Source: Pseudoponticoccus marisrubri (lineage in GTDB: Bacteria > Pseudomonadota > Alphaproteobacteria > Rhodobacterales > Rhodobacteraceae). From it: DNA of 64,000 nt. Position numbers and translations under genes: made by a program. Where the stretch lies: NCBI RefSeq assembly GCF_001482405.1, contig NZ_LPXO01000009.1, forward strand, positions 97,053 to 161,052, read 5' to 3'. Every line of letters starts with the position of its first letter. Position 1 is the stretch's first letter. The notes beneath the pieces were generated by a model that saw only the letters and a program-made list of their open reading frames with translations, did not search any database and was not told where the DNA came from. Shown piece by piece: positions 1-64,000 of this stretch.

Positions 1-1032
1 GATCTCCTCGGCCGAGCGGGTGCGCCCGGTGCGCATGGCCAGCGTGTAGAAGGCGAAATAGAGATCGGTCTGCGGATCGGGACGCGTCCCGCCCGACATG
101 GGCTCGGAAATCACCAGCCGTCCGCCCGGCTCCAGCGCGTCGAAGGCCGCGCGCAGCAGCGCCGCCACCGTGTCATCGGCGTGATCGTAGAGCACCCGGA
201 CCAATGTGATCACATCTGCGCCGCGCGGCAGCGGGTCGTCGCGGAACGAGCCGGGCACGATCTCGACCCGGTCGGACAGGCCGGCGCGGTCGAACCGGTC
301 GCGGGCGCCCGCAACCACCGCCGGCAGGTCGAACAGGACCAGCTGGGCCCCCGGGGCCTGCGCTGCCGCCTCTTCGAGGAAGGCGCCCGTGCCGCCGCCC
401 ACGTCCATCAGCCGCCTTGCGCCGCGCAGGTCCACCTGTGCCAGCGTGTCGCCGGCCACCAGGCGCTGCGACTGGGCCATGACCTCGGAATAGGTGGCGG
501 CCACCTCGGGATCGGCGGCGCCCTCGGCGCCAAAGACATAGGGCCAGAAGGCGGCCAGCTCGGTCTCGGCCCCGCCGCGCAACAGCGCCACGGGATCACC
601 CATGTCGCGGTAGAAGGCGCCGTGATGGCGGATCATCGCCTGCAGCCCCGGCACGCCGGCCAGCGCCGCGCCCTGCCGGGTCAGCGTCACGCAGCCGTCG
701 CGGCGCTGCCGCAGCAGCCCCAGCGCCACGCCCGCGCGGATCAGCAGCGCCATGCGCTCGGGGCTCAGCCCGCTCTCCAGCGCCAGTTGCGCCACCGGCG
801 CGGGCCCGGCCAGCAGCCGCTCGGGCAGGTCCAGCTCGACCAGCGCCAGCAGCGCCTGCGAGCGGACGAAGCCCTGCACGATGTCGAATAGCTGCGCGCC
901 GTCACGCCGGGCCAGCCGCCGCAGCAGCGGCCAACGGGCCGCGCGCCGCTGGAAGCCGGGATCGGCGATCAGCCGGGTCAGCCAGCCCGCCCCGGGCCGG
1001 CGCATGGCCCCCTGCCCCGCCACATCCGCCAC
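1..1032 (-). CDS. crtF: Hydroxyneurosporene/demethylspheroidene O-methyltransferase, 3' end cut by window edge
   Basis: SAM-dependent methyltransferase that O-methylates the C-1 hydroxyl of carotenoids late in spheroidene synthesis. Reading leftward from 1032, the protein has an N-terminal dimerisation half and then a Rossmann glycine motif (DVGGGTGAF) typical of O-methyltransferases, followed by an acidic stretch (LFDLPAVV). The C-terminal end lies left of the window. The GTG at 1032 ([10 protein letters not shown]...) is only a few bases past the crtE stop (1037-1039); an ATG at 1005 (MRRPGAGW) is the alternative start. It follows crtE in the same operon, the usual crtE-crtF-bchC order of purple-bacterial photosynthesis clusters. 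Identity is sure; the exact start is not. Confidence 0.9.
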
Positions 1033-1036
1033 CGGT

Positions 1037-1930
1037 CTAGCCCCGCGCGGCGGCCACGGCGGCTTGCGGGATGATCTTCTGCGCCGTCAGCGTGACCATC
1101 TGCGCCAGCGCGGCCTCGCCCGGGCAGGACGGGATCGAGGCGATGGCCCCGCCCAGGATGTCCTTGAGCCGCGACATCGCGCCGTCGACGCCCAGCTCAG
1201 CCACCGCGTTGGGCCGGCCATGCAGATCGTCCTGCCCCACCGGCTTGCCCAATTCCGAGACATCGCAGAGCGCGTCGCGCAGGTCGTCGGCCACCTGGAA
1301 CGCGGCGCCGATCCGGTCGCCCAGCTCGAACCAGGGCTCGGCCTCCTGCCCCGCCGCGATCGCCCCCATCTGGGTGGCGGCGGTGAACAGCGCCCCGGTC
1401 TTGGACCGGTGATAGGCAGCGAGGTCGATCTTGTCCTCGCTCTCCCAGCCCTGCCCGGCGCAGATCCCGCCGGGCATGCCGGTGCGCTGCGCCAGCGTCA
1501 GCACCAGCTGCGCGGCGCGCGCCGCATCCACCGTGCCGGTGCGGGCCAGCACCTCGAAGGCGAGGATGATCAGGCTGTCGCCGGTCAGCACGGCCAGCGG
1601 CTCGCCATAGGCGCGATGCACCGAGGGCTTGCCGCGCCGCAGGGCCGCGTCGTCGAAACAGGGCAGGTCGTCATGCACAAGGCTCGCACAGTGGATCAGC
1701 TCCAGCGCGGCGGCCGCGGCATCCGAGACATCGGGCCGGTCATCGCCGCAGGCCAGCGCGACCGACAAAAGGATGGTGGGCCGGATCCGCGCGCCGCCCG
1801 GCGTGGTCGCGTAATGCAGCGCCGAGGCCAGCTTCTGCGGCACGGCCTCGCCGCCCGGGCCTTGCGCGCGGCCCTGCCCATGGGCGATGGCGCGCGAGAC
1901 GGCCGCATCGATGCGTGGTTTCAGGCTCAT
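1037..1930 (-). CDS. crtE: Geranylgeranyl diphosphate synthase
   Basis: Trans-prenyltransferase making C20 GGPP, precursor of carotenoids and of the bacteriochlorophyll tail. The 297-residue protein has the first aspartate-rich motif DDLPCFDD (about 87-94, the bacterial DDxxxxD form) and the second, FQVADDLRD (about 211-219). Length and motifs fit the CrtE family. Start is the ATG at 1930. It is transcribed away from crtD; the gap between them holds a PpsR-type operator. crtF follows directly. Confidence 0.95.
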
Positions 1931-2001
1931 GATGGCGGACCTCCCGGGCGATGACGGCGCGGGGTGATCCGCCCATCGTCACCATTACGTGACATGCATA
2001 G

Positions 2002-2019
2002 TGTAAATCAGACTGGACA
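2002..2019. promoter_or_regulatory. PpsR/CrtJ-type operator between crtE and crtD
   Basis: TGTAAATCAGACTGGACA matches the PpsR consensus TGT-N12-ACA exactly in spacing. It lies in the 118-bp divergent gap, 72 bp from the crtE start and 30 bp from the crtD start. PpsR is known to repress crt and bch promoters; ppsR itself is in this window at 32516-33937. Only one exact copy was found here, although PpsR usually uses pairs. Confidence 0.7.
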
Positions 2020-2048
2020 CTTTTTCGGATCGAGTCAATCATCGCGTC

Positions 2049-3557
2049 ATGGAACACGCCGCACCCGACAGGTTCGACCGTCCGGCCGCGCTGGTCATCG
2101 GCGCCGGCGTCGGCGGGCTGGCCACGGCCATGCGGCTGCAGGCGGCCGGCTGGCAGGTCGACCTGTTCGAACGCGCCGCCCATCCCGGCGGCAAGATGCG
2201 CGCCCTGCCCTCGGCCGCCGGACCGGTCGATGCCGGCCCCACCGTGCTGACGCTGAAACCGGTCTTCGAGGATCTCTTCGCCACCTGCGGCGCGCGGCTT
2301 GATACCTGCGTGACGCTGACACGGCAGGAGGTGCTGGCGCGGCATTTCTGGCCGGATGGCGCGCGGCTCGACCTCTCGGACGACCCCTCGCACAATGCCC
2401 GCGCGATCCTCGCGATGGCCGGGCCGGCCAATCGCCGCGCCTACCAGCGCTTCGAGGCCGAGACCCGCGCGCTTTACGATGCGTTCGACGGGCCCATGCT
2501 GCAATCGCCCGATCCCAGTCAGCGCGACCTGGCCGGCGCGGTGCTGCGCGACCCGCGCCTGATCGCCGCGCTCTCGCCCCACGCGACGCTGGCGGCACAG
2601 CTGGCGCGGCGCTTTCCCGATCCGCGGCTGGCGCAGCTTTTCGGGCGCTACGCCACCTATGTGGGCGGGATGCCGACCCACGCGCCGGCCCTGCTGGCGC
2701 TGATCTGGCAGGCCGAGGCGCGCGGCGTCTGGGTCGTCGAGGGCGGCATGGCGCGGCTGGCCCGCGCGATGGCCGACCGGCTGGTCGCGCTTGGCGGGCG
2801 GCTGCACCTCGACAGCCCCGTCGCCCGGATCGAGACCGAGGGGGCCCGCGTCACCGGGCTGACCCTGCGCTGCGGCACCACGCATCGCGCCGACACGGTG
2901 GTCTTCAACGGCGATCCCCGTGCGCTGGCGCTGGGGCATCTGGGCGCGGGCGTGTCCCGCGTCGCGCCGCAGGCCGCGCAAGAGCCGCGCAGCCTCTCGG
3001 CCCGGGTCTGGAGCTTTGCCGCCACGCTGCGCGGTCCCAGCCTGCTGCATCACAACGTCTTTTTCGGCGCCGCCCCGCGCGCCGAGTTCGCCGATCTCGC
3101 CCGGGGCGCCATGCCGGCCGACCCCACGCTCTATGTCTGCGCGCAGGATCGCGGCACCGGCCGCGCCACGCCGGACGGTCCCGAACGGTTCGAGATCATC
3201 CTCAACGCAGCGCCCCTGACCACGGCGCGGGATGTCCCCGACGAGGCCGCCACATGCCACCAACGGACCTTCTCCACCCTCGCCCGCTTCGGGCTCTGCT
3301 TCGACCCGGAGCCGGGTCCCGAGGCGCTGACCACGCCGCGGGACTGGGACAGCCTGTTTCCCGCGAGCGCCGGATCGCTCTACGGGCAGAGCCCGCACGG
3401 GCTGACGGCCAGCCTGCGCCGGCCGCGGGCGCGGACCCCGGTCAAGGGGCTCTGGCTGGTGGGGGGCGGGGTCCATCCGGGGCCAGGGGTGCCGATGGCG
3501 GCGCTCTCCGCCCGGCATGCGGCCGCGGCGATCATGGCGGACCGCGTTTCGACCTGA
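2049..3557 (+). CDS. crtD: 1-hydroxycarotenoid 3,4-desaturase (methoxyneurosporene dehydrogenase)
   Basis: FAD-dependent carotenoid desaturase introducing the C-3,4 double bond in the spheroidene branch. The 502-residue protein starts with a dinucleotide-binding motif (VIGAGVGGLATAM, about 16-28) and ends with the phytoene-desaturase-family C-terminal FAD motif (LVGGGVHPGPGVPMA). It starts at the ATG 2049, divergent from crtE, and its TGA at 3555-3557 overlaps the apparent CTG start of crtC. The crtC neighbour supports crtD rather than crtI; a separate crtI is at 6006-7553. Confidence 0.95.
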   Translation: MEHAAPDRFDRPAALVIGAGVGGLATAMRLQAAGWQVDLFERAAHPGGKMRALPSAAGPVDAGPTVLTLKPVFEDLFATCGARLDTCVTLTRQEVLARHFWPDGARLDLSDDPSHNARAILAMAGPANRRAYQRFEAETRALYDAFDGPMLQSPDPSQRDLAGAVLRDPRLIAALSPHATLAAQLARRFPDPRLAQLFGRYATYVGGMPTHAPALLALIWQAEARGVWVVEGGMARLARAMADRLVALGGRLHLDSPVARIETEGARVTGLTLRCGTTHRADTVVFNGDPRALALGHLGAGVSRVAPQAAQEPRSLSARVWSFAATLRGPSLLHHNVFFGAAPRAEFADLARGAMPADPTLYVCAQDRGTGRATPDGPERFEIILNAAPLTTARDVPDEAATCHQRTFSTLARFGLCFDPEPGPEALTTPRDWDSLFPASAGSLYGQSPHGLTASLRRPRARTPVKGLWLVGGGVHPGPGVPMAALSARHAAAAIMADRVST

Positions 3558-4471
3558 AGGTCCCGCCCGACGGCTATGCCTGGTGGTACGTGGACGGGAT
3601 CTCGCAGGACGGGCGCCGCGCCGTCTCGGTGATCGGCTTCATCGGCTCGGTCTTCTCGCCCTGGTATCGCTGGTCGGGGCGGCGCGACCCGGAAAACCAC
3701 GTCTGCCTGAACGTCGTCACCTACGGGCCCGGCGGCAAGTTCTGCATGACCGATCGCGGCCGCAACGCCCTGCGCCAAAGCGCCCACAGCTTCACGGTCG
3801 GCCCCTCCTCGATGCACTGGACGGGCACGCAGCTGGACATCCACGTGGACGAGGTCGCCGCCCCGCCGCAGATCGGCCGGTTGCGCGGCCGCATCACCCT
3901 GCGCCCCTGCGCGCTCAGCGGGGTGGAGCTGCCCCTGACGCCCGACGGGGCGCATGTCTGGCGCCCCTTCGCGCCGGTGTCGCGGATCGAGGTCGATCTC
4001 GGGCCGGGCGGACAATGGCAGGGGCATGGCTATTTCGACGCGAATTTCGGCACCCGCGCGCTGGAGGCCGATTTCGACTACTGGACCTGGGGGCGTTTTC
4101 CGACGCCGGACGGCGCGCTCTGCCTCTATGACGCCACGCGGCGCGACGGCAGCACGCTGGCCCAGGCGGTGCAGTTCGACCGAACGGGCGCGGCCGAGCC
4201 CGCCCCGCTGCTGCCCAAGGCGCGGCTGCGGCGCAGCCTCTGGGCCGTGCGGCGCGAGACGCGGGCCGATGCCGGGCACCGCCCGAAACAGAGCCTCGCC
4301 ATGCTGGATGCGCCCTTCTACACCCGCGCGGCGGTCACCACCCGCATCGACGGGCACGAGTCGCTGGGCGTGCACGAGGCGCTGGACCTGCGCCGCTTCC
4401 GCAGCCCGCTGCTGATGCCGATGCTGGCCATGCGCGTGCCGCGCCGCGCCCGCTGGACCCATCGCGACTGA
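3554..4471 (+). CDS. crtC: Carotenoid 1,2-hydratase, apparent CTG start
   Basis: Hydratase adding water to the C-1,2 double bond of neurosporene-type carotenoids. The protein shows the conserved CrtC core: GYAWWYVDGIS near the start, then IGFIGSVFSPWYRW and a histidine/aspartate-containing region. The frame has no ATG, GTG or TTG between crtD and the conserved N-terminus. The nearest ATG, at 3254, would add about 100 arginine/glycine-rich residues that are only crtD read out of frame. CTG at 3554 makes a CTGA overlap with the crtD stop, mirroring the ATGA/GTGA overlaps elsewhere here. That start gives 305 residues. Product certain; start codon inferred. Confidence 0.85.
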   Translation: MKVPPDGYAWWYVDGISQDGRRAVSVIGFIGSVFSPWYRWSGRRDPENHVCLNVVTYGPGGKFCMTDRGRNALRQSAHSFTVGPSSMHWTGTQLDIHVDEVAAPPQIGRLRGRITLRPCALSGVELPLTPDGAHVWRPFAPVSRIEVDLGPGGQWQGHGYFDANFGTRALEADFDYWTWGRFPTPDGALCLYDATRRDGSTLAQAVQFDRTGAAEPAPLLPKARLRRSLWAVRRETRADAGHRPKQSLAMLDAPFYTRAAVTTRIDGHESLGVHEALDLRRFRSPLLMPMLAMRVPRRARWTHRD

Positions 4472-4486
4472 GCCCCGCGCCGGGGC

Positions 4487-4969
4487 TCAGCGTGCCATGG
4501 CCGGGGGGTTGTTCGCCGCGTCGGGGTTCAGCCGCCACACCGCGCCGTTCAGCGCGCCGGCCACGCTGACCCAGGCGAGATAGGGCAGGAACAGCGCGCC
4601 CGAGAGCGCATCCACCTGCCACAGCGCCACCATCGTCGCCGCCACAGACAGCCACAGCGCGCCCAGCACGGCCATGCCGGCCTTGATCTGCTTCAGCCCG
4701 AAGAAGACCGGCGTCCAGAGCGCGTTGAGCGCGATCTGCAGCGCCCAGAGCGCCATGGGCAGCCCGGCCTGATCGGTCACGGCGACGCGCGCGGCGGCGG
4801 CGGCCATGCAGATGTAGAGCGTGGTCCAGGCCACCGGGAACAGCCAGTCCGGCGGGGTCCAGGAGGGCTTGGACAGGTCGCGATACCACGGCCCCGGCGG
4901 AAAGATCGCGCCGGTCGTGCCGGCGGCGAAACAGGCCAGCAGGAAAATGACGAAAAGAATCCAGATCAT
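4487..4969 (-). CDS. tspO: TspO/MBR family tryptophan-rich sensory protein
   Basis: Small five-helix membrane protein of the TspO/peripheral benzodiazepine receptor family, an oxygen-linked negative modulator of photosynthesis genes in Rhodobacter that binds porphyrins. The 160-residue protein is strongly hydrophobic and rich in tryptophan, with the family sequences SKPSWTPPDWLFPVAWTTLY near residues 33-52 and ALWALQIALNALWTPVFFGL in the third helix region. The ATG at 4969 overlaps the crtB stop (ATGA), so it is coupled to crtI-crtB. It converges on crtC. Confidence 0.95.
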   Translation of the reverse strand: MIWILFVIFLLACFAAGTTGAIFPPGPWYRDLSKPSWTPPDWLFPVAWTTLYICMAAAAARVAVTDQAGLPMALWALQIALNALWTPVFFGLKQIKAGMAVLGALWLSVAATMVALWQVDALSGALFLPYLAWVSVAGALNGAVWRLNPDAANNPPAMAR

Positions 4970-6009
4970 GCGGGCGAGGTAGCGCGTCGGCGCGCGTCCA
5001 GCAAGGCCGCCCGGCGGGCCGCGTCCCGTTCGGCCAACTGCGAGAAGGTCGACAGCAACCCGTCGGACCAGTCGCCCCGGCTCTCGGGATGCGCGGCGGC
5101 ATCGACCAGAAAGGCGGTTTCGCGCAGCGGCGGCGCGTAGATCAGCGCCGAGCGCGGCAGCACGCAGGAGGTGCCCGCCCGCAGCGTGGCCAGCGCCAGC
5201 CACGCGGCCTTCTGCGCCTTCGAGGTGCGCGCGCGGCGCGTGATCGAGTCGAAACCCTGCGCCCGCAGCCGCCCGCCGATCCCGGCATAGATGTAGCGCG
5301 CGGCGAAAATCCCCGGCCGCGCGCTGCGCGGCAGGCCCTGCACCCCGGCCTCGGACCTTGCATAGAGATGCTCGGCCTCGTGATGCAGGCGCCGCACCAG
5401 TCGGCAGAGCGCCGGGTCGGGACGCGGATCGGCCAGCAGCCGGTCGGGGTCGATCCCGGCCTCGTCCAGCCAGTCGCGCGGCAGGTAGAGCCGCCCTTCG
5501 CGTGCATCCTCGCCCACGTCTCGGGCGATATTGGTCAGCTGCATGGCGACGCCCAGGTCGCAGGCCCGCGCCAGCACCTGCCCGTCGCGCACCCGCATGA
5601 GCACGCACATCATCGCGCCCACGGCGCTGGCGACACGGGCGGAATAGGCGCGCAGCTCAGACAGGGTGGCATAGCTGCGCCCCTCGGCATCCCAGGCCAG
5701 CCCCTCCAGCAGCGCCTCCGGCAGGGCGCGGGGCATCTCGAATTCGCGGATCACCTCGGCAAAGGCACGGTCGGCGGGCGCATCGCGCGGCGTGCCGGCA
5801 TAGGCCAGGTCCAGCCGGTCGCGCAGCGCCAGCACGGCAGCGGCCTTTTCCTGCGTCAGGTCCACCGCGTCATCGGCCAGCCGGCAGAAGGCATAGAGCA
5901 CCAGCGCAGGGTCGCGCACTTCCCGCGGCAAGAGCCGCGAGGCGGCATGAAAGGACAGCGAACCGTGCCGGATCGCCTCACGACAATGGGCGAGATCGGC
6001 CTCTCTCAT
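4966..6009 (-). CDS. crtB: Phytoene synthase
   Basis: Condenses two GGPP molecules to phytoene, the committed carotenoid step. The 347-residue protein carries the two aspartate-rich motifs of the squalene/phytoene synthase family: YAFCRLADDAVD near residues 39-50 and NIARDVGEDAREGRLYLP about 160-180. The ATG at 6009 overlaps the crtI stop, and its own stop overlaps the tspO start, giving a crtI-crtB-tspO unit. Length and motifs are normal. Confidence 0.97.
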   Translation of the reverse strand: MREADLAHCREAIRHGSLSFHAASRLLPREVRDPALVLYAFCRLADDAVDLTQEKAAAVLALRDRLDLAYAGTPRDAPADRAFAEVIREFEMPRALPEALLEGLAWDAEGRSYATLSELRAYSARVASAVGAMMCVLMRVRDGQVLARACDLGVAMQLTNIARDVGEDAREGRLYLPRDWLDEAGIDPDRLLADPRPDPALCRLVRRLHHEAEHLYARSEAGVQGLPRSARPGIFAARYIYAGIGGRLRAQGFDSITRRARTSKAQKAAWLALATLRAGTSCVLPRSALIYAPPLRETAFLVDAAAHPESRGDWSDGLLSTFSQLAERDAARRAALLDARRRATSPA

Positions 6010-7553
6010 CGCGCTTCCTGCGGGTCGGGTACCAGCTGCGCCAGCACCTCGGCGCTGGAGATCACGCCGGGCAGACCGGCGCCGGGATGCGTGCCCGCCC
6101 CGACGAGGAACAGCCCGTCCACCTCTTCGCTGACATTGTGCGGCCGGAACCATGCGCTTTGCAGGATCCGCGGCTCCAGCGAGAAGCCCGCGCCATGCGG
6201 TGACAGGTACCGGTCGCGGAAGGTCTCGGGCGTGAACACCTCGGAGGCGGTCAGCTGCGCGCCCAGCCCCGGCAGCAGCTCGCGCTCCAGCACCGCCTGC
6301 ACGCGCTGGCGGTAGGGCTCGGCCTGTGCCTGCCAGTCCACCGGATCGTCGCCGCCCAGATGCGGCACGGGCGAGAGCGCATAGAACGTGTCGCCCCCCT
6401 CGGGCGCGACGCCCGGGTCGGTGACCGAGGGGCGGTGCACGTAAAGGCTCATGTCCTCGGACAGCTTGCCCTTCAGGAAGATGTCGTCGATCAGCCCGCC
6501 ATAGCGCGGCCCGTTCAGGATCGTGTGATGGCCCACCTCGGGCCACATCCCGCGCGTGTCCTTGGTGCCGAAATACCAGACGAACAACCCCATGGACCAG
6601 CGCGACCGCTTCAGCCGCTTCGGCGTCCAGCGCCGCCGCCGGTGGTTGCGCAGCAGCCGGTCATAGCTGTGCCCCGCATCGGCGTTCGATACCACCAGAT
6701 CGGCGATCACATGCGCGCCCGAGCCCAGCCGCACGCCGGTGCAGCGCCCCTTCTCGACCGTGATTTCGTCGACATCCGTCTCCATCCGCATCAGCCCGCC
6801 TTGCCCTTCGACCACGCGGGCCATGGCCTCGGCGATCGCGGCGACCCCGCCCATGGCGTAATGCACGCCGAAGGCCGCCTCGAGATGGCTGACAAGGATA
6901 TACATCGAGGTCACCCGGAACGGGTCGCCCCCGATGAAGAGCGGGTGGAACGAGAACGCCATCTGCAGCCGCGGATCGCGGAAGCGCCGCGCCGCATGGG
7001 CATGGACCGAGCGGTCGGCGCGCAGCATGGCAAAGCGCGGCAGCACCTTGAGCAGGTCCGTGAACCGGTGCATCGACCGCCGGCCCAGATCCTCGAAGCC
7101 GAACTCGTAGCGCTCGAGGCTGTCCTTGAGGAACCGCTCGTAACCCGCCACGTCGCCGGGGCTCAGCCGCGCCACCTCGGCCCGCATTTTCTCGGGATCG
7201 CCCGAGGCGGCAAAGCGCGACCCGTCGGGCCAGCGGATCTCGTAGAACGGCTCCATCGGGCGCAGGTCGACATCGGCGTCGAAATCCCGCCCGCAGGCGC
7301 GCCAGAGCTCGCGGAAGACCTGCGGCACGGTCACGATGGTCGGGCCAAGGTCGAAGCGGTGCCCGTCGCGCCACAGCGCCGAGCCGCGACCGCCCGGCAC
7401 GTCCAGCCGGTCGATCACCGTCACGCGGTAGCCCTTGGCGCCCAGCCGCATCGCCGCGGCCAGCCCGCCCAGCCCGGCGCCTATCACGATGGCATGGGGC
7501 GCCGTGGCGCGACGGGCCAGCGCGGGCAGCGAGGGGTCAACACGTGTCATCAT
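6006..7553 (-). CDS. crtI: Phytoene desaturase (neurosporene-forming)
   Basis: FAD-dependent desaturase converting phytoene stepwise to neurosporene. The 515-residue protein has the N-terminal FAD motif AIVIGAGLGGLAAAMRL near residues 21-37 and the C-terminal family motif LVGAGTHPGAGLPGVISSAEV about 480-500. Two consecutive ATG codons (7553 and 7550) are possible starts. The divergent gap to crtA contains two PpsR-type operators, so oxygen/light repression is expected. Confidence 0.97.
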   Translation of the reverse strand: MMTRVDPSLPALARRATAPHAIVIGAGLGGLAAAMRLGAKGYRVTVIDRLDVPGGRGSALWRDGHRFDLGPTIVTVPQVFRELWRACGRDFDADVDLRPMEPFYEIRWPDGSRFAASGDPEKMRAEVARLSPGDVAGYERFLKDSLERYEFGFEDLGRRSMHRFTDLLKVLPRFAMLRADRSVHAHAARRFRDPRLQMAFSFHPLFIGGDPFRVTSMYILVSHLEAAFGVHYAMGGVAAIAEAMARVVEGQGGLMRMETDVDEITVEKGRCTGVRLGSGAHVIADLVVSNADAGHSYDRLLRNHRRRRWTPKRLKRSRWSMGLFVWYFGTKDTRGMWPEVGHHTILNGPRYGGLIDDIFLKGKLSEDMSLYVHRPSVTDPGVAPEGGDTFYALSPVPHLGGDDPVDWQAQAEPYRQRVQAVLERELLPGLGAQLTASEVFTPETFRDRYLSPHGAGFSLEPRILQSAWFRPHNVSEEVDGLFLVGAGTHPGAGLPGVISSAEVLAQLVPDPQEAR

Positions 7554-7569
7554 GGGGAAAGGCTACACC

Positions 7570-7587
7570 TGTCAGGCAAAGTTGACA
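7570..7587. promoter_or_regulatory. PpsR-type operator, crtI-proximal
   Basis: TGTCAGGCAAAGTTGACA matches the full PpsR form TGTc-N10-gACA. It lies 17 bp from the crtI start codon and 54 bp (start to start) from a second copy, an arrangement compatible with cooperative binding of PpsR tetramers to paired sites. Confidence 0.8.
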
Positions 7588-7623
7588 ATCTGCCATCGCT
7601 CTCTTTTCACGCCCGCCTCCACA

Positions 7624-7641
7624 TGTCAGAGTGAGTTGACA
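7624..7641. promoter_or_regulatory. PpsR-type operator, crtA-proximal
   Basis: TGTCAGAGTGAGTTGACA is the second exact TGTc-N10-gACA palindrome of the crtI/crtA gap, ending 25 bp before the crtA ATG. Both sites share the outer arms TGTCAG and GTTGACA. Confidence 0.8.
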
Positions 7642-7665
7642 CAACCACAGGGCCCGGAGTCGTTC

Positions 7666-8373
7666 ATGCAGACGGTCACGATCAGCTTTTATCGTTTCGA
7701 ATCAGTGGCCTCGCGGTTCTGGCCCTTCGGGATGATGGCCCTGACCGGGCGCCACCTGCGCCGGGTGCCCGATCTGGGCTTCTGGAAGCTCTGCGGATCG
7801 GGCACGGGCGAGGGGTTCACCCCCACCGCCCTGCCCTCGGTCTACGCGATTCTCTGCACCTGGCCGGACCGCGCCACGGCCGAGGGCAGGCTGGCGCATC
7901 ACCCCGTGTTCCGGCGCTACGCGGCCCGCGCCGACGAGGCCTGGACCCTGTTCCTGGCGCCCACCAGCGCGCGCGGCCAATGGTCAGGGCAGGCCCCCTT
8001 CGTGCCCGGGGCGCCGCCGCCCTCCGGCCCGCTTGCCGCGCTGACCCGCGCCACGATCCGGCGCAGCGCGCTGCGCCCCTTCTGGGGTCGGGTGCCCGAT
8101 ATCAGCGCGGTGATCGGGCAGGATCCCAACGTGGTCTTCAAGATCGGCATCGGAGAGCTGCCGCTGCTGCACCAGGTCACCGTCTCGGTCTGGCCCGATG
8201 CCGACAGCATGGCCGCCTTCGCCCGGGCCGACGGCCCCCATGCCCGCGCCATCCGCGCGGTGCGCGACGGGCGCTGGTTCCGCGAAGAGCTCTATGCCCG
8301 GTTCCGCGTCCTGGGCGACCGGGGCAGCTGGCACGGCACCAGCCCGCTGGCCGGACTGGATCTGGCAGCATGA
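7666..8373 (+). CDS. crtA: Spheroidene monooxygenase
   Basis: Oxygen-dependent, haem-containing monooxygenase that inserts the 2-keto group, turning spheroidene into spheroidenone. The 235-residue protein begins MQTVTISFYRFESVASRFWP, and the LGFWKLCGSGTGEGFTP segment is a CrtA family signature. Its TGA overlaps the bchI ATG (ATGA), so crtA-bchI-bchD-bchO read as one operon behind the paired PpsR sites. Its presence implies the spheroidenone pathway and life in oxygen. Confidence 0.95.
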   Translation: MQTVTISFYRFESVASRFWPFGMMALTGRHLRRVPDLGFWKLCGSGTGEGFTPTALPSVYAILCTWPDRATAEGRLAHHPVFRRYAARADEAWTLFLAPTSARGQWSGQAPFVPGAPPPSGPLAALTRATIRRSALRPFWGRVPDISAVIGQDPNVVFKIGIGELPLLHQVTVSVWPDADSMAAFARADGPHARAIRAVRDGRWFREELYARFRVLGDRGSWHGTSPLAGLDLAA

Positions 8374-9371
8374 GCAGTTTCCCCTTCTCCGCCATTGTCG
8401 GACAGGACGCGATGAAACGCGCCATGGTCCTGACCGCCATCGAACCGCGCCTGTCGGGCGTGCTGGTCTTCGGCGACCGCGGCACCGGCAAGAGCACCGC
8501 GGTGCGCGCCCTGGCCGCGCTGCTGCCGCCCATCGAGGCGGTGCGCGGCTGCCCGGTCAACGCCGCCACCCGCGCAGACAGCCCCGACTGGGCCGAGGGC
8601 GTGACCGACACGGTCGAGACCCGCCCGACCCCCGTGGTCGACCTGCCGCTGGGCGTGACCGAGGATCGCGTCACCGGCGCGCTGGACATCGAGCGCGCGC
8701 TGGTCGACGGGGTCAAGGCGTTCCAGCCCGGCCTGCTGGCGCAGGCCAATCGCGGCTATCTCTATATCGACGAGGTCAACCTGCTCGAGGATCACATCGT
8801 CGATCTCCTGCTGGACGTGGCGCAATCGGGCGAGAATGTGGTCGAGCGTGACGGGCTGTCGATCCGCCACGCCGCGCGCTTCGTCCTTGTCGGCTCGGGC
8901 AACCCCGAAGAGGGCGAGCTGCGCCCGCAGCTGCTCGACCGGTTCGGCCTCTCGGTCGAGGTGCGCTCGCCCTCGGATATCGAGGAGCGGATCGAGGTGG
9001 TGCGCCGCCGCGACGCGTTCGAGACCGACCCGCAGGCCTTCCACGCCGAATGGGGCCCGCGCGACGCCGAGATCCGCGACCGCATCCTCGCCGCGCGGGC
9101 GGCCTTGGCACGGATCGACACGCCCGAGGACGCGTTGCGCGACTGCGCGCAGCTCTGCATCGCGCTGGGGGCCGACGGGCTGCGGGGCGAGCTGACCCTG
9201 CTGCGCGCCGGCCGCGCGCTCGCCGCCTATGACGGCGCGACCGCGCTGGGGCGCGCGCAGATCCGCGCCGTGGCCCCGCTGGCGCTGTCGCATCGCCTGC
9301 GCCGCGATCCGCTGGACGAGGCCGGATCGGTCGCCCGCGTCACCCGCGCCGTGGACGAGGTCCTGTCGTGA
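8370..9371 (+). CDS. bchI: Magnesium chelatase ATPase subunit I
   Basis: AAA+ ATPase subunit of the BchI-BchD-BchH magnesium chelatase, which inserts Mg2+ into protoporphyrin IX. The 333-residue protein has Walker A GDRGTGKST near residues 33-41, Walker B YLYIDEVNLL near 131-140, and the sensor region LVGSGNPEEGELRPQLLDRF. ATG at 8370 overlaps the crtA stop, and its TGA overlaps the GTG of bchD. Confidence 0.98.
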   Translation: MSSFPFSAIVGQDAMKRAMVLTAIEPRLSGVLVFGDRGTGKSTAVRALAALLPPIEAVRGCPVNAATRADSPDWAEGVTDTVETRPTPVVDLPLGVTEDRVTGALDIERALVDGVKAFQPGLLAQANRGYLYIDEVNLLEDHIVDLLLDVAQSGENVVERDGLSIRHAARFVLVGSGNPEEGELRPQLLDRFGLSVEVRSPSDIEERIEVVRRRDAFETDPQAFHAEWGPRDAEIRDRILAARAALARIDTPEDALRDCAQLCIALGADGLRGELTLLRAGRALAAYDGATALGRAQIRAVAPLALSHRLRRDPLDEAGSVARVTRAVDEVLS

Positions 9372-11050
9372 CAGAGGCCGCGGCCCTGTCCGACTGGCAG
9401 CGGCTGCACCTTGCGCTGCGCTGCTTGGCGGTTGCGCCCTCCTCCCTGGGCGGCATGGTTCTGCGCGCCCGCGCCGGTCCGGTTCGGGACGCGGCGCTGG
9501 CGCTGCTGGACACCCAGCCCGGCCCCGTGGTCCGCCTGCACCCCGCGATGACGGCCGATGCCCTGCAAGGCGGGCTCGACCTGACACGCACCCTGCAAGA
9601 GGGGCGCCCGGTGCAAAGCCCTGGCGCCCTGTCGCGGTCCGGGACCTTTGTCCTGGCCATGGCCGAGCGCTGCCCGCCCGAGATGGCCGCCCTGCTGGCA
9701 CAGGCGCTTGATGCCGGGCTGGACGGCCCGCTGGTCCTGCTGGACGAAGGCGCCGAAGAGGGCGAGACGCCCCCTGCCCTGCTGGCCGAGCGGCTGGCTT
9801 TTCAAGTCGACCTGACCGGGTTGGCGCTGGCCGATGCTGTCCCCGCGGGGACAGGTGTTGAAATTCCGTTCCAATCGCGTGCGCCCAGTTCACCCGGCGC
9901 CAGGTCCGACATACCCGTGGAGTCCGGCCCTGTCCCCGCGGGGACAGAAGCCACCCGCCTCACCGCGCTCGCCGCCAGTTTCGGCATCGACAGCCTGCGC
10001 GCCCCGCTCTTCGCCTTGGCCGCCGCCCGCGCCCTGGCCGGTGGCAGCCCGGTCACCGAGCGGCATATGGAGCTCGCCGCGTTGCTCACCTACCCCTCAC
10101 GCGCGACGCGCCTGCCGGAGCCTCCGGCCGAGGACCCCGCGCCTCCCGACCCCAGCCCAGACACGCCCGAGCCTTCGGAGACGCAACGCCCCGAGGATCT
10201 GCCGCAGGACATGCTGGTCGAGGCGATCCGCGCCACAATTCCGCAAGGACTGCTGGAGCAGATTGCACAGGGCGCCTCCCGCACCGCCAAGGGCTCCGGC
10301 GCCGGACAAAGGCGCAAGGGCAACCGCCGCGGCCGGCCCCTGCCCTCGCGCCCGGGACGCCCCGGCAATGGACAGCGCGTCGACCTGACCGCCACCTTGC
10401 GCCGCGCGGCCCCTTGGCAGAAGCTGCGCGGCGCCACGGATCGCCCGATCATCTGGCCCTCGGATCTGTGCCTGAAACGCTACGAGGACCGCTCGGACCG
10501 GCTGCTGATCTTCGCCGTCGACGCCTCGGGCTCGGCCGCGCTGGCCCGGCTGGCAGAGGCCAAAGGCGCGGTGGAACTGCTGCTGGGCGAGGCCTATTCC
10601 CGTCGCGACCACGTGGCCCTGATCGCCTTCCGCGGCAGCACCGCGGACCTGCTGCTGCCGCCCACGCGGTCGCTGGTGCAGGCCAAGCGGCGGCTGTCCG
10701 CCCTGCCCGGCGGCGGCGGCACCCCGCTCGCCACCGCCCTCCAGACGGCCGGCGAGTTGGCGGTGACCGCGCAGGCGCACGGGCTGTCGCCGACGCTGGC
10801 GCTGTTCACAGACGGGCGGGCCAACGTGGCCCTGGACGGGCAGGGTGACCGGCCCCGCGCGCAGGCCGATGCGCACAGGCTGGCTCGCTGGCTGCGCGAG
10901 ATGGCGCTGCCGGGGATCGTGCTGGATGCCGGGCGCCGACCGCATCCCCCGCTGGCCGAGCTGGCGGCCACGCTGGGGGCCCGCTACGTGCCGCTGCCGC
11001 GCGCCGATGCGCAGGCCCTGGGCGCCACGATCCGCGACGGGCTGGGCTGA
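9368..11050 (+). CDS. bchD: Magnesium chelatase subunit D, with two parS-like palindromes in its coding sequence
   Basis: Non-hydrolysing AAA+ partner of BchI. The 560-residue protein has an N-terminal AAA-like part, a Pro/acidic linker near residues 245-280, and a C-terminal von Willebrand A/integrin-I domain with a MIDAS-type DASGSAA motif around residue 385. The GTG start at 9368 overlaps the bchI stop (GTGA). Oddity: residues about 158-193 (VPAGTG...VPAGTE) are encoded by two copies of the same 18-bp palindrome. They frame a Ser/Pro-rich stretch that looks like an insertion compared with what I recall of Rhodobacter BchD. Function is probably intact, since both flanking domains are in frame. 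Confidence 0.96.
   Translation: MTEAAALSDWQRLHLALRCLAVAPSSLGGMVLRARAGPVRDAALALLDTQPGPVVRLHPAMTADALQGGLDLTRTLQEGRPVQSPGALSRSGTFVLAMAERCPPEMAALLAQALDAGLDGPLVLLDEGAEEGETPPALLAERLAFQVDLTGLALADAVPAGTGVEIPFQSRAPSSPGARSDIPVESGPVPAGTEATRLTALAASFGIDSLRAPLFALAAARALAGGSPVTERHMELAALLTYPSRATRLPEPPAEDPAPPDPSPDTPEPSETQRPEDLPQDMLVEAIRATIPQGLLEQIAQGASRTAKGSGAGQRRKGNRRGRPLPSRPGRPGNGQRVDLTATLRRAAPWQKLRGATDRPIIWPSDLCLKRYEDRSDRLLIFAVDASGSAALARLAEAKGAVELLLGEAYSRRDHVALIAFRGSTADLLLPPTRSLVQAKRRLSALPGGGGTPLATALQTAGELAVTAQAHGLSPTLALFTDGRANVALDGQGDRPRAQADAHRLARWLREMALPGIVLDAGRRPHPPLAELAATLGARYVPLPRADAQALGATIRDGLG
9837..9854. promoter_or_regulatory. Putative parS (ParB-binding) palindrome 1, inside bchD
   Basis: CTGTCCCCGCGGGGACAG is a perfect 18-bp palindrome. 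In bchD it is read as (A)-V-P-A-G-T-(G), codons 158-162. Identical copies occur at 9930 and 11414, and a 14-bp core copy lies upstream of parA at 14419. The palindromic 16-bp form resembles the layout of known parS sites, and a parAB pair is 2-5 kb away. The parS role is inference. Confidence 0.65.
9930..9947. promoter_or_regulatory. Putative parS palindrome 2, inside bchD
   Basis: Second identical 18-bp palindrome, 93 bp after the first and in the same bchD reading frame (V-P-A-G-T, codons 189-193). The two copies bracket a short Ser/Pro-rich peptide, which suggests insertion or duplication of the element with the linker. Confidence 0.65.
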
Positions 11051-11053
11051 GCG

Positions 11054-11929
11054 ATGCGCTGGCCGCCGCCGCCCGACTGGCCCTTCGCGGCGCAGTCGAC
11101 CCGCATCCCGCTGCCCCCGCATGAATGGCACGTGCAGCAACTGGGCGACGGGCCATTGCTTGTCTTGCTGCACGGCGCGGGCGGCGCGACCCATAGCTGG
11201 CGCGGGTTGGCGCCGATCCTGGCAGAGCGCTTCCGGCTGGTGATGATCGACCTACCGGGCCACGGCTATACGCGGTCGCCGCGCGCTTCACGCTCGGGGC
11301 TCGACGCGATGGCCGAGGACGTTGCCCGGTTGATGCAGATGCAGGGCTGGCAGCCCCGGGCCGTGATCGGGCACTCGGCCGGGGCGGCCGTCGCGTTGAG
11401 GATTTCTTTGGATCTGTCCCCGCGGGGACAGCGATTCGCCACGGTGGGGATCAACCCGGCGCTGACTCCGTTCGAAGGTGTCGCCGGCTGGCTGTTCCCG
11501 GCCATGGCGCGGCTGCTGGCGATCAACCCGCTGACCCCCAGCCTGTTCACGCTGCGCGGCGGCTCGCCCCGGCAGGCGCGCAAGCTGATCGAGGGCACGG
11601 GATCGACGCTCGACCCCGAGGGGTACCGGCTTTATGCGCGGCTGCTGGGCGACCGCGACCACGTGAACGGGGCGCTTCAGATGATGGCGCGCTGGTCGCT
11701 GGACCGGTTGCTGGCCGAGCTGCCAAGGCTGGAGGCACCTGCGCTGTTCATCACCGGAGACCGCGACCGCGCCGTGGCGCCCAAGGTGGCCGACCGCACG
11801 GCGGCCCGGATGCAACGGGCCGAGGTCACGCGATTGGACGGGCTGGGCCACCTGGCCCATGAAGAGGATCCGCAAAAGGTCGCCGACGAGATCCTGTCCT
11901 TCCTCGACCGGCCCAACACGGGCGCCTGA
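11054..11929 (+). CDS. bchO: BchO, alpha/beta-hydrolase of the Mg-chelatase operon
   Basis: Alpha/beta-hydrolase always found next to bchD in purple bacteria; its exact reaction is unsettled, and it is thought to aid the magnesium chelatase step. The 291-residue protein shows an oxyanion-hole HGAGG near residues 40-44, the nucleophile elbow GHSAG (Ser about 108) and a late GLGHLAHEE histidine region. It starts 3 bp after the bchD stop and is the last gene before the replication module. Codons 121-126 (L-S-P-R-G-Q) are formed by a third copy of the 18-bp palindrome, in a different reading phase from the bchD copies. Confidence 0.93.
   Translation: MRWPPPPDWPFAAQSTRIPLPPHEWHVQQLGDGPLLVLLHGAGGATHSWRGLAPILAERFRLVMIDLPGHGYTRSPRASRSGLDAMAEDVARLMQMQGWQPRAVIGHSAGAAVALRISLDLSPRGQRFATVGINPALTPFEGVAGWLFPAMARLLAINPLTPSLFTLRGGSPRQARKLIEGTGSTLDPEGYRLYARLLGDRDHVNGALQMMARWSLDRLLAELPRLEAPALFITGDRDRAVAPKVADRTAARMQRAEVTRLDGLGHLAHEEDPQKVADEILSFLDRPNTGA
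11414..11431. promoter_or_regulatory. Putative parS palindrome 3, inside bchO
   Basis: Identical 18-bp palindrome CTGTCCCCGCGGGGACAG. Here it is read in another codon phase (CTG TCC CCG CGG GGA CAG) than in bchD, so conservation of the DNA cannot come from a conserved peptide. Confidence 0.65.
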
Positions 11930-11945
11930 CGCGGGCCGCCCACAT

Positions 11946-11981
11946 GAAAAAGGCCCGGGCGCCTCACGCGCACCGGGCCTT
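11946..11981 (-). terminator. Intrinsic terminator of the parA-parB operon
   Basis: AAGGCCCGG (11950-11958) pairs perfectly with CCGGGCCTT (11973-11981). On the minus strand the stem is followed by a T-run (complement of 11947-11951), so it ends parB transcription 28 bp past the parB stop. On the plus strand it may also slow readthrough from bchO, but there is no U-tract on that side. Confidence 0.8.
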
Positions 11982-12009
11982 GAATTGGCTCATCGAATCC
12001 CGCGAGGGG

Positions 12010-13080
12010 TTACTGTTCCAACCGGTCCAGCAGGGCCTGCACGGCTTCTTCCAGCACGTGCCGGTCGAGGCTGCTGAAATCGCGATCCATGCGCAGCTCC
12101 AACCGCCCATCGGCCAGCGTGCACTTGGCCACATCGCCGCCGGGGCGCGAGAGCTTCATCACCGTGCGCGCCGAAGAGGTGGCAGGCTTTTTCGGCTTGG
12201 CGGCCGCGCGTTCGGGGGCCAGCCATTTCTGCAGAATGGCCAGCTCGTTCTCGACCGTCTTCTCCAGCAGCATGCGCAGGTCGTCGCGAATGCGCTCGGC
12301 CAGGCCCGGCTGCTCCTCGATCCGCTTGACCATGTCCAGCCCCAGCTTGCGCGGCACGGCATCGGCATGGGACATCATCACGCCGATTTCCGAGACGAAG
12401 GTGGTGAAGTGCCGGATGTAGGAGCGCTTCTGCCGCCCGGCCGAGGCAAAGAGCAGGTCGGCCGCCTCGAAAGGCGTCAGCTCCGGCGTGTCGGGATCGC
12501 GCGCATAGTTGAGCGCCAGCGTCGCCATCTCGGCAAAGGAGATGTCGCGGCGGATCAGGTTCTCGTCCACCATCTTGCGGTAGAGGTGGTCCAACTCGTC
12601 GCCCGGGGTCTGCACATGGGCGGGGATCTCGGCAAAGCGGTCCTCGCCCGTCTCGGCATGAAGCTCGGCAAAGGCCATCAACCGGCGATAGCCCTGGATC
12701 AGCTCGAACCGGTCGCCGGCGGCCTCGACCCGGATCGGGTTGGACAGGCCGATGCGCCGGATCGAGGCCTTGAGCTCTTCCATCTCGGGATCGCGGGTGG
12801 CCGAGCGGTCGCGGCTGAGCTTGGTGGCGTCGACCAGGTCCAGCGGCACGGTGCGCATGATCAGGCCGGCCTGTTTCAGCGCGACATATTCATGCGCCAG
12901 CCGGTCATTCTCGGCCCGGATCGCGGCCTCGGCCTGCTGGCGCCCGGCCAGCGCCTCGGCATTCTCGGTGATGGCGGCGGCCATCGGACCGCGGCGGCCC
13001 GGGGCAGGGGGGTCCTTGGACTCGGGCTCGACCGGGTCGGCCTCGAACTCGATCTCGAACATGCGGCGTTTGCGGCTCAT
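12010..13080 (-). CDS. parB: ParB-family partition protein (plasmid type)
   Basis: Centromere-binding protein of a ParABS system. The 356-residue protein has a ParB/Spo0J N-domain (VDATKLSRDRSATRDPEMEELKAS is split here by PEMEELKASIRRIGLSNP near 114-130) and the signature LIQGYRRLMAFAEL about 140-153. The DNA-binding middle includes VDENLIRRDISFAEMA near 183-198, and the C-terminal dimerisation part is charged. It begins 1 bp after the parA stop and is followed by a terminator. Plasmid-type rather than chromosomal ParB is suggested by the linkage to a replication initiator gene. Its likely targets are the palindromes at 9837, 9930, 11414 and 14418. Confidence 0.9.
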   Translation of the reverse strand: MSRKRRMFEIEFEADPVEPESKDPPAPGRRGPMAAAITENAEALAGRQQAEAAIRAENDRLAHEYVALKQAGLIMRTVPLDLVDATKLSRDRSATRDPEMEELKASIRRIGLSNPIRVEAAGDRFELIQGYRRLMAFAELHAETGEDRFAEIPAHVQTPGDELDHLYRKMVDENLIRRDISFAEMATLALNYARDPDTPELTPFEAADLLFASAGRQKRSYIRHFTTFVSEIGVMMSHADAVPRKLGLDMVKRIEEQPGLAERIRDDLRMLLEKTVENELAILQKWLAPERAAAKPKKPATSSARTVMKLSRPGGDVAKCTLADGRLELRMDRDFSSLDRHVLEEAVQALLDRLEQ

Positions 13081-13081
13081 C

Positions 13082-14392
13082 TTACGCGGCCTCCTCGGCA
13101 TCCATCTGGTCCCAGCTCGCGGTCAGCGTGGCCTTGAACTCGTCATAGGCGCGGTCGAAGGAGCCGCGCGCCCGGCGCCAGGTCTCGCGGGTCATCTCGC
13201 GATAGTCGGTTTCGTAGATCGAGTTGAGGAAGCGGCCGGACTGTTCGACGGCGCGGGTCAGCTCGATCGGGTGCTCGGTCATGCGTGGGCCGAAAACCTT
13301 GCCAAAGGCTGACTGCATCGCGCGGTGCAACTCGTTGTTGGGCTCGAACCGGGTCAGCAGGAAGCGCACGTCGAGAAAGGCCTTGGGCAAGGGCAGGGTA
13401 CCCGGCGGCAGCAGGCCCTGGAACTGCGACAGGTCGTCCAGCGCCTCGGAAAGCTGGCCGATGAAGGAGGTCGTGCTGTCATATTCCCAGTAGCCCGGTC
13501 CCGAGGGGATGTAGAGCACGTCGGCGGCGAAGACGGCGTTCATGCTCTGGTAACCAATGGCGGGCGGGCAGTCGAAGAGGATCAGGTCGTAGCTGTCGGC
13601 CGGGATCTGGTCGAGATAGCGCGCCACCGCGGCGAAGAAGGACCACTCGGGGTTGAGGTGCCGGTACTGCGCGCTGGCGAACTCGACGAAGGCCGCGTTG
13701 GCACAGGAAGGGATCAGGTCGATGGTCGACCAGGCGGTGGGCTTGACGAAATCCGTCACGCGCAGGTCCATCAGCCCCATCTCCTGGATCGAGGCGGGGA
13801 TGCGGCGGCGGGGCAGGGCGGTGCCCGATTCCGCCCCGCGCGCGCTGGCGTTCATGCGCTCGGTCTCACGCGCGAGGTCGCGGGCCATGATGCCCCAGAC
13901 GGTGTATTCCTCGGCGATGTCGGTCAGGCCCATGGAATGGCTGAGCGTGGCCTGCGGGTCGAAATCGACGCAGAGCACGCGGTAGCCGTCCAGCGCGGCG
14001 GCATGGGCGAAATGCAGCGCCACGGTGGACTTGCCGGCGCCGCCTTTGAAATTGGCGATGGCGGCGCGGATCGCGCGGCGCCCGGCGGGCCGGGGCGGCA
14101 TCAGCGACCGGCGGTTGATGCGCAGCTTGCGGCGGATCTCGTTGACCTCGTCAAGGCTGTACCAGCGCTGGCGGCCGTCCTCCTCGACCTGCCCCTGCGG
14201 CAGGCTGGGGTCGGCGGCCATCTTGCCGCGCAGGGTGGACTGGTTGACCTTGAGGATCAGCTCGGCCAGCTCCCACGAGGAAAAGCGGCGCAGCGTCTTC
14301 TCGCGCTCGGGCGAATAGGTCTGGCGCCGGATCGCGCCCTGCATCTTGAGCGACTGCGCCTGCAGCGCCTTGAGGTCTTCATGGGTGAACAT
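13082..14392 (-). CDS. parA: ParA-family partition ATPase with N-terminal DNA-binding domain
   Basis: Deviant Walker-type ATPase that moves the plasmid by acting on ParB-parS complexes. The 436-residue protein has a roughly 110-residue N-terminal extension with a helix-turn-helix-like section (WELAELILKVNQSTLRGKM), typical of type Ia ParA/RepA proteins that also repress their own operon. It then has the deviant Walker A FKGGAGKST near 114-122, Walker A' VDFDPQATLS about 142-151 and Walker B LILFDCPPAIGYQ about 265-277. It is divergent from the replication gene, and a parS-like palindrome lies 26 bp upstream of its ATG. Confidence 0.92.
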   Translation of the reverse strand: MFTHEDLKALQAQSLKMQGAIRRQTYSPEREKTLRRFSSWELAELILKVNQSTLRGKMAADPSLPQGQVEEDGRQRWYSLDEVNEIRRKLRINRRSLMPPRPAGRRAIRAAIANFKGGAGKSTVALHFAHAAALDGYRVLCVDFDPQATLSHSMGLTDIAEEYTVWGIMARDLARETERMNASARGAESGTALPRRRIPASIQEMGLMDLRVTDFVKPTAWSTIDLIPSCANAAFVEFASAQYRHLNPEWSFFAAVARYLDQIPADSYDLILFDCPPAIGYQSMNAVFAADVLYIPSGPGYWEYDSTTSFIGQLSEALDDLSQFQGLLPPGTLPLPKAFLDVRFLLTRFEPNNELHRAMQSAFGKVFGPRMTEHPIELTRAVEQSGRFLNSIYETDYREMTRETWRRARGSFDRAYDEFKATLTASWDQMDAEEAA

Positions 14393-14417
14393 GGGGCCTG
14401 TCCCTTTTCTTGATCGC

Positions 14418-14433
14418 TGTCCCCGCGGGGACG
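14418..14433. promoter_or_regulatory. Putative parS palindrome 4, upstream of parA
   Basis: GTCCCCGCGGGGAC (14419-14432) is the core of the same palindrome as in bchD and bchO, here in non-coding DNA 26 bp upstream of parA. It could serve both as centromere and as operator for parAB autoregulation. Confidence 0.65.
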
Positions 14434-14700
14434 CTCTTTGCTGCCTGTTCGGAATTTACGCCGGATTTGCAAAAAACGCAAAAGGCAATATCGTAGATCA
14501 GGGCTTTTTCGGAATCTGCGTTTTCCCTTGTGCCCCAAGGGCTTTGCAGGCGCTGACCGATTCGGACGGGCAGGGGGTCCGACGGGCCCCGGCGCTGGAC
14601 AGACGGGCGAGATATTGGGGGACTCCGAACCGTGTCCCGCCACCGATTGGGGGACAGAACGGCGCGAATGGGGGACAGACAGGCTGTCCTCCAATACCAG
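14434..14700. other. Putative replication origin region (AT-rich part plus iterons)
   Basis: The 498-bp gap between parA and rep holds no credible gene. Its parA-side part is locally AT-rich (14445-14530), unlike the surroundings. It contains an inverted pair AAAACGCA (14473-14480) / TGCGTTTT (14517-14524) and repeated TCGGAATYT words. It is followed by iteron-like GGGGGACAG repeats. AT-rich DNA next to iterons and a replication initiator gene is the usual layout of a theta-type plasmid origin. The origin role is inferred. Confidence 0.5.
14614..14696. repeat. Iteron-like repeats ATTGGGGGACAGA, three direct and one inverted
   Basis: ATTGGGGGACT (14614-14624), ATTGGGGGACAGA (14645-14657) and AATGGGGGACAGA (14667-14679) are direct copies spaced 31 and 22 bp. 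CTGTCCTCCAATA (14684-14696) is an inverted copy with one change. They lie about 200-280 bp upstream of the rep start, as expected for initiator-binding iterons. Confidence 0.6.
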
Positions 14701-14759
14701 AGATACCTTTTCTTCGAAATGGAATGGGGATGAGCCTGGGCGGCCAAGCGACTCTTTTC

Positions 14760-14788
14760 TTGACAGAATCGCGTTTCCGGACGCAAAT
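14760..14788 (+). promoter_or_regulatory. Possible rep promoter
   Basis: A perfect -35 box TTGACA (14760-14765) is followed after 17 bp by a weak A/T-containing -10 candidate (GCAAAT, 14783-14788), about 100 bp upstream of the rep ATG. The -10 match is poor, so this is tentative. Confidence 0.35.
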
Positions 14789-14890
14789 CAGGACACGGTC
14801 GGAAAAGACGCCGCGACAGACGGCTGAGCCGGCCGGACCGCAAGAGCGGTGAGGCAGCCCCGAGGCTTCGGTGGAAAGGCAAGGACAGTG

Positions 14891-15574
14891 ATGCAAGTGG
14901 CACGCCCCGTCGGTCGCGCGGCGGCTTCCCGGAAATACGATCTGCTGACCGCGCTGGGAGCCCATGCGCTGGCGCAGGACAAGACGGTGCAGCGCCGGGT
15001 GCTGCGCCTGCTGACATTGATCACCGCGCGCTACAACTGGGCCCGGGACGAGCTGGCGGTGGGCCAGCGCGAGATCGCGCGGCTCTGGTCGGTGGATGAG
15101 CGCACGGTCAAGCGCGAGATGGCCCGGCTGCGCGCCGATGGCTGGCTGGTGGTGCGCCGGCAGGGGGCGCGCGGACGGGTGACCGAGTACCGGCTGGACC
15201 TGGAACGGGTGCTGGAGGACACGCGCCCGCAATGGGACGCGGTGGGCCCCGATTTCGCGCTGCGCATGGGCACGGCGGACGGCGAGGCGGCGCAGGTGGT
15301 GCCCATGCCGGTCAAGGGCCGCGTGCCGGCCCCGGAGGTGCGCGAGGGCACGGAATGGGCGCTGGCCCGGGCCCTGCTGCACGGCGAGGACGAGGCGCTC
15401 TATGCCTCGTGGCTGCACGGTCTGGAGCGCGCCGAGCGGGCAGGGGGGCGGCTGACCCTGCGCGCGCCCTCGCGCTTCCACGCGGCCTATGTGCAGACCC
15501 ACCTGGAGCGGCAGGTGCTGGCAGCCTGCCAGGCGGTGGATGACGGCGTGACCGAGCTGCGCGTGACGTGGTGA
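14891..15574 (+). CDS. DnaA-like plasmid replication initiator
   Basis: Replication protein of the DnaA-like replicon class known from Roseobacter plasmids. The 227-residue protein begins MQVARPVGRAAASRKYDLLTA. It has a winged-helix-like section (about 37-90; QREIARLWSVDERTVKREMA), then a C-terminal part (about 150-225; EWALARALLHGEDEALYASW, LRAPSRFHAAYVQTHLERQV) that resembles the DnaA N-terminal domain. It lacks any AAA+ ATPase motif, so it is not chromosomal DnaA. The ATG at 14891 has AAGGA 5 bp upstream; an in-frame GTG at 14849 is less well placed. It is divergent from parA across the iteron region. Confidence 0.85.
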   Translation: MQVARPVGRAAASRKYDLLTALGAHALAQDKTVQRRVLRLLTLITARYNWARDELAVGQREIARLWSVDERTVKREMARLRADGWLVVRRQGARGRVTEYRLDLERVLEDTRPQWDAVGPDFALRMGTADGEAAQVVPMPVKGRVPAPEVREGTEWALARALLHGEDEALYASWLHGLERAERAGGRLTLRAPSRFHAAYVQTHLERQVLAACQAVDDGVTELRVTW

Positions 15575-15688
15575 GGGGGCGACAGGAAGGGCTGTGACGG
15601 AGGCTACAAGAGCTGGGCACGTGGTGGCACGAGGCTTTCGTTGTCAGGAGCGTCGCGCAGAGCCGGGAGCTGTTTGAGGGTGGGACAT

Positions 15689-15940
15689 GAGCCTGTCTCC
15701 AGCGTGACCAGCCTTTGGGACTAGGAGTGCAAGCGCGGTCGGCCGCCGGACTTCGTGGCTGAACCCGGCGAGCTCTTGGCAAACGGATACCGGGAATTGC
15801 CGGCGGAGGGGCGCCACATGCTGGCGCTGCGTGGCCCGCTCGATTGAGTCCTGCTGTCGCAGGTCCTGGAAGAGGGCCTGCAGCTGGTGACGGAGGACCG
15901 CAAGCTGGCGGTCCATGACGGGCCCGTGGAGCCCGTCTGA
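15689..15940 (+). pseudogene. Decayed VapC-like PIN-domain toxin
   Basis: One frame (codons ending at the TGA 15938-15940) reads VSSVTSLWD-stop, then GYRELPAEGRHMLALRGPLD-stop-VLLSQVLEEGLQLVTEDRKL. This matches the PIN-domain toxin pattern (V-S-x-x-SLWE; GxRELPxxxxHAL; PFDRLLIAQALxEGLxLVTxDxxL). Two in-frame stops (TAG 15722-15724 and a TGA where the family has Arg) and a missing segment before PLD show it is dead. No antitoxin frame was recognised. It fills most of the gap between rep and hemA and fits plasmid-addiction cargo that has decayed. Confidence 0.6.
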
Positions 15941-15949
15941 GACGCCGTC

Positions 15950-17164
15950 TCAGGCCACCGCGTGGGCCAGCGCGCATTGCTTCCACAGCACGGTCAGCGC
16001 GTCGACCAGGTGGTCGATATCGGCATCGCTGTGCAGCGGGCCGGGGGTGAAGCGCAGCCGCTCGGTCCCCTTGGGCACGGTCGGGTAGTTGATCGGCTGC
16101 ACGTAGATCCCCCAATCCTTCATCAGGATATCGGCCAGCATGCGGCACTTGACCGGGTCCTTGATCATCACCGGAATGATGTGGCTGGGATTGTCCAGAT
16201 GCGGGATGCCCTGCCGGTCGAGCAGGTGGCGCAGCCGGGCGACCTGGGCGCGCTGCTGCTGCCGCTCGGCATCCGAGTTCTTCAGATGCGCGATCGAGAC
16301 CTGCGCCGCCGCCGCCACGGCCGGGGGCAGGGCGGTGGTGAAGATGAACCCGGACGAGAAGGAGCGGATGAAGTCGCACAGCGCGTGGCTGCCGGTGATA
16401 TAGCCGCCCATGCAGCCATAGGCCTTGCCCAGCGTGCCCTCGATCAGGGTGATGCGGTCGGCCAGGCCCAGCTCCTCGGAGATGCCGCCGCCGCGCGGGC
16501 CGTAGAGCCCCACGGCATGCACCTCGTCGAGATAGGTCATGGCGCCGTGCTTCTCGGCCACCTCGACGATCTCGGCCATCGGGCAGATGTCGCCATCCAT
16601 GGAATAGACCGACTCGAAGGCCACGATCTTGGGCGCGTTGGCGGGCAGCGCGGCCAGCTTGCGGTCGAGATCCTCGGGGTCGTTATGCTTCCAGATGACC
16701 TTCTGCGCGCGGGAATGGCGGATGCCCTCGATCATGCTGGCATGGTTGAGCGCGTCCGACAGGATCACGCAATCGGGCAGGCGCGCGCCCAGCGTCCCCA
16801 GCGCCGCCCAGTTCGAGACATAGCCCGAGGTGAAGAGCAGCGCGCTGTCCTTGCCATGCAGGTCGGCCAGCTCGGCCTCGAGCTGCACGTGATGGTGGTT
16901 GGTGCCCGAGATGTTGCGCGTGCCGCCCGCCCCGGTGCCGCATTGCTGGACGACCTCGGTCATGCGGGCGATCACGTCGGGGTGCTGGCCCATGCCCAGA
17001 TAGTCGTTCGAGCACCAGACGGTGACCCGGTCGGGCGCATCGTCATCGTGGCAGCGGGCGGCCGGGAAGGCGCCGCAATCGCGTTCCAGCTCGGCAAAGA
17101 TGCGGTAATTGCCATCCGCCTTCAGGGTGTCGAGCTGCGCGGTGAAGAGTGCGTCAAACTCCAT
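15950..17164 (-). CDS. hemA: 5-aminolevulinate synthase
   Basis: PLP enzyme condensing glycine and succinyl-CoA to 5-aminolevulinate, the first tetrapyrrole step. The 404-residue protein starts [20 protein letters not shown] and has [14 protein letters not shown], the substrate/PLP region [17 protein letters not shown] and the Schiff-base lysine in [15 protein letters not shown]. Length and motifs are normal. It closes the bchF-to-hemA superoperon; its start overlaps the end of puhE by 11 bp. Confidence 0.97.
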
Positions 17165-17966
17165 TTGGATCCTCCCGGGTGGTCTCGTTCAAAGCAGGGG
17201 GCGCGGGCAGCATCCAGCGCCAGAGTTTCGCGTCGGGCAAGGGCAGCACCATGAGCCAGTGCTCGGCCAGTGCCAGAAGGGTGATCGCGGTCAGCAGGGC
17301 AAAGCCGGTCGCGGAGCCTGCGGTCTCGGCGGCCAGCAGCCGTTCCAGCCAGCAGGCGGCGGCGAGGCTCAGCGCGGTGACCGAGGCGGGAAAGAGCCAG
17401 TTCAGGCTGCGCTGCCGGAAATGGCTGGGCAGATGGGCCAGCGCGGCGGGCAGGAACTCGGTATTGATGTGCGGCACGCCGAGATAGAGGTTCAGCTTGG
17501 CCGAGACGCGGGCGAAATAGAGCACCACGAATGTCCAGAGCCCGGCGGGATTGGCCGCGCCCCAGCCGGTCAGAAGCAGCCCGGCCAGCGCGGCGGCCAG
17601 TGCCATCTCGTGATAGGCGACCGTGCCCCAGGCGCGCAGGAAGCGCTCCCATTCCGGCAGGCGGGGCGGGCAGGGACGGCGCACCGGGCCGGTCACGGTG
17701 CCGGTGAGAAACGCGAACTCGATCCAGCCCCAGATCAGCAGCGCCGCGACGAAGCCCTGGTAGGCGGCGCCCGTGCCGGTGCCGGGCAGCGAGACGAGGT
17801 AGAGCCAGAGGCCCAGCCCCAGCACCGGCAGCCCGGCCAGCGTCGCGGCCTGCGCGGCGCGCGGGCCGCGGCGGTCGACCATGCGCACCACGACGAGGAT
17901 CGCCCCGGTGGAGAACCACCAGAGAAAGAGCGCGGCCAGCCCCGCGATCCAGGGCGACCCGGTCAT
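17154..17966 (-). CDS. puhE: Photosynthetic complex putative assembly protein PuhE
   Basis: Polytopic membrane protein of the DUF3623 family found only in purple-bacterial photosynthesis clusters; PuhE mutants of Rhodobacter have altered reaction centre assembly and pigment level. The 270-residue protein has about seven hydrophobic helices, and [20 protein letters not shown] near 157-176 is a strong family signature. It lies between acsF and hemA, as usual. Confidence 0.92.
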
Positions 17967-18062
17967 GCCGGGGCCCCGGGCGCAAGGGTACGCGCCGCGC
18001 AGCCCTGCCGGCCGGCGCGGGCGCCGGGAAGGATGGCAGAGGAAGGCGCGGCGCGACCCATC

Positions 18063-19202
18063 TCAGTAGGCCGGCTGCAGCCGGACCTCGGCCGGGCGGT
18101 CATGCCGCTTGGCCGGGATCGTGTAGAGCGCGGCAAAGGCGCGGGCCGCCCGCGCGCTGCCCCAGAGATTGCCCAGCCAGCCCGAGAGCCCGCCGCGCGT
18201 CTTGGCGGCGGCGATATCGACATTGGCCTTGTGCAGCCGCTCGAGATTGCGCTGCCAGCGCGGATGCTCGATATCCAGCGTGATCGGGAAGATCTGCGTG
18301 GTGATCGCCGAGGTCTTGGTGAAGACCTCATGCGCGTACCAGTCGGGATCGACGCCAAGCGCCTCGTGGAAGGCCGGGCGCTGATGGTCGCGCACATACA
18401 TGGTGGCATAGACCGCGGTCAGGAAGAACTTGATCCACCAGACATTGTGGCCCGAGGTCAGCTTGGGGTCGGTCTTCATCAGCAGGGCAAAGGCCTCGCC
18501 ATGGCGGAACTCGTCATTGCACCATTCCTCGAACCATTTGAAGATCGGGTGGAAGCGGTGCTCGGGATGCTGCTCGAGATGGCGGAAGATCGTGATGTAG
18601 CGGGCATAGCCGATCTTTTCCGACAGGTAGGTGGCGTAGTAGATGAACTTGGGCCGGAAATAGGTGTATTTCTTCTTCTGCGTCAGGAAGCCCAGGTTCA
18701 CCGCGACACCGGCCTCGCGCAGCGCGTCATTGATGAAGCCCGCATGCCGCGCCTCGTCGCGCGCCATCAGCTGGAAGAGCTGCGTGACCTCCTTGTTCGA
18801 TCCGCGGCGCTTCATCTCCTTGTAGAGCACGCAGCCCGAGAACTCGGCCGTGCAGGAAGAGATCAGGAAGTCGATGAATTCCTTCTTCAGCCCCGGCTCC
18901 ATGTTGTCCCAGTCGACATGGTCCCAATCCGCGGTCTTGCGGAAATGGCCCTTGTTGGGGTCGGCCACCATCTCGGCGATCAGCGGGTCCCACTCGTCGC
19001 GCACGCCCTCGACGCTGATGGCGTCCAGCTCGTCGAAATCGGTGGTGTAGAAGCGCGGCGTCAGCAGGGTGTTCTGCATCGCGATGGCGGTGGCGCCGGC
19101 GCTGTCCAGCTTGGCCTGTTCCTCCTGGATGGCGAGGCTTTCCTCGGCCGTGGTGGCGTCGGCGGTGTGGCGGGCGGCCTCAGGCATGTTCTGGACGTTC
19201 AT
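18063..19202 (-). CDS. acsF: Mg-protoporphyrin IX monomethyl ester (oxidative) cyclase, aerobic
   Basis: Di-iron oxygen-dependent cyclase forming the isocyclic E ring of bacteriochlorophyll. The 379-residue protein has the carboxylate/histidine motifs LMARDEARHAGFIND and WFEEWCNDEFRHGEAF that bind the two irons. Start is the ATG at 19202 (MNVQNMPEAARH), which overlaps the stop of the upstream small gene (ATGA). No bchE is seen here, which fits aerobic life, though bchE could lie elsewhere. Confidence 0.97.
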   Translation of the reverse strand: MNVQNMPEAARHTADATTAEESLAIQEEQAKLDSAGATAIAMQNTLLTPRFYTTDFDELDAISVEGVRDEWDPLIAEMVADPNKGHFRKTADWDHVDWDNMEPGLKKEFIDFLISSCTAEFSGCVLYKEMKRRGSNKEVTQLFQLMARDEARHAGFINDALREAGVAVNLGFLTQKKKYTYFRPKFIYYATYLSEKIGYARYITIFRHLEQHPEHRFHPIFKWFEEWCNDEFRHGEAFALLMKTDPKLTSGHNVWWIKFFLTAVYATMYVRDHQRPAFHEALGVDPDWYAHEVFTKTSAITTQIFPITLDIEHPRWQRNLERLHKANVDIAAAKTRGGLSGWLGNLWGSARAARAFAALYTIPAKRHDRPAEVRLQPAY

Positions 19203-19495
19203 AGCGTCACCTCTTCGGAGAAGGAGAACTCGCACAGTTCCATGACCTCGAAATCGCCGGTCATGCGGGTCCAGAGCCGTTCCAGCGCCGAGGCGCGGAC
19301 GATGATCGCCTCGCGGTCCTCTGTCACGATCTCGCCGAAGGGGGCCATGATCTCGGGGCCCTTCACCTGCACCTCGTCACCGGGATAGATCACGGCGCCG
19401 TTGTTGAAGCGCACATGCGCGTGCAGGCTTTCGAATTTGTGAGAGATCTCGACGGTGCAGGGCGCCCGTTCGATCTCGCGTGTCAGTAGTCCCAT
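19199..19495 (-). CDS. bciE: BciE-like accessory subunit of the AcsF cyclase
   Basis: A 98-residue soluble protein (MGLLTREIERAPCTVEIS...) with no membrane segment, coupled by ATGA overlap to acsF. In Rhodobacter sphaeroides the oxygen-dependent cyclase needs the small auxiliary protein BciE, encoded next to acsF. Size, position and coupling make this the likely orthologue; I rely on gene neighbourhood more than on recalled residue identity. ATG at 19495 is preceded by GGAGG. Confidence 0.7.
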   Translation of the reverse strand: MGLLTREIERAPCTVEISHKFESLHAHVRFNNGAVIYPGDEVQVKGPEIMAPFGEIVTEDREAIIVRASALERLWTRMTGDFEVMELCEFSFSEEVTL

Positions 19496-19515
19496 TATGC
19501 TGTCCTCCCAAGGTT

Positions 19516-19998
19516 TCAGCGTGTCGCGAGCAGCTTGGCGAAGGCGCCCGCGTTGTCGGCACCGAACCCCATCAGGTCGGCGCGCCACCCCGTGACGGGG
19601 TCGATGAGGGCCATGCGGCCGTTCTCGTAGGCTTGCAGCAGGACCGGCCCGTCATCGGGCAGGCGGGCCTTGCCGCGTTCATGCAGGATCACCCGGTGTA
19701 CCCCGGCGATGAAGCCGCCCTGCTCGGGCGCGAGCCGGGCCAGAAGCGTGCCGGTCTCGTCCAGCACGGTGACCGCGCCGGACATCTCGCTGGACAGGTG
19801 CAGCAGACGTTCGGCCTTGACCGGCGAGACCGGTGGCACGGCTTCCAGCGGGCGGTCGGTCAGCCGCGCATAGGTGACGATCAGCAGCGCCGCGACGCAC
19901 ATCCCGGCCATGGCCCGCACGAGGATGCGGGGCACCATCGTGTGCCGGTCGGCATGGATGCGCGGGGGCCGGATCTCGGTCTGGGTCATGCCGCTCAC
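19516..19998 (-). CDS. puhC: Photosynthetic complex assembly protein PuhC
   Basis: Membrane-anchored protein needed for normal amounts and organisation of reaction centre and LH1. The roughly 160-residue protein has one N-terminal transmembrane helix (about 27-43, ILVRAMAGMCVAALLIVTYA) and a periplasmic domain with ERGKARLPDDGPVLLQAYENG. A GTG at 19998 overlaps the puhB stop (GTGA); an ATG at 19989 (MTQTEIRPP) is an equally plausible start. Confidence 0.92.
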   Translation of the reverse strand: MSGMTQTEIRPPRIHADRHTMVPRILVRAMAGMCVAALLIVTYARLTDRPLEAVPPVSPVKAERLLHLSSEMSGAVTVLDETGTLLARLAPEQGGFIAGVHRVILHERGKARLPDDGPVLLQAYENGRMALIDPVTGWRADLMGFGADNAGAFAKLLATR

Positions 19999-20606
19999 TC
20001 CGCCGCCATCGCGATGGCCGTTTCCGGCGCGGCACGCTCATGCGCGCTGACCGCCAGAAGCTGCGCGACCTTCTCGGCATCGGGAATGCAGCGCAGCGCG
20101 GGCTTGGTGCGGAAATGCCAGGGCCGCACATGGGGCCAGCACACCAGGTAGGACAGCCGCGTGTCGCCCAGCGTGGTCAGCGCGATGGTGCCGGTGCCGT
20201 CCCGCGACAGGCTGAGATCGGCGGCGCCGATCTGCCGGTAGGGCAGGTTCAGCGTCACGGTCAGCGCCGCCCCGATGCGCATGGCGACGCGGCGGTTGGT
20301 GATCGTGTAGACCGTGGCGCGCGCCTGCACCCAGGCGGTGAGGATCAGCAGCGCCGCCACGATCCCGGCCAGGATGGCAAAGGGCAGCGCGGCGCCGATC
20401 GCCTGGCCCAGCGGCAGCTGGTCCATCACGGTGGCGAAGCGCCACAGGGCGAGCACGCCGAAGTACCCCATCACCCACCAGAACCCCAGCGCGGACCGGG
20501 TCAGGGCCCACCAGTCGGGGCGGCCCTGCCAGAGGATGCGCTCGCCCTCGGGCGGGCGCTCGGGCAGGCCGCGGACCGGCTCGGTGGCGAAATCGTCGTG
20601 GCTCAT
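19995..20606 (-). CDS. puhB: Photosynthetic complex assembly protein PuhB
   Basis: Membrane protein with a PH-like domain that assists reaction centre assembly. The 203-residue protein starts MSHDDFATEPVRGLPERPPE, followed by GERILWQGRPDWWALTRSAL, a bacterial PH-domain type entry, two or three hydrophobic helices (about 40-95), and TVYTITNRRVAMRIGAALT. The stop overlaps the puhC GTG. Confidence 0.93.
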   Translation of the reverse strand: MSHDDFATEPVRGLPERPPEGERILWQGRPDWWALTRSALGFWWVMGYFGVLALWRFATVMDQLPLGQAIGAALPFAILAGIVAALLILTAWVQARATVYTITNRRVAMRIGAALTVTLNLPYRQIGAADLSLSRDGTGTIALTTLGDTRLSYLVCWPHVRPWHFRTKPALRCIPDAEKVAQLLAVSAHERAAPETAIAMAAE

Positions 20607-20622
20607 TGTGCCCTCCCTTGGC

Positions 20623-21387
20623 TTACAGCTGCGGTTCCAGCCGCGACGGGGTGGCATACAGGACGCCGCCGCCGTAATAGGCCGAGATCTTCTCTTCCTC
20701 GAGCTTGGTCACCCGGTCGTCATGCGCGTGGCGCGGCACGCCGGCGAACTGCGCGGCATAGAGCGTCTTGACGATCGCCTTGGAGCCCCAGAGCCGGACC
20801 AGCGTCATCGGCACCAGCCGCGACCCGCCGCCATCCTCGAGCGTGTATTCCAGGTAGCGCACCAGCTGCTCGGGTTCGTCGACCCACATGTCGGTGACCA
20901 TGCCCACGATCTCGCCATCGCCCGACACCACGGGCAGCCCGCGCGGATCCTTGCCGGCGGCCATCACGAAGCTGTCCAGCTTGGCCATTGGCACGATCTT
21001 GGGATGGCCGCGCGCATCCAGCTCGGGCTCGTCGCGGCGCGGCGCCCAGGAGGCCGGCCCGACCCCGTCGGCCAGCGGATCGCCTGTGGGCTCGTAGGGA
21101 AAGCCGTTCGCCGTGGCGGTGCGCGCCAGCGCGATGTCGCTGCGGTCCGGCGCCTGGCCCGAGGGCACGGTGACCGGGTCGCGGCCATGCGGCAGCAGGA
21201 AGGTCTTGTCGTCCGGCACCGGGAACAGGCCCTGGTTGGCGGCCTCGTTGCCTTCCTCGTCCTGAAGGGGATAGCCCTCGCGCATGTTCTCGCGCTGGAT
21301 GTAGAAGATCAGCAGGGCGAAGAAGCCCCAGAACAGCCAGAGCGTCAGGCTGGCGAGGTCGAAATTGCCGAAAAATGGTTCTGACAT
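20623..21387 (-). CDS. puhA: Photosynthetic reaction centre H subunit
   Basis: H subunit capping the cytoplasmic face of the L-M core and shaping the proton path to QB. The 254-residue protein has a single N-terminal helix (about 10-30, LASLTLWLFWGFFALLIFYI), the RENMREGYPLQ anchor motif, and the cytoplasmic PRC-barrel part with LPVVSGDGEIVGMVTDMWVD and AQFAGVPRHAHDDRVTKLEE. The other reaction centre genes (puf) are not in the window; they probably lie left of crtF. Confidence 0.98.
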   Translation of the reverse strand: MSEPFFGNFDLASLTLWLFWGFFALLIFYIQRENMREGYPLQDEEGNEAANQGLFPVPDDKTFLLPHGRDPVTVPSGQAPDRSDIALARTATANGFPYEPTGDPLADGVGPASWAPRRDEPELDARGHPKIVPMAKLDSFVMAAGKDPRGLPVVSGDGEIVGMVTDMWVDEPEQLVRYLEYTLEDGGGSRLVPMTLVRLWGSKAIVKTLYAAQFAGVPRHAHDDRVTKLEEEKISAYYGGGVLYATPSRLEPQL

Positions 21388-21406
21388 GGCTAAGGTCCTC
21401 CTGCCG

Positions 21407-22837
21407 TCAGGTGGGGAAATCGGCGAGGCCGATCCGCGACTGGGTGGGGATGCGCGCCGAGCGGCGGCGCACCAGCGGTCCGAGCGCGATGAGCGTGGCG
21501 AAGATCAGCGCGATCTCGGTGTGGTAGACGAAGGAATAGCCGGTGGAGGGGGTGGCCAGCACCTCGCCCCAGCGGCCCGACAGGGCGGCGGCATTGATCG
21601 CGTCGCGCATCCCGCCGCCAAGTGCGATGGACAGGCCTGCCGCCGTGGCCTGCGCCGCGCCCCAGGCCCCCAGCGCCAGGCCACGCCCGGCGCGGCCCTC
21701 GGTCGCCATGGTCATGGCCGCGGTCAGCGTGGCCACCGCGAACAGGCCCCCGCCGAAGCCGATCAGCCCGGCCCCGGCAAAGAACAGCGCGGCGGTCTGC
21801 AGGGGGGCTGCGAAGATCACCGCCGAGAAGGCCACCAGCCCGGCCAGCAGCGCCTGCCCGGCCAGCCGGTAGGGGTTCATGCCATGCGCCAGCTGCCGCG
21901 CGGCCAGCGCAAAGCCCGCCAGCGCGCCCGCCGCCCACATCGCCGTCAGCAAGGTGGTGGAGGAGACCGACAGGCCGAGGATCTCGCCGCCGTAAGGTTC
22001 CAGCAGCACGTCCTGCATGTTGAAGGCCATCGTGCCCAGGAAGACCACGACCAGCAGCCGCCCGGCCTCGCCGCCCACGGTCAGATCGGCCCAGGCGTCG
22101 CGGAACAGCGGCCGCGGCGCGGCGCGCTCCTCCCGGCTCATGGGGCGCACGCGTTCCTGCCGCCAGAGCGCCACCACGTTCAGCAAGAGCCCCGTGATCG
22201 CCGCGCCCTGCACCACGCGGATCAGCGTCAGCGGCGCGTAGTCGCTCAGGAGCCAGCCGATCACCAGCGCCGAGACGCCCATGCCGGCCAGAAACATCAC
22301 GTAGAGCAGTGCGACGACGCGCGGTCGCGTCTCGTCCGAGGCCCGGTCCGAGGCCAGCGCCAGCCCGGCGGTCTGCGTCATGTGCAGCCCCAGCCCGGTC
22401 ATCAGGAAGGCCAGCGCGGCCAGCACCTCGCCGGCGAAGGGCACGTGGTGGATCGGGTCGCCGCCCAGCACCAGCAGCGCGAAGGGCATCACCGCCAGCC
22501 CGCCCATCTGCCAGAGCGAGCCGAACCACAGGTAGGGCACGCGCTTCCAGCCGATGGCGCTGCGATAGGTGTCGCTGCGAAAGCCCAGAAGGGCGCGGAA
22601 AGGCGCCACCAGCACGGGCAGCGCGATCATCACCGCGACCAGCGTGGCGGCCAGGCTCATCTCGACGATCATCACCCGGTTCAGCGTGCCCAGCAGCATG
22701 ACCGAGGCCATGCCCACCGAGACCTGGAACAGCGACAGGCGCAGCAGTTGGCCGAGCGGCAGGTCATCGCTCGCCGCGTCCGCGAAGGGCAGCAACCGGG
22801 TCGACAGGCGCTTGATCTGCTGCGGGCCGAGGATCAT
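21407..22837 (-). CDS. lhaA: LhaA, light-harvesting 1 assembly transporter-like protein (PucC family)
   Basis: Twelve-helix major-facilitator-type protein of the BCD/PucC family that assists LH1 assembly. It has 476 residues from the ATG at 22837 (MILGPQQIKRLSTRLLP), with LGTLNRVMIVEMSLAATLV in the first helix and FRALLGFRSDTYRSAIGWKRVP after the second. The ATG overlaps the bchM stop (ATGA). A paralogue lies at 34955-36259. Position between bchM and puhA is the standard one for lhaA. Confidence 0.93.
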   Translation of the reverse strand: MILGPQQIKRLSTRLLPFADAASDDLPLGQLLRLSLFQVSVGMASVMLLGTLNRVMIVEMSLAATLVAVMIALPVLVAPFRALLGFRSDTYRSAIGWKRVPYLWFGSLWQMGGLAVMPFALLVLGGDPIHHVPFAGEVLAALAFLMTGLGLHMTQTAGLALASDRASDETRPRVVALLYVMFLAGMGVSALVIGWLLSDYAPLTLIRVVQGAAITGLLLNVVALWRQERVRPMSREERAAPRPLFRDAWADLTVGGEAGRLLVVVFLGTMAFNMQDVLLEPYGGEILGLSVSSTTLLTAMWAAGALAGFALAARQLAHGMNPYRLAGQALLAGLVAFSAVIFAAPLQTAALFFAGAGLIGFGGGLFAVATLTAAMTMATEGRAGRGLALGAWGAAQATAAGLSIALGGGMRDAINAAALSGRWGEVLATPSTGYSFVYHTEIALIFATLIALGPLVRRRSARIPTQSRIGLADFPT

Positions 22838-23525
22838 GGCGCGATCTCCAGGGCATGGCTGATGTAGAAGCCGCTGGTCACGCGGCCGAGATCGGTCACC
22901 TTGCCGGGCAGACGCCGGGCCAGCCGGCGCGGCGCCTGCGGCACCATGGTGGGCGAACGGTCGGCGCGCGGGAACAGCCGGCCGGCCTGCCACATCGCCA
23001 TCAGCAACGGCGTGCGCGGCGGCACGGTGAAGACCACCGGCCCGTCACAACGCGCGGCCAGCCGTTCCAGCGCGGAGGCGATGTCGGTCGCGTCGTAATA
23101 GATCAGGCTGTCCATCGCGATCACCGCGTCGAACCGGCCCAGCTGCGGCATCAGCATGTCGCCGGCCTCGAACTGCACGCGCGCCGCCAGCTCCGGCGCC
23201 AGCCGGTCGCGCGCGATCTCGATCAGCGCGGGCGAGATGTCGACCGCCACCACCTCGGCGCCGCGCACGGCCAGCTCGGCCGTGGCCAGCCCCGTACCGC
23301 AGCCGGCATCCAGCACCCGCGCGCCGGCCAGGTCGGCCGGCAACCGCTCCAGCAGCCGCGCCCGCATCGCGTCACGGCCCGCCCGCACGGTCTGGCGGAT
23401 CTTCGAGACCGGCGCGTCCGAGGTCAGCCGCGCCCAGACCTGCGTCGCGGTCTGGTCGAAATAGGTCTCGACCCGGGCGCGGGTGGCCTCGTAGCCCGCC
23501 GGTGCAGATGACAGCCGCCCGCCCA

Positions 23526-23526
<1 letters not shown>
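22834..23526 (-). CDS. bchM: Magnesium-protoporphyrin O-methyltransferase
   Basis: SAM-dependent methylation of the C-13 propionate of Mg-protoporphyrin IX. The 230-residue protein has YFDQTATQVWARLTSDAPVS near the start, and the SAM motif VLDAGCGTGLATAELA about 68-83. The ATG at 23526 overlaps the bchL stop by one base (TGATG). Confidence 0.97.
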
Positions 23527-28084
<4,558 letters not shown>

Positions 28085-28095
<11 letters not shown>

Positions 28096-29629
28096 AGTGA
28101 GCCTTGGCCTCGTAGAGCGTGTCGATGTCGATCTCGTGCTGGCCGCGCATGGCGGCGAAGCTTTCGGTGTTGCGCCGCGCCTTGCCGCGCACGAAGAAGG
28201 GGATTTTCTTCAGCTCGCGCTCGGCCGCGGGGTGCCAGAGGATCTCGGCGCTTTGCGGGGGGTGCGAGAACTCCGCGGCCTCGGCGGGCGCGCCCTCGGG
28301 CTCGGACAGGGGGCGGGGCGCGTGGCCGCCATGGTGGCTGGGCCCGGCGGCGTCGTGGAACTCGAAATCCTCGCGGAACATGGTCAGCAGATGCTCTTCC
28401 AGCCCCATGACCAACGGATGCACCAGCGTGTCGAAGAGCACGTTGGCGCCCTCGGGGCCCATCTGGGGCGAGTAGCGCGCGGGGAAGTCCTGCACGTGCA
28501 CGGGGGCCGAGATCACCGCGCAGGGAATGCCGAGGCGCTTGCCGATATGGCGCTCCATCTGAGTGCCGAGGATCAGCTCGGGCGCCAGCTCGGCGATGCG
28601 CTGCTCGACATCGAGATAATCGTCGGTGATCAGCGCCTCGACCCCGTAATCGCGGGCCAATGCACGGATCGGGCGGGCCTGTTCGCGGTTGTAGCAGCCC
28701 AGCCCCGCCACCTCGAAGCCCATCTCGTCGCGCGCGACGCGGGCCATGACGGCCACATGCGTGCCGTCGCCGAAGATGAAGACACGCTTGCCGGTCAGGT
28801 AGGTGCTGTCGACACTTGAGGAATACCATGGCAGGCGCAGGCGCGACGTGTCGAGCCGCGCCGGCTGGCCGGTAATCGCGGCCAGCTCCGCGACGAAATC
28901 GCGGCAGGCGCCGACGCCGATGGGCACGGTCTTCGTGAAGGGCAGGCCCAGCTCGCGCTCCATCCAGCGGCAGGCGGCCTCGCCCGTTTCGGGATACATC
29001 AGCACGTTGACATGGGCGGCGCCCAGCCGGGCGATGTCGGCGGGCGTCGCGTCATAAGGGGCGGTGACGTTCACGCCGATGCCCATCTCCTCGAGCATGG
29101 CGGCGAGCTCGGTCAGGTCGTCGCGGTGGCGGAAGCCGAGCGCGGTGGCGCCGATCAGGTTGGCCGTGGGGCGCGCGGTCTTCTCGACCGGGCGGGCGAG
29201 GGCCCGCACGATCTGGAAGAAGGTCTCGTCGGCGCCGAAATTCTCCTTGCGCTGGTAGGAGGGCAGCTCGAGCGGGATGACCGGGATCGGCAGGCCCATC
29301 GTCTCGGCCAGCCCGCCCGGATCGTCCTGGATCAGCTCGGCCGTGCAGGAGGCGCCGACCACCATGGCCTGCGGCGCGAAGCGGTCATAGGCGGCATGGG
29401 CCGCCTCGCGGAAAAGGGTGGCGGTGTCCGAACCCAGGTCACGCGCCTGGAAGGTGGTGTAGGTGACCGGCGGGCGGTGGTCGCGCCGCTCGATCATGGT
29501 GAAGAGCAGGTCGGCATAGGTGTCGCCCTGCGGCGCGTGCAGCACGTAGTGCAGCCCCTTCATCGCGGTGGCGACGCGCATGGCGCCCACATGGGGCGGG
29601 CCTTCATATGTCCAGACGGCGAGCTTCAT
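28085..29629 (-). CDS. bchB: Light-independent protochlorophyllide reductase subunit B
   Basis: Nitrogenase-like catalytic subunit that reduces ring D of protochlorophyllide with BchN and BchL. The 514-residue protein starts [20 protein letters not shown], has [16 protein letters not shown], and ends with the C-terminal [24 protein letters not shown] POR domain. Its presence shows that the dark-operative enzyme is used for this step. Confidence 0.98.
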
Positions 29630-29651
29630 GAGCGGGCGGAGCGCCTTTCGT

Positions 29652-29673
29652 GAGTATTTGGGAAGAGAAGAAG
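29652..29673 (+). other. GAGTATTT-type intergenic motif between bchN and bchB
   Basis: GAGTATTTGGGAAGAGAAGA plus AG sits in the 46-bp bchN/bchB gap, on the strand opposite to transcription. It resembles the motif at 24457-24479. Role unknown. Confidence 0.35.
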
Positions 29674-29675
29674 CC

Positions 29676-31733
<2,058 letters not shown>

Positions 31734-32516
31734 ATGCACGGCGACGATCATACCTCGTCAACACAAGACAGCAGCGGCAAGCCGCGCCTCGCGTCCTTTG
31801 CGCGCCAGGTGCTGGGCGAGGTCAGTCAGCGACCCGGCCAGAACCGCAGCGAACGGCATGATGCCTATGGTGTCTGGTTGGCGGATTTCAGCATCACCAC
31901 GGCCTATACGGACCGCGCCGCGCTCGACGAGCTGGAGCGGCGCCGCATGAGTGTCGACGACCTGATCCTGCAGGGCATCCCGCGCGCCTCGGCGCTGCTG
32001 GGGCATCGCTGGATGACCAACGAGCTGAGCTTTGCCCGGGTGTCGCTGGGCTCGGCGCGGCTGTTCGGGCTGTGCCGCTCGGTGACGGCGGACTGGTCGC
32101 GGGTCAGCCCGCTGGAATCCGGCCTGTCGGTGCTGCTGTGCACGATCGATTTCGAGGATCACCTGATCGGCGCTTCGGTGCTGGCCTACAAGCTGCGCAA
32201 GGCCGGGCACTCGGTGCGCAGCATGACCAAGGCCACGCCCGAGCAGATTGTCGAGAAACTGGACGTCGGGTCGTATGATTGCCTGATGCTGTCCGCCTCG
32301 ACCCTCGACAGCCTTGCATCCATCGAACGGGCGGTTAAACACGTTCGGACCGCTGCTTGCGTCCAGCCGACGATCATCCTGGGCGGCGCGATCCTGTCCG
32401 AGGTGGACGGGTTGAAGAACAAGACGGGCGTGGACCTGGTGACGAGCGACATCAATACGGCCCTCGGCCAACTGGTCGGTGCGGCACCTGCTCCGCTGCC
32501 GAAAGTGGCTGAGTGA
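31734..32516 (+). CDS. ppaA: PpaA/AerR, B12-binding antirepressor partner of PpsR
   Basis: Cobalamin-binding regulator that counteracts PpsR/CrtJ in response to light and oxygen. The 260-residue protein has an N-terminal helical part and a B12-binding Rossmann domain: LLCTIDFEDHLIGASVLAYK near 138-157 with the candidate cobalt-ligand histidine, then LMLSASTLDSLASIERAV and TIILGGAILSEVDGL. Strong Shine-Dalgarno (GGGGGGAAGG) precedes the ATG at 31734. Its stop overlaps the ppsR start. Confidence 0.93.
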   Translation: MHGDDHTSSTQDSSGKPRLASFARQVLGEVSQRPGQNRSERHDAYGVWLADFSITTAYTDRAALDELERRRMSVDDLILQGIPRASALLGHRWMTNELSFARVSLGSARLFGLCRSVTADWSRVSPLESGLSVLLCTIDFEDHLIGASVLAYKLRKAGHSVRSMTKATPEQIVEKLDVGSYDCLMLSASTLDSLASIERAVKHVRTAACVQPTIILGGAILSEVDGLKNKTGVDLVTSDINTALGQLVGAAPAPLPKVAE

Positions 32517-33937
32517 TGACGGCAAACAACGCAAACTGGCCCCGCGGATACATTCCCATGATCGAGCCGGATTTCCTGCCGGGAATCCTCTCTGCGGCGT
32601 CCGACCTTGCGTTCGTGCTGTCCAAGACCGGGATCGTCACCTCTGTCGTGCTGGACGAGGACCAGCCCGAGCGCGAGAGGCTGAGCCACTGGGTGGGCCG
32701 GTCGATGCGCGATTTCCTCGCCGTCGACAGCCAGTCCAAGTTCGACGACATCCTGACCCGCATGGCCGATGAATGGGCGATCTCGACCCCGGTCGAGCTG
32801 AACCATGTCGACGAGGAGGCAAGCTGGACATACCCGGTCAGCTACACGGTGCACCGGGTTGGCCCGGATGGCGACATCCTGCTGCTGGGCCGTGACCTGC
32901 GCATCGTGGCCGAGACCCAGCAGCAGCTGGTGCAGGCGCAGATCGCGCTGGAGCGCGGCTACGAGGAGCGGCGCGAATATGATGCGCGCTACCGGATGTT
33001 GCTGGCCAGCACCTCGGACGCATTCCTTTTCGTGTCGGCCAGCGACGGGCGCATCCGCGACCTGAACGCGCCGGCCGCCAACCTGCTGGGCGGCGCGCGC
33101 GACGAGCTGACCGGCGCGCCGGTGGCGCAGGAGTTCAAGGATCGCCGCCGCGGCGAGTTCGTCGAGAACCTCGTCAGCCTCGCGCTGTCGGATGTCTCTT
33201 CCGAGCTGGCGGTGCAGACGCGCCGGTCACGCCGCGACGTGCTGATCACACCGACGGTGTTCCGCGCGGCGGGCGAGCGGTTGATCCTGTGCCGGCTGAC
33301 GGTCGAGGCCGGGCGCCACCAGGTGAACGACCGGCTGACGCACAATCTCAACCTGCTCTTTGCCAAGGGCACGGACGGGATGGTCTTTACCGACACCAAG
33401 GGCATTGTCGAGGCGGCGAACGAGGCGTTTCTCGAGTTGATCGACGCGGCCAATGTGTCAGAGGTCAAGGGTCGCTCGCTGGGCGATTTCATGGCGCGCG
33501 GGCAGATCGACCTGTCGGTGGTGCTGGAAAACGCCATGCGTTCCGGGCACATGCGGATCTACTCGACCAAGATGACCAACGAGTTCGGCACCCGCACCCC
33601 GGTCGAGATGTCGGTGGTGCATCTGAACAACGGCGCCAAGCCGGCGATGGGCTTCCTGATCCGCGATGCCAGCCGGGTCGAGGCGGTGCGTTCGGCGGTG
33701 CAGATGCCGGTGCCCAACATGGCCGATCACAACGTGGCCGAGCTGGTCGGGTCGGCCACGCTGAAGGAAATCGTGGCCGAGACCAATGACGTGATCGAGA
33801 AGATGTGCATCGAGACGGCGGTGGAGCTGACGCGCAACAACCGCGCCGCGGCCGCCGAGATGCTGGGCCTGTCGCGTCAGAGCCTCTACGTCAAGCTGCG
33901 CAAATACGGCCTGCTCAAGAAGGACGAGGACAGCTGA
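32516..33937 (+). CDS. ppsR: PpsR/CrtJ, redox- and light-linked repressor of photosynthesis genes
   Basis: Transcriptional repressor binding TGT-N12-ACA sites at bch, crt and puc promoters. The 473-residue protein has an N-terminal domain, a Q-linker helix (about 132-155), two PAS domains (about 158-265 and 275-390), and a Fis-type helix-turn-helix at the C-terminus (NNRAAAAEMLGLSRQSLYVK, about 441-460). Cysteines near 259 and 431 correspond in position to the two redox-active cysteines known from Rhodobacter. The ATG at 32516 overlaps the ppaA stop (TGATG); a GTG lies directly before it. Confidence 0.96.
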   Translation: MTANNANWPRGYIPMIEPDFLPGILSAASDLAFVLSKTGIVTSVVLDEDQPERERLSHWVGRSMRDFLAVDSQSKFDDILTRMADEWAISTPVELNHVDEEASWTYPVSYTVHRVGPDGDILLLGRDLRIVAETQQQLVQAQIALERGYEERREYDARYRMLLASTSDAFLFVSASDGRIRDLNAPAANLLGGARDELTGAPVAQEFKDRRRGEFVENLVSLALSDVSSELAVQTRRSRRDVLITPTVFRAAGERLILCRLTVEAGRHQVNDRLTHNLNLLFAKGTDGMVFTDTKGIVEAANEAFLELIDAANVSEVKGRSLGDFMARGQIDLSVVLENAMRSGHMRIYSTKMTNEFGTRTPVEMSVVHLNNGAKPAMGFLIRDASRVEAVRSAVQMPVPNMADHNVAELVGSATLKEIVAETNDVIEKMCIETAVELTRNNRAAAAEMLGLSRQSLYVKLRKYGLLKKDEDS

Positions 33938-34029
33938 GCCCGCCCGGGCCCGCCGTCGTCCCCCCGATCCCCCGCGAAATGCCCCCTGCGCGCAGCTGAC
34001 ACACAGGCTTGGCTTGCGCGACTCGGAAG

Positions 34030-34047
34030 TGTCAGGCTAACATGACA
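34030..34047. promoter_or_regulatory. PpsR-type operator abutting the bchG start codon
   Basis: TGTCAGGCTAACATGACA is an exact TGTc-N10-gACA palindrome ending 2 bp before the bchG ATG. It therefore occupies the place where the ribosome-binding site should be; no good Shine-Dalgarno is visible. Confidence 0.75.
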
Positions 34048-34049
34048 CT

Positions 34050-34958
34050 ATGAGTGTCACGTACAAAGCAGAGCCCCGCCGCTGGCCCGAGCCCGCCGCC
34101 GCGCTGCGCCTGATCAAGCCGATCACCTGGTTCCCGCCCATGTGGGCCTATCTCTGCGGCGCCGTCTCGGCCGGGGTCGCGGTGGACGGGCGCTGGGGGC
34201 TGGTGCTGCTGGGCGTGATCCTGGCCGGCCCGGTGGTCTGCGGGATGAGCCAAGCCGCCAATGACTGGTGCGACCGGCATGTCGACGCCATCAACGAGCC
34301 CGACCGGCCGATCCCCTCGGGGCGCATTCCCGGCCGCTGGGGCCTCTGGATCGCGCTGGCCATGACCGTGCTGTCACTGGCCATCGGCTGGCAGCTGGGC
34401 CCCTGGGGCTTCGGCGCGACGCTTGTCGGCGTGGCCGCCGCCTGGGCCTATTCGGCCGAGCCGGTGCGCCTGAAACGCTCCGGCCTGCTGGGGCCGGGAC
34501 TGGTGGGGCTGAGCTATGAGAGCCTGCCCTGGTTCACCGGTGCCGCGGTGCTCAGTGCGGGCGCGCCCGGCTGGCCGGTGGTGATCGTCGCCGCGCTCTA
34601 CGGGATCGGCGCGCATGGCATCATGACGCTCAACGATTTCAAGGCGCTGCAGGGCGACCGGCAGATGGGCGTCAACTCGCTGCCCGTGACGCTGGGCCCC
34701 GAACGCGCGGCGCGCGTGGCCTGCTGGGTCATGGCGCTGCCGCAGCTGGCGGTGATCGGGTTGCTGCTGCTCTGGGGCCGGCCGTGGCACGCGCTGGCCG
34801 TGGCCGCGGTGCTGGCTGGACAGGCGGCGGCGATGCGTGTTCTGCTGCGCGACCCCGAGGGCCGCGCGCCCTGGTACAACGGCACCGGCGTCATGCTTTA
34901 TGTCTCGGGCATGATGGTCGCGGCCTTCGCAATCCGCACTTTGGGAGTTTCTCCATGA
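34050..34958 (+). CDS. bchG: Bacteriochlorophyll synthase (geranylgeranyl transferase)
   Basis: UbiA-family membrane prenyltransferase esterifying bacteriochlorophyllide a with geranylgeranyl/phytyl diphosphate. The 302-residue protein has about eight or nine helices, the first aspartate motif NDWCDRHVDAINEPDRPIPS near 70-90 and the second NDFKALQGDRQMGVNSLPVT about 194-213. It starts after a PpsR operator and is coupled to the next gene by ATGA. Confidence 0.97.
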   Translation: MSVTYKAEPRRWPEPAAALRLIKPITWFPPMWAYLCGAVSAGVAVDGRWGLVLLGVILAGPVVCGMSQAANDWCDRHVDAINEPDRPIPSGRIPGRWGLWIALAMTVLSLAIGWQLGPWGFGATLVGVAAAWAYSAEPVRLKRSGLLGPGLVGLSYESLPWFTGAAVLSAGAPGWPVVIVAALYGIGAHGIMTLNDFKALQGDRQMGVNSLPVTLGPERAARVACWVMALPQLAVIGLLLLWGRPWHALAVAAVLAGQAAAMRVLLRDPEGRAPWYNGTGVMLYVSGMMVAAFAIRTLGVSP

Positions 34959-36259
34959 CATTGAGCTGGCTGGGCATCCTCAGGCTGGGCCTCGTGCAGA
35001 TGGCGCTTGGCATGATCGTGGTGCTGACCACGGCGACGATGAACCGGGTGATGGTGGTCGAGCTGGCCCTGCCGGCGATCCTGCCGGGGCTGCTGGTGTC
35101 GCTCTATTACGGGACGCAATTCCTGCGCCCGCATTTCGGCCACGGGGCCGATACCGGCGGCAAGCGTACCCCCTGGATCATCGGCGGTGTCGCGGTGTTG
35201 GGTCTGGGCGCCATCGGCGCGGCCCTGTCGGTGGGGCTGATGGCGCGGTCCGTGCCGCTGGGCATCGCCGCCGCGGTGCCGTCCTTCCTGCTGATCGGGC
35301 TGGGCATCGGCGCCGGGGGCACCAACCTGCTGGCGCTTCTGGCCGCGCGTGTGGGCGAGGGCCGGCAGGCCGCCGCGGGCAGCGCGGTCTGGATCATGAT
35401 GATCTTCGGCCTGGCCGCGACCGGCATCACCGCCGGGCAGCTGCTCGACCCCTACAGCCCCGCGCGGCTGGTCGCGGTGACCGCCGGTGTCGCCGCCCTC
35501 GCGCTGAGCCTGACCGTGCTGGGTGTCTGGGGGCAGGAGCGGCGCACCGCCCCGGCCGCCTCGGCCGAGACGCGCCCGCTGGCCTTCCGCGCCGCCGCGC
35601 GCGAGCTTTGGGCCGACCGCCGCGTGCGCGGCTTCACCATCTTCGTCTTCGCCTCGATGCTGGCCTATAACTTGCAGGACCTGATCTTGGAGCCTTTCGC
35701 CGGTCATGTCTTTGCGCTCAGCGTCGGGGAAAGCACGGCGCTTGGCGGCATGCACCATGCCGGTGCGCTGATCGGCATGCTGGCGGTGCTGATCTCGGGC
35801 ACGGCCCTGCGGCGCTGGGTGGTGGTGCCGATCCGGGTCTGGATCGTCGGCGGCTGCCTGCTGTCGGGGGCCGCGCTGATCGCACTGGCCTATGGCGGCA
35901 CCCGCGCGCCCGACTGGCCGCTGGCGGCCAATGTTTTCACGCTGGGGCTGGCCAACGGCGCCTTCGCCGTCGCCGCCATCGGCGCGATGATGGGCCTCGC
36001 CCGCGAGGGCGACGAGGCGCGCGAGGGGATCCGCATGGGCCTCTTCGGCGCGGCGCAGGCCATCGCCTTCGGGCTGGGCTCGTTCCTGGGCACGGCGGCG
36101 GCGGATGTGATGCGGGGCCTCGTGGCCTCGGACGCGCTGGCCTATGGCGCGGTCTTCGCCGCCGAGGGGGGCGTCTTCCTGATCGCCGCCCTGCTGGCGC
36201 TGTCGCTGGGACGCGACGAGAAACCGGCCGGATCGGCCACCATGGTACCGGGGGAGTGA
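34955..36259 (+). CDS. PucC/LhaA-family MFS protein between bchG and bchP
   Basis: Twelve-helix membrane protein of the BCD/PucC family, equivalent to Orf428 between bchG and bchP of Rhodobacter. The 434-residue protein starts MTLSWLGILRLGLVQMALGM and has TTATMNRVMVVELALPAILP in the first loop region. The family is linked to light-harvesting assembly or bacteriochlorophyll delivery; its specific role is not firmly known. ATG at 34955 overlaps the bchG stop. Confidence 0.9.
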   Translation: MTLSWLGILRLGLVQMALGMIVVLTTATMNRVMVVELALPAILPGLLVSLYYGTQFLRPHFGHGADTGGKRTPWIIGGVAVLGLGAIGAALSVGLMARSVPLGIAAAVPSFLLIGLGIGAGGTNLLALLAARVGEGRQAAAGSAVWIMMIFGLAATGITAGQLLDPYSPARLVAVTAGVAALALSLTVLGVWGQERRTAPAASAETRPLAFRAAARELWADRRVRGFTIFVFASMLAYNLQDLILEPFAGHVFALSVGESTALGGMHHAGALIGMLAVLISGTALRRWVVVPIRVWIVGGCLLSGAALIALAYGGTRAPDWPLAANVFTLGLANGAFAVAAIGAMMGLAREGDEAREGIRMGLFGAAQAIAFGLGSFLGTAAADVMRGLVASDALAYGAVFAAEGGVFLIAALLALSLGRDEKPAGSATMVPGE

Positions 36260-36264
36260 GCGAG

Positions 36265-37443
36265 ATGTATGATGTGGTTGTCGTGGGAGGCGGCCCGTCG
36301 GGCGCCACCGCCGCCGAAGACCTGGCCCGCGCCGGCAAGCGCGTCGCGCTGCTGGACCGCGACGGGCGGATCAAGCCCTGCGGCGGGGCCATCCCGCCCC
36401 GGCTGATCGCCGATTTCGCCATTCCCGACGATCTGCTGGTGGCGCGGATCACCACGGCGCGCATGATCTCGCCCACCGGGCGGCGCGTGGACATCCCGAT
36501 CGAGAACGGCTTCGTCGGCATGGTCGACCGCGCCGATTTCGACGAGTTCCTGCGCGTGCGCGCCGGCGAAGCCGGGGCCGAGCGCAAGACCGGCACCTTC
36601 CAGCGGATCGAGCGGGATGGCGGCGGCACCCATGTCGTTTATCGCGACAAGGCCAGCGGCGAGAGCACGCGGCTGACCACCCGGCTGGTGATCGGGGCCG
36701 ATGGCGCGCGGTCCAACGTGGCGCGCGGCGAGGTGCCGGGCGGCGACACCATTCCCTATGTCATCGCCTATCACGAGATCATCGCCGCCCCGGAAGCGCA
36801 GGGGGCCTATGATCCCGACCGCTGCGACGTGATCTATGATGGGCGCATCTCGCCCGATTTCTACGGTTGGGTCTTTCCGCATGGCAAGCAGGCCAGCGTC
36901 GGCATGGGCACCGGGATCGACGGCATCGACCTGAAGCAGGCCACGGCCGACCTGCGCGCCGCCTCGGGGCTTGCGGGCTGCGAGACGATCCGGCGCGAGG
37001 GCGCGCCGATTCCGCTGAAGCCGCTCAAGCGCTGGGACAACGGGCGCGACGTTGTGCTGGCCGGTGATGCGGCCGGCGTCGTGGCGCCCAGCTCGGGCGA
37101 GGGGATCTACTATGCCATGGCCGGGGGCCGGGTGGCGGCCACCGCGGCGATCGCCTGCCTCGCCTCCGGACGGGCGGCCGACCTGCGCCTGGCGCGGCGG
37201 CTCTTCATGCGTGAGCACAAGACCGTGTTCCACGTGCTGGCCTCTATGCAGAACGCCTATTACCGCAGCGACAACCGGCGCGAGCGCTTCGTCTCGCTCT
37301 GCCATGACATCGACGTTCAAAAACTCACCTTCGAGGCCTATATGAACAAGGCGCTGGTGCGGGCGCGCCCGATGGCGCATATCCGCATCGGACTGAAGAA
37401 CATCGCGCATCTGACCGGGTTGGTGAGGCCGGACTACACATGA
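36265..37443 (+). CDS. bchP: Geranylgeranyl reductase
   Basis: Flavoprotein that reduces the geranylgeranyl tail of bacteriochlorophyll to phytyl. The protein of 392 residues starts MYDVVVVGGGPSGATAAEDL with the FAD motif, followed by KPCGGAIPPRL, and carries LAGDAAGVVAPSSGEGIYYA near 265-284. A GTG at 36256 overlaps the previous stop, but the ATG at 36265 has GGGGGAG 8 bp upstream and matches the usual family N-terminus, so it is preferred. Confidence 0.95.
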   Translation: MYDVVVVGGGPSGATAAEDLARAGKRVALLDRDGRIKPCGGAIPPRLIADFAIPDDLLVARITTARMISPTGRRVDIPIENGFVGMVDRADFDEFLRVRAGEAGAERKTGTFQRIERDGGGTHVVYRDKASGESTRLTTRLVIGADGARSNVARGEVPGGDTIPYVIAYHEIIAAPEAQGAYDPDRCDVIYDGRISPDFYGWVFPHGKQASVGMGTGIDGIDLKQATADLRAASGLAGCETIRREGAPIPLKPLKRWDNGRDVVLAGDAAGVVAPSSGEGIYYAMAGGRVAATAAIACLASGRAADLRLARRLFMREHKTVFHVLASMQNAYYRSDNRRERFVSLCHDIDVQKLTFEAYMNKALVRARPMAHIRIGLKNIAHLTGLVRPDYT

Positions 37444-37976
37444 CCATCATGATCCCCGCCTGGATCGACGGCACCTTGCAGCCGGTCGAGAAGCTTGACG
37501 CCCATATCCGCGGGCTGCGGCACAAGGCGGTGTCGGTCTTCGTGACGAAGGGCGATCAGGTGCTGATCCAGCGCCGGGCGATGGGCAAGTACCATACGCC
37601 GGGCTTATGGGCGAACACCTGCTGCACCCATCCCGACTGGGAGGAACCCGCCGCGGCCTGCGCGCTGCGCCGGCTGAAGGACGAGCTCGGGATCACCGGC
37701 GTCACGCCGGTGCATCGCGGACGAGTCGAGTACCGCGCCGATGTGGGCGGCGGTCTGACCGAACACGAGGTGGTCGAGATCTTCCGCGCCGAGGCCACGC
37801 CGGCCATGACGCTGCAGCCCAACCCGGACGAGGCGATGGATGTGCGCTGGATCGGGCGCGCCGCGCTGGAGGCCGAGATCGCGGCCAAGCCCGAGCGTTT
37901 CACGCCCTGGCTGCGGATCTACCTGGCCCGTCACGCGGCACTGGTTTTCGGCGAAAGCCCGGTTCAGAACGCGTAG
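37440..37976 (+). CDS. idi: Isopentenyl-diphosphate delta-isomerase, type I
   Basis: Nudix-fold isomerase interconverting IPP and DMAPP, feeding carotenoid and phytyl synthesis. The 178-residue protein has the catalytic cysteine in LWANTCCTHP near 58-67, the Nudix-like LRRLKDELGI about 77-86 and the glutamate region EYRADVGGGLTEHEVVEIF. ATG at 37440 overlaps the bchP stop. It is the last gene of the bchG-bchP operon and overlaps the convergent small gene by 13 bp. Confidence 0.96.
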   Translation: MTIMIPAWIDGTLQPVEKLDAHIRGLRHKAVSVFVTKGDQVLIQRRAMGKYHTPGLWANTCCTHPDWEEPAAACALRRLKDELGITGVTPVHRGRVEYRADVGGGLTEHEVVEIFRAEATPAMTLQPNPDEAMDVRWIGRAALEAEIAAKPERFTPWLRIYLARHAALVFGESPVQNA

Positions 37977-38203
37977 ACCATCATCAGCACGTTCGGCGTG
38001 ATGAAGGCGAAGGCGATGCAGAGCAGCTGCGCCACGTGAACGGCCTTCTGTGCGCGCGGCTTGCGGCGTTCCTCGTCGAAGGCGGCAACCGCCAGCATCA
38101 GCGCTGCGGTCTCGCCGGTGCGCGCCTGTTTCTCGCGTTCGATCTTGCTCTTGGCGGCATTGAACCGGGCGCGCAGTTCCTCTTCACTGAGCCTGTTGGA
38201 CAT
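37964..38203 (-). CDS. Small single-helix membrane protein, function unknown
   Basis: A 79-residue protein: charged helical N-terminus (MSNRLSEEELRARFNAAKSK), then a C-terminal hydrophobic helix of about 20 residues (VAQLLCIAFAFITPNVLMMV). A good ribosome-binding site (GAGAGGAAC) precedes the ATG at 38203. Its end overlaps idi antisense by 13 bp. Not recognised; codon use looks normal for this DNA. The 230 bp upstream (38204-38433) shows no other gene. Confidence 0.65.
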   Translation of the reverse strand: MSNRLSEEELRARFNAAKSKIEREKQARTGETAALMLAVAAFDEERRKPRAQKAVHVAQLLCIAFAFITPNVLMMVYAF

Positions 38204-38433
38204 GGTCGTTCCTCTCGTCTCCCTCTGACCCGATTTAAATGGCGCGTTTCCGTGGCGTGACCAGAGCCGCGCGGGCAGAAAATGCGGCCTGCACCCGGGC
38301 CCGGCACAAACCTCCTGCGGTTTGAAACCGGCCGGCGCCGCGGGTCCGCGCCCTGTGGCAGTGGCGCGGAATTCTCCCGCCCGGCCAGCGCGTTGCGGAG
38401 CATGCCCCTCGCTGTCCTGCGCGAGCCCCGGTG

Positions 38434-39459
38434 TCACCCCGACGCTCCCCCATCGCGGTCGTAGAAGGCGGGCCGCGCGATCATCTCGACCGGCATCCGC
38501 TGCCCGGTCTCCAGCGCGCGCACCCCGGTCTCGGCCACGAGGGCCGCGCAGTAGCCGTCCCAGCAATCCGCGGCGGTGGCGGGAAAGGCCCCCGTCTGCA
38601 CGAAGCGCAGGAAGTCGCGGTTCTGGCGGCGATAGGCCTCGGCATAGCGGCCGCGCCAGTCGCTGTCATAGCGCGTGGCAGAAGACAGCGCGGCGTCCAG
38701 CCGGGTATGCACCACATTGTTCATCGAGACGGACCCGGCTTCGCCCACCAGTTCGGCGCGCACGTCATAGCCATAGGCGGCGTTGTTGTTGACCTCGATC
38801 GTGACCAGCTGGTCATCCGTGGTCTCGAGCATCATCACCACTGGCGCGACGCGGTCATCCGAGCGCTGCGGCTGCGCGGCCCAGATGCTGCGATACTCGG
38901 TGCCCAGCACGTGGCGCGCCACGTCGAATTCATGCGGGGCGGAATTGGTGATCGCCATGGCGCCGGTGAACTCGGCATTGGGTGTCTCCACGTTGCGGTG
39001 GAAATTGTGCATCATCAGCGCGCGTCCCAGCGTGCCGTCGCGCAAGGCCCGTGTCATCTCGACATAGGATTGATCGTAGCGGCGCATGAAACCGATCATG
39101 ATCCGGCGCGCGCCGCTTTCCTGCTCGGCCTGCATGACCTCCAGGCATTCTTCGGCGCTTTGCGACAGGGGCTTTTCGCACATCACCGGCTTGCCGGCCC
39201 GCAGCGCGGCCAGCGACAGCGGTGCATGGGTGACATCTGGGCTGGCCACGATCACCGCATCGACATCGGCGCGCGCGATGACCGCCTCGGGATCGGTGGC
39301 GGTATCGACGGCGCCGAGCGCCTCGGCCACCGATCGTGCGCGCGCGGCGTCCCTGTCACAGACCACCTGCAGCTGCGCGCCGGGCAGGTCCTCGGCCACA
39401 ATACGGGCGTGATCGGCCCCCATCACCCCGGCGCCGATCACGGCGATGCGTATGCTCAT
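38434..39459 (-). CDS. Gfo/Idh/MocA family oxidoreductase, inositol 2-dehydrogenase-like
   Basis: NAD(P)-dependent sugar or polyol dehydrogenase. The 341-residue protein begins MSIRIAVIGAGVMGADHARI with the nucleotide-binding motif and has the family EKP motif in GKPVMCEKPLSQSAEECLEV near 90-109, the catalytic lysine being in EKP. ATNSAPHEFDVARHVLG-like text about 170-185 supports an inositol dehydrogenase-type active site (H-x-x-D). The true substrate is not clear. It stands alone next to the end of the photosynthesis cluster. Confidence 0.85.
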   Translation of the reverse strand: MSIRIAVIGAGVMGADHARIVAEDLPGAQLQVVCDRDAARARSVAEALGAVDTATDPEAVIARADVDAVIVASPDVTHAPLSLAALRAGKPVMCEKPLSQSAEECLEVMQAEQESGARRIMIGFMRRYDQSYVEMTRALRDGTLGRALMMHNFHRNVETPNAEFTGAMAITNSAPHEFDVARHVLGTEYRSIWAAQPQRSDDRVAPVVMMLETTDDQLVTIEVNNNAAYGYDVRAELVGEAGSVSMNNVVHTRLDAALSSATRYDSDWRGRYAEAYRRQNRDFLRFVQTGAFPATAADCWDGYCAALVAETGVRALETGQRMPVEMIARPAFYDRDGGASG

Positions 39460-39573
39460 CTCTCCCCCCCGTTCGATGGCGTGCTGGCGGGTAGATTGGA
39501 CCGGAAGGGGCGCGGGCGTCAAAGCCCGATCCGTCGGGGCGCGCCGTCATTCGGCGGGGGGTGACGAACCCAA

Positions 39574-39607
39574 CAAAAAGGACGGCGCGCGATGCCGCAC
39601 GCCGTCC
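39574..39607 (-). terminator. Intrinsic terminator after the isocitrate dehydrogenase gene
   Basis: On the minus strand GGACGGCG (complement of 39600-39607) pairs with CGCCGTCC (complement of 39580-39587) and is followed by TTTTTGTTGG. It lies 39 bp past the icd stop and ends that transcript. Confidence 0.85.
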
Positions 39608-39645
39608 CCTGTTCTCTGCCACCCCGTCGGGGCGGGCACCGCTTG

Positions 39646-41850
<2,205 letters not shown>

Positions 41851-42167
41851 GGGCTTCCCCCTTTCGCTGAGTCGGCCCTTGCATAGGCCATGCGCCGCCC
41901 GCCGTCTACAGTATGCGTCGGTATACAATGCCGCATCGTGCCATGTTTTTCGGCAGGCAGGGGGTGGATCGGCACATGGGCTGGCCCGTGTCGTCGCGGC
42001 CTCGGGCGGCCGATAGCGTTACCGGTCCGGGCCGCGCGATGCGCGGGTTGAGCAAGACGTGAAGGCGCGGCGCATGGTCTTGCCCGCACCCCTGTCCTAA
42101 CGTACCGTGAAGGCTGGACAATATACGGGGAAGCCGCCCCCTCTCCGCCGGGGGCCGATCTGAGCGC
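41851..42167. other. Divergent intergenic region icd / AI-2E permease
   Basis: This 317-bp gap contains no convincing gene. It holds a GTATGC-GTC-GGTATAC pair of similar words (about 41920-41936) that could be an operator for a GntR-type regulator, but no regulator gene is adjacent. No clear promoter was identified. Confidence 0.4.
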
Positions 42168-43268
42168 ATGACACAACTTTCCGGCAACCCGGGCACGCCG
42201 AACCATTTCGAACGCCTCCAGCTGTGGTGCCTGGGCATCATCGCCTTTGCCGTGATCCTGTTCCTGCTGGTGCAGGCCAAGTTCCTGCTGATCTCGCTGG
42301 CCATCGCGATCATCCTGTTCTCGCTCACCTCGGACGCGATCGGCTATTTCCAGCGGATGCGCATCGGCGAGGCGCGGTTCTCGGTCGGCGTGGCCTCGGC
42401 GCTGGCGGTACTGCTGATCGCCTCGGTGCTGATCTCGATCTCGGCCGTGATCCTGACCCAGGCCAACGCGATCGTGCAGATCGTCATGCAATATGCCGTG
42501 CCCGCGCAGCAGGCGCTGGCCGAGCTGTTCGGCTGGATGGGCGAGGATGTCGAGCAGGCGGTGCTGGACTGGCTGAACGGCGTCCGGCTGGGCCCGTGGC
42601 TGACCGCCATGGCGGGACAGGCGGGCAACATCGTCTCGGGCGCGGTGCTGGTCACGCTGTTCGTCGGGTTCCTGTTCCTCGAACGGCTCTGGTTCTCGCG
42701 CAAGCTGACCAGCCTGATGGGGGACGCGGAGAAGGCGAAGCGGGCCGAGCGCATCATCTCGTCGATCATGCACCGGGTGAACCGATACCTCGTGGTCAAG
42801 ACGCTGATCAGCACGCTGACCGGCGCGATCGTCTACGCGGTGATGTGGCTCTTCAACCTCGAGCTGGCCTTCGCCATGGCGGCGCTGACCTTCATCCTGA
42901 ACTTCATTCCCAACGTGGGCTCGATCGTCGCCACCTTCGCGGTGGCCATCGTGGCCTATGTCCAGACCTCCGACACGCTGGTCGGCGCGGCGATGTTCAC
43001 CATCGTGGGCGCCATCCAGTTCTTCATCGGGCAGGTGCTGGACCCGTTCCTTCTGGGTAAGACGCTGCGGCTGTCCTCTTTCGGGATCATCGCGTCGCTG
43101 GCCTTCTGGGCGGCGGTCTGGGGGGTGCCGGGCATGTTCCTGGCGGTGCCGATCATGGTCTCGGTCATGATCGTCTGCGCGCATACGCAGGGGCTGCGCC
43201 CCGTGGCGGTGCTGCTGTCGCGCCAGGGGCTGATCGACCCGGATGTCGATTCCGAGACGGACGGCTAG
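42168..43268 (+). CDS. AI-2E family transporter (PerM/YdiK-like permease)
   Basis: Membrane permease of the AI-2E exporter-like family (formerly DUF20). The 366-residue protein has the family layout of two plus six helices with a soluble segment after the third (about 105-145). ALTFILNFIPNVGSIVATFA near 238-257 and GQVLDPFLLGKTLRLSSFGI about 285-304 are strong signatures. The transported substrate is unknown for most members. It is transcribed divergently from icd and stands alone. Confidence 0.9.
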   Translation: MTQLSGNPGTPNHFERLQLWCLGIIAFAVILFLLVQAKFLLISLAIAIILFSLTSDAIGYFQRMRIGEARFSVGVASALAVLLIASVLISISAVILTQANAIVQIVMQYAVPAQQALAELFGWMGEDVEQAVLDWLNGVRLGPWLTAMAGQAGNIVSGAVLVTLFVGFLFLERLWFSRKLTSLMGDAEKAKRAERIISSIMHRVNRYLVVKTLISTLTGAIVYAVMWLFNLELAFAMAALTFILNFIPNVGSIVATFAVAIVAYVQTSDTLVGAAMFTIVGAIQFFIGQVLDPFLLGKTLRLSSFGIIASLAFWAAVWGVPGMFLAVPIMVSVMIVCAHTQGLRPVAVLLSRQGLIDPDVDSETDG

Positions 43269-43274
43269 GCGCGT

Positions 43275-44084
43275 TCAGCCGAAGAGGTCGGCGTCGGGCT
43301 CCTGCCGCGGCCCGTGATCCAGGCGGAAGACATGCGCGGCATGTTCCGACGGGTAGAGCCGGCGCACCAGCGGGTCATGCCCCGGCACGATCAGCCCGGG
43401 GCGCGAGGCAAGCGCGCGCAACGTGTCGAACCCGTCCAGCATGGTCTGCAGGTCGACCACGATGGGAAAGGGCTTCCGCGTCAGCACGTTCTCGTAGTAA
43501 TGCGCCGCGTCCGAGGCCAGCACCAGCCAGCCGGCCTCGGTGCGCACGCGCACGCATTGCAGGCCGCGGGAATGGCCGCCGATGCAATGCACCGTCACGC
43601 CCTCGGCCACCTGCGCATCGCCCTCGTGAAACACCACCTTGCCGGAATAGAGCCGCTGCACCGCCTCGCAGACATGGCCCGCCGAGAAGGGCGCGCGCAG
43701 CGTGCCGTGGTACATGCAGGGGCCCGTCGCATAGTGCATCTCGGCCGCCTGCATGTGCAGCACCGCGTTCGGAAACAGGTGCAGCCCGCCGGCATGGTCA
43801 TAATGCAGATGGGTGACGATCACGGTCGAGACCGCTTCGGCCGCGATCCCCAGCGGCTTCAGGGCGTCGCGGGGGTCCAGCTCGATCGGGCGGCCCCGCG
43901 TGGTGCCCTCGGCCGTATCATAGCCGGTATCGACAAGGATCACCTCGTCGCCCCGGCGCAGCACCCAGATGTAGTAATCCATCGCGTGCGGCGCGTCGTG
44001 ATTGTCGTCGAACAGGAAGCTGTCCGCCCGGGTGCGGCTGTTGCGCTCGGCATATTTGACCGCGTGAACCTGCCATGTGCTCAT
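43275..44084 (-). CDS. Metallo-beta-lactamase fold hydrolase, N-acyl homoserine lactonase-like
   Basis: Zinc hydrolase of the AttM/AiiB-like lactonase group. The 269-residue protein has the zinc motif THLHYDHAGG (HxHxDH) near 91-100, later ligands in GGHSRGLQC, ASDAAHYYEN and VPGHDP. The ATG at 44084 overlaps the stop of the monooxygenase gene (ATGA), so it is translated with the tricarboxylate transporter operon. It might therefore open a lactone formed from the imported compound rather than quench signals. Confidence 0.85.
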   Translation of the reverse strand: MSTWQVHAVKYAERNSRTRADSFLFDDNHDAPHAMDYYIWVLRRGDEVILVDTGYDTAEGTTRGRPIELDPRDALKPLGIAAEAVSTVIVTHLHYDHAGGLHLFPNAVLHMQAAEMHYATGPCMYHGTLRAPFSAGHVCEAVQRLYSGKVVFHEGDAQVAEGVTVHCIGGHSRGLQCVRVRTEAGWLVLASDAAHYYENVLTRKPFPIVVDLQTMLDGFDTLRALASRPGLIVPGHDPLVRRLYPSEHAAHVFRLDHGPRQEPDADLFG

Positions 44085-44365
44085 CGGATCACCTCGTCCC
44101 AGGTGGTCACGGTCTTCTCGGCGATCATCCCGGCCACCTGCGCGTCGAAGGCCTTGAAATGCGCGCTGTCGAGATGCGCATCGAAGGCGGCGGCGCTGTC
44201 GTAGATCTCGTAGAGGAACACCTGCTCGGCGCCATCGGTGCAGATGTCGAACTGCCGGCAGCCGGGCTCGTCGGCCAGCGAGCGGCGGGCATTCTCGGTC
44301 ATCAGCGGCAGGAAGGCGGCGCGCGTGCCGGGGTGCAGGGTGAGGGTCACGGTGACGGCGAACAT
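44081..44365 (-). CDS. Small antibiotic-biosynthesis-monooxygenase family protein (quinol monooxygenase-like)
   Basis: A 94-residue dimeric alpha+beta barrel (ABM domain) protein: MFAVTVTLTLHPGTRAAFLP, LADEPGCRQFDICTD and VFLYEIYDSAAAFDAHLDS are family patterns shared with YgiN and LsrG. These act as cofactor-free monooxygenases or isomerases on small oxygenated compounds. The ATG at 44365 overlaps the tctA stop (TGATG), and its stop overlaps the lactonase-like gene. Confidence 0.85.
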   Translation of the reverse strand: MFAVTVTLTLHPGTRAAFLPLMTENARRSLADEPGCRQFDICTDGAEQVFLYEIYDSAAAFDAHLDSAHFKAFDAQVAGMIAEKTVTTWDEVIR

Positions 44366-45876
44366 CAGGTCATGCGTCCTTTCAGGCGGTAAAGCGCCCG
44401 TTTCGCCCCCGGCAGCGGGCCGAGGATCAGGGCGAGGATCAGTGCCAGCAGGATGGCCGATCCGGGGCGCGAGACAAAGACCGAGAGATCCCCATCCGAC
44501 AGCAGCAGCGAGCGGCGGAAGGTCTCGTCGAACATGCCGCCCAGGATCACGCCGATCACCAGCGGCGCGATCGGGTAGCAGAGCAGGTTCATCAGGTAGG
44601 CGACGAAGCCGATCCCCAGCATCAGGTAGAGATCGTTGAGCCCGCCGCCCACGCTGAACGAGCCGATCGTCGTCAGCACCATGACCAGCGGCAGAAAGAC
44701 GGTCTGCGGCAGGCGCAGCACCTTGATGAAGACCCGCGCGGTGAACAGGCCCATGATGAACATGGTGCAGCTGGCAAGCACGAGGATGGCGACGACGCGC
44801 AGGATGATCTCGGGGTCGATGGTGGGGCCGGGGATCACGTTGTTGATCTTGAACGCGCCCATCAGCGCCGCGGCGGGCGGCGAGCCGGGGATGCCCAGCA
44901 CCAAGAGCGGGATCAGCGCACCGCCGATGCAGGCATTGTTGGCGGTCTCGGAGCTCAGCAACCTCTCGAGGCTGCCCTTGCCGAAGCGGTCCCCCTCGGC
45001 CGAGACGGTCTTGCCCACGCCGTAGCTGACCCAGCCGGCCACGTCCTCGCCCACGCCGGGCAGCGCGCCCACGCCGGTGCCGATCACGCCTGACCGCCCG
45101 ATCGTGGGCAGGTAGCGGCGCAGCGCGGCGGTGTTGGGGAGGATCCGCCCGGTCAGCGCGGCGACCTCGCCGGTCTTGGCAGGGCGCATCCCGGCGATGA
45201 TCTGCGGCACCGCGAAGGCGCCCATCAGCACCGGCACGACGGCGATGCCGCTGAGCAGGTAGGACCAGCCGAAAGTGTAGCGTGTCTCGCTCAGGATCGG
45301 GTCCATGCCGACCATGGCCAAGGCCAGCCCGACCAGGCCGGCGATCCAGCCCTTGATCGCAAGATCCTCGCTCATCAGCGTGCCCGACAGAAGGATGCCG
45401 AACAGCGCCAGCAGCGCCTTTTCCGGGCTCGCGATGTTCTTGGAGATTAGCAGCAGCACCCAGACGAAGACCAGCAGCGCCAGCGTGCCCACCAGCGTGC
45501 CGATGAAACTGGCCGTGGTGGTCAGCCCCAGCGCCTCGGCCCCGCGGCCCTGCCGGGCCAGCGGGTAGCCGTCCATCGCGGTGGCCGCGCTGGCCGCGGT
45601 GCCGGGGATGTTGAGCAGGATCGACGGGTAGGAGCCGCCATAGATCGCGCCGACATAGGCGCCCAGGAGCGCGATCAGCGAATAGTCCAGCGGCACCTTG
45701 TTGCCGAAGAACCCGGTCAGGATGGTCACCGCCAGCGTCGCGGTCAGGCCCGGCAGCGCGCCGAAGCTGATCCCGAGGAAGACCGAGACGATCAGGTAGA
45801 GATAGGTCCAGGGGTCGCTGACCAGCGCGGCAAAGGCGCTGCCGAACCCCGCAAGCTGGCCGAACAGGAACTCCAT
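44365..45876 (-). CDS. tctA: Tripartite tricarboxylate transporter large permease (TctA)
   Basis: Large membrane subunit of a TTT system for carboxylate uptake. The 503-residue protein has about eleven helices and the family motifs GLTATLAVTILTGFFGNKVP-type GALPGLTATLAV near 35-46, YGGSYPSILLNIPGTAASAA about 87-106, and a second LVLGIPGSPPAAALMGAF near 345-362. ATG 45876 overlaps the tctB stop (TGATG). Confidence 0.95.
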   Translation of the reverse strand: MEFLFGQLAGFGSAFAALVSDPWTYLYLIVSVFLGISFGALPGLTATLAVTILTGFFGNKVPLDYSLIALLGAYVGAIYGGSYPSILLNIPGTAASAATAMDGYPLARQGRGAEALGLTTTASFIGTLVGTLALLVFVWVLLLISKNIASPEKALLALFGILLSGTLMSEDLAIKGWIAGLVGLALAMVGMDPILSETRYTFGWSYLLSGIAVVPVLMGAFAVPQIIAGMRPAKTGEVAALTGRILPNTAALRRYLPTIGRSGVIGTGVGALPGVGEDVAGWVSYGVGKTVSAEGDRFGKGSLERLLSSETANNACIGGALIPLLVLGIPGSPPAAALMGAFKINNVIPGPTIDPEIILRVVAILVLASCTMFIMGLFTARVFIKVLRLPQTVFLPLVMVLTTIGSFSVGGGLNDLYLMLGIGFVAYLMNLLCYPIAPLVIGVILGGMFDETFRRSLLLSDGDLSVFVSRPGSAILLALILALILGPLPGAKRALYRLKGRMT

Positions 45877-46640
45877 CAGGATCTCCACACCGGGCGCAGG
45901 TGCACGTAATAGCCGTACTCGATCTGCGAGAAGATCAGCCCGCCCCGGTTGGGCACGTTCTGGCGAAAGCCGAAGGCCATGGCGCAGACCAGCAGCAGCG
46001 GCACCCCCACGGCCAGCACCGGCGTCAGTCGCCGCGCCGGGCCGCGCGGGCCGGTCCACTGGTGCCAGAGCGTCAGCGCGACCAGCAGCGCAAGCGTCAC
46101 CCAGTCATCGCCGTGCTGGCCCCAGCTGGCACGCGGGAAATACAGCACAAGGGCGGGTAGCGCTGCCGCGCCCATGGCCAGCAGAGGCACCAAAGGGCGG
46201 GGCTGCGCCCGGCCGTGAAACGCGGCGATCATCGCGGTGATCAGCAGCGCCGAGGCCAGGATGAAATCCACCCGCGGCACCAGCGCCGCGATATAGGCCA
46301 GCAGCATCAGCGCCAGCGCTGAGAACCGCGCGATCTCGGCACCCGACCAGCCAAGCCCCGCCGCGCTCAGCGCGCGTGCTGCCCCGCCCGACCGGATGGA
46401 GATCCCCAGCAGCACCAGCGACAGGCAGAACAGTGCCCCGAACAGGCCCAGCGGCACCATCGCGGCCGAGGTGTACCAGGCCGCGCTGTTCACGCCGGCG
46501 CTGTTGGCCCCGCCCAGCGGGATGTCCAGCGTGCGCCACAGGAAGAAGAGCGACAGCGCGATCAGTGCCAGCGCGCTCCAGAAATCGCGCGCGCGCAGTT
46601 GCGCCCGGGCCTCGGCCTCTGCTTCTGATGATACCTGCAC
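45876..46640 (-). CDS. tctB: Tripartite tricarboxylate transporter small permease (TctB)
   Basis: Small membrane subunit of the TTT system. The 254-residue protein is longer than minimal TctB proteins (about 150) and has six or so hydrophobic segments (FWSALALIALSLFFLWRTLD about 21-40; WYTSAAMVPLGLFGALFCLS). Identity rests on hydropathy and the position between tctC and tctA. Confidence 0.85.
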   Translation of the reverse strand: MQVSSEAEAEARAQLRARDFWSALALIALSLFFLWRTLDIPLGGANSAGVNSAAWYTSAAMVPLGLFGALFCLSLVLLGISIRSGGAARALSAAGLGWSGAEIARFSALALMLLAYIAALVPRVDFILASALLITAMIAAFHGRAQPRPLVPLLAMGAAALPALVLYFPRASWGQHGDDWVTLALLVALTLWHQWTGPRGPARRLTPVLAVGVPLLLVCAMAFGFRQNVPNRGGLIFSQIEYGYYVHLRPVWRS

Positions 46641-46700
46641 GCGTGCCCCTCCCCTGGCCGGACGTGGTTCGGGCGGGCGCGTCCGCCCCGCCCCGTGACG

Positions 46701-46721
46701 GGCCCCGACGATCGCGGGGCC
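46701..46721 (-). other. Intercistronic stem-loop between tctC and tctB
   Basis: GGCCCCG (46701-46707) pairs with CGGGGCC (46715-46721), 8 bp after the tctC stop. There is no T-run, so it is more likely a 3'-end stabiliser of the abundant binding-protein mRNA than a terminator. Confidence 0.5.
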
Positions 46722-46729
46722 GGCCCGTG

Positions 46730-47737
46730 TCAGGGCTTCTCGATGCCCAGCTCCTCGGGCATGACCTTGGCAGCGCCCAGGTCCTTGAGCGTGTAGGCAA
46801 AGGTGCTTTCCAGCGTCGAGAACAGCGCCTGCGCCTCTTCCCCGAACTGCCCGCCGATGTCATAGTTGTTGGCCACGGCCCAGTCTGCCACCGTGTCCGA
46901 GGCCATGGCCGCCTCGAATGCCTGCGCCAGGGTGGCCTTCACGTTATCCGAGGCCGAGTCATGCACGGCAAAGCCAATGGCCTGTTTCAGCGGCAGCACC
47001 TCGGCGAGGCCCGGGTAGCTGTCGAAGGCCGAGGGCACGGTCATGCCGGCGATCTCGGCGCTCTCGGCGGTCAGCATGGCCAATGGCTTCAGCTCGCCCC
47101 CCTCGATCAGCGGCGCCTGCTCGGCCAGCGAGGTCACGACCAGCGCCACCTCTCCGGCCAGCGCGGCCTCCTGCCCGGGGGCGGACCCCTTGTAGGGGAT
47201 GAATTTGAAGCTGACATCGGCGCCCTGTTCCAACGCCAGAAGGTTCAGGTGGTGGATCGAGCCCGCCCCGCTGGCCGCCGCCGGGATGCTGCCCGGGTCG
47301 GCCTTGGCGGCCTCGACCAGGTCGGCCAGGCTGTCATGCGGGCTGTCGGCGGGGACCGAGATCAGGTCGGGCGAGCCGCCGACGATGAAGGGATACCAGT
47401 AGTCGAATGTCTTGTCCCAGCCGCCCTGCACCGCGGCGGTGACGTTGGATTCCGACAGGCCCACCAGCGTGTAGCCGTCATCGGGCTGGTTGGCGACATA
47501 GACCATGCCGTTCGATCCCGCGACGCCGCCGGTCTGGTTGATCACGTTGATCGAGACCGGCAGGTGCTTTTCCATCTCGGCCATGATCATGCGGTTGATC
47601 GTGTCGGTGCCGCCGCCCGCGCCCCAGACCACCGCCGTGGTGATGTCGCGATAGGGGTAGTCCTGCGCCGCCGCCGCGCCGCCCAGACCCGTGGTCAGGG
47701 CCAGCGCGGCCAATGTCTTCGTCATCGAAACCGTCAT
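46730..47737 (-). CDS. tctC: Tripartite tricarboxylate transporter periplasmic binding protein (TctC/Bug family)
   Basis: Periplasmic ligand-binding subunit. The 335-residue precursor has a signal peptide (MTKTLAALALTTGLGGAAAA, cleavage about residue 24), then PYRDITTAVVWGAGGGTDTI, the Bug-family carboxylate loop, and ASGAGSIHHLNLLALEQGAD near 160-180. The ligand is probably a small hydroxy- or polycarboxylate. It is the first gene of the operon and is divergent from the dehydrogenase at 47869. Confidence 0.93.
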   Translation of the reverse strand: MTVSMTKTLAALALTTGLGGAAAAQDYPYRDITTAVVWGAGGGTDTINRMIMAEMEKHLPVSINVINQTGGVAGSNGMVYVANQPDDGYTLVGLSESNVTAAVQGGWDKTFDYWYPFIVGGSPDLISVPADSPHDSLADLVEAAKADPGSIPAAASGAGSIHHLNLLALEQGADVSFKFIPYKGSAPGQEAALAGEVALVVTSLAEQAPLIEGGELKPLAMLTAESAEIAGMTVPSAFDSYPGLAEVLPLKQAIGFAVHDSASDNVKATLAQAFEAAMASDTVADWAVANNYDIGGQFGEEAQALFSTLESTFAYTLKDLGAAKVMPEELGIEKP

Positions 47738-47784
47738 GTCGTCAATTCCTCCCGATTGGCTTTGCGTTGTTTATTGCGTAATTT

Positions 47785-47802
47785 TGTGTATGCATTAATA
47801 AA
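47785..47802. promoter_or_regulatory. Possible GntR operator in the tctC / dehydrogenase gap
   Basis: TTGTGTATGCATTAATAA contains the palindromic core ATGCAT in a clearly AT-rich island of the 131-bp divergent gap. FCD-type GntR regulators often use such short palindromes, and a GntR gene is at 50006-50683. Confidence 0.3.
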
Positions 47803-47868
47803 CGCGCTGTCAACGCCCCGTGCCGCGGGGTGTCGGCGTTCCCGAACACAGAAGAGGCCCAGCCAGAG

Positions 47869-48966
47869 ATGAACAGTACATTCGAAATCGCGGTGTTCGA
47901 GGGCGACGGCATCGGCCCCGAGATCACCGCGCCCACGGTCGCCCTGCTGAACCATTTGGCCGGCAAAGCCGGAGGCTATGACCTGCGCTTTGTCACCCTG
48001 CCCGCCGGGGCGGGGCATTATGCGCGCACGGGGGAATCGCTGCCGGCGGAGTCGCTGCGCCAGGCCGCGCAGGCCGACGCGATCCTGCTCTCGGCCATGG
48101 GTCTGCCGGATGTGCGCTATCCCGACGGGACCGAGATCTCGCCCCAGATCGAGCTGCGCATCGCCTTCGACCTGTTCGCCGGGGTGCGGCCGGTGCGCGT
48201 ACGGCCGGGCCAGCCCGGCCCGCTGACTCTGCCTGAAGGGCGGGAGATCGACTTCGTACTGGTGCGCGAAAGCACCGAGGGGCTGTTCCACTCGATGGGC
48301 AAAGGCGAGGTGACCCGCGACGAGGCGCGCGAGACGCTGCGCATCACCCGCGACGTCTCGGAAAAGTTGTTCCGCTTCGCCTTCGACCTTGCAGCCACGC
48401 GCAAGCAGGCCGGGCGCGGGCCGGGACGGGTGACCTGTGTCGACAAGGCCAATGTCTTCCGCGCCTTCGCCTTCTTCCGCGGCATTTTCGACGAGATCGC
48501 GCAGGACTATCCCGATCTGACGGCGGATCACGCCTATGTCGACGCCACCGCGCTGTGGATGGTGCAGAAGCCGTGGGAGTTCGACGTGCTGGTGACCGAG
48601 AACATGTTCGGCGACATCCTCTCGGATCTGGGCGCCGGGCTGATGGGGGGCCTGGGCCTTGCGCCCTCGGCCGATATCGGGCTGCGGCAGGCGGTGTTCC
48701 AGCCCTGCCACGGCTCGGCCCCCGACATCGCGGGACAGGGCGCGGCCAACCCGCACGCGATGATCCTCTCGGCGGCGCTGATGCTGGACTGGCTGGGGAT
48801 CCGGCACGAGAATGCCGAGATGCGCGCCGATGGCCGCCGCCTGCGCGAGGCGGTCGAAGCCGTGGTCGCGCGTGGCGACAGCCTGACCCGGGATCTTGGC
48901 GGCACGGCCGGCACGGCGGCGGCGGCCGAGGCGGTGCAGCGTGCGCTGGACGGCGCCCCGGCATGA
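47869..48966 (+). CDS. Isocitrate/isopropylmalate dehydrogenase family enzyme, tartrate/malate dehydrogenase-like
   Basis: NAD-dependent beta-decarboxylating dehydrogenase. The 365-residue protein starts MNSTFEIAVFEGDGIGPEIT and has VLVRESTEGLFHSMGKGEV near 131-149, VTCVDKANVFRAFAFFRGIF with the catalytic lysine, and the metal-binding VLVTENMFGDILSDLGAGLM about 242-261. True leucine biosynthesis is unlikely next to a carboxylate transporter and a GntR gene, so tartrate, D-malate or a related 2-hydroxy acid is the likely substrate. ATG 47869 is preferred over an upstream GTG. Confidence 0.85.
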   Translation: MNSTFEIAVFEGDGIGPEITAPTVALLNHLAGKAGGYDLRFVTLPAGAGHYARTGESLPAESLRQAAQADAILLSAMGLPDVRYPDGTEISPQIELRIAFDLFAGVRPVRVRPGQPGPLTLPEGREIDFVLVRESTEGLFHSMGKGEVTRDEARETLRITRDVSEKLFRFAFDLAATRKQAGRGPGRVTCVDKANVFRAFAFFRGIFDEIAQDYPDLTADHAYVDATALWMVQKPWEFDVLVTENMFGDILSDLGAGLMGGLGLAPSADIGLRQAVFQPCHGSAPDIAGQGAANPHAMILSAALMLDWLGIRHENAEMRADGRRLREAVEAVVARGDSLTRDLGGTAGTAAAAEAVQRALDGAPA

Positions 48967-50009
48967 CCGCCGCGGCCCCCAGGACCCCGCTGCGCGTCGC
49001 GTGCATCGGCGCGGGCTATTTCGCCCGGTTCCACTATGACAGCTGGGCGCGCATGCCGGACGCCCAGACCGTCGCCGCCTGCGATCTCGACCGCGCGCGG
49101 GCCGAGGCGACCGGCCTGCCCGCCTATACCGATCCCGCGCGGATGCTGAGGGAGGTGGCGCCCGACCTGCTGGACATCATCCTGCCGCCGCAGGCCCATG
49201 CGGCGACGATCCGGCTGGCGCTGCGGGCCGGGGTGCGGCGGATCATTTGCCAGAAACCCTTCTGCGCCGATCTCGACGAGGCCCGTGCCGTCACCGCCGA
49301 GGCCGCGCCGGCCGGCGCGGTCATCGTCGTGCACGAGAATTTCCGCTTCCAGCCCTGGTACCGCGCGGTGAAATCCGCGCTGGAGGCCGGCGCGGTCGGC
49401 ACGCTGCAGCAGGTGACCTTTCGCCTGCGCCCCGGCGACGGGCAGGGACCGCGCGCCTATCTCGACCGGCAGCCCTATTTCCAGCAGATGGAGCGCTTCC
49501 TGATCCACGAGACCGGCGTGCACTGGATCGACACGTTCCGCTGGCTTCTGGGCGACCCGACCCATGTCTATGCCGACCTGCGCCGGCTGAACCCTGCGAT
49601 CCGCGGCGAGGATGCGGGGATCGTGCTGTTCGATTTCCCGGGCGGCGTGCGCGCGGTGTTCGACGGCAACCGCCACGTGGACCATGCCGCCGACAACCAG
49701 CGCCGCACCATGGGCGAGGCGCTGATCGAGGGCACCGGGGGCGTGCTGGAGATCGGCGGCGACGGCGCGGTGCGGCTGCGCCGGCATGGCAGCCTGACGC
49801 AGGAAGAACTGTTGCCGCCCGACCGGCATGACGGGTTCGGCGGCGATTGCGTCCATGCCTTGCAACGGCACGTGGTTTCGGCTTTTCTTTCGGATACGCC
49901 GCTCGAGAACACGGCGCGCGACTATCTGAGGGTGATCGAGATCGAACACGCCATCTATGCCTCTGCCGCCTCGGGACGGAAGTGCCCGCTGGAGCCTGTC
50001 GGCGCGTGA
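48963..50009 (+). CDS. Gfo/Idh/MocA family oxidoreductase
   Basis: NAD(P)-binding oxidoreductase of 348 residues. N-terminal VACIGAGYFARFHYDSWARM gives the Rossmann motif, ICQKPFCADLDEARAVTAEA near 94-113 carries the family lysine (QKP replaces the usual EKP), and FLIHETGVHWIDTFRWLLGD holds the H-x-x-D pair. The ATG overlaps the previous stop (ATGA), and its end overlaps the GntR GTG. Substrate unknown; it probably works on the same compound as the tct system. Confidence 0.82.
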   Translation: MTAAAPRTPLRVACIGAGYFARFHYDSWARMPDAQTVAACDLDRARAEATGLPAYTDPARMLREVAPDLLDIILPPQAHAATIRLALRAGVRRIICQKPFCADLDEARAVTAEAAPAGAVIVVHENFRFQPWYRAVKSALEAGAVGTLQQVTFRLRPGDGQGPRAYLDRQPYFQQMERFLIHETGVHWIDTFRWLLGDPTHVYADLRRLNPAIRGEDAGIVLFDFPGGVRAVFDGNRHVDHAADNQRRTMGEALIEGTGGVLEIGGDGAVRLRRHGSLTQEELLPPDRHDGFGGDCVHALQRHVVSAFLSDTPLENTARDYLRVIEIEHAIYASAASGRKCPLEPVGA

Positions 50010-50683
50010 ACGAGGCGCGCCGCAAGCCGATCTCCAACGCGCATCGCGCGGTTCTGCAACTGCGCGAGATGATCTTCTCGGGCGAGCTGGCCGCCGGGTC
50101 CGATCACCTCGAGACCGAACTGGCCGACCGGCTGGGCATGTCGCGCACCCCGGTGCGCGAGGCGGCGCTGCTGCTGGAAAGCCAGGGGTTGCTCGAGATG
50201 CGGCCGCGCAAGGGCGTGCGCATCCTGCCGGTCTCGGCCGAGGACATGCGCGAGGTCTATGACGTGCTGACCGAGCTTGAAAGCCTCGCCGCCGAGCGCG
50301 CGGCCGAGCGCGGGCTGACCGAGCAGGACCTTGCCGCGCTGCACGCCGCGATCGACGACATGGAGCGCGCGATTTCCGCGGATGACCTCGAGGCCTGGGC
50401 CGCGGCGGATGACCGGTTCCACGCCGAGCTGGTCCGGCTGGGCGGCAATTCCCGCATCCGCATGATCGTCGCGATGATGAGCGACCAGGTGCGCCGGGCC
50501 AAGGCCTCCACCCTGTTCCTGCGCCCGGTGCCGGTAAAGTCGAACGAGGATCACCGCGCGGTCTATGCCGCCATCCTCGCCGGTGACCCCGCCACCGCCC
50601 GCCGCATCCATCGCAACCACCGCCGACAGGCGCGCGACGTGCTGACCGGCATCCTTGAACAGATGCGGCTGCGCACCTTGTGA
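50006..50683 (+). CDS. GntR family regulator, FCD subfamily
   Basis: Transcription factor of 225 residues with an N-terminal winged helix (LETELADRLGMSRTPVREAA, about 30-49) and an all-helical FCD ligand domain (DRFHAELVRLGGNSRIRMIV; HRAVYAAILAGDPATARRIH). GTG 50006 overlaps the previous stop. It most likely controls the two divergent operons that start in the 47738-47868 gap, using a carboxylate as effector. Confidence 0.9.
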   Translation: MNEARRKPISNAHRAVLQLREMIFSGELAAGSDHLETELADRLGMSRTPVREAALLLESQGLLEMRPRKGVRILPVSAEDMREVYDVLTELESLAAERAAERGLTEQDLAALHAAIDDMERAISADDLEAWAAADDRFHAELVRLGGNSRIRMIVAMMSDQVRRAKASTLFLRPVPVKSNEDHRAVYAAILAGDPATARRIHRNHRRQARDVLTGILEQMRLRTL

Positions 50684-50727
50684 CCGGCGGTTGCGTGAGG
50701 GTTTCGTGAAAAGATGCCCGCGACAGT

Positions 50728-50742
50728 GTGAAAAGTTTTCAC
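50728..50742. promoter_or_regulatory. LacI-family operator upstream of the lacI-type gene
   Basis: GTGAAAAGTTTTCAC is a perfect odd-centred palindrome, 30 bp before the regulator ATG. A partial half-site (GTGAAAAG) lies at 50706-50713. It is likely the autoregulatory operator. Confidence 0.7.
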
Positions 50743-50772
50743 GGCGCGGAGAATCGCCCTAGGGTCCGGGGC

Positions 50773-51753
50773 ATGAAAAAGGTCACTGCCAAGGATGTCG
50801 CCGCGGCTGCCGGTGTCTCGGTCTCTGCCGTGTCGCGGGCGTTCCGGCCCGATGCGCCGCTCTCGGAGGCCAAGCGGAAGGCCGTCTTCTCGGCCGCGAC
50901 CCGGCTGGGCTATGTCAGCAGCACCGACAAGCTGTTGTCGCGGCAGGCCACCAACACCATCGCCATGGTGGTCAGCGAGATGCAGAACCCGTTCTACCCC
51001 ATCGCGGTGGACCATCTCGTGGGGCAATTGGCCGAGCGTGGGCTGAAGGCCATCGTGCATGTCGTCACCTCGGCGGACGAGATCGACACGATCATGCGGC
51101 AGGTGCTGGATTTCCGGACCGAGGGCGTGATCCTGGCCAGTTCCACCATGTCGTCGCAGCTGGCGCGCTCCTGCCGCGAAAACGGTCTGCCGGCGGTCCT
51201 GCTGAACCGCGTGCAGCCGGATAGTTCCATGATGGCCGTGTGTTGCGACAATTACGGCGGGGCGCGGCAGATTGCCGGGCGGTTCCTGTCGGGCGGGCGG
51301 CAGCGCATCGCCTTTGTCGGCGGGCGGCGCGACACCTCCACCCATCTCGAACGGATGCGCGGCTTTCGCGACGCGCTGGAAGAGGCGGGTCAGGGCATGG
51401 CCCATGCGCTGGACGGCGCTTTCGACTACCAGAAGGCCTTTGCCGCGGGGCAGGAGCTGCTGACCCGGCGCCCGCTGCCCGATGCCGTGTTCTGTGCCAA
51501 TGACATCATGGCCGTCGCGGTGCTGGACGCGGCGCGCGGCAAGGGGGTGCGGGTGCCCGACGACATCGCCGTGATCGGCTTCGACGACATTCCCATGGCC
51601 GCCTGGGAGGCCTACCGCTTGACCACGATGCGCCAGCCGCTGCGGCGGATGCTGCATCAGGCAGTCGAGATCATCACCAGCGCCGGCGCCGAGCTCGACT
51701 CGGGCGACATCCGTATCCTGCCCGGCGAGATGATGGTCCGGGACAGCGGATAG
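50773..51753 (+). CDS. LacI family transcriptional regulator
   Basis: Regulator of 326 residues. The N-terminal helix-turn-helix ([20 protein letters not shown], about 4-23) is followed by a periplasmic-binding-protein-like effector domain (IAMVVSEMQNPFYPIAVDHL; VFCANDIMAVAVLDAARGKG; VIGFDDIPMAAW). It starts at the ATG 50773. Palindromic operators lie just upstream and just downstream, the latter before the TRAP transporter genes, so it should control both itself and the following catabolic operon. Confidence 0.95.
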   Translation: MKKVTAKDVAAAAGVSVSAVSRAFRPDAPLSEAKRKAVFSAATRLGYVSSTDKLLSRQATNTIAMVVSEMQNPFYPIAVDHLVGQLAERGLKAIVHVVTSADEIDTIMRQVLDFRTEGVILASSTMSSQLARSCRENGLPAVLLNRVQPDSSMMAVCCDNYGGARQIAGRFLSGGRQRIAFVGGRRDTSTHLERMRGFRDALEEAGQGMAHALDGAFDYQKAFAAGQELLTRRPLPDAVFCANDIMAVAVLDAARGKGVRVPDDIAVIGFDDIPMAAWEAYRLTTMRQPLRRMLHQAVEIITSAGAELDSGDIRILPGEMMVRDSG

Positions 51754-51768
51754 TGAAAAAATTTCAAC
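51753..51768. promoter_or_regulatory. Second LacI-type operator, before the TRAP operon
   Basis: GTGAAAAAATTTCAAC begins on the last base of the regulator stop codon and is a near copy of the operator at 50728-50742. It lies 95 bp upstream of the TAXI binding-protein start. Confidence 0.6.
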
Positions 51769-51863
51769 GCCCCTGACGAATCTTGCAAAGGTGCGCGGTT
51801 CTGTGGCTCCTCGCATGTCATGCGCCCAAATTCCGGGCGATGGATGATTATGGGAGGACCCTC

Positions 51864-52832
51864 ATGAACCTGCGTACCCTGCTGTCCACGGCTGTCGTTG
51901 CGGTTGCCGGACTGGCCACCGCCGTGCCCGCGCTTGCGGAAACCCGGCTGGCCTTCGGAGCCACCAACTCGCAAAGCGCGCATTATGCCTATTTCGCGGC
52001 GCTGTCGAAAATCGTGAACGACGCCTATCCCGACACCTACCAGGCCTCGGTCGTCGAGACCGGCGCGACGGTCGACAACCTCAAGCGCATGGCGCGCGAC
52101 CAGCTGGATATCGGCCTGATCACCACCTCGACCCTGTACCATGCCTATAATGGCGTGAAGTCCTTCGACGGCCGCCCGGTCGAATCCAAGCTGCTCTGGG
52201 CCTATTCGCTGGCGCCGCAGAACGTCGTGGTGCGCCGTGATTCCGGCATCACCGAACTGGCCGATATCGACGGTCAGAAATTCGGCCCCGGCATGCGCGG
52301 CTCCTCGACCGAGGCGACGGCGCTGGAAGTGTTCGACCTGCTGGACATCGAGCCCGACTGGGTGCGCGGCACCAATGGCGAGCTGGCCAATGCGATCAAG
52401 GACGACCGCTCCGAGGGCTTCGTGAAAAGCGCCGTGGGCACCTCCTTCGACGCGCTGACCACCGATATCGCGGCCTTCACCCCGCTGCAGGTGCTGGGCA
52501 TCAGCGACGAACAGGAAGCGGCGATCCGCGAGACCCTGCCCGAGCTGTCGATCGTCGAGATGCCGGGCGGCGAGATGGAGAACTCGGGCCCCTACACCGT
52601 CTGGGGCTTCATGATCGGCGTCTCGGCACGCCCGAACATGGACGAGCAGACCGCCTATGACATCACCAAGGCGGTGATGGAGAACATGGCCGAGCAGGAA
52701 GCGGCCTTCCCCGCGGTGCAGGGCCAGAACCTGCCCGAGCTGACCCTGCAATACGCGACCAGCCCGCTGCACCCGGGCGCGATCCGCTACTACGAGGAAA
52801 TCGGTCTGACCGTTCCGGATCACCTGAAGTGA
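51864..52832 (+). CDS. TRAP transporter periplasmic binding protein, TAXI family
   Basis: Substrate-binding protein of 322 residues. It has a clear signal peptide (MNLRTLLSTAVVAVAGLATA..., cleavage near ALA-ET at residue 27) and TAXI-family text: LAFGATNSQSAHYAYFAALS, VVETGATVDNLKRMARDQLD and the pore-facing GPGMRGSSTEATA. A strong Shine-Dalgarno (GGGAGGA) precedes the ATG. It feeds the fused permease that follows. Confidence 0.93.
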   Translation: MNLRTLLSTAVVAVAGLATAVPALAETRLAFGATNSQSAHYAYFAALSKIVNDAYPDTYQASVVETGATVDNLKRMARDQLDIGLITTSTLYHAYNGVKSFDGRPVESKLLWAYSLAPQNVVVRRDSGITELADIDGQKFGPGMRGSSTEATALEVFDLLDIEPDWVRGTNGELANAIKDDRSEGFVKSAVGTSFDALTTDIAAFTPLQVLGISDEQEAAIRETLPELSIVEMPGGEMENSGPYTVWGFMIGVSARPNMDEQTAYDITKAVMENMAEQEAAFPAVQGQNLPELTLQYATSPLHPGAIRYYEEIGLTVPDHLK

Positions 52833-52850
52833 TCTGACAGACCTGACACG

Positions 52851-52877
52851 GGCGGGGCGGCGACACGCGGCCCCGCC
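52851..52877 (+). other. Stem-loop between TAXI protein and permease genes
   Basis: GGCGGGGC (52851-52858) pairs with GCCCCGCC (52870-52877) 18 bp after the stop of the binding-protein gene; only TTC follows. It may stabilise the mRNA of the abundant binding protein. Confidence 0.45.
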
Positions 52878-52908
52878 TTCACGCCTTCCTCAGCCCAGAG
52901 GTGCCGAG

Positions 52909-54813
52909 ATGACTGACCTCCCGTTCCTGACCAAGATCCGCCACGCGGCCATCGCGGCGCTGGCCGTTCTGCTGGGGGCCTTCGTGTTCTACACGTCCTT
53001 CAACGGGCCCTTCGAGTCGCTGGTGCAGCGATCGCTCTTCGTGATGACCATCGCCACGCTGGCGGTGCTGATGCATCCGCTCTTCGCGGGTAGCCGCTGG
53101 CGACCGCTGGGCATGGCGATCGATGCCGGGATGGTGGCCATGGTGACGGTCTCGGGCACCTACATCATCGGCAATTACGAGACCATCATGAACGACCTGC
53201 CCTGGGCCACGCCCCGGGACAGCGTGATGGCCTTCGGCACCCTGCTCTGCGTGCTGGAGCTGGCGCGGCGCACCTCGAACTGGGTGTTCCCGCTGATCGT
53301 GCTGGCCGCCGTGGCCTATGCCTATTTCGGCTACCTGATCCCCGGGCAGTTCGGCCATCGCGGCTTCGACATGGGCTACCTGACCGAGATCATCTTCCTG
53401 TCCGACCGCGGGCTCTGGGGGATGCTGGTCAACGTGGCCTCGACGACGCTGGCGGCCTTCGTTCTGTTCGGCGCGATCCTGCTGCACACCGGCGCGGGCG
53501 AGACCTTCTTCGACCTGTCCGCGCGTTTGGGCGGGTCGCGCCCGGGCGGTGCCGCCAAGATCGCCACCTTCGCCTCGGGCTTCTTCGGCGCGATCAACGG
53601 CTCGACCGTGGCCAATGTCGCGACCACCGGCAACTTCACCATCCCGCTGATGAAGCGCCTGAACTACCCGCCCGCCTATGCCGGCGCGGTCGAGGCCATC
53701 GCCTCGACCGGCGGGCAGCTGGCGCCGCCGATCATGGGCACCGCGGCCTTCGTCATGGCCGAGCTCGTGGGCGTCAATTACTGGGCCATCGCCCTGGCCG
53801 GCGTGGTGCCCGCGCTGCTGTTCTACCTTGGCATCTATTCCACCGTGCACGTGATCGCGCGCCGGCAGAGCTTCCGCCCCGTGGGCGCCGACGACCTGCC
53901 CGACTGGCGCGGCGCCATGAGCTTCACCCGGCTGGCGCCCATCGCGGCCGGGCTTGGCGGGCTGGCCTTCGGCGTGATCAACGGCAACTCGGTCGAGCTG
54001 ACCGCCTGCTACGGGATGATCGCCATGCTGGTTGCCGTGCTGGTCGCGCGCATCGCCGGCGGCGAGGATCCGCGCGCCGTGCTGGGCATCATCCTGCGCG
54101 CGCTCGAGGCGGGCGGCAAGGGCGTCGTCATCGTGGGCATCCTGCTGGTCGGCGCACAGGTCTTTGTCGCCATGATCAACCTGACCGGCTTCGGCGTCGC
54201 CGTGACCTCGGCCGTGCTGGCCATCGGCCAGGGCCAGATCTGGCTGATCGCCGGGCTGATGGCGATCGTCTGCCTGATCGCCGGCATGGGCCTGCCGACC
54301 TCGGCCGCCTATGTCATGGTCGCCGCGGTCTTTGCGCCGGCGCTGATCCAGCAGGGAATCGACCCGCTGGTGGTGCACATGTTCGTGCTGTATTACGCGG
54401 CGCTTTCGGTCATCACGCCGCCGGTCTGCCTGGGCGTGTTCGTCGCCTCGACCATCGCGCAGGCGCCCTGGATGAAGGTCGCGGTCGAGACGCTGCGCCT
54501 TGGCGCCACGGCCTATGCGCTGCCCATGCTGTTCCTTGCCTATCCCGGCATGCTGGGCGGCGGAGGGGCCGAGGGGATCGCCCGCGCGGTCATCTCCGGC
54601 ACGGTCTTTGCCCTGGGGGTCGCGCATCTTCTGGGCGGGGCGCGCCTGCCCTGGGGGTCGCTGTCGCGCATCCTCTGGGCGGTGCCGGTCGTGCTGGCCC
54701 TGATGCCGCCGTGGTGGGCGACGCTGGGCGGCGCGGTGCTGGTCGCGGGGCTGATCCTGCTGTCGCGCCAGGCCACCGACGCGCATGACCGCGAGACCCT
54801 GCAACCGGCCTGA
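52909..54813 (+). CDS. TRAP transporter fused permease (DctQ-DctM type)
   Basis: Membrane protein of 634 residues with about sixteen helices: a DctQ-like four-helix part (to about 170) fused to a DctM-like large permease, the usual partner of TAXI proteins. Typical motifs are [20 protein letters not shown] near 223-242, [20 protein letters not shown] about 262-281 and [20 protein letters not shown] near 460-479. It imports a probably anionic organic compound with sodium or protons. Confidence 0.94.
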
Positions 54814-54821
54814 CCCCCTGC

Positions 54822-54884
54822 ATCGGGGCGCTGCGCCCCGATCATCCAACGCATTTCGACGGCCCCGCACCGACGGGCGGGGCC
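54822..54884 (+). other. Two stem-loops between the permease and hisD-like genes
   Basis: ATCGGGGCG-CTG-CGCCCCGAT (54822-54842) and GGCCCCGC...GCGGGGCC (54861-54884) are two strong hairpins in the 119-bp gap. The first could terminate weakly (followed by CATCC, no T-run). They probably set the ratio of transporter to enzyme mRNA. Confidence 0.5.
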
Positions 54885-54932
54885 GCGCCTGACCCCACGC
54901 GGCTGGGACATCAATCGAGAGGAGATATCGAC

Positions 54933-56264
54933 ATGGCCATCACCTACCTGAAACGTGGCAAGCCCGAAGCCGACCGCGCCGAGGATGACGCCAAGACCGC
55001 CGCCATCGTGGCCTCGACGCTCAAGGATATCGAGCAGCGCGGCGATGCCGCCGTGCGAGAGCTGGCCGTCAAGTTCGACAAGTATGACCGCGAGACCTAT
55101 CGCCTGACCGAGGCCGAGATCGAGGCGATCATCGCCAAGGTCAGCCCGCAGGACCTGGCCGACATCAAGTTCGCGCAGGAGCAGGTCAAGACCTTCGCGC
55201 AGGCGCAGCGCGACTCGATGCTCGACATCGAGGTCGAGACCATGCCGGGCGTGATCCTCGGCCACAAGAACATCCCCGTGCAGTCGGTCGGCTGCTACGT
55301 GCCCGGCGGCAAGTTCCCCATGGTCGCCTCGGCGCACATGTCCGTGGCCACTGCCAAGGTGGCCGGCGTGCCGCGCATCGTGGCCTGCACGCCCCCCTTC
55401 AACGGCGAGCCGAACCCCGGCGTGATCGCCGCGATGCATCTGGGCGGCGCCGACGAGATCTACGTGCTGGGCGGCATCCAGGCCGTGGGCGCCATGGCCA
55501 TCGGCACCGAGACGATCGACCCCGTGCACCTGCTGGTGGGGCCTGGCAACGCCTTCGTCGCAGAGGCCAAGCGCCAGCTCTTCGGCCGTGTCGGCATCGA
55601 CCTCTTCGCCGGCCCGACCGAGACCATGGTCATCGCAGACGAGAGTGCCGCCGACGCGGAACTCTGCGCCACCGACCTGCTGGGCCAGGCCGAGCATGGC
55701 TATAACAGCCCCTGCGTGCTGCTGACCAATTCCGAGAAACTGGCCCGCGAGACCCTGACCGAGATCGACCGTCTCCTCGACATCCTGCCCACCGCAGGCA
55801 CTGCCAAGGTGTCCTGGGAGGATTATGGCGAGGTCATCGTCTGCGACACCTATGACGAGATGCTGGCCGTCGCCGATGACATTGCCAGCGAGCACGTGCA
55901 GGTCATGACCGACCGCGACGACTGGTTCCTCGACAACATGACCTGCTACGGCGCGCTGTTCCTCGGCCCGCGCACCAACGTGGCCAATGGCGACAAGGTG
56001 ATCGGCACCAACCACACCCTGCCCACCAAGAAGGCGGGGCGCTACACGGGCGGGCTCTGGGTCGGCAAGTACCTGAAGACCCACAGCTACCAGAAGGTGA
56101 CCACGGACGAGGCCGCCGCCCGGATCGGCGCCTATGGCTCGCGGCTCTGCCTGCTCGAGGGTTTTGTCGGCCATGCCGAGCAATGCAATGTCCGCGTGCG
56201 CCGCTATGGCAGCGTGAACGTGCCCTATGGCGAGGCGGCCTTCCTGCCCGAGGCGGCGGAATGA
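54933..56264 (+). CDS. Histidinol dehydrogenase family enzyme, HpsN-like (sulfopropanediol 3-dehydrogenase type)
   Basis: Zinc- and NAD-dependent enzyme that oxidises a primary alcohol in two steps to the acid. The 443-residue protein keeps the family zinc ligands (Q and H in [11 protein letters not shown] in [10 protein letters not shown] in EGFVGHAEQ) and the catalytic E-H pair in SEHVQVMT. Its N-terminal MAITYLKRG and the spaces around [20 protein letters not shown] look like HpsN, which turns dihydroxypropanesulfonate into sulfolactate, more than like biosynthetic HisD. There is no other his gene here. Substrate identity is inference. Confidence 0.8.
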
Positions 56265-57016
56265 GCCTGCCGCGCACGCCCTCGTTGCGCCTCGATGGCA
56301 AGCGCGCGCTTGTCACCGGGGCCTCCTCGGGCATCGGCCAGGCCTGCGCCGTGGCGCTGGCCGAGGCCGGCGCCCATGTCGTCTGCGCCGCGCGCGGCCG
56401 CGACCGGCTGGACTGGACCGTGGCCGAAATGCAGGAAGAGGGCTGGTCGGCCGAGGCGCTGGCGTTGGATATCGGCGATCTCGACGCGATGAGCGTGGCG
56501 CTGGACGGCCAGCGCTTCGATATCGTGGTGAACTCTGCCGGGCTGGCCCGGCACACGCCCGCGCTGGAGACCACGCCCGAGGATTACGATGCGGTCATGG
56601 GCGTCAACCTGCGCGCCGCCTATTTCCTGTCGGTCGCGGCGGCGAAAGGCATGGCCGGGATCGGTGGCTCGATCATCCATGTCAGCAGCCAGATGGGCCA
56701 TGTCGGCGGCATCGACCGCGCCGTCTACTGCGCCTCGAAACACGGGCTGGAAGGCATGATCAAGGCCATGGCCATCGAGTGGGGTCCGCAGCGGATCCGC
56801 ATCAACTCGATCTGCCCGACCTTCATCCGCACGCCCCTCGGCGAGCAGACGCTTGCCAATCCCGAGCGGCGGAAGTGGATCGAGGAGAAGATCAAGCTGG
56901 GCCGCGTCGGCGAGGTCGAGGATGTCATGGGGGCGGTGCTCTACCTCGCCTCCGGGGCCTCGGCGCTGGTCACCGGCACCTCGCTGCTGATAGACGGCGG
57001 CTGGACGGCGGATTGA
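56261..57016 (+). CDS. SDR family oxidoreductase
   Basis: Short-chain dehydrogenase of 251 residues. It has the glycine motif [20 protein letters not shown] near 15-34, NSAGLARH, catalytic serine in [13 protein letters not shown] and the [10 protein letters not shown] (YxxxK) motif about 161-170. The ATG at 56261 overlaps the stop of the hisD-like gene (ATGA). It likely oxidises a secondary hydroxyl of the same substrate. Confidence 0.92.
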
Positions 57017-57057
57017 GCCCGGCCGTCACACCCCACGCGACTAGGGAGATTGCCGCC

Positions 57058-57768
57058 ATGGCTGACACCCCGCTTCCCGACGACCTGCTGGCGCTGTTGC
57101 GCGAGGTCGACACACCCACCGTCTGCAATGCCATCGAGGTGGCGCAGGGAAAACGCGGGTTCAACCGCTTCACCCGCGGCACCATGCAGCATTCCCGTCC
57201 CGGCGACCCGGCCATCGTGGGCTTTGCCCGCACGGCGCGGATCTCGGGGCTGGCCCCGCCGACCGAGCCGCCCGAGGTCATCCGCGCGCGCCGGATGGAC
57301 TATTTCCGGTCGATGGCCGGGGGGCAGGGGCCGACCGCGGCGGTGGTCGAGGACGTGGACTATCCCAACTGCATCGCCGGCTGGTGGGGCGAGGTGCATG
57401 TCGCCGTGCACAAGGGGCTGGGCCTGGCGGGCGCCGTCACCAATGGCGTGCTGCGCGATCTCGACGTGATCGACGAAGGCTTCCCGGTGCTGGCGGGCTC
57501 CATCGGGCCCAGCCACGGCTACGTACACGTGGTCGAGATCGGCACCGAGGTCAGCGTGATGGGCATAAAGGTCCAGCAGGGCGAGCTGATCCATGCCGAC
57601 CGTCACGGCGCGCTGGTCATCCCCGCCGAGGTCATCCCCGATCTGAAGCGCGCGATCGAGACCGTCATCGCCAGCGAGGCCATCGTGCTGGGCCCGGCCC
57701 GCGAACCCGGCTTCGACATCGACAGGCTGGAAGAGGTCTGGGCCGAATTCGAGGCGGCCCGCACATGA
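57058..57768 (+). CDS. RraA family protein (aldolase/demethylmenaquinone methyltransferase-like fold)
   Basis: Protein of 236 residues with the RraA fold: VDTPTVCNAIEVAQGKRGFN near 18-37, GAVTNGVLRDLDVIDEGFPV about 127-146 with the typical GxxRD metal-binding aspartate region, and ADRHGALVIPAEV near 182-194. In catabolic operons such proteins act as metal-dependent 4-hydroxy-2-oxo acid aldolases or oxaloacetate-type decarboxylases. It is preceded by AGGGAG. Confidence 0.85.
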   Translation: MADTPLPDDLLALLREVDTPTVCNAIEVAQGKRGFNRFTRGTMQHSRPGDPAIVGFARTARISGLAPPTEPPEVIRARRMDYFRSMAGGQGPTAAVVEDVDYPNCIAGWWGEVHVAVHKGLGLAGAVTNGVLRDLDVIDEGFPVLAGSIGPSHGYVHVVEIGTEVSVMGIKVQQGELIHADRHGALVIPAEVIPDLKRAIETVIASEAIVLGPAREPGFDIDRLEEVWAEFEAART

Positions 57769-58736
57769 GCGCGCAAACAGACAGACCGCGGATCCTCGTG
57801 ACCCGCAAGCTGACCGAGGCCGCGGAACAGCGCCTTGCCACGCGGTTCGACGTGCAGTTCAATGCCTCCGACACGCCGATGAGCGCCGAGGCCCTGACCC
57901 AAGCCATGCGCGACTTCGACGCGCTGGTGCCCACCGTCAGCGACCGGATCACCGGCGAGATGCTGCGGACCGAGGGCCGGCGCGTGCGCATGATCGCCAA
58001 TGTCGGCGTAGGTTTTTCCAATATCGACGTGGCCACCGCGCAGGAGCTGGGCGTCGCGGTCTCCAACACGCCCGACGTGCTGACCGATGCCACCGCCGAT
58101 ATCGCGCTGCTGCTGATCCTCGCCAGCACGCGCCGCGCCTATGCTGCTGAAAAGACCCTGCGCGACGGCGCGTGGACGGGCTTTTCCGTCGTGGACGGGC
58201 TGGGCACCAGCATCCAGGGCAAGGTGCTGGGCATCATCGGCATGGGGCGCATCGGGCAGGCGACGGCGAAACGGGCCGCCGCAGGTTTCGGCATGGAGGT
58301 GGTGTTCTACAACCGCTCGGACCCAGGCGCGCTGAGCTTTCCGGCCCGGCGGCTGGACAGCATCGACGCGGTGATGCAGGCGGCGGACGTGGTCTCGGTC
58401 CATGTGCCCGGGGGTGGCGCTGCGCCGCTGGTCACGGCAGAGCACATCGCGCAGATGAAACCCTCGGCCCATCTGGTGAACACGGCCCGCGGCGACAGCA
58501 TTGACCAGGCGGCGCTGGTCGCGGCCCTGCAGTCGGGTCGCATCGCGGGGGCGGGGCTCGACGTCTTCGCCGATGAGCCGCATGTGCCCGAGGCGCTGCG
58601 CGCCATGGACACGGTCACCCTGCTGCCGCATGTGGGATCGGCCACCCAGGAGGTGCGCACCGCGATGGGCCTGCTGGCGGCCGACAATCTCGAGGCCTTC
58701 TTTGCCGGGCGGGATCTTCCCTGCCGGGTGGCCTGA
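57765..58736 (+). CDS. D-2-hydroxyacid dehydrogenase (glyoxylate/hydroxypyruvate reductase type)
   Basis: NAD(P)-dependent dehydrogenase of 323 residues. It has IANVGVGFSNIDVATAQELG, the Rossmann motif LGIIGMGRIGQATAKRAAAG near 147-166, the substrate arginine in NTARGDSIDQAALVAALQSG, the catalytic glutamate in DVFADEPHVPEAL and the histidine in LLPHVGSATQEVR. ATG 57765 overlaps the RraA stop. It would reduce glyoxylate or hydroxypyruvate-like aldolase products. Confidence 0.93.
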   Translation: MSAQTDRPRILVTRKLTEAAEQRLATRFDVQFNASDTPMSAEALTQAMRDFDALVPTVSDRITGEMLRTEGRRVRMIANVGVGFSNIDVATAQELGVAVSNTPDVLTDATADIALLLILASTRRAYAAEKTLRDGAWTGFSVVDGLGTSIQGKVLGIIGMGRIGQATAKRAAAGFGMEVVFYNRSDPGALSFPARRLDSIDAVMQAADVVSVHVPGGGAAPLVTAEHIAQMKPSAHLVNTARGDSIDQAALVAALQSGRIAGAGLDVFADEPHVPEALRAMDTVTLLPHVGSATQEVRTAMGLLAADNLEAFFAGRDLPCRVA

Positions 58737-58793
58737 CAGGCTTGACCGCACGCGCGGGTGGCAGGACCCTGCCGCCCGGATGGCAGATCGCAG

Positions 58794-58812
58794 GCGGCCC
58801 CGGCGGGGCCGC
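58794..58812 (+). other. Stem-loop before the HpcH/HpaI aldolase gene
   Basis: GCGGCCCC-GGC-GGGGCCGC is a perfect 8-bp stem in the 97-bp gap. No T-run follows; the aldolase Shine-Dalgarno (GGAAGGA) is just downstream. Confidence 0.45.
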
Positions 58813-58833
58813 GCTACTCCGGAAGGACCGAAG

Positions 58834-59589
58834 ATGAGCACATTCAAGCAACGCATGGCCTCGGGCGAGATCCTGGCCGGAACCTTTCTCAAGACCCCGG
58901 CCCACGAGATGATCGAGGTGCTGGCCAAATCCCGGCTGGATTTCGTCTGCCTCGACGCCGAACACGCGCCCTTCGACCGGGCGCGCATGGATGCCTGCCT
59001 TGCCGTGGCCCGCGCGCTCGACTTCCCGGTGCTGGTCCGCCTGCCGGCGGGCACGCCGTCGGAGGTGCTCAAGGCGCTGGACAGCGGCGCGGTGGGCGTC
59101 GTCGTCCCGCATGTGGACAGCGTCGACAAGGCGCGCGAGATCGCCCGCGCCGCGCGGTTCGGAGAGGGTGGCCGCGGCTATGCTGGCTCGACCCGCTGGG
59201 CCGGTTTCGCCACCCGCCCGATGAAGGACGTGCTGCAGCAGAGCCTCGACGAAACCATCGTGATCGCCCAGATCGAGGAGCCCGCCGGCGTCACCGCTGC
59301 CGCCGAGATCGCCGCGGTGGACGGGATCGACGGGCTCTTCGTCGGCCCGGCCGATCTGGCCGTCTGCTACGGCAAGACCGACATGTCCGACCCGCAGGTG
59401 CGCGAGGCGATGCGCCAGACCGGCGCCGTGGCGCGGGATGCGGGCAAGGCCTTCATGACCTTTGCCGCCAATGCCGGCGCCGCGCCCGCGCTGAAGGAGA
59501 TGGGGGTGACCATGTTCTTCATCGGCTCGGAACACGCTTTCATGCTGGGCGGCGCCAATGCCGAGGCTGATGCGCTGAAAGCTGGCTAG
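58834..59589 (+). CDS. HpcH/HpaI family aldolase
   Basis: Metal-dependent class II aldolase of 251 residues that cleaves 4-hydroxy-2-oxo acids to pyruvate and an aldehyde. It has FVCLDAEHAPFDRARMDACL near 37-56 (family D-x-E-H), LVRLPAGTPSEVLKALDSGA with the active arginine, GVVVPHVDS, IAQIEEPAGV with a metal-binding glutamate and DGLFVGPADLAVCYG. It is the last gene of the LacI-linked operon and converges on the racemase gene. Confidence 0.92.
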   Translation: MSTFKQRMASGEILAGTFLKTPAHEMIEVLAKSRLDFVCLDAEHAPFDRARMDACLAVARALDFPVLVRLPAGTPSEVLKALDSGAVGVVVPHVDSVDKAREIARAARFGEGGRGYAGSTRWAGFATRPMKDVLQQSLDETIVIAQIEEPAGVTAAAEIAAVDGIDGLFVGPADLAVCYGKTDMSDPQVREAMRQTGAVARDAGKAFMTFAANAGAAPALKEMGVTMFFIGSEHAFMLGGANAEADALKAG

Positions 59590-59603
59590 ACGCGCCCGGC
59601 CCT

Positions 59604-60620
59604 TCACGCGCCCCAGGTGTCGGACAGGGTGAAACCCTGCGGGAACGGGTCGGACGGGTCCAGCCCGATCTGCGTCATCGCATGGATCCAGGACTGGCCC
59701 GACACCCGGTTGCGGATGGCGGGCAAATTGCCAACCTGCGTCTCCTCCACCAGCTCGGTCACGAATTCGCTGCCGATGAGCGAACGCGAGACCATCCGGT
59801 CGCCGGGGCGCATATGCCCGGCCGCGTGCTGTGCCGCCATCTCGGCATTGGAGCCGGTCCCGCAGGGCGAGCGGTCCACCCGCCCGGGGCGCATGGTGGT
59901 GCAGGTTCGCAGCGCGCCATCCGCATCGCGGCCGCGGAACATGACGTAGGCCAGCCCGTCCAGCTCGGGCACGGTCGGGTGCCGCGCGGCGCAGTCCGGC
60001 GCGATCTGCTTGTGCAGCGTGATCCCCGCCATAGCCAGCGCGCGCGCATTGCCGGGAACAAGGTCCAGCCCCAGCGCCGCCGCATCGACCAGCGCATAGA
60101 ACACTCCGCCGAAACACATGTCATAGGTGATGCGCCCGAACTCCGGTGTACCGAGCGTCGCGCCCCGCGCGGTCACGAAGGCCGGCGGCATGTCGAGCGT
60201 CACGCGGAGGACCTTACCCTCGGCACAGGCACAGGTGGCGCGCACCAGCCCCGCGGCCGTGTCGAGGCATACCACGGTCTCGGGCTCCCGCATCGGGATC
60301 ATGCCGGTCTCGAGCAGGGCGGTGGCCGTACACATGGCATTCGACCCCGACATGGCATGCGCCTGGTCGGGTTGCAGGATGATCAGCCCGACATCCGCCT
60401 CTGGCCGTGTCGCGGGCACCAGCAGGCAGAACGACCCCGCCGGGCCCGAGCGCGGCTCAGAACACAGAAACCGGCGCAGGCTGTCATCGACCGTGTTCAG
60501 GTGGTGCAGCTTGGCTGCCATCGTGTCGCCGGGTACGTTCAGCAGGCCCCCGGTGATCACCCGTCCGATCTCGCCCGCGCAATGCACGTCGACGGTCTGA
60601 AGCGTTCGTGTCCAGCGCAT
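59604..60620 (-). CDS. Proline racemase family protein, probable 4-hydroxyproline 2-epimerase (Ser/Cys active site)
   Basis: Epimerase-fold enzyme of 338 residues starting MRWTRTLQTVDVHCAGEIGR. The first catalytic position, cysteine in proline racemase (MCGHG), is serine here (AMSGSNAMC). The second keeps cysteine (DRSPCGTGSNAEM), not the threonine of trans-3-hydroxyproline dehydratases. The Ser/Cys pattern is known in part of the superfamily with hydroxyproline epimerase activity. Neighbours (amino acid dehydrogenase and DHDPS-family deaminase) support trans-4-hydroxy-L-proline catabolism. Confidence 0.85.
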   Translation of the reverse strand: MRWTRTLQTVDVHCAGEIGRVITGGLLNVPGDTMAAKLHHLNTVDDSLRRFLCSEPRSGPAGSFCLLVPATRPEADVGLIILQPDQAHAMSGSNAMCTATALLETGMIPMREPETVVCLDTAAGLVRATCACAEGKVLRVTLDMPPAFVTARGATLGTPEFGRITYDMCFGGVFYALVDAAALGLDLVPGNARALAMAGITLHKQIAPDCAARHPTVPELDGLAYVMFRGRDADGALRTCTTMRPGRVDRSPCGTGSNAEMAAQHAAGHMRPGDRMVSRSLIGSEFVTELVEETQVGNLPAIRNRVSGQSWIHAMTQIGLDPSDPFPQGFTLSDTWGA

Positions 60621-60662
60621 GGCGCTCCTCCTGTTTCATGCGGCAGCACCGTGTGCGCCCTG

Positions 60663-61904
60663 TCAGAACCGGTCGACGCGGTAGGGGTGCAGGTCCAGCT
60701 CGGGCGTCTCGCCCCGGATCAGCTGCCCCATCAGCCGCGCGCAGGTGGCGGCCTGCGTCAGGCCGAGATGCCCATGCCCGGTGGCATAGAAGACGCCCGG
60801 TGTTTTGGCCGAGGCCGACATGATCGGCACGGTATCGGGCAGGGCGGGGCGGTGGCCCATCCACTCGGTGACCTCTCCGACGGCCAGGTTGGGCAGGGCG
60901 CTGCGGGCATGGCGGACCGTGACCCTCGCGCGTCGGTAATCCGGGGCCGCCTCGAGCCCGGCCATCTCGACCGTGCCGCCGACGCGCAGCCCCCCGGCGG
61001 TGGGCGTGATCATGAAGCCGCGCGCCGGCCAGATGAGCGCGTGGCGCAGCGCGATGCCCGGCTGCGCGATCTGCGTGTGATAGCCGCGCTCGGTCTCCAG
61101 CGGGATCGGCTCGCCCAGCTGGCGCGACAGCGCGCCCGTATGGGCCCCGGCGCAGAGCACGACCTCATCCGCCGCGTGCCGCGTCCCGTCCTCCAGCCGG
61201 ACGGACTCGATCCGCGTGCTGCGCTCGAACCCGGCAACCCGGCCGCGCAGGACCGTGCCGCCCAGCTCTTCGAGGCGCGTCACCAGCCGGGTGACATAGC
61301 GGTGGGGATCATCGATCGAGCGGTTCTCGGGCAGGAGCACCGCCTTGCCGATCCCCGGGCCGATCTCGGGCTCGCGCGCCTGCAGCGCGTCGCGGTCCAG
61401 CACCTCGTGGGCAAAGCCGAACCGTTCCAGCAACGCAAGGTGATCGCGATCGGCGCGGAACGCGGCCTCGTCGGCGTAGAGCGCGAGGCAGCCCGTTTCG
61501 GACAGCGCCTCCGGGGCGCCGATCGCGTGCAGCAGCGCCTGCGTGTCCGACAGAGCCCGTTCGCAGAGCGCCGCGCCCGCCGCCTCCAGCGCGCGCAACC
61601 GGCGTGGGCGGCCGGCGGCAAGGAAGCGCAGGAACCACGGCATCAGCCGCGGCAGGGCGCGTGGGCGGACCGTCACCGGCCCCTCGGGATCCAGCAGCCA
61701 GCCGGGGATCTGCCTCCAGACCGACGGGCGCGAGGCGGGCAGGAACTCGGTCACCGCGATCGAGGCCATGTTGCCATAGGACGCCCCGCGCCCGGGTGCG
61801 TCCCGGTCGACCAGCGTGACCTGCCGGCCGCGCCGTTGCAACTCATGCGCGATGGCCGCCCCGATGACGCCCGCGCCGACCACGATGGTTCCTGCCTGGC
61901 TCAC
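60663..61904 (-). CDS. FAD-dependent D-amino acid dehydrogenase, probable cis-4-hydroxy-D-proline dehydrogenase
   Basis: DAO-fold flavoprotein of 413 residues: MSQAGTIVVGAGVIGAAIAH holds the FAD motif, GRGASYGNMASIAVTEFLPA is DadA-like, and the C-terminus has ATGHGHLGLTQAATCARLMG. It should oxidise the D-imino acid made by the epimerase. GTG at 61904 has an AGGCGAGG element upstream; a TTG 54 bp earlier is possible but adds unlike sequence. Confidence 0.87.
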   Translation of the reverse strand: MSQAGTIVVGAGVIGAAIAHELQRRGRQVTLVDRDAPGRGASYGNMASIAVTEFLPASRPSVWRQIPGWLLDPEGPVTVRPRALPRLMPWFLRFLAAGRPRRLRALEAAGAALCERALSDTQALLHAIGAPEALSETGCLALYADEAAFRADRDHLALLERFGFAHEVLDRDALQAREPEIGPGIGKAVLLPENRSIDDPHRYVTRLVTRLEELGGTVLRGRVAGFERSTRIESVRLEDGTRHAADEVVLCAGAHTGALSRQLGEPIPLETERGYHTQIAQPGIALRHALIWPARGFMITPTAGGLRVGGTVEMAGLEAAPDYRRARVTVRHARSALPNLAVGEVTEWMGHRPALPDTVPIMSASAKTPGVFYATGHGHLGLTQAATCARLMGQLIRGETPELDLHPYRVDRF

Positions 61905-62001
61905 ATGCGCCTCGCCTGAAGTGAGGGGGACGGTGGGACCGGAGGCCGCTTCCGTCAAGACATCTCGCGGATCGATCGCGCGGCCCGCTGCGATCCGCGA
62001 C

Positions 62002-62961
62002 CTAGAGGCATTCGGCGATCGCGCCGCCCTGCTGCGACCAGCGGGCGAACCAGCGGTTGAACTTGTGGAACTGCGCCTCGCAGAAGCCGGCCTGCGAGGG
62101 TGAGAGCGCGTCGGTCTCGTTGATGTTGAGACGATAGGCCTCTTCGCCTTTCAGGGTCATCATGTGCTTGAAATAGAGCACCAGATCCACGCCTTCGTCG
62201 AATTTCGCCAACACCGCGAAGGCCTCGGACAGTTCGCGGGCGCGCTGGTCGGCCTCGGGGCAGCCCTCTGCCGCGCGGCGCGACAGGGCGACCTGCAGCA
62301 GCGTCTCGCGCGGGAAGATCGTGCCGATGCCCGTGACCGCGCCGACCGCCCCGTAATTCACGAACCCGCTATAGACCTCGGTATCGACGCCCACGAGCAG
62401 CAGGACATCGTCATTCTGCGAGGTGATGTATTCCGCGGCATAGGCCAGGTCTGCCTTGCCGCCGAACTCCTTGAACCCGACCAGGTTGGGGTGCTCGGCG
62501 CGCAGTTGGAAGAACAGCTCGGCCCGCGTGGCATAGCCGTAATGCGGGCTGTTGTAGATGATCGCCGGGATATCGGGTGCGGCAGAGAGGATGGCCTTGA
62601 AGTGATTGCGTTGCGCCGCCTCGGACTGGCCGCGCGACAGCACGCGCGGGATCACCATCAGCCCGGCCGCCCCGATCCGTTGCGCATGGGCGGCATGGGC
62701 CACGGCCGCGCGGGTGTTGATCGCGCCGGTGCCGACGACGACCGGCACGCCGGCCTCGGTCAGGCGCGCCACGCCGTCCTGTCGCTGTGCATCGGTCAGC
62801 AGCGGCCAGTCCCCGCAGGAGCCGCAATAGACCACGCCCGACATGCCGACCGCGATCATCTCCTGCCCCTTGCGCACCAGCGCGTCGAGATCCGGCTGCC
62901 GCTCCGGCGTGCAGGGGGTCAGCAGCGCGGGGATGGTTCCGCGAAAGACGTCGCTGTTCAT
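62002..62961 (-). CDS. DHDPS/NAL family protein, probable pyrroline-4-hydroxy-2-carboxylate deaminase
   Basis: TIM-barrel Schiff-base lyase of 319 residues. MNSDVFRGTIPALLTPCTPE, VVYCGSCGDWPLLTDAQRQ near 43-61, IIYNSPHYGYATR about 137-149 (tyrosine) and NLVGFKEFGG (Schiff-base lysine) are characteristic. With the epimerase and dehydrogenase it completes the route from 4-hydroxyproline to 2-oxoglutarate semialdehyde. It is divergent from the XRE-cupin regulator. Confidence 0.85.
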   Translation of the reverse strand: MNSDVFRGTIPALLTPCTPERQPDLDALVRKGQEMIAVGMSGVVYCGSCGDWPLLTDAQRQDGVARLTEAGVPVVVGTGAINTRAAVAHAAHAQRIGAAGLMVIPRVLSRGQSEAAQRNHFKAILSAAPDIPAIIYNSPHYGYATRAELFFQLRAEHPNLVGFKEFGGKADLAYAAEYITSQNDDVLLLVGVDTEVYSGFVNYGAVGAVTGIGTIFPRETLLQVALSRRAAEGCPEADQRARELSEAFAVLAKFDEGVDLVLYFKHMMTLKGEEAYRLNINETDALSPSQAGFCEAQFHKFNRWFARWSQQGGAIAECL

Positions 62962-63000
62962 GGGATCCTCCGGCAAGGGGCGGGTGCGGATGCTGGTCTG

Positions 63001-63028
63001 TTGAGTCAGGTGTGGGACGTACTATAAT
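63001..63028 (+). promoter_or_regulatory. Sigma70-like promoter of the XRE-cupin regulator gene
   Basis: TTGAGT (63001-63006), 16 bp, TATAAT (63023-63028, perfect -10), 29 bp upstream of the ATG at 63058, in an AT-rich island unlike the surrounding DNA. The divergent deaminase operon may share the region. Confidence 0.65.
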
Positions 63029-63057
63029 AATGCAAAAATGGTAAGAAAAGAAAAATC

Positions 63058-63699
63058 ATGGTCGAAAACGAAAAGCTTGCCCCGGGTGACACCCCACCCT
63101 CGGAGGAGGACTGGGAGGTCGAGCGCAAGCGCCTGCGCGCCGAGCTCGGCGCCCGGATGAAGGCGGTGCGTCAGTCCGGCGGCCTGACGCTCGATGCTGC
63201 CGCGCAGGCCACCGGGCTGGCGCTGTCGACGATCCACAAGATCGAGAACGGGCGCGCCTCGCCCAGTTACGAGAACCTTGTGCGCATCGCCCGGGGCTAC
63301 GGGGTCAGCCTCGAACAGCTCTACGCGGCCGATCATGACAGCCGGCAGACCACCCGGATGACCGTCACCCGCGCAGGCGAGGGCGCCCCGGTCCGCGTGA
63401 CGGGCTATCGCTCCGAGGTGCTGTGCAACGCGCTGACCGACAAGAAGATCATCCCGCTTGTCGCGCGGATCGACCGGCGCGCGCCCTACGCCCCGGAGGA
63501 GCTGCAATCCCATGCCGGCGAAGAGACGCTCTACGTGCTCTCCGGCCGGATCGAGCTGGTCGTGGAGCATTACAAGCCGGTCGTGCTCGAGCCCGGTGAT
63601 TGCGCCTATTTCGACAGCACCCTCGCCCACGGGCTGCGCGCGCTCGACGACACCGAGGCGGTCGTCTTCTGGGCCGGCACCCAGTTCGACGTGGACTAG
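63058..63699 (+). CDS. XRE family regulator with cupin domain
   Basis: Transcription factor of 213 residues: a lambda-repressor-like helix-turn-helix (about 31-85; GLTLDAAAQATGLALSTIHK, IENGRASPSYENL) followed by a C-terminal cupin_2 domain (SHAGEETLYVLSGRIELVVE, LEPGDCAYFDSTLAHGLRAL). Such regulators sense small amino-acid-like effectors, so hydroxyproline control is plausible. Its last codons and stop lie in a 53-bp tandem duplication. Confidence 0.9.
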   Translation: MVENEKLAPGDTPPSEEDWEVERKRLRAELGARMKAVRQSGGLTLDAAAQATGLALSTIHKIENGRASPSYENLVRIARGYGVSLEQLYAADHDSRQTTRMTVTRAGEGAPVRVTGYRSEVLCNALTDKKIIPLVARIDRRAPYAPEELQSHAGEETLYVLSGRIELVVEHYKPVVLEPGDCAYFDSTLAHGLRALDDTEAVVFWAGTQFDVD

Positions 63700-63789
63700 G
63701 GATGCCGGGACCAGCGTCCCCCCGGGACGGCACCCAGTTCGACGTGGACTAGGGATGCCGGGACCAGCGTCCCCCCGGGACGGCACCCA
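63675..63789 (+). repeat. 53-bp perfect tandem duplication at the end of the regulator gene
   Basis: The unit beginning CGGCACCCAGTTCGACGTGG occurs at 63675-63727 and again without change at 63728-63780, followed by the first 9 bases of a third copy (63781-63789). The first copy holds the C-terminal GTQFDVD and stop of the regulator. Perfect identity suggests a recent slippage or duplication. Confidence 0.95.
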
Positions 63790-63838
63790 CGGGATCGAGG
63801 GCTACCTGCAGAAGCGCACCGTCTACCAGGCGTATTGA
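63776..63838 (+). pseudogene. Remnant of an aldehyde dehydrogenase C-terminus
   Basis: The frame ending at TGA 63836-63838 reads RDGTHGIEGYLQKRTVYQAY, similar to the last residues of NAD-aldehyde dehydrogenases (G-R-x-G-x-x-G-I/L-x-x-Y-L-x-x-K-x-V). The bulk of the gene is absent. A 2-oxoglutarate-semialdehyde dehydrogenase is what this hydroxyproline locus would need. The match is short, so this is a tentative call. Confidence 0.45.
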
Positions 63839-63852
63839 CGGCCCCGATCGGC

Positions 63853-64000
63853 TCAGACGTCGCCGAAGGTCTCGCGCACCTGCGCCCAGGCGCGGTCCAG
63901 GTGGTCGCGCAGGCAGGTCTCGGCGGCGTCGGGGTCGCGCATCAGGATCGCCTCGAAGATCGCCGCATGCGCCTCGTAATTGGCGCGGTTGCGGTCGGGC
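63853..64000 (-). CDS. GntR family regulator (FCD domain), 5' part outside the window
   Basis: Only the last 48 codons are in the window. They read ...NYEAHAAIFEAILMRDPDAA...LRDHLDRAWAQVRETFGDV, the typical end of an FCD effector domain (H-x-x-I-x-x-A-I-x-x-x-D-P-x-x-A). It is probably a further regulator of the amino acid catabolic locus. Confidence 0.8.
   Translation of the reverse strand, partial: PDRNRANYEAHAAIFEAILMRDPDAAETCLRDHLDRAWAQVRETFGDV

Follow-up and report, generated by a model that had tools for sequence, protein, structure and literature searches.

Palindromic sites in the window and the source genome

Can a plasmid write its centromere into the genes of a photosynthesis cluster? 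This question is raised by a 64-kb stretch of Pseudoponticoccus marisrubri DNA (the window, which is the whole stretch analysed), in which CTGTCCCCGCGGGGACAG is located at 9837 and 9930 (both in bchD) and at 11414 (in bchO); a fourth site ahead of parA, at 14419, has only the 14-bp core. The original prediction regarded these repeats as the binding sites of ParB, and the exact matches were recovered at all four positions (Table 1). Translation agreed with the predicted reading phases, VPAGT (twice, in bchD) and LSPRGQ (in bchO). The 18-mer has two mismatches at 14417-14434, and no further match with up to three mismatches was found in the 64-kb window, which agrees with the lack of other copies noted originally. 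The mean of 100 shuffled windows was 0.19 matches, and four were never reached.

Table 1. Location of the palindromes and the neighbouring genes in the window
Feature	Position	Strand	Description
parS-like palindrome 1	9837..9854	.	Inside bchD, codes V-P-A-G-T; perfect 18-mer
parS-like palindrome 2	9930..9947	.	Inside bchD, codes V-P-A-G-T; perfect 18-mer
parS-like palindrome 3	11414..11431	.	Inside bchO, codes L-S-P-R-G-Q; perfect 18-mer; position conserved on related plasmids
14-bp palindrome core	14419..14432	.	26 bp upstream of the parA start (14392)
bchD, Mg-chelatase subunit D	9368..11050	+	NF009943, 584.5 bits (cut-off 571); houses palindromes 1 and 2
bchO, alpha/beta hydrolase	11054..11929	+	TIGR03056, 336.4 bits (cut-off 172.55); houses palindrome 3
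parB, HTH-type partition protein	12010..13101	-	Residues 223-224 open a helix; their letters track the palindrome class
parA, Walker-type partition ATPase, RepA-like	13082..14392	-	AAA_31/CbiA matches, RepA family similarity
Three direct repeats, (A/T)TTGGGGGAC-type	14614..14676	+	Upstream of the replicase; likely iterons
Probable DnaA-like replicase (replication initiator)	14849..15574	+	DnaA_N match weak, below the Pfam cut-off

The genome-wide search proposed for the 16-mer revealed three copies in the whole 4.56-Mb genome, all in bchD and bchO of the window; the backwards-read control gave none. With up to one mismatch, the 14-mer was found at six places in the genome (three for the control), including the four perfect ones described here and two with one mismatch on other contigs. 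On the 161,052-bp contig that contains the window, the 14-mer (up to one mismatch) occurs only at these four places, which span within 4.6 kb. The two ends of this contig share an exact 90-bp overlap; the contig is thus probably closed into a circle, pointing to a circular plasmid. A palindrome inside parA, which is common in the relatives, is not present in the parA of the window. The palindromes in bchD, in bchO and before parA are very probably parS sites, the predicted targets of the plasmid's own ParB.

Host genes and coding constraint

The bchI-bchD-bchO genes run toward parB-parA, and the probable DnaA-like replicase lies beyond parA. Under the original prediction, partition sites and Mg-chelatase genes would be physically merged, and the sequence plainly has the palindromes within bchD and bchO. 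With the peptides fixed, codon use in eight window genes gives a probability of about 0.001 per site that precisely this set of codons would be chosen. The sites include two rare codons, ACA and GGA, each of which accounts for 7% of the codons for its amino acid (Thr and Gly, respectively). In the BchO model (pLDDT 94), LSPRGQ (residues 121-126) covers the last part of helix 109-124 and the turn leading into strand 129-133; the BchD sites are located in a poorly conserved linker. Coding DNA might have taken up the sites because these protein segments are tolerant, and the DNA requirement would then dictate the short VPAGT or SPRGQ peptides. The parAB-linked clusters have VPAGT, SPRG(Q/H) or CPRGD as site peptides, depending on the phase. 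Among the BchO rows compared, the SPRG loop peptide was confined to the parAB-linked clusters and to L052, which is on a contig that breaks off within parB.

The partition module and the probable replicase

The parA and parB genes overlap, and the ParA is of the Walker type, as in a ParABS locus. A further ParABS feature is the repeated palindrome in the vicinity of parAB, whose letters are specific to the type of ParB. The ParB_N domain of ParB scored 23.9 bits (Pfam cut-off 26.3), and the best PDB sequence match had an E-value of 0.0045. Fold comparison of the ParB model revealed ParB, Noc and KorB at E 1e-7; the TM-score to the query was about 0.2, and the model is loose (pTM 0.38). The parA and parB share 81% and 51% identity, respectively, with those of R. 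litoralis pRLO149_94, which is described as DnaA-like I (PMC6052148). The replicase region is 75% identical in a Tateyamaria plasmid, and shares 52% identity with a gene annotated as 'DnaA N-terminal domain-containing protein'. Judged from these sequences, the replicon of the window is related to DnaA-like I, by its parAB and, for the replicase, by similarity alone.

Distribution of the palindrome

The 16-mer was found in 25 of the 295 genomes of the family scan, and in one of the 385 genomes of a class-wide sample, which is the window's own. A ParB relative (E≤1e-30) is encoded by all 25 genomes with the 16-mer, versus 69 of the 270 without it (Fisher p 3e-14). Among 80 bchD loci from named genomes, the 16-mer is present in 9 of the 11 with a ParB match in the stretch examined, and in 0 of the 69 without. 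No 16-mer match with up to two mismatches was found in these 69 loci; some of them could lack parAB by truncation, because the contigs are short. The remaining two ParB-linked loci (L049 and L052) carry GTTCCCCGCGGGGAAC instead. The predicted tie between the palindrome and the parAB type is supported by both comparisons.

Four complete plasmids have the same parAB-bchO-bchD order, with 5 copies (up to three mismatches) in Roseobacter ponti, 6 in Thalassococcus sp. S3, 6 in R. litoralis and 12 in Tateyamaria omphalii, located in or around parA, parB, bchO and bchD. The palindrome is absent from four other photosynthesis plasmids in which the stretch examined has no close ParB. The parAB-linked set comprises 23 clusters from 22 genomes (L127 repeats L053), and in 21 of the 22 genomes, bchD or bchO contains a palindrome of the genome's own class with up to one mismatch. 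Only L117 deviates, as neither gene has a site within one mismatch; the sole bchD/bchO site of L028 has one mismatch. In a set of 77 related loci, which double-counts at least two genomes (L036/L199 and L044/L207), 51 have a site no more than 120 bp upstream of parA, and 70 of the 76 sites inside parA share one 50-bp bin. Sites downstream of parB are denser in the photosynthesis clusters (118 in 30 loci) than in the others (61 in 47 loci, 37 with any).

It is quite unlikely that the palindromes are transcription operators for the bch and par genes, recognized either by ParB as a KorB-like silencer or by a regulator of photosynthesis (for example, PpsR/CrtJ). The TGT and ACA ends of the palindrome resemble the PpsR box, and the PpsR/CrtJ consensus is TGT-N12-ACA; however, the sites have the spacing TGT-N10-ACA, and 13 N12 boxes were found elsewhere in the window versus 3.4 expected. 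Moreover, the palindrome surrounds parAB on plasmids that lack bch genes, including two with this parAB (L016 and L017) and the 47 non-photosynthesis loci. The PpsR/CrtJ box is rejected on the N10 spacing and on this occurrence on bch-free plasmids. The copy 26 bp before parA is at the usual place for autoregulation, and KorB, a ParB relative that also appears in the fold comparison, is a long-range silencer (PMC11790492); but most of the sites are mid-gene. The ParB may have a regulatory role beside partition.

Scattered copies

Copies scattered over chromosomes without this parAB were regarded in advance as evidence against partition sites. Such copies do occur in a few genomes, with 79 copies of the 16-mer in G062, 62 in G246 and 35 in its congener G315; but these three extreme genomes encode an orphan ParB of the window ParB's family, with no close parA in the stretch where examined (L150 and L151). 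Within the genus of G246, genomes whose ParB is 88-100% identical have 62 and 35 copies, the one with 66% identity has a single copy, and the other 12 genomes have none. The 16-mer was also found away from parB in G001, G036, G080, G086 and G265.

The scattered copies in G062 and G246 would also fit a mobile repeat or RNA hairpins and terminators with no protein partner. The copy at 14418 is terminator-like, and 5 such sites were found in 7.5 kb versus 3.1 ± 1.8 in shuffled sequences. However, the flanks of 25 scattered copies have no common element beyond the palindrome, the three coding sites are not followed by a T run, and what is conserved within a ParB class is the exact sequence and not simply the ability to pair. 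This explanation is therefore extremely improbable, and a terminator or hairpin is rejected for the coding copies; of the four copies, one scores as terminator-like.

Palindrome classes and possible ParB recognition residues

A recurrent near-perfect 16-bp palindrome of a related kind was found around 56 of 60 family ParB genes, a count with no shuffle control behind it. The classes are TGTCCCC, CTTCCCC, TTTCCCC, GTTCCCC, CTTACCC, TTTACCC and TGTCCCTG. A clear class palindrome was not found at the other four of the 60 loci (L117, L123, L135 and L144). On the ParB tree (82 rows, ten labels), the class changes 18 times versus 35.1 times for shuffled labels, with none of 200 shuffles as low; near-copies favour such clustering. 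In the bchO of L049 and L052, the GTT-class GTTCCCCGCGGGGAAC codes CSPRGT where the others code SPRGQ, at the identical place as the TGT-class sites. Judged from these alignments, the letters of the bchO site differ where the ParB differs, and the place is unchanged.

Residues of ParB were compared over 82 rows (76 distinct), after 9 of 91 had been dropped as unlabelled, singly labelled or short. Residue 223 is the first of the predicted helix 223-238, and is R in 51/51 TGT rows, Y in 21/21 CTT rows and P in 7/7 TTT rows; the three GTT rows have K, K and R. Among the 74 rows whose site has C at position 4, 72 have Q as residue 224; none of the 8 rows with A at that site position has Q. The match between residues and classes is suggestive but not significant, because there are only 2 to 4 phylogenetically independent pairs and the sign test cannot reach 0.05. 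The classes and the two residues might represent a testable recognition code, which could predict plasmid incompatibility.

Palindromes also accompany the orphan parB genes L150, L151 and L154, for which neither a close parA nor a replicase was found in the stretch examined; the palindrome therefore appears to go with ParB, not with ParA or the replicase. It was also considered whether the DnaA-like replicase, and not ParB, binds the palindromes as origin iterons, since one half of the palindrome, GGGGACA, is similar to the repeats that precede the replicase gene. The direct repeats at this position are kept in loci of other palindrome classes, and retain GGGGACA in CTT, TTT and CTTA class loci (such as L119 and L152) while the palindrome changes; the replicase iteron is therefore rejected as highly improbable. 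The three orphan loci, which have palindromes and no replicase match in the stretch, also argue against it.

Conservation of the sites with and without parAB

The bchD gene is present in 17 of 19 genomes of the genus Roseobacter, and 16 of these 17 clusters were compared; the 17th (G265, the same as L106, with nine sites) came from the locus set. The cluster adjoins parAB in 12 of the 16, one of them on a 1.07-Mb contig, and has no parAB in the stretch examined in four. The alignment comprised 15 clusters, 11 with parAB and four without; the truncated L210 was left out. In the 11 clusters with parAB, the three intragenic sites are 97-98% identical, versus a background of 67-68%. Ranked by identity, the site window of bchO is first of 846, and those of bchD are first and second of 1574; by third-position identity, they rank 2 of 282 and 1 and 2 of 524, respectively. 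When these clusters are compared with the four that lack parAB, identity in the site columns is 59-62%, slightly below the background of 65-66%. Selection on the DNA letters therefore goes with parAB, since site identity is high with it and at background without it. The original prediction of selection at the DNA level is thereby supported, as the sites have decayed where parAB does not adjoin the cluster.

An example is L196, a cluster without parAB on a 4.13-Mb contig, which has decayed remnants with 2, 3 and 4 mismatches coding APAGT, APAGT and SPQEQ. Its BchD is 90% identical to that of R. litoralis, and L196 is probably R. denitrificans. The chromosomal cluster of R. denitrificans is nested in a plasmid-borne subtree, from which re-integration was inferred (PMC6052148, ISME J 2018). 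It was also predicted that the photosynthesis genes would be hard to separate from the replicon. This was not supported, since four of the 16 clusters have no parAB in the stretch examined, two of them on contigs larger than 4 Mb, and the plasmid photosynthesis cluster of Sulfitobacter guttiformis has no palindrome and carries a RepB-III module (PMC6052148).

Proposed mechanism and implications

In the proposed mechanism, the helix-turn-helix of ParB would read both halves of the palindrome, residue 223 contacting the outer bases and residue 224 the fourth base. ParB would load on the palindromes as a clamp, spread over the bchIDO-parBA stretch and form a partition complex; ParA would pull on this complex, and the plasmid copies would move apart. 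The steps of ParB spreading and ParA movement follow established ParABS knowledge. The intragenic parS sites are probably real and functional, and it is likely that the same letters code part of a pigment enzyme and help the daughter cells to inherit the plasmid. A broader proposal is that a distributed centromere is written into two photosynthesis proteins and reshapes them, that ParB clamps in bchIDO tie pigment-gene expression to partition, and that the decayed chromosomal bchD/bchO remnants are fossils proving plasmid passage; this is possible but rather doubtful.

DNA-level selection for inheritance would override the codon choice, and add short peptides inside conserved enzymes. Whether the photosynthesis clusters now on Rhodobacteraceae chromosomes were once carried by a plasmid is an open question (PMC6052148), for which the sites may provide a sequence test: clusters with such a history would be recognizable by parS remnants like those of L196.

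Comparison with known partition systems

The 16-bp palindrome is similar to the sites of chromosomal ParB-parS systems (the Spo0J, Noc and KorB family), and the fold matches of the window ParB include ParB, Noc and KorB; however, its sequence similarity to the chromosomal family is weak. The chromosomal parS also begins with TGT and ends with ACA; whereas the inner bases differ from those of the window palindrome. The 2011 founding paper of the DnaA-like type (Mol Biol Evol) reportedly proposed that palindromes in the replication module are analogous to centromeres. The DnaA-like I photosynthesis plasmids have the same parAB-bchO-bchD order, and their replication module is described as occupying the corresponding position within the photosynthesis gene cluster in pRLO149_94 and others (PMC6052148); neither 'palindrom' nor 'partition' occurs in the main text of that paper. 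No description of palindromes in bchD or bchO, and no paper containing the 16-mer itself, was found in the mostly open-access literature searched.

The closest parallel is the parS of the RepABC plasmids in Rhodobacterales. These are partition-type-specific palindromes that define compatibility groups (PMC5613091), present in multiple copies near the partition genes and in part inside the ORFs following the module (PMC9040568). The occurrence of parS inside flanking ORFs is thus already known. The window case differs in its DnaA-like I replicon and other palindrome letters; moreover, its host genes are core photosynthesis genes, in which the sites are conserved across species and lost once parAB no longer adjoins.

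Photosynthesis clusters with parAB in other settings

A photosynthesis cluster was also found on a 1.07-Mb contig of genome G298 (locus L201), together with an intact parAB, a match to the replicase and the palindrome sites. A contig of more than 1 Mb points either to a replicon of large size or to a chromosome into which the cluster has recently integrated. In the plasmid of Sulfitobacter sp. S190 (locus L015), a distant parAB adjoins bchO, and its ParB is 32% identical; the single longer palindrome at this locus is listed in the table.

Repeats and boxes in the window

The GGGGACA part of the direct repeats in the window resembles half of the palindrome, and this part of the pre-replicase repeats is preserved at loci with other palindrome classes. 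The window also contains 13 TGT-N12-ACA boxes vs 3.4 expected, with the pattern of PpsR/CrtJ operators.

Positions of repeats, boxes and the longer palindrome
Feature	Sequence	Position	Context
Three direct repeats	(A)TTGGGGGAC type	window 14614-14676	before replicase gene
Boxes (examples)	TGT-N12-ACA	window 7570-7587; 7624-7641	
Single longer palindrome	CAGGGTTACCCGCGGGTAACCCTG	L015 about 10515-10540	bchO-parB interval, Sulfitobacter sp. S190 plasmid

Orphan ParB-like genes

Orphan ParB-like genes related to the ParB of the window, with no close parA nearby, were found in G062 (L150), G246 (L151) and its congener G315. The 16-mer of bchD and bchO, the putative parS, occurs in 79, 62 and 35 copies in these genomes, respectively, spread across many contigs; the copies in G246 and G315 are often paired, with about 25-45 bp between them. 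A further orphan ParB-like gene (L154, on a 4.15-Mb contig of G033) carries CTTCCCCGCGGGGAAG palindromes on its flanks, and the G033 genome has 33 matches to KTCCCCGCGGGGAM. The ParB-like orphans of G062, G246 and G315 look like Noc-like or other chromosome-wide binders of the ParB family.
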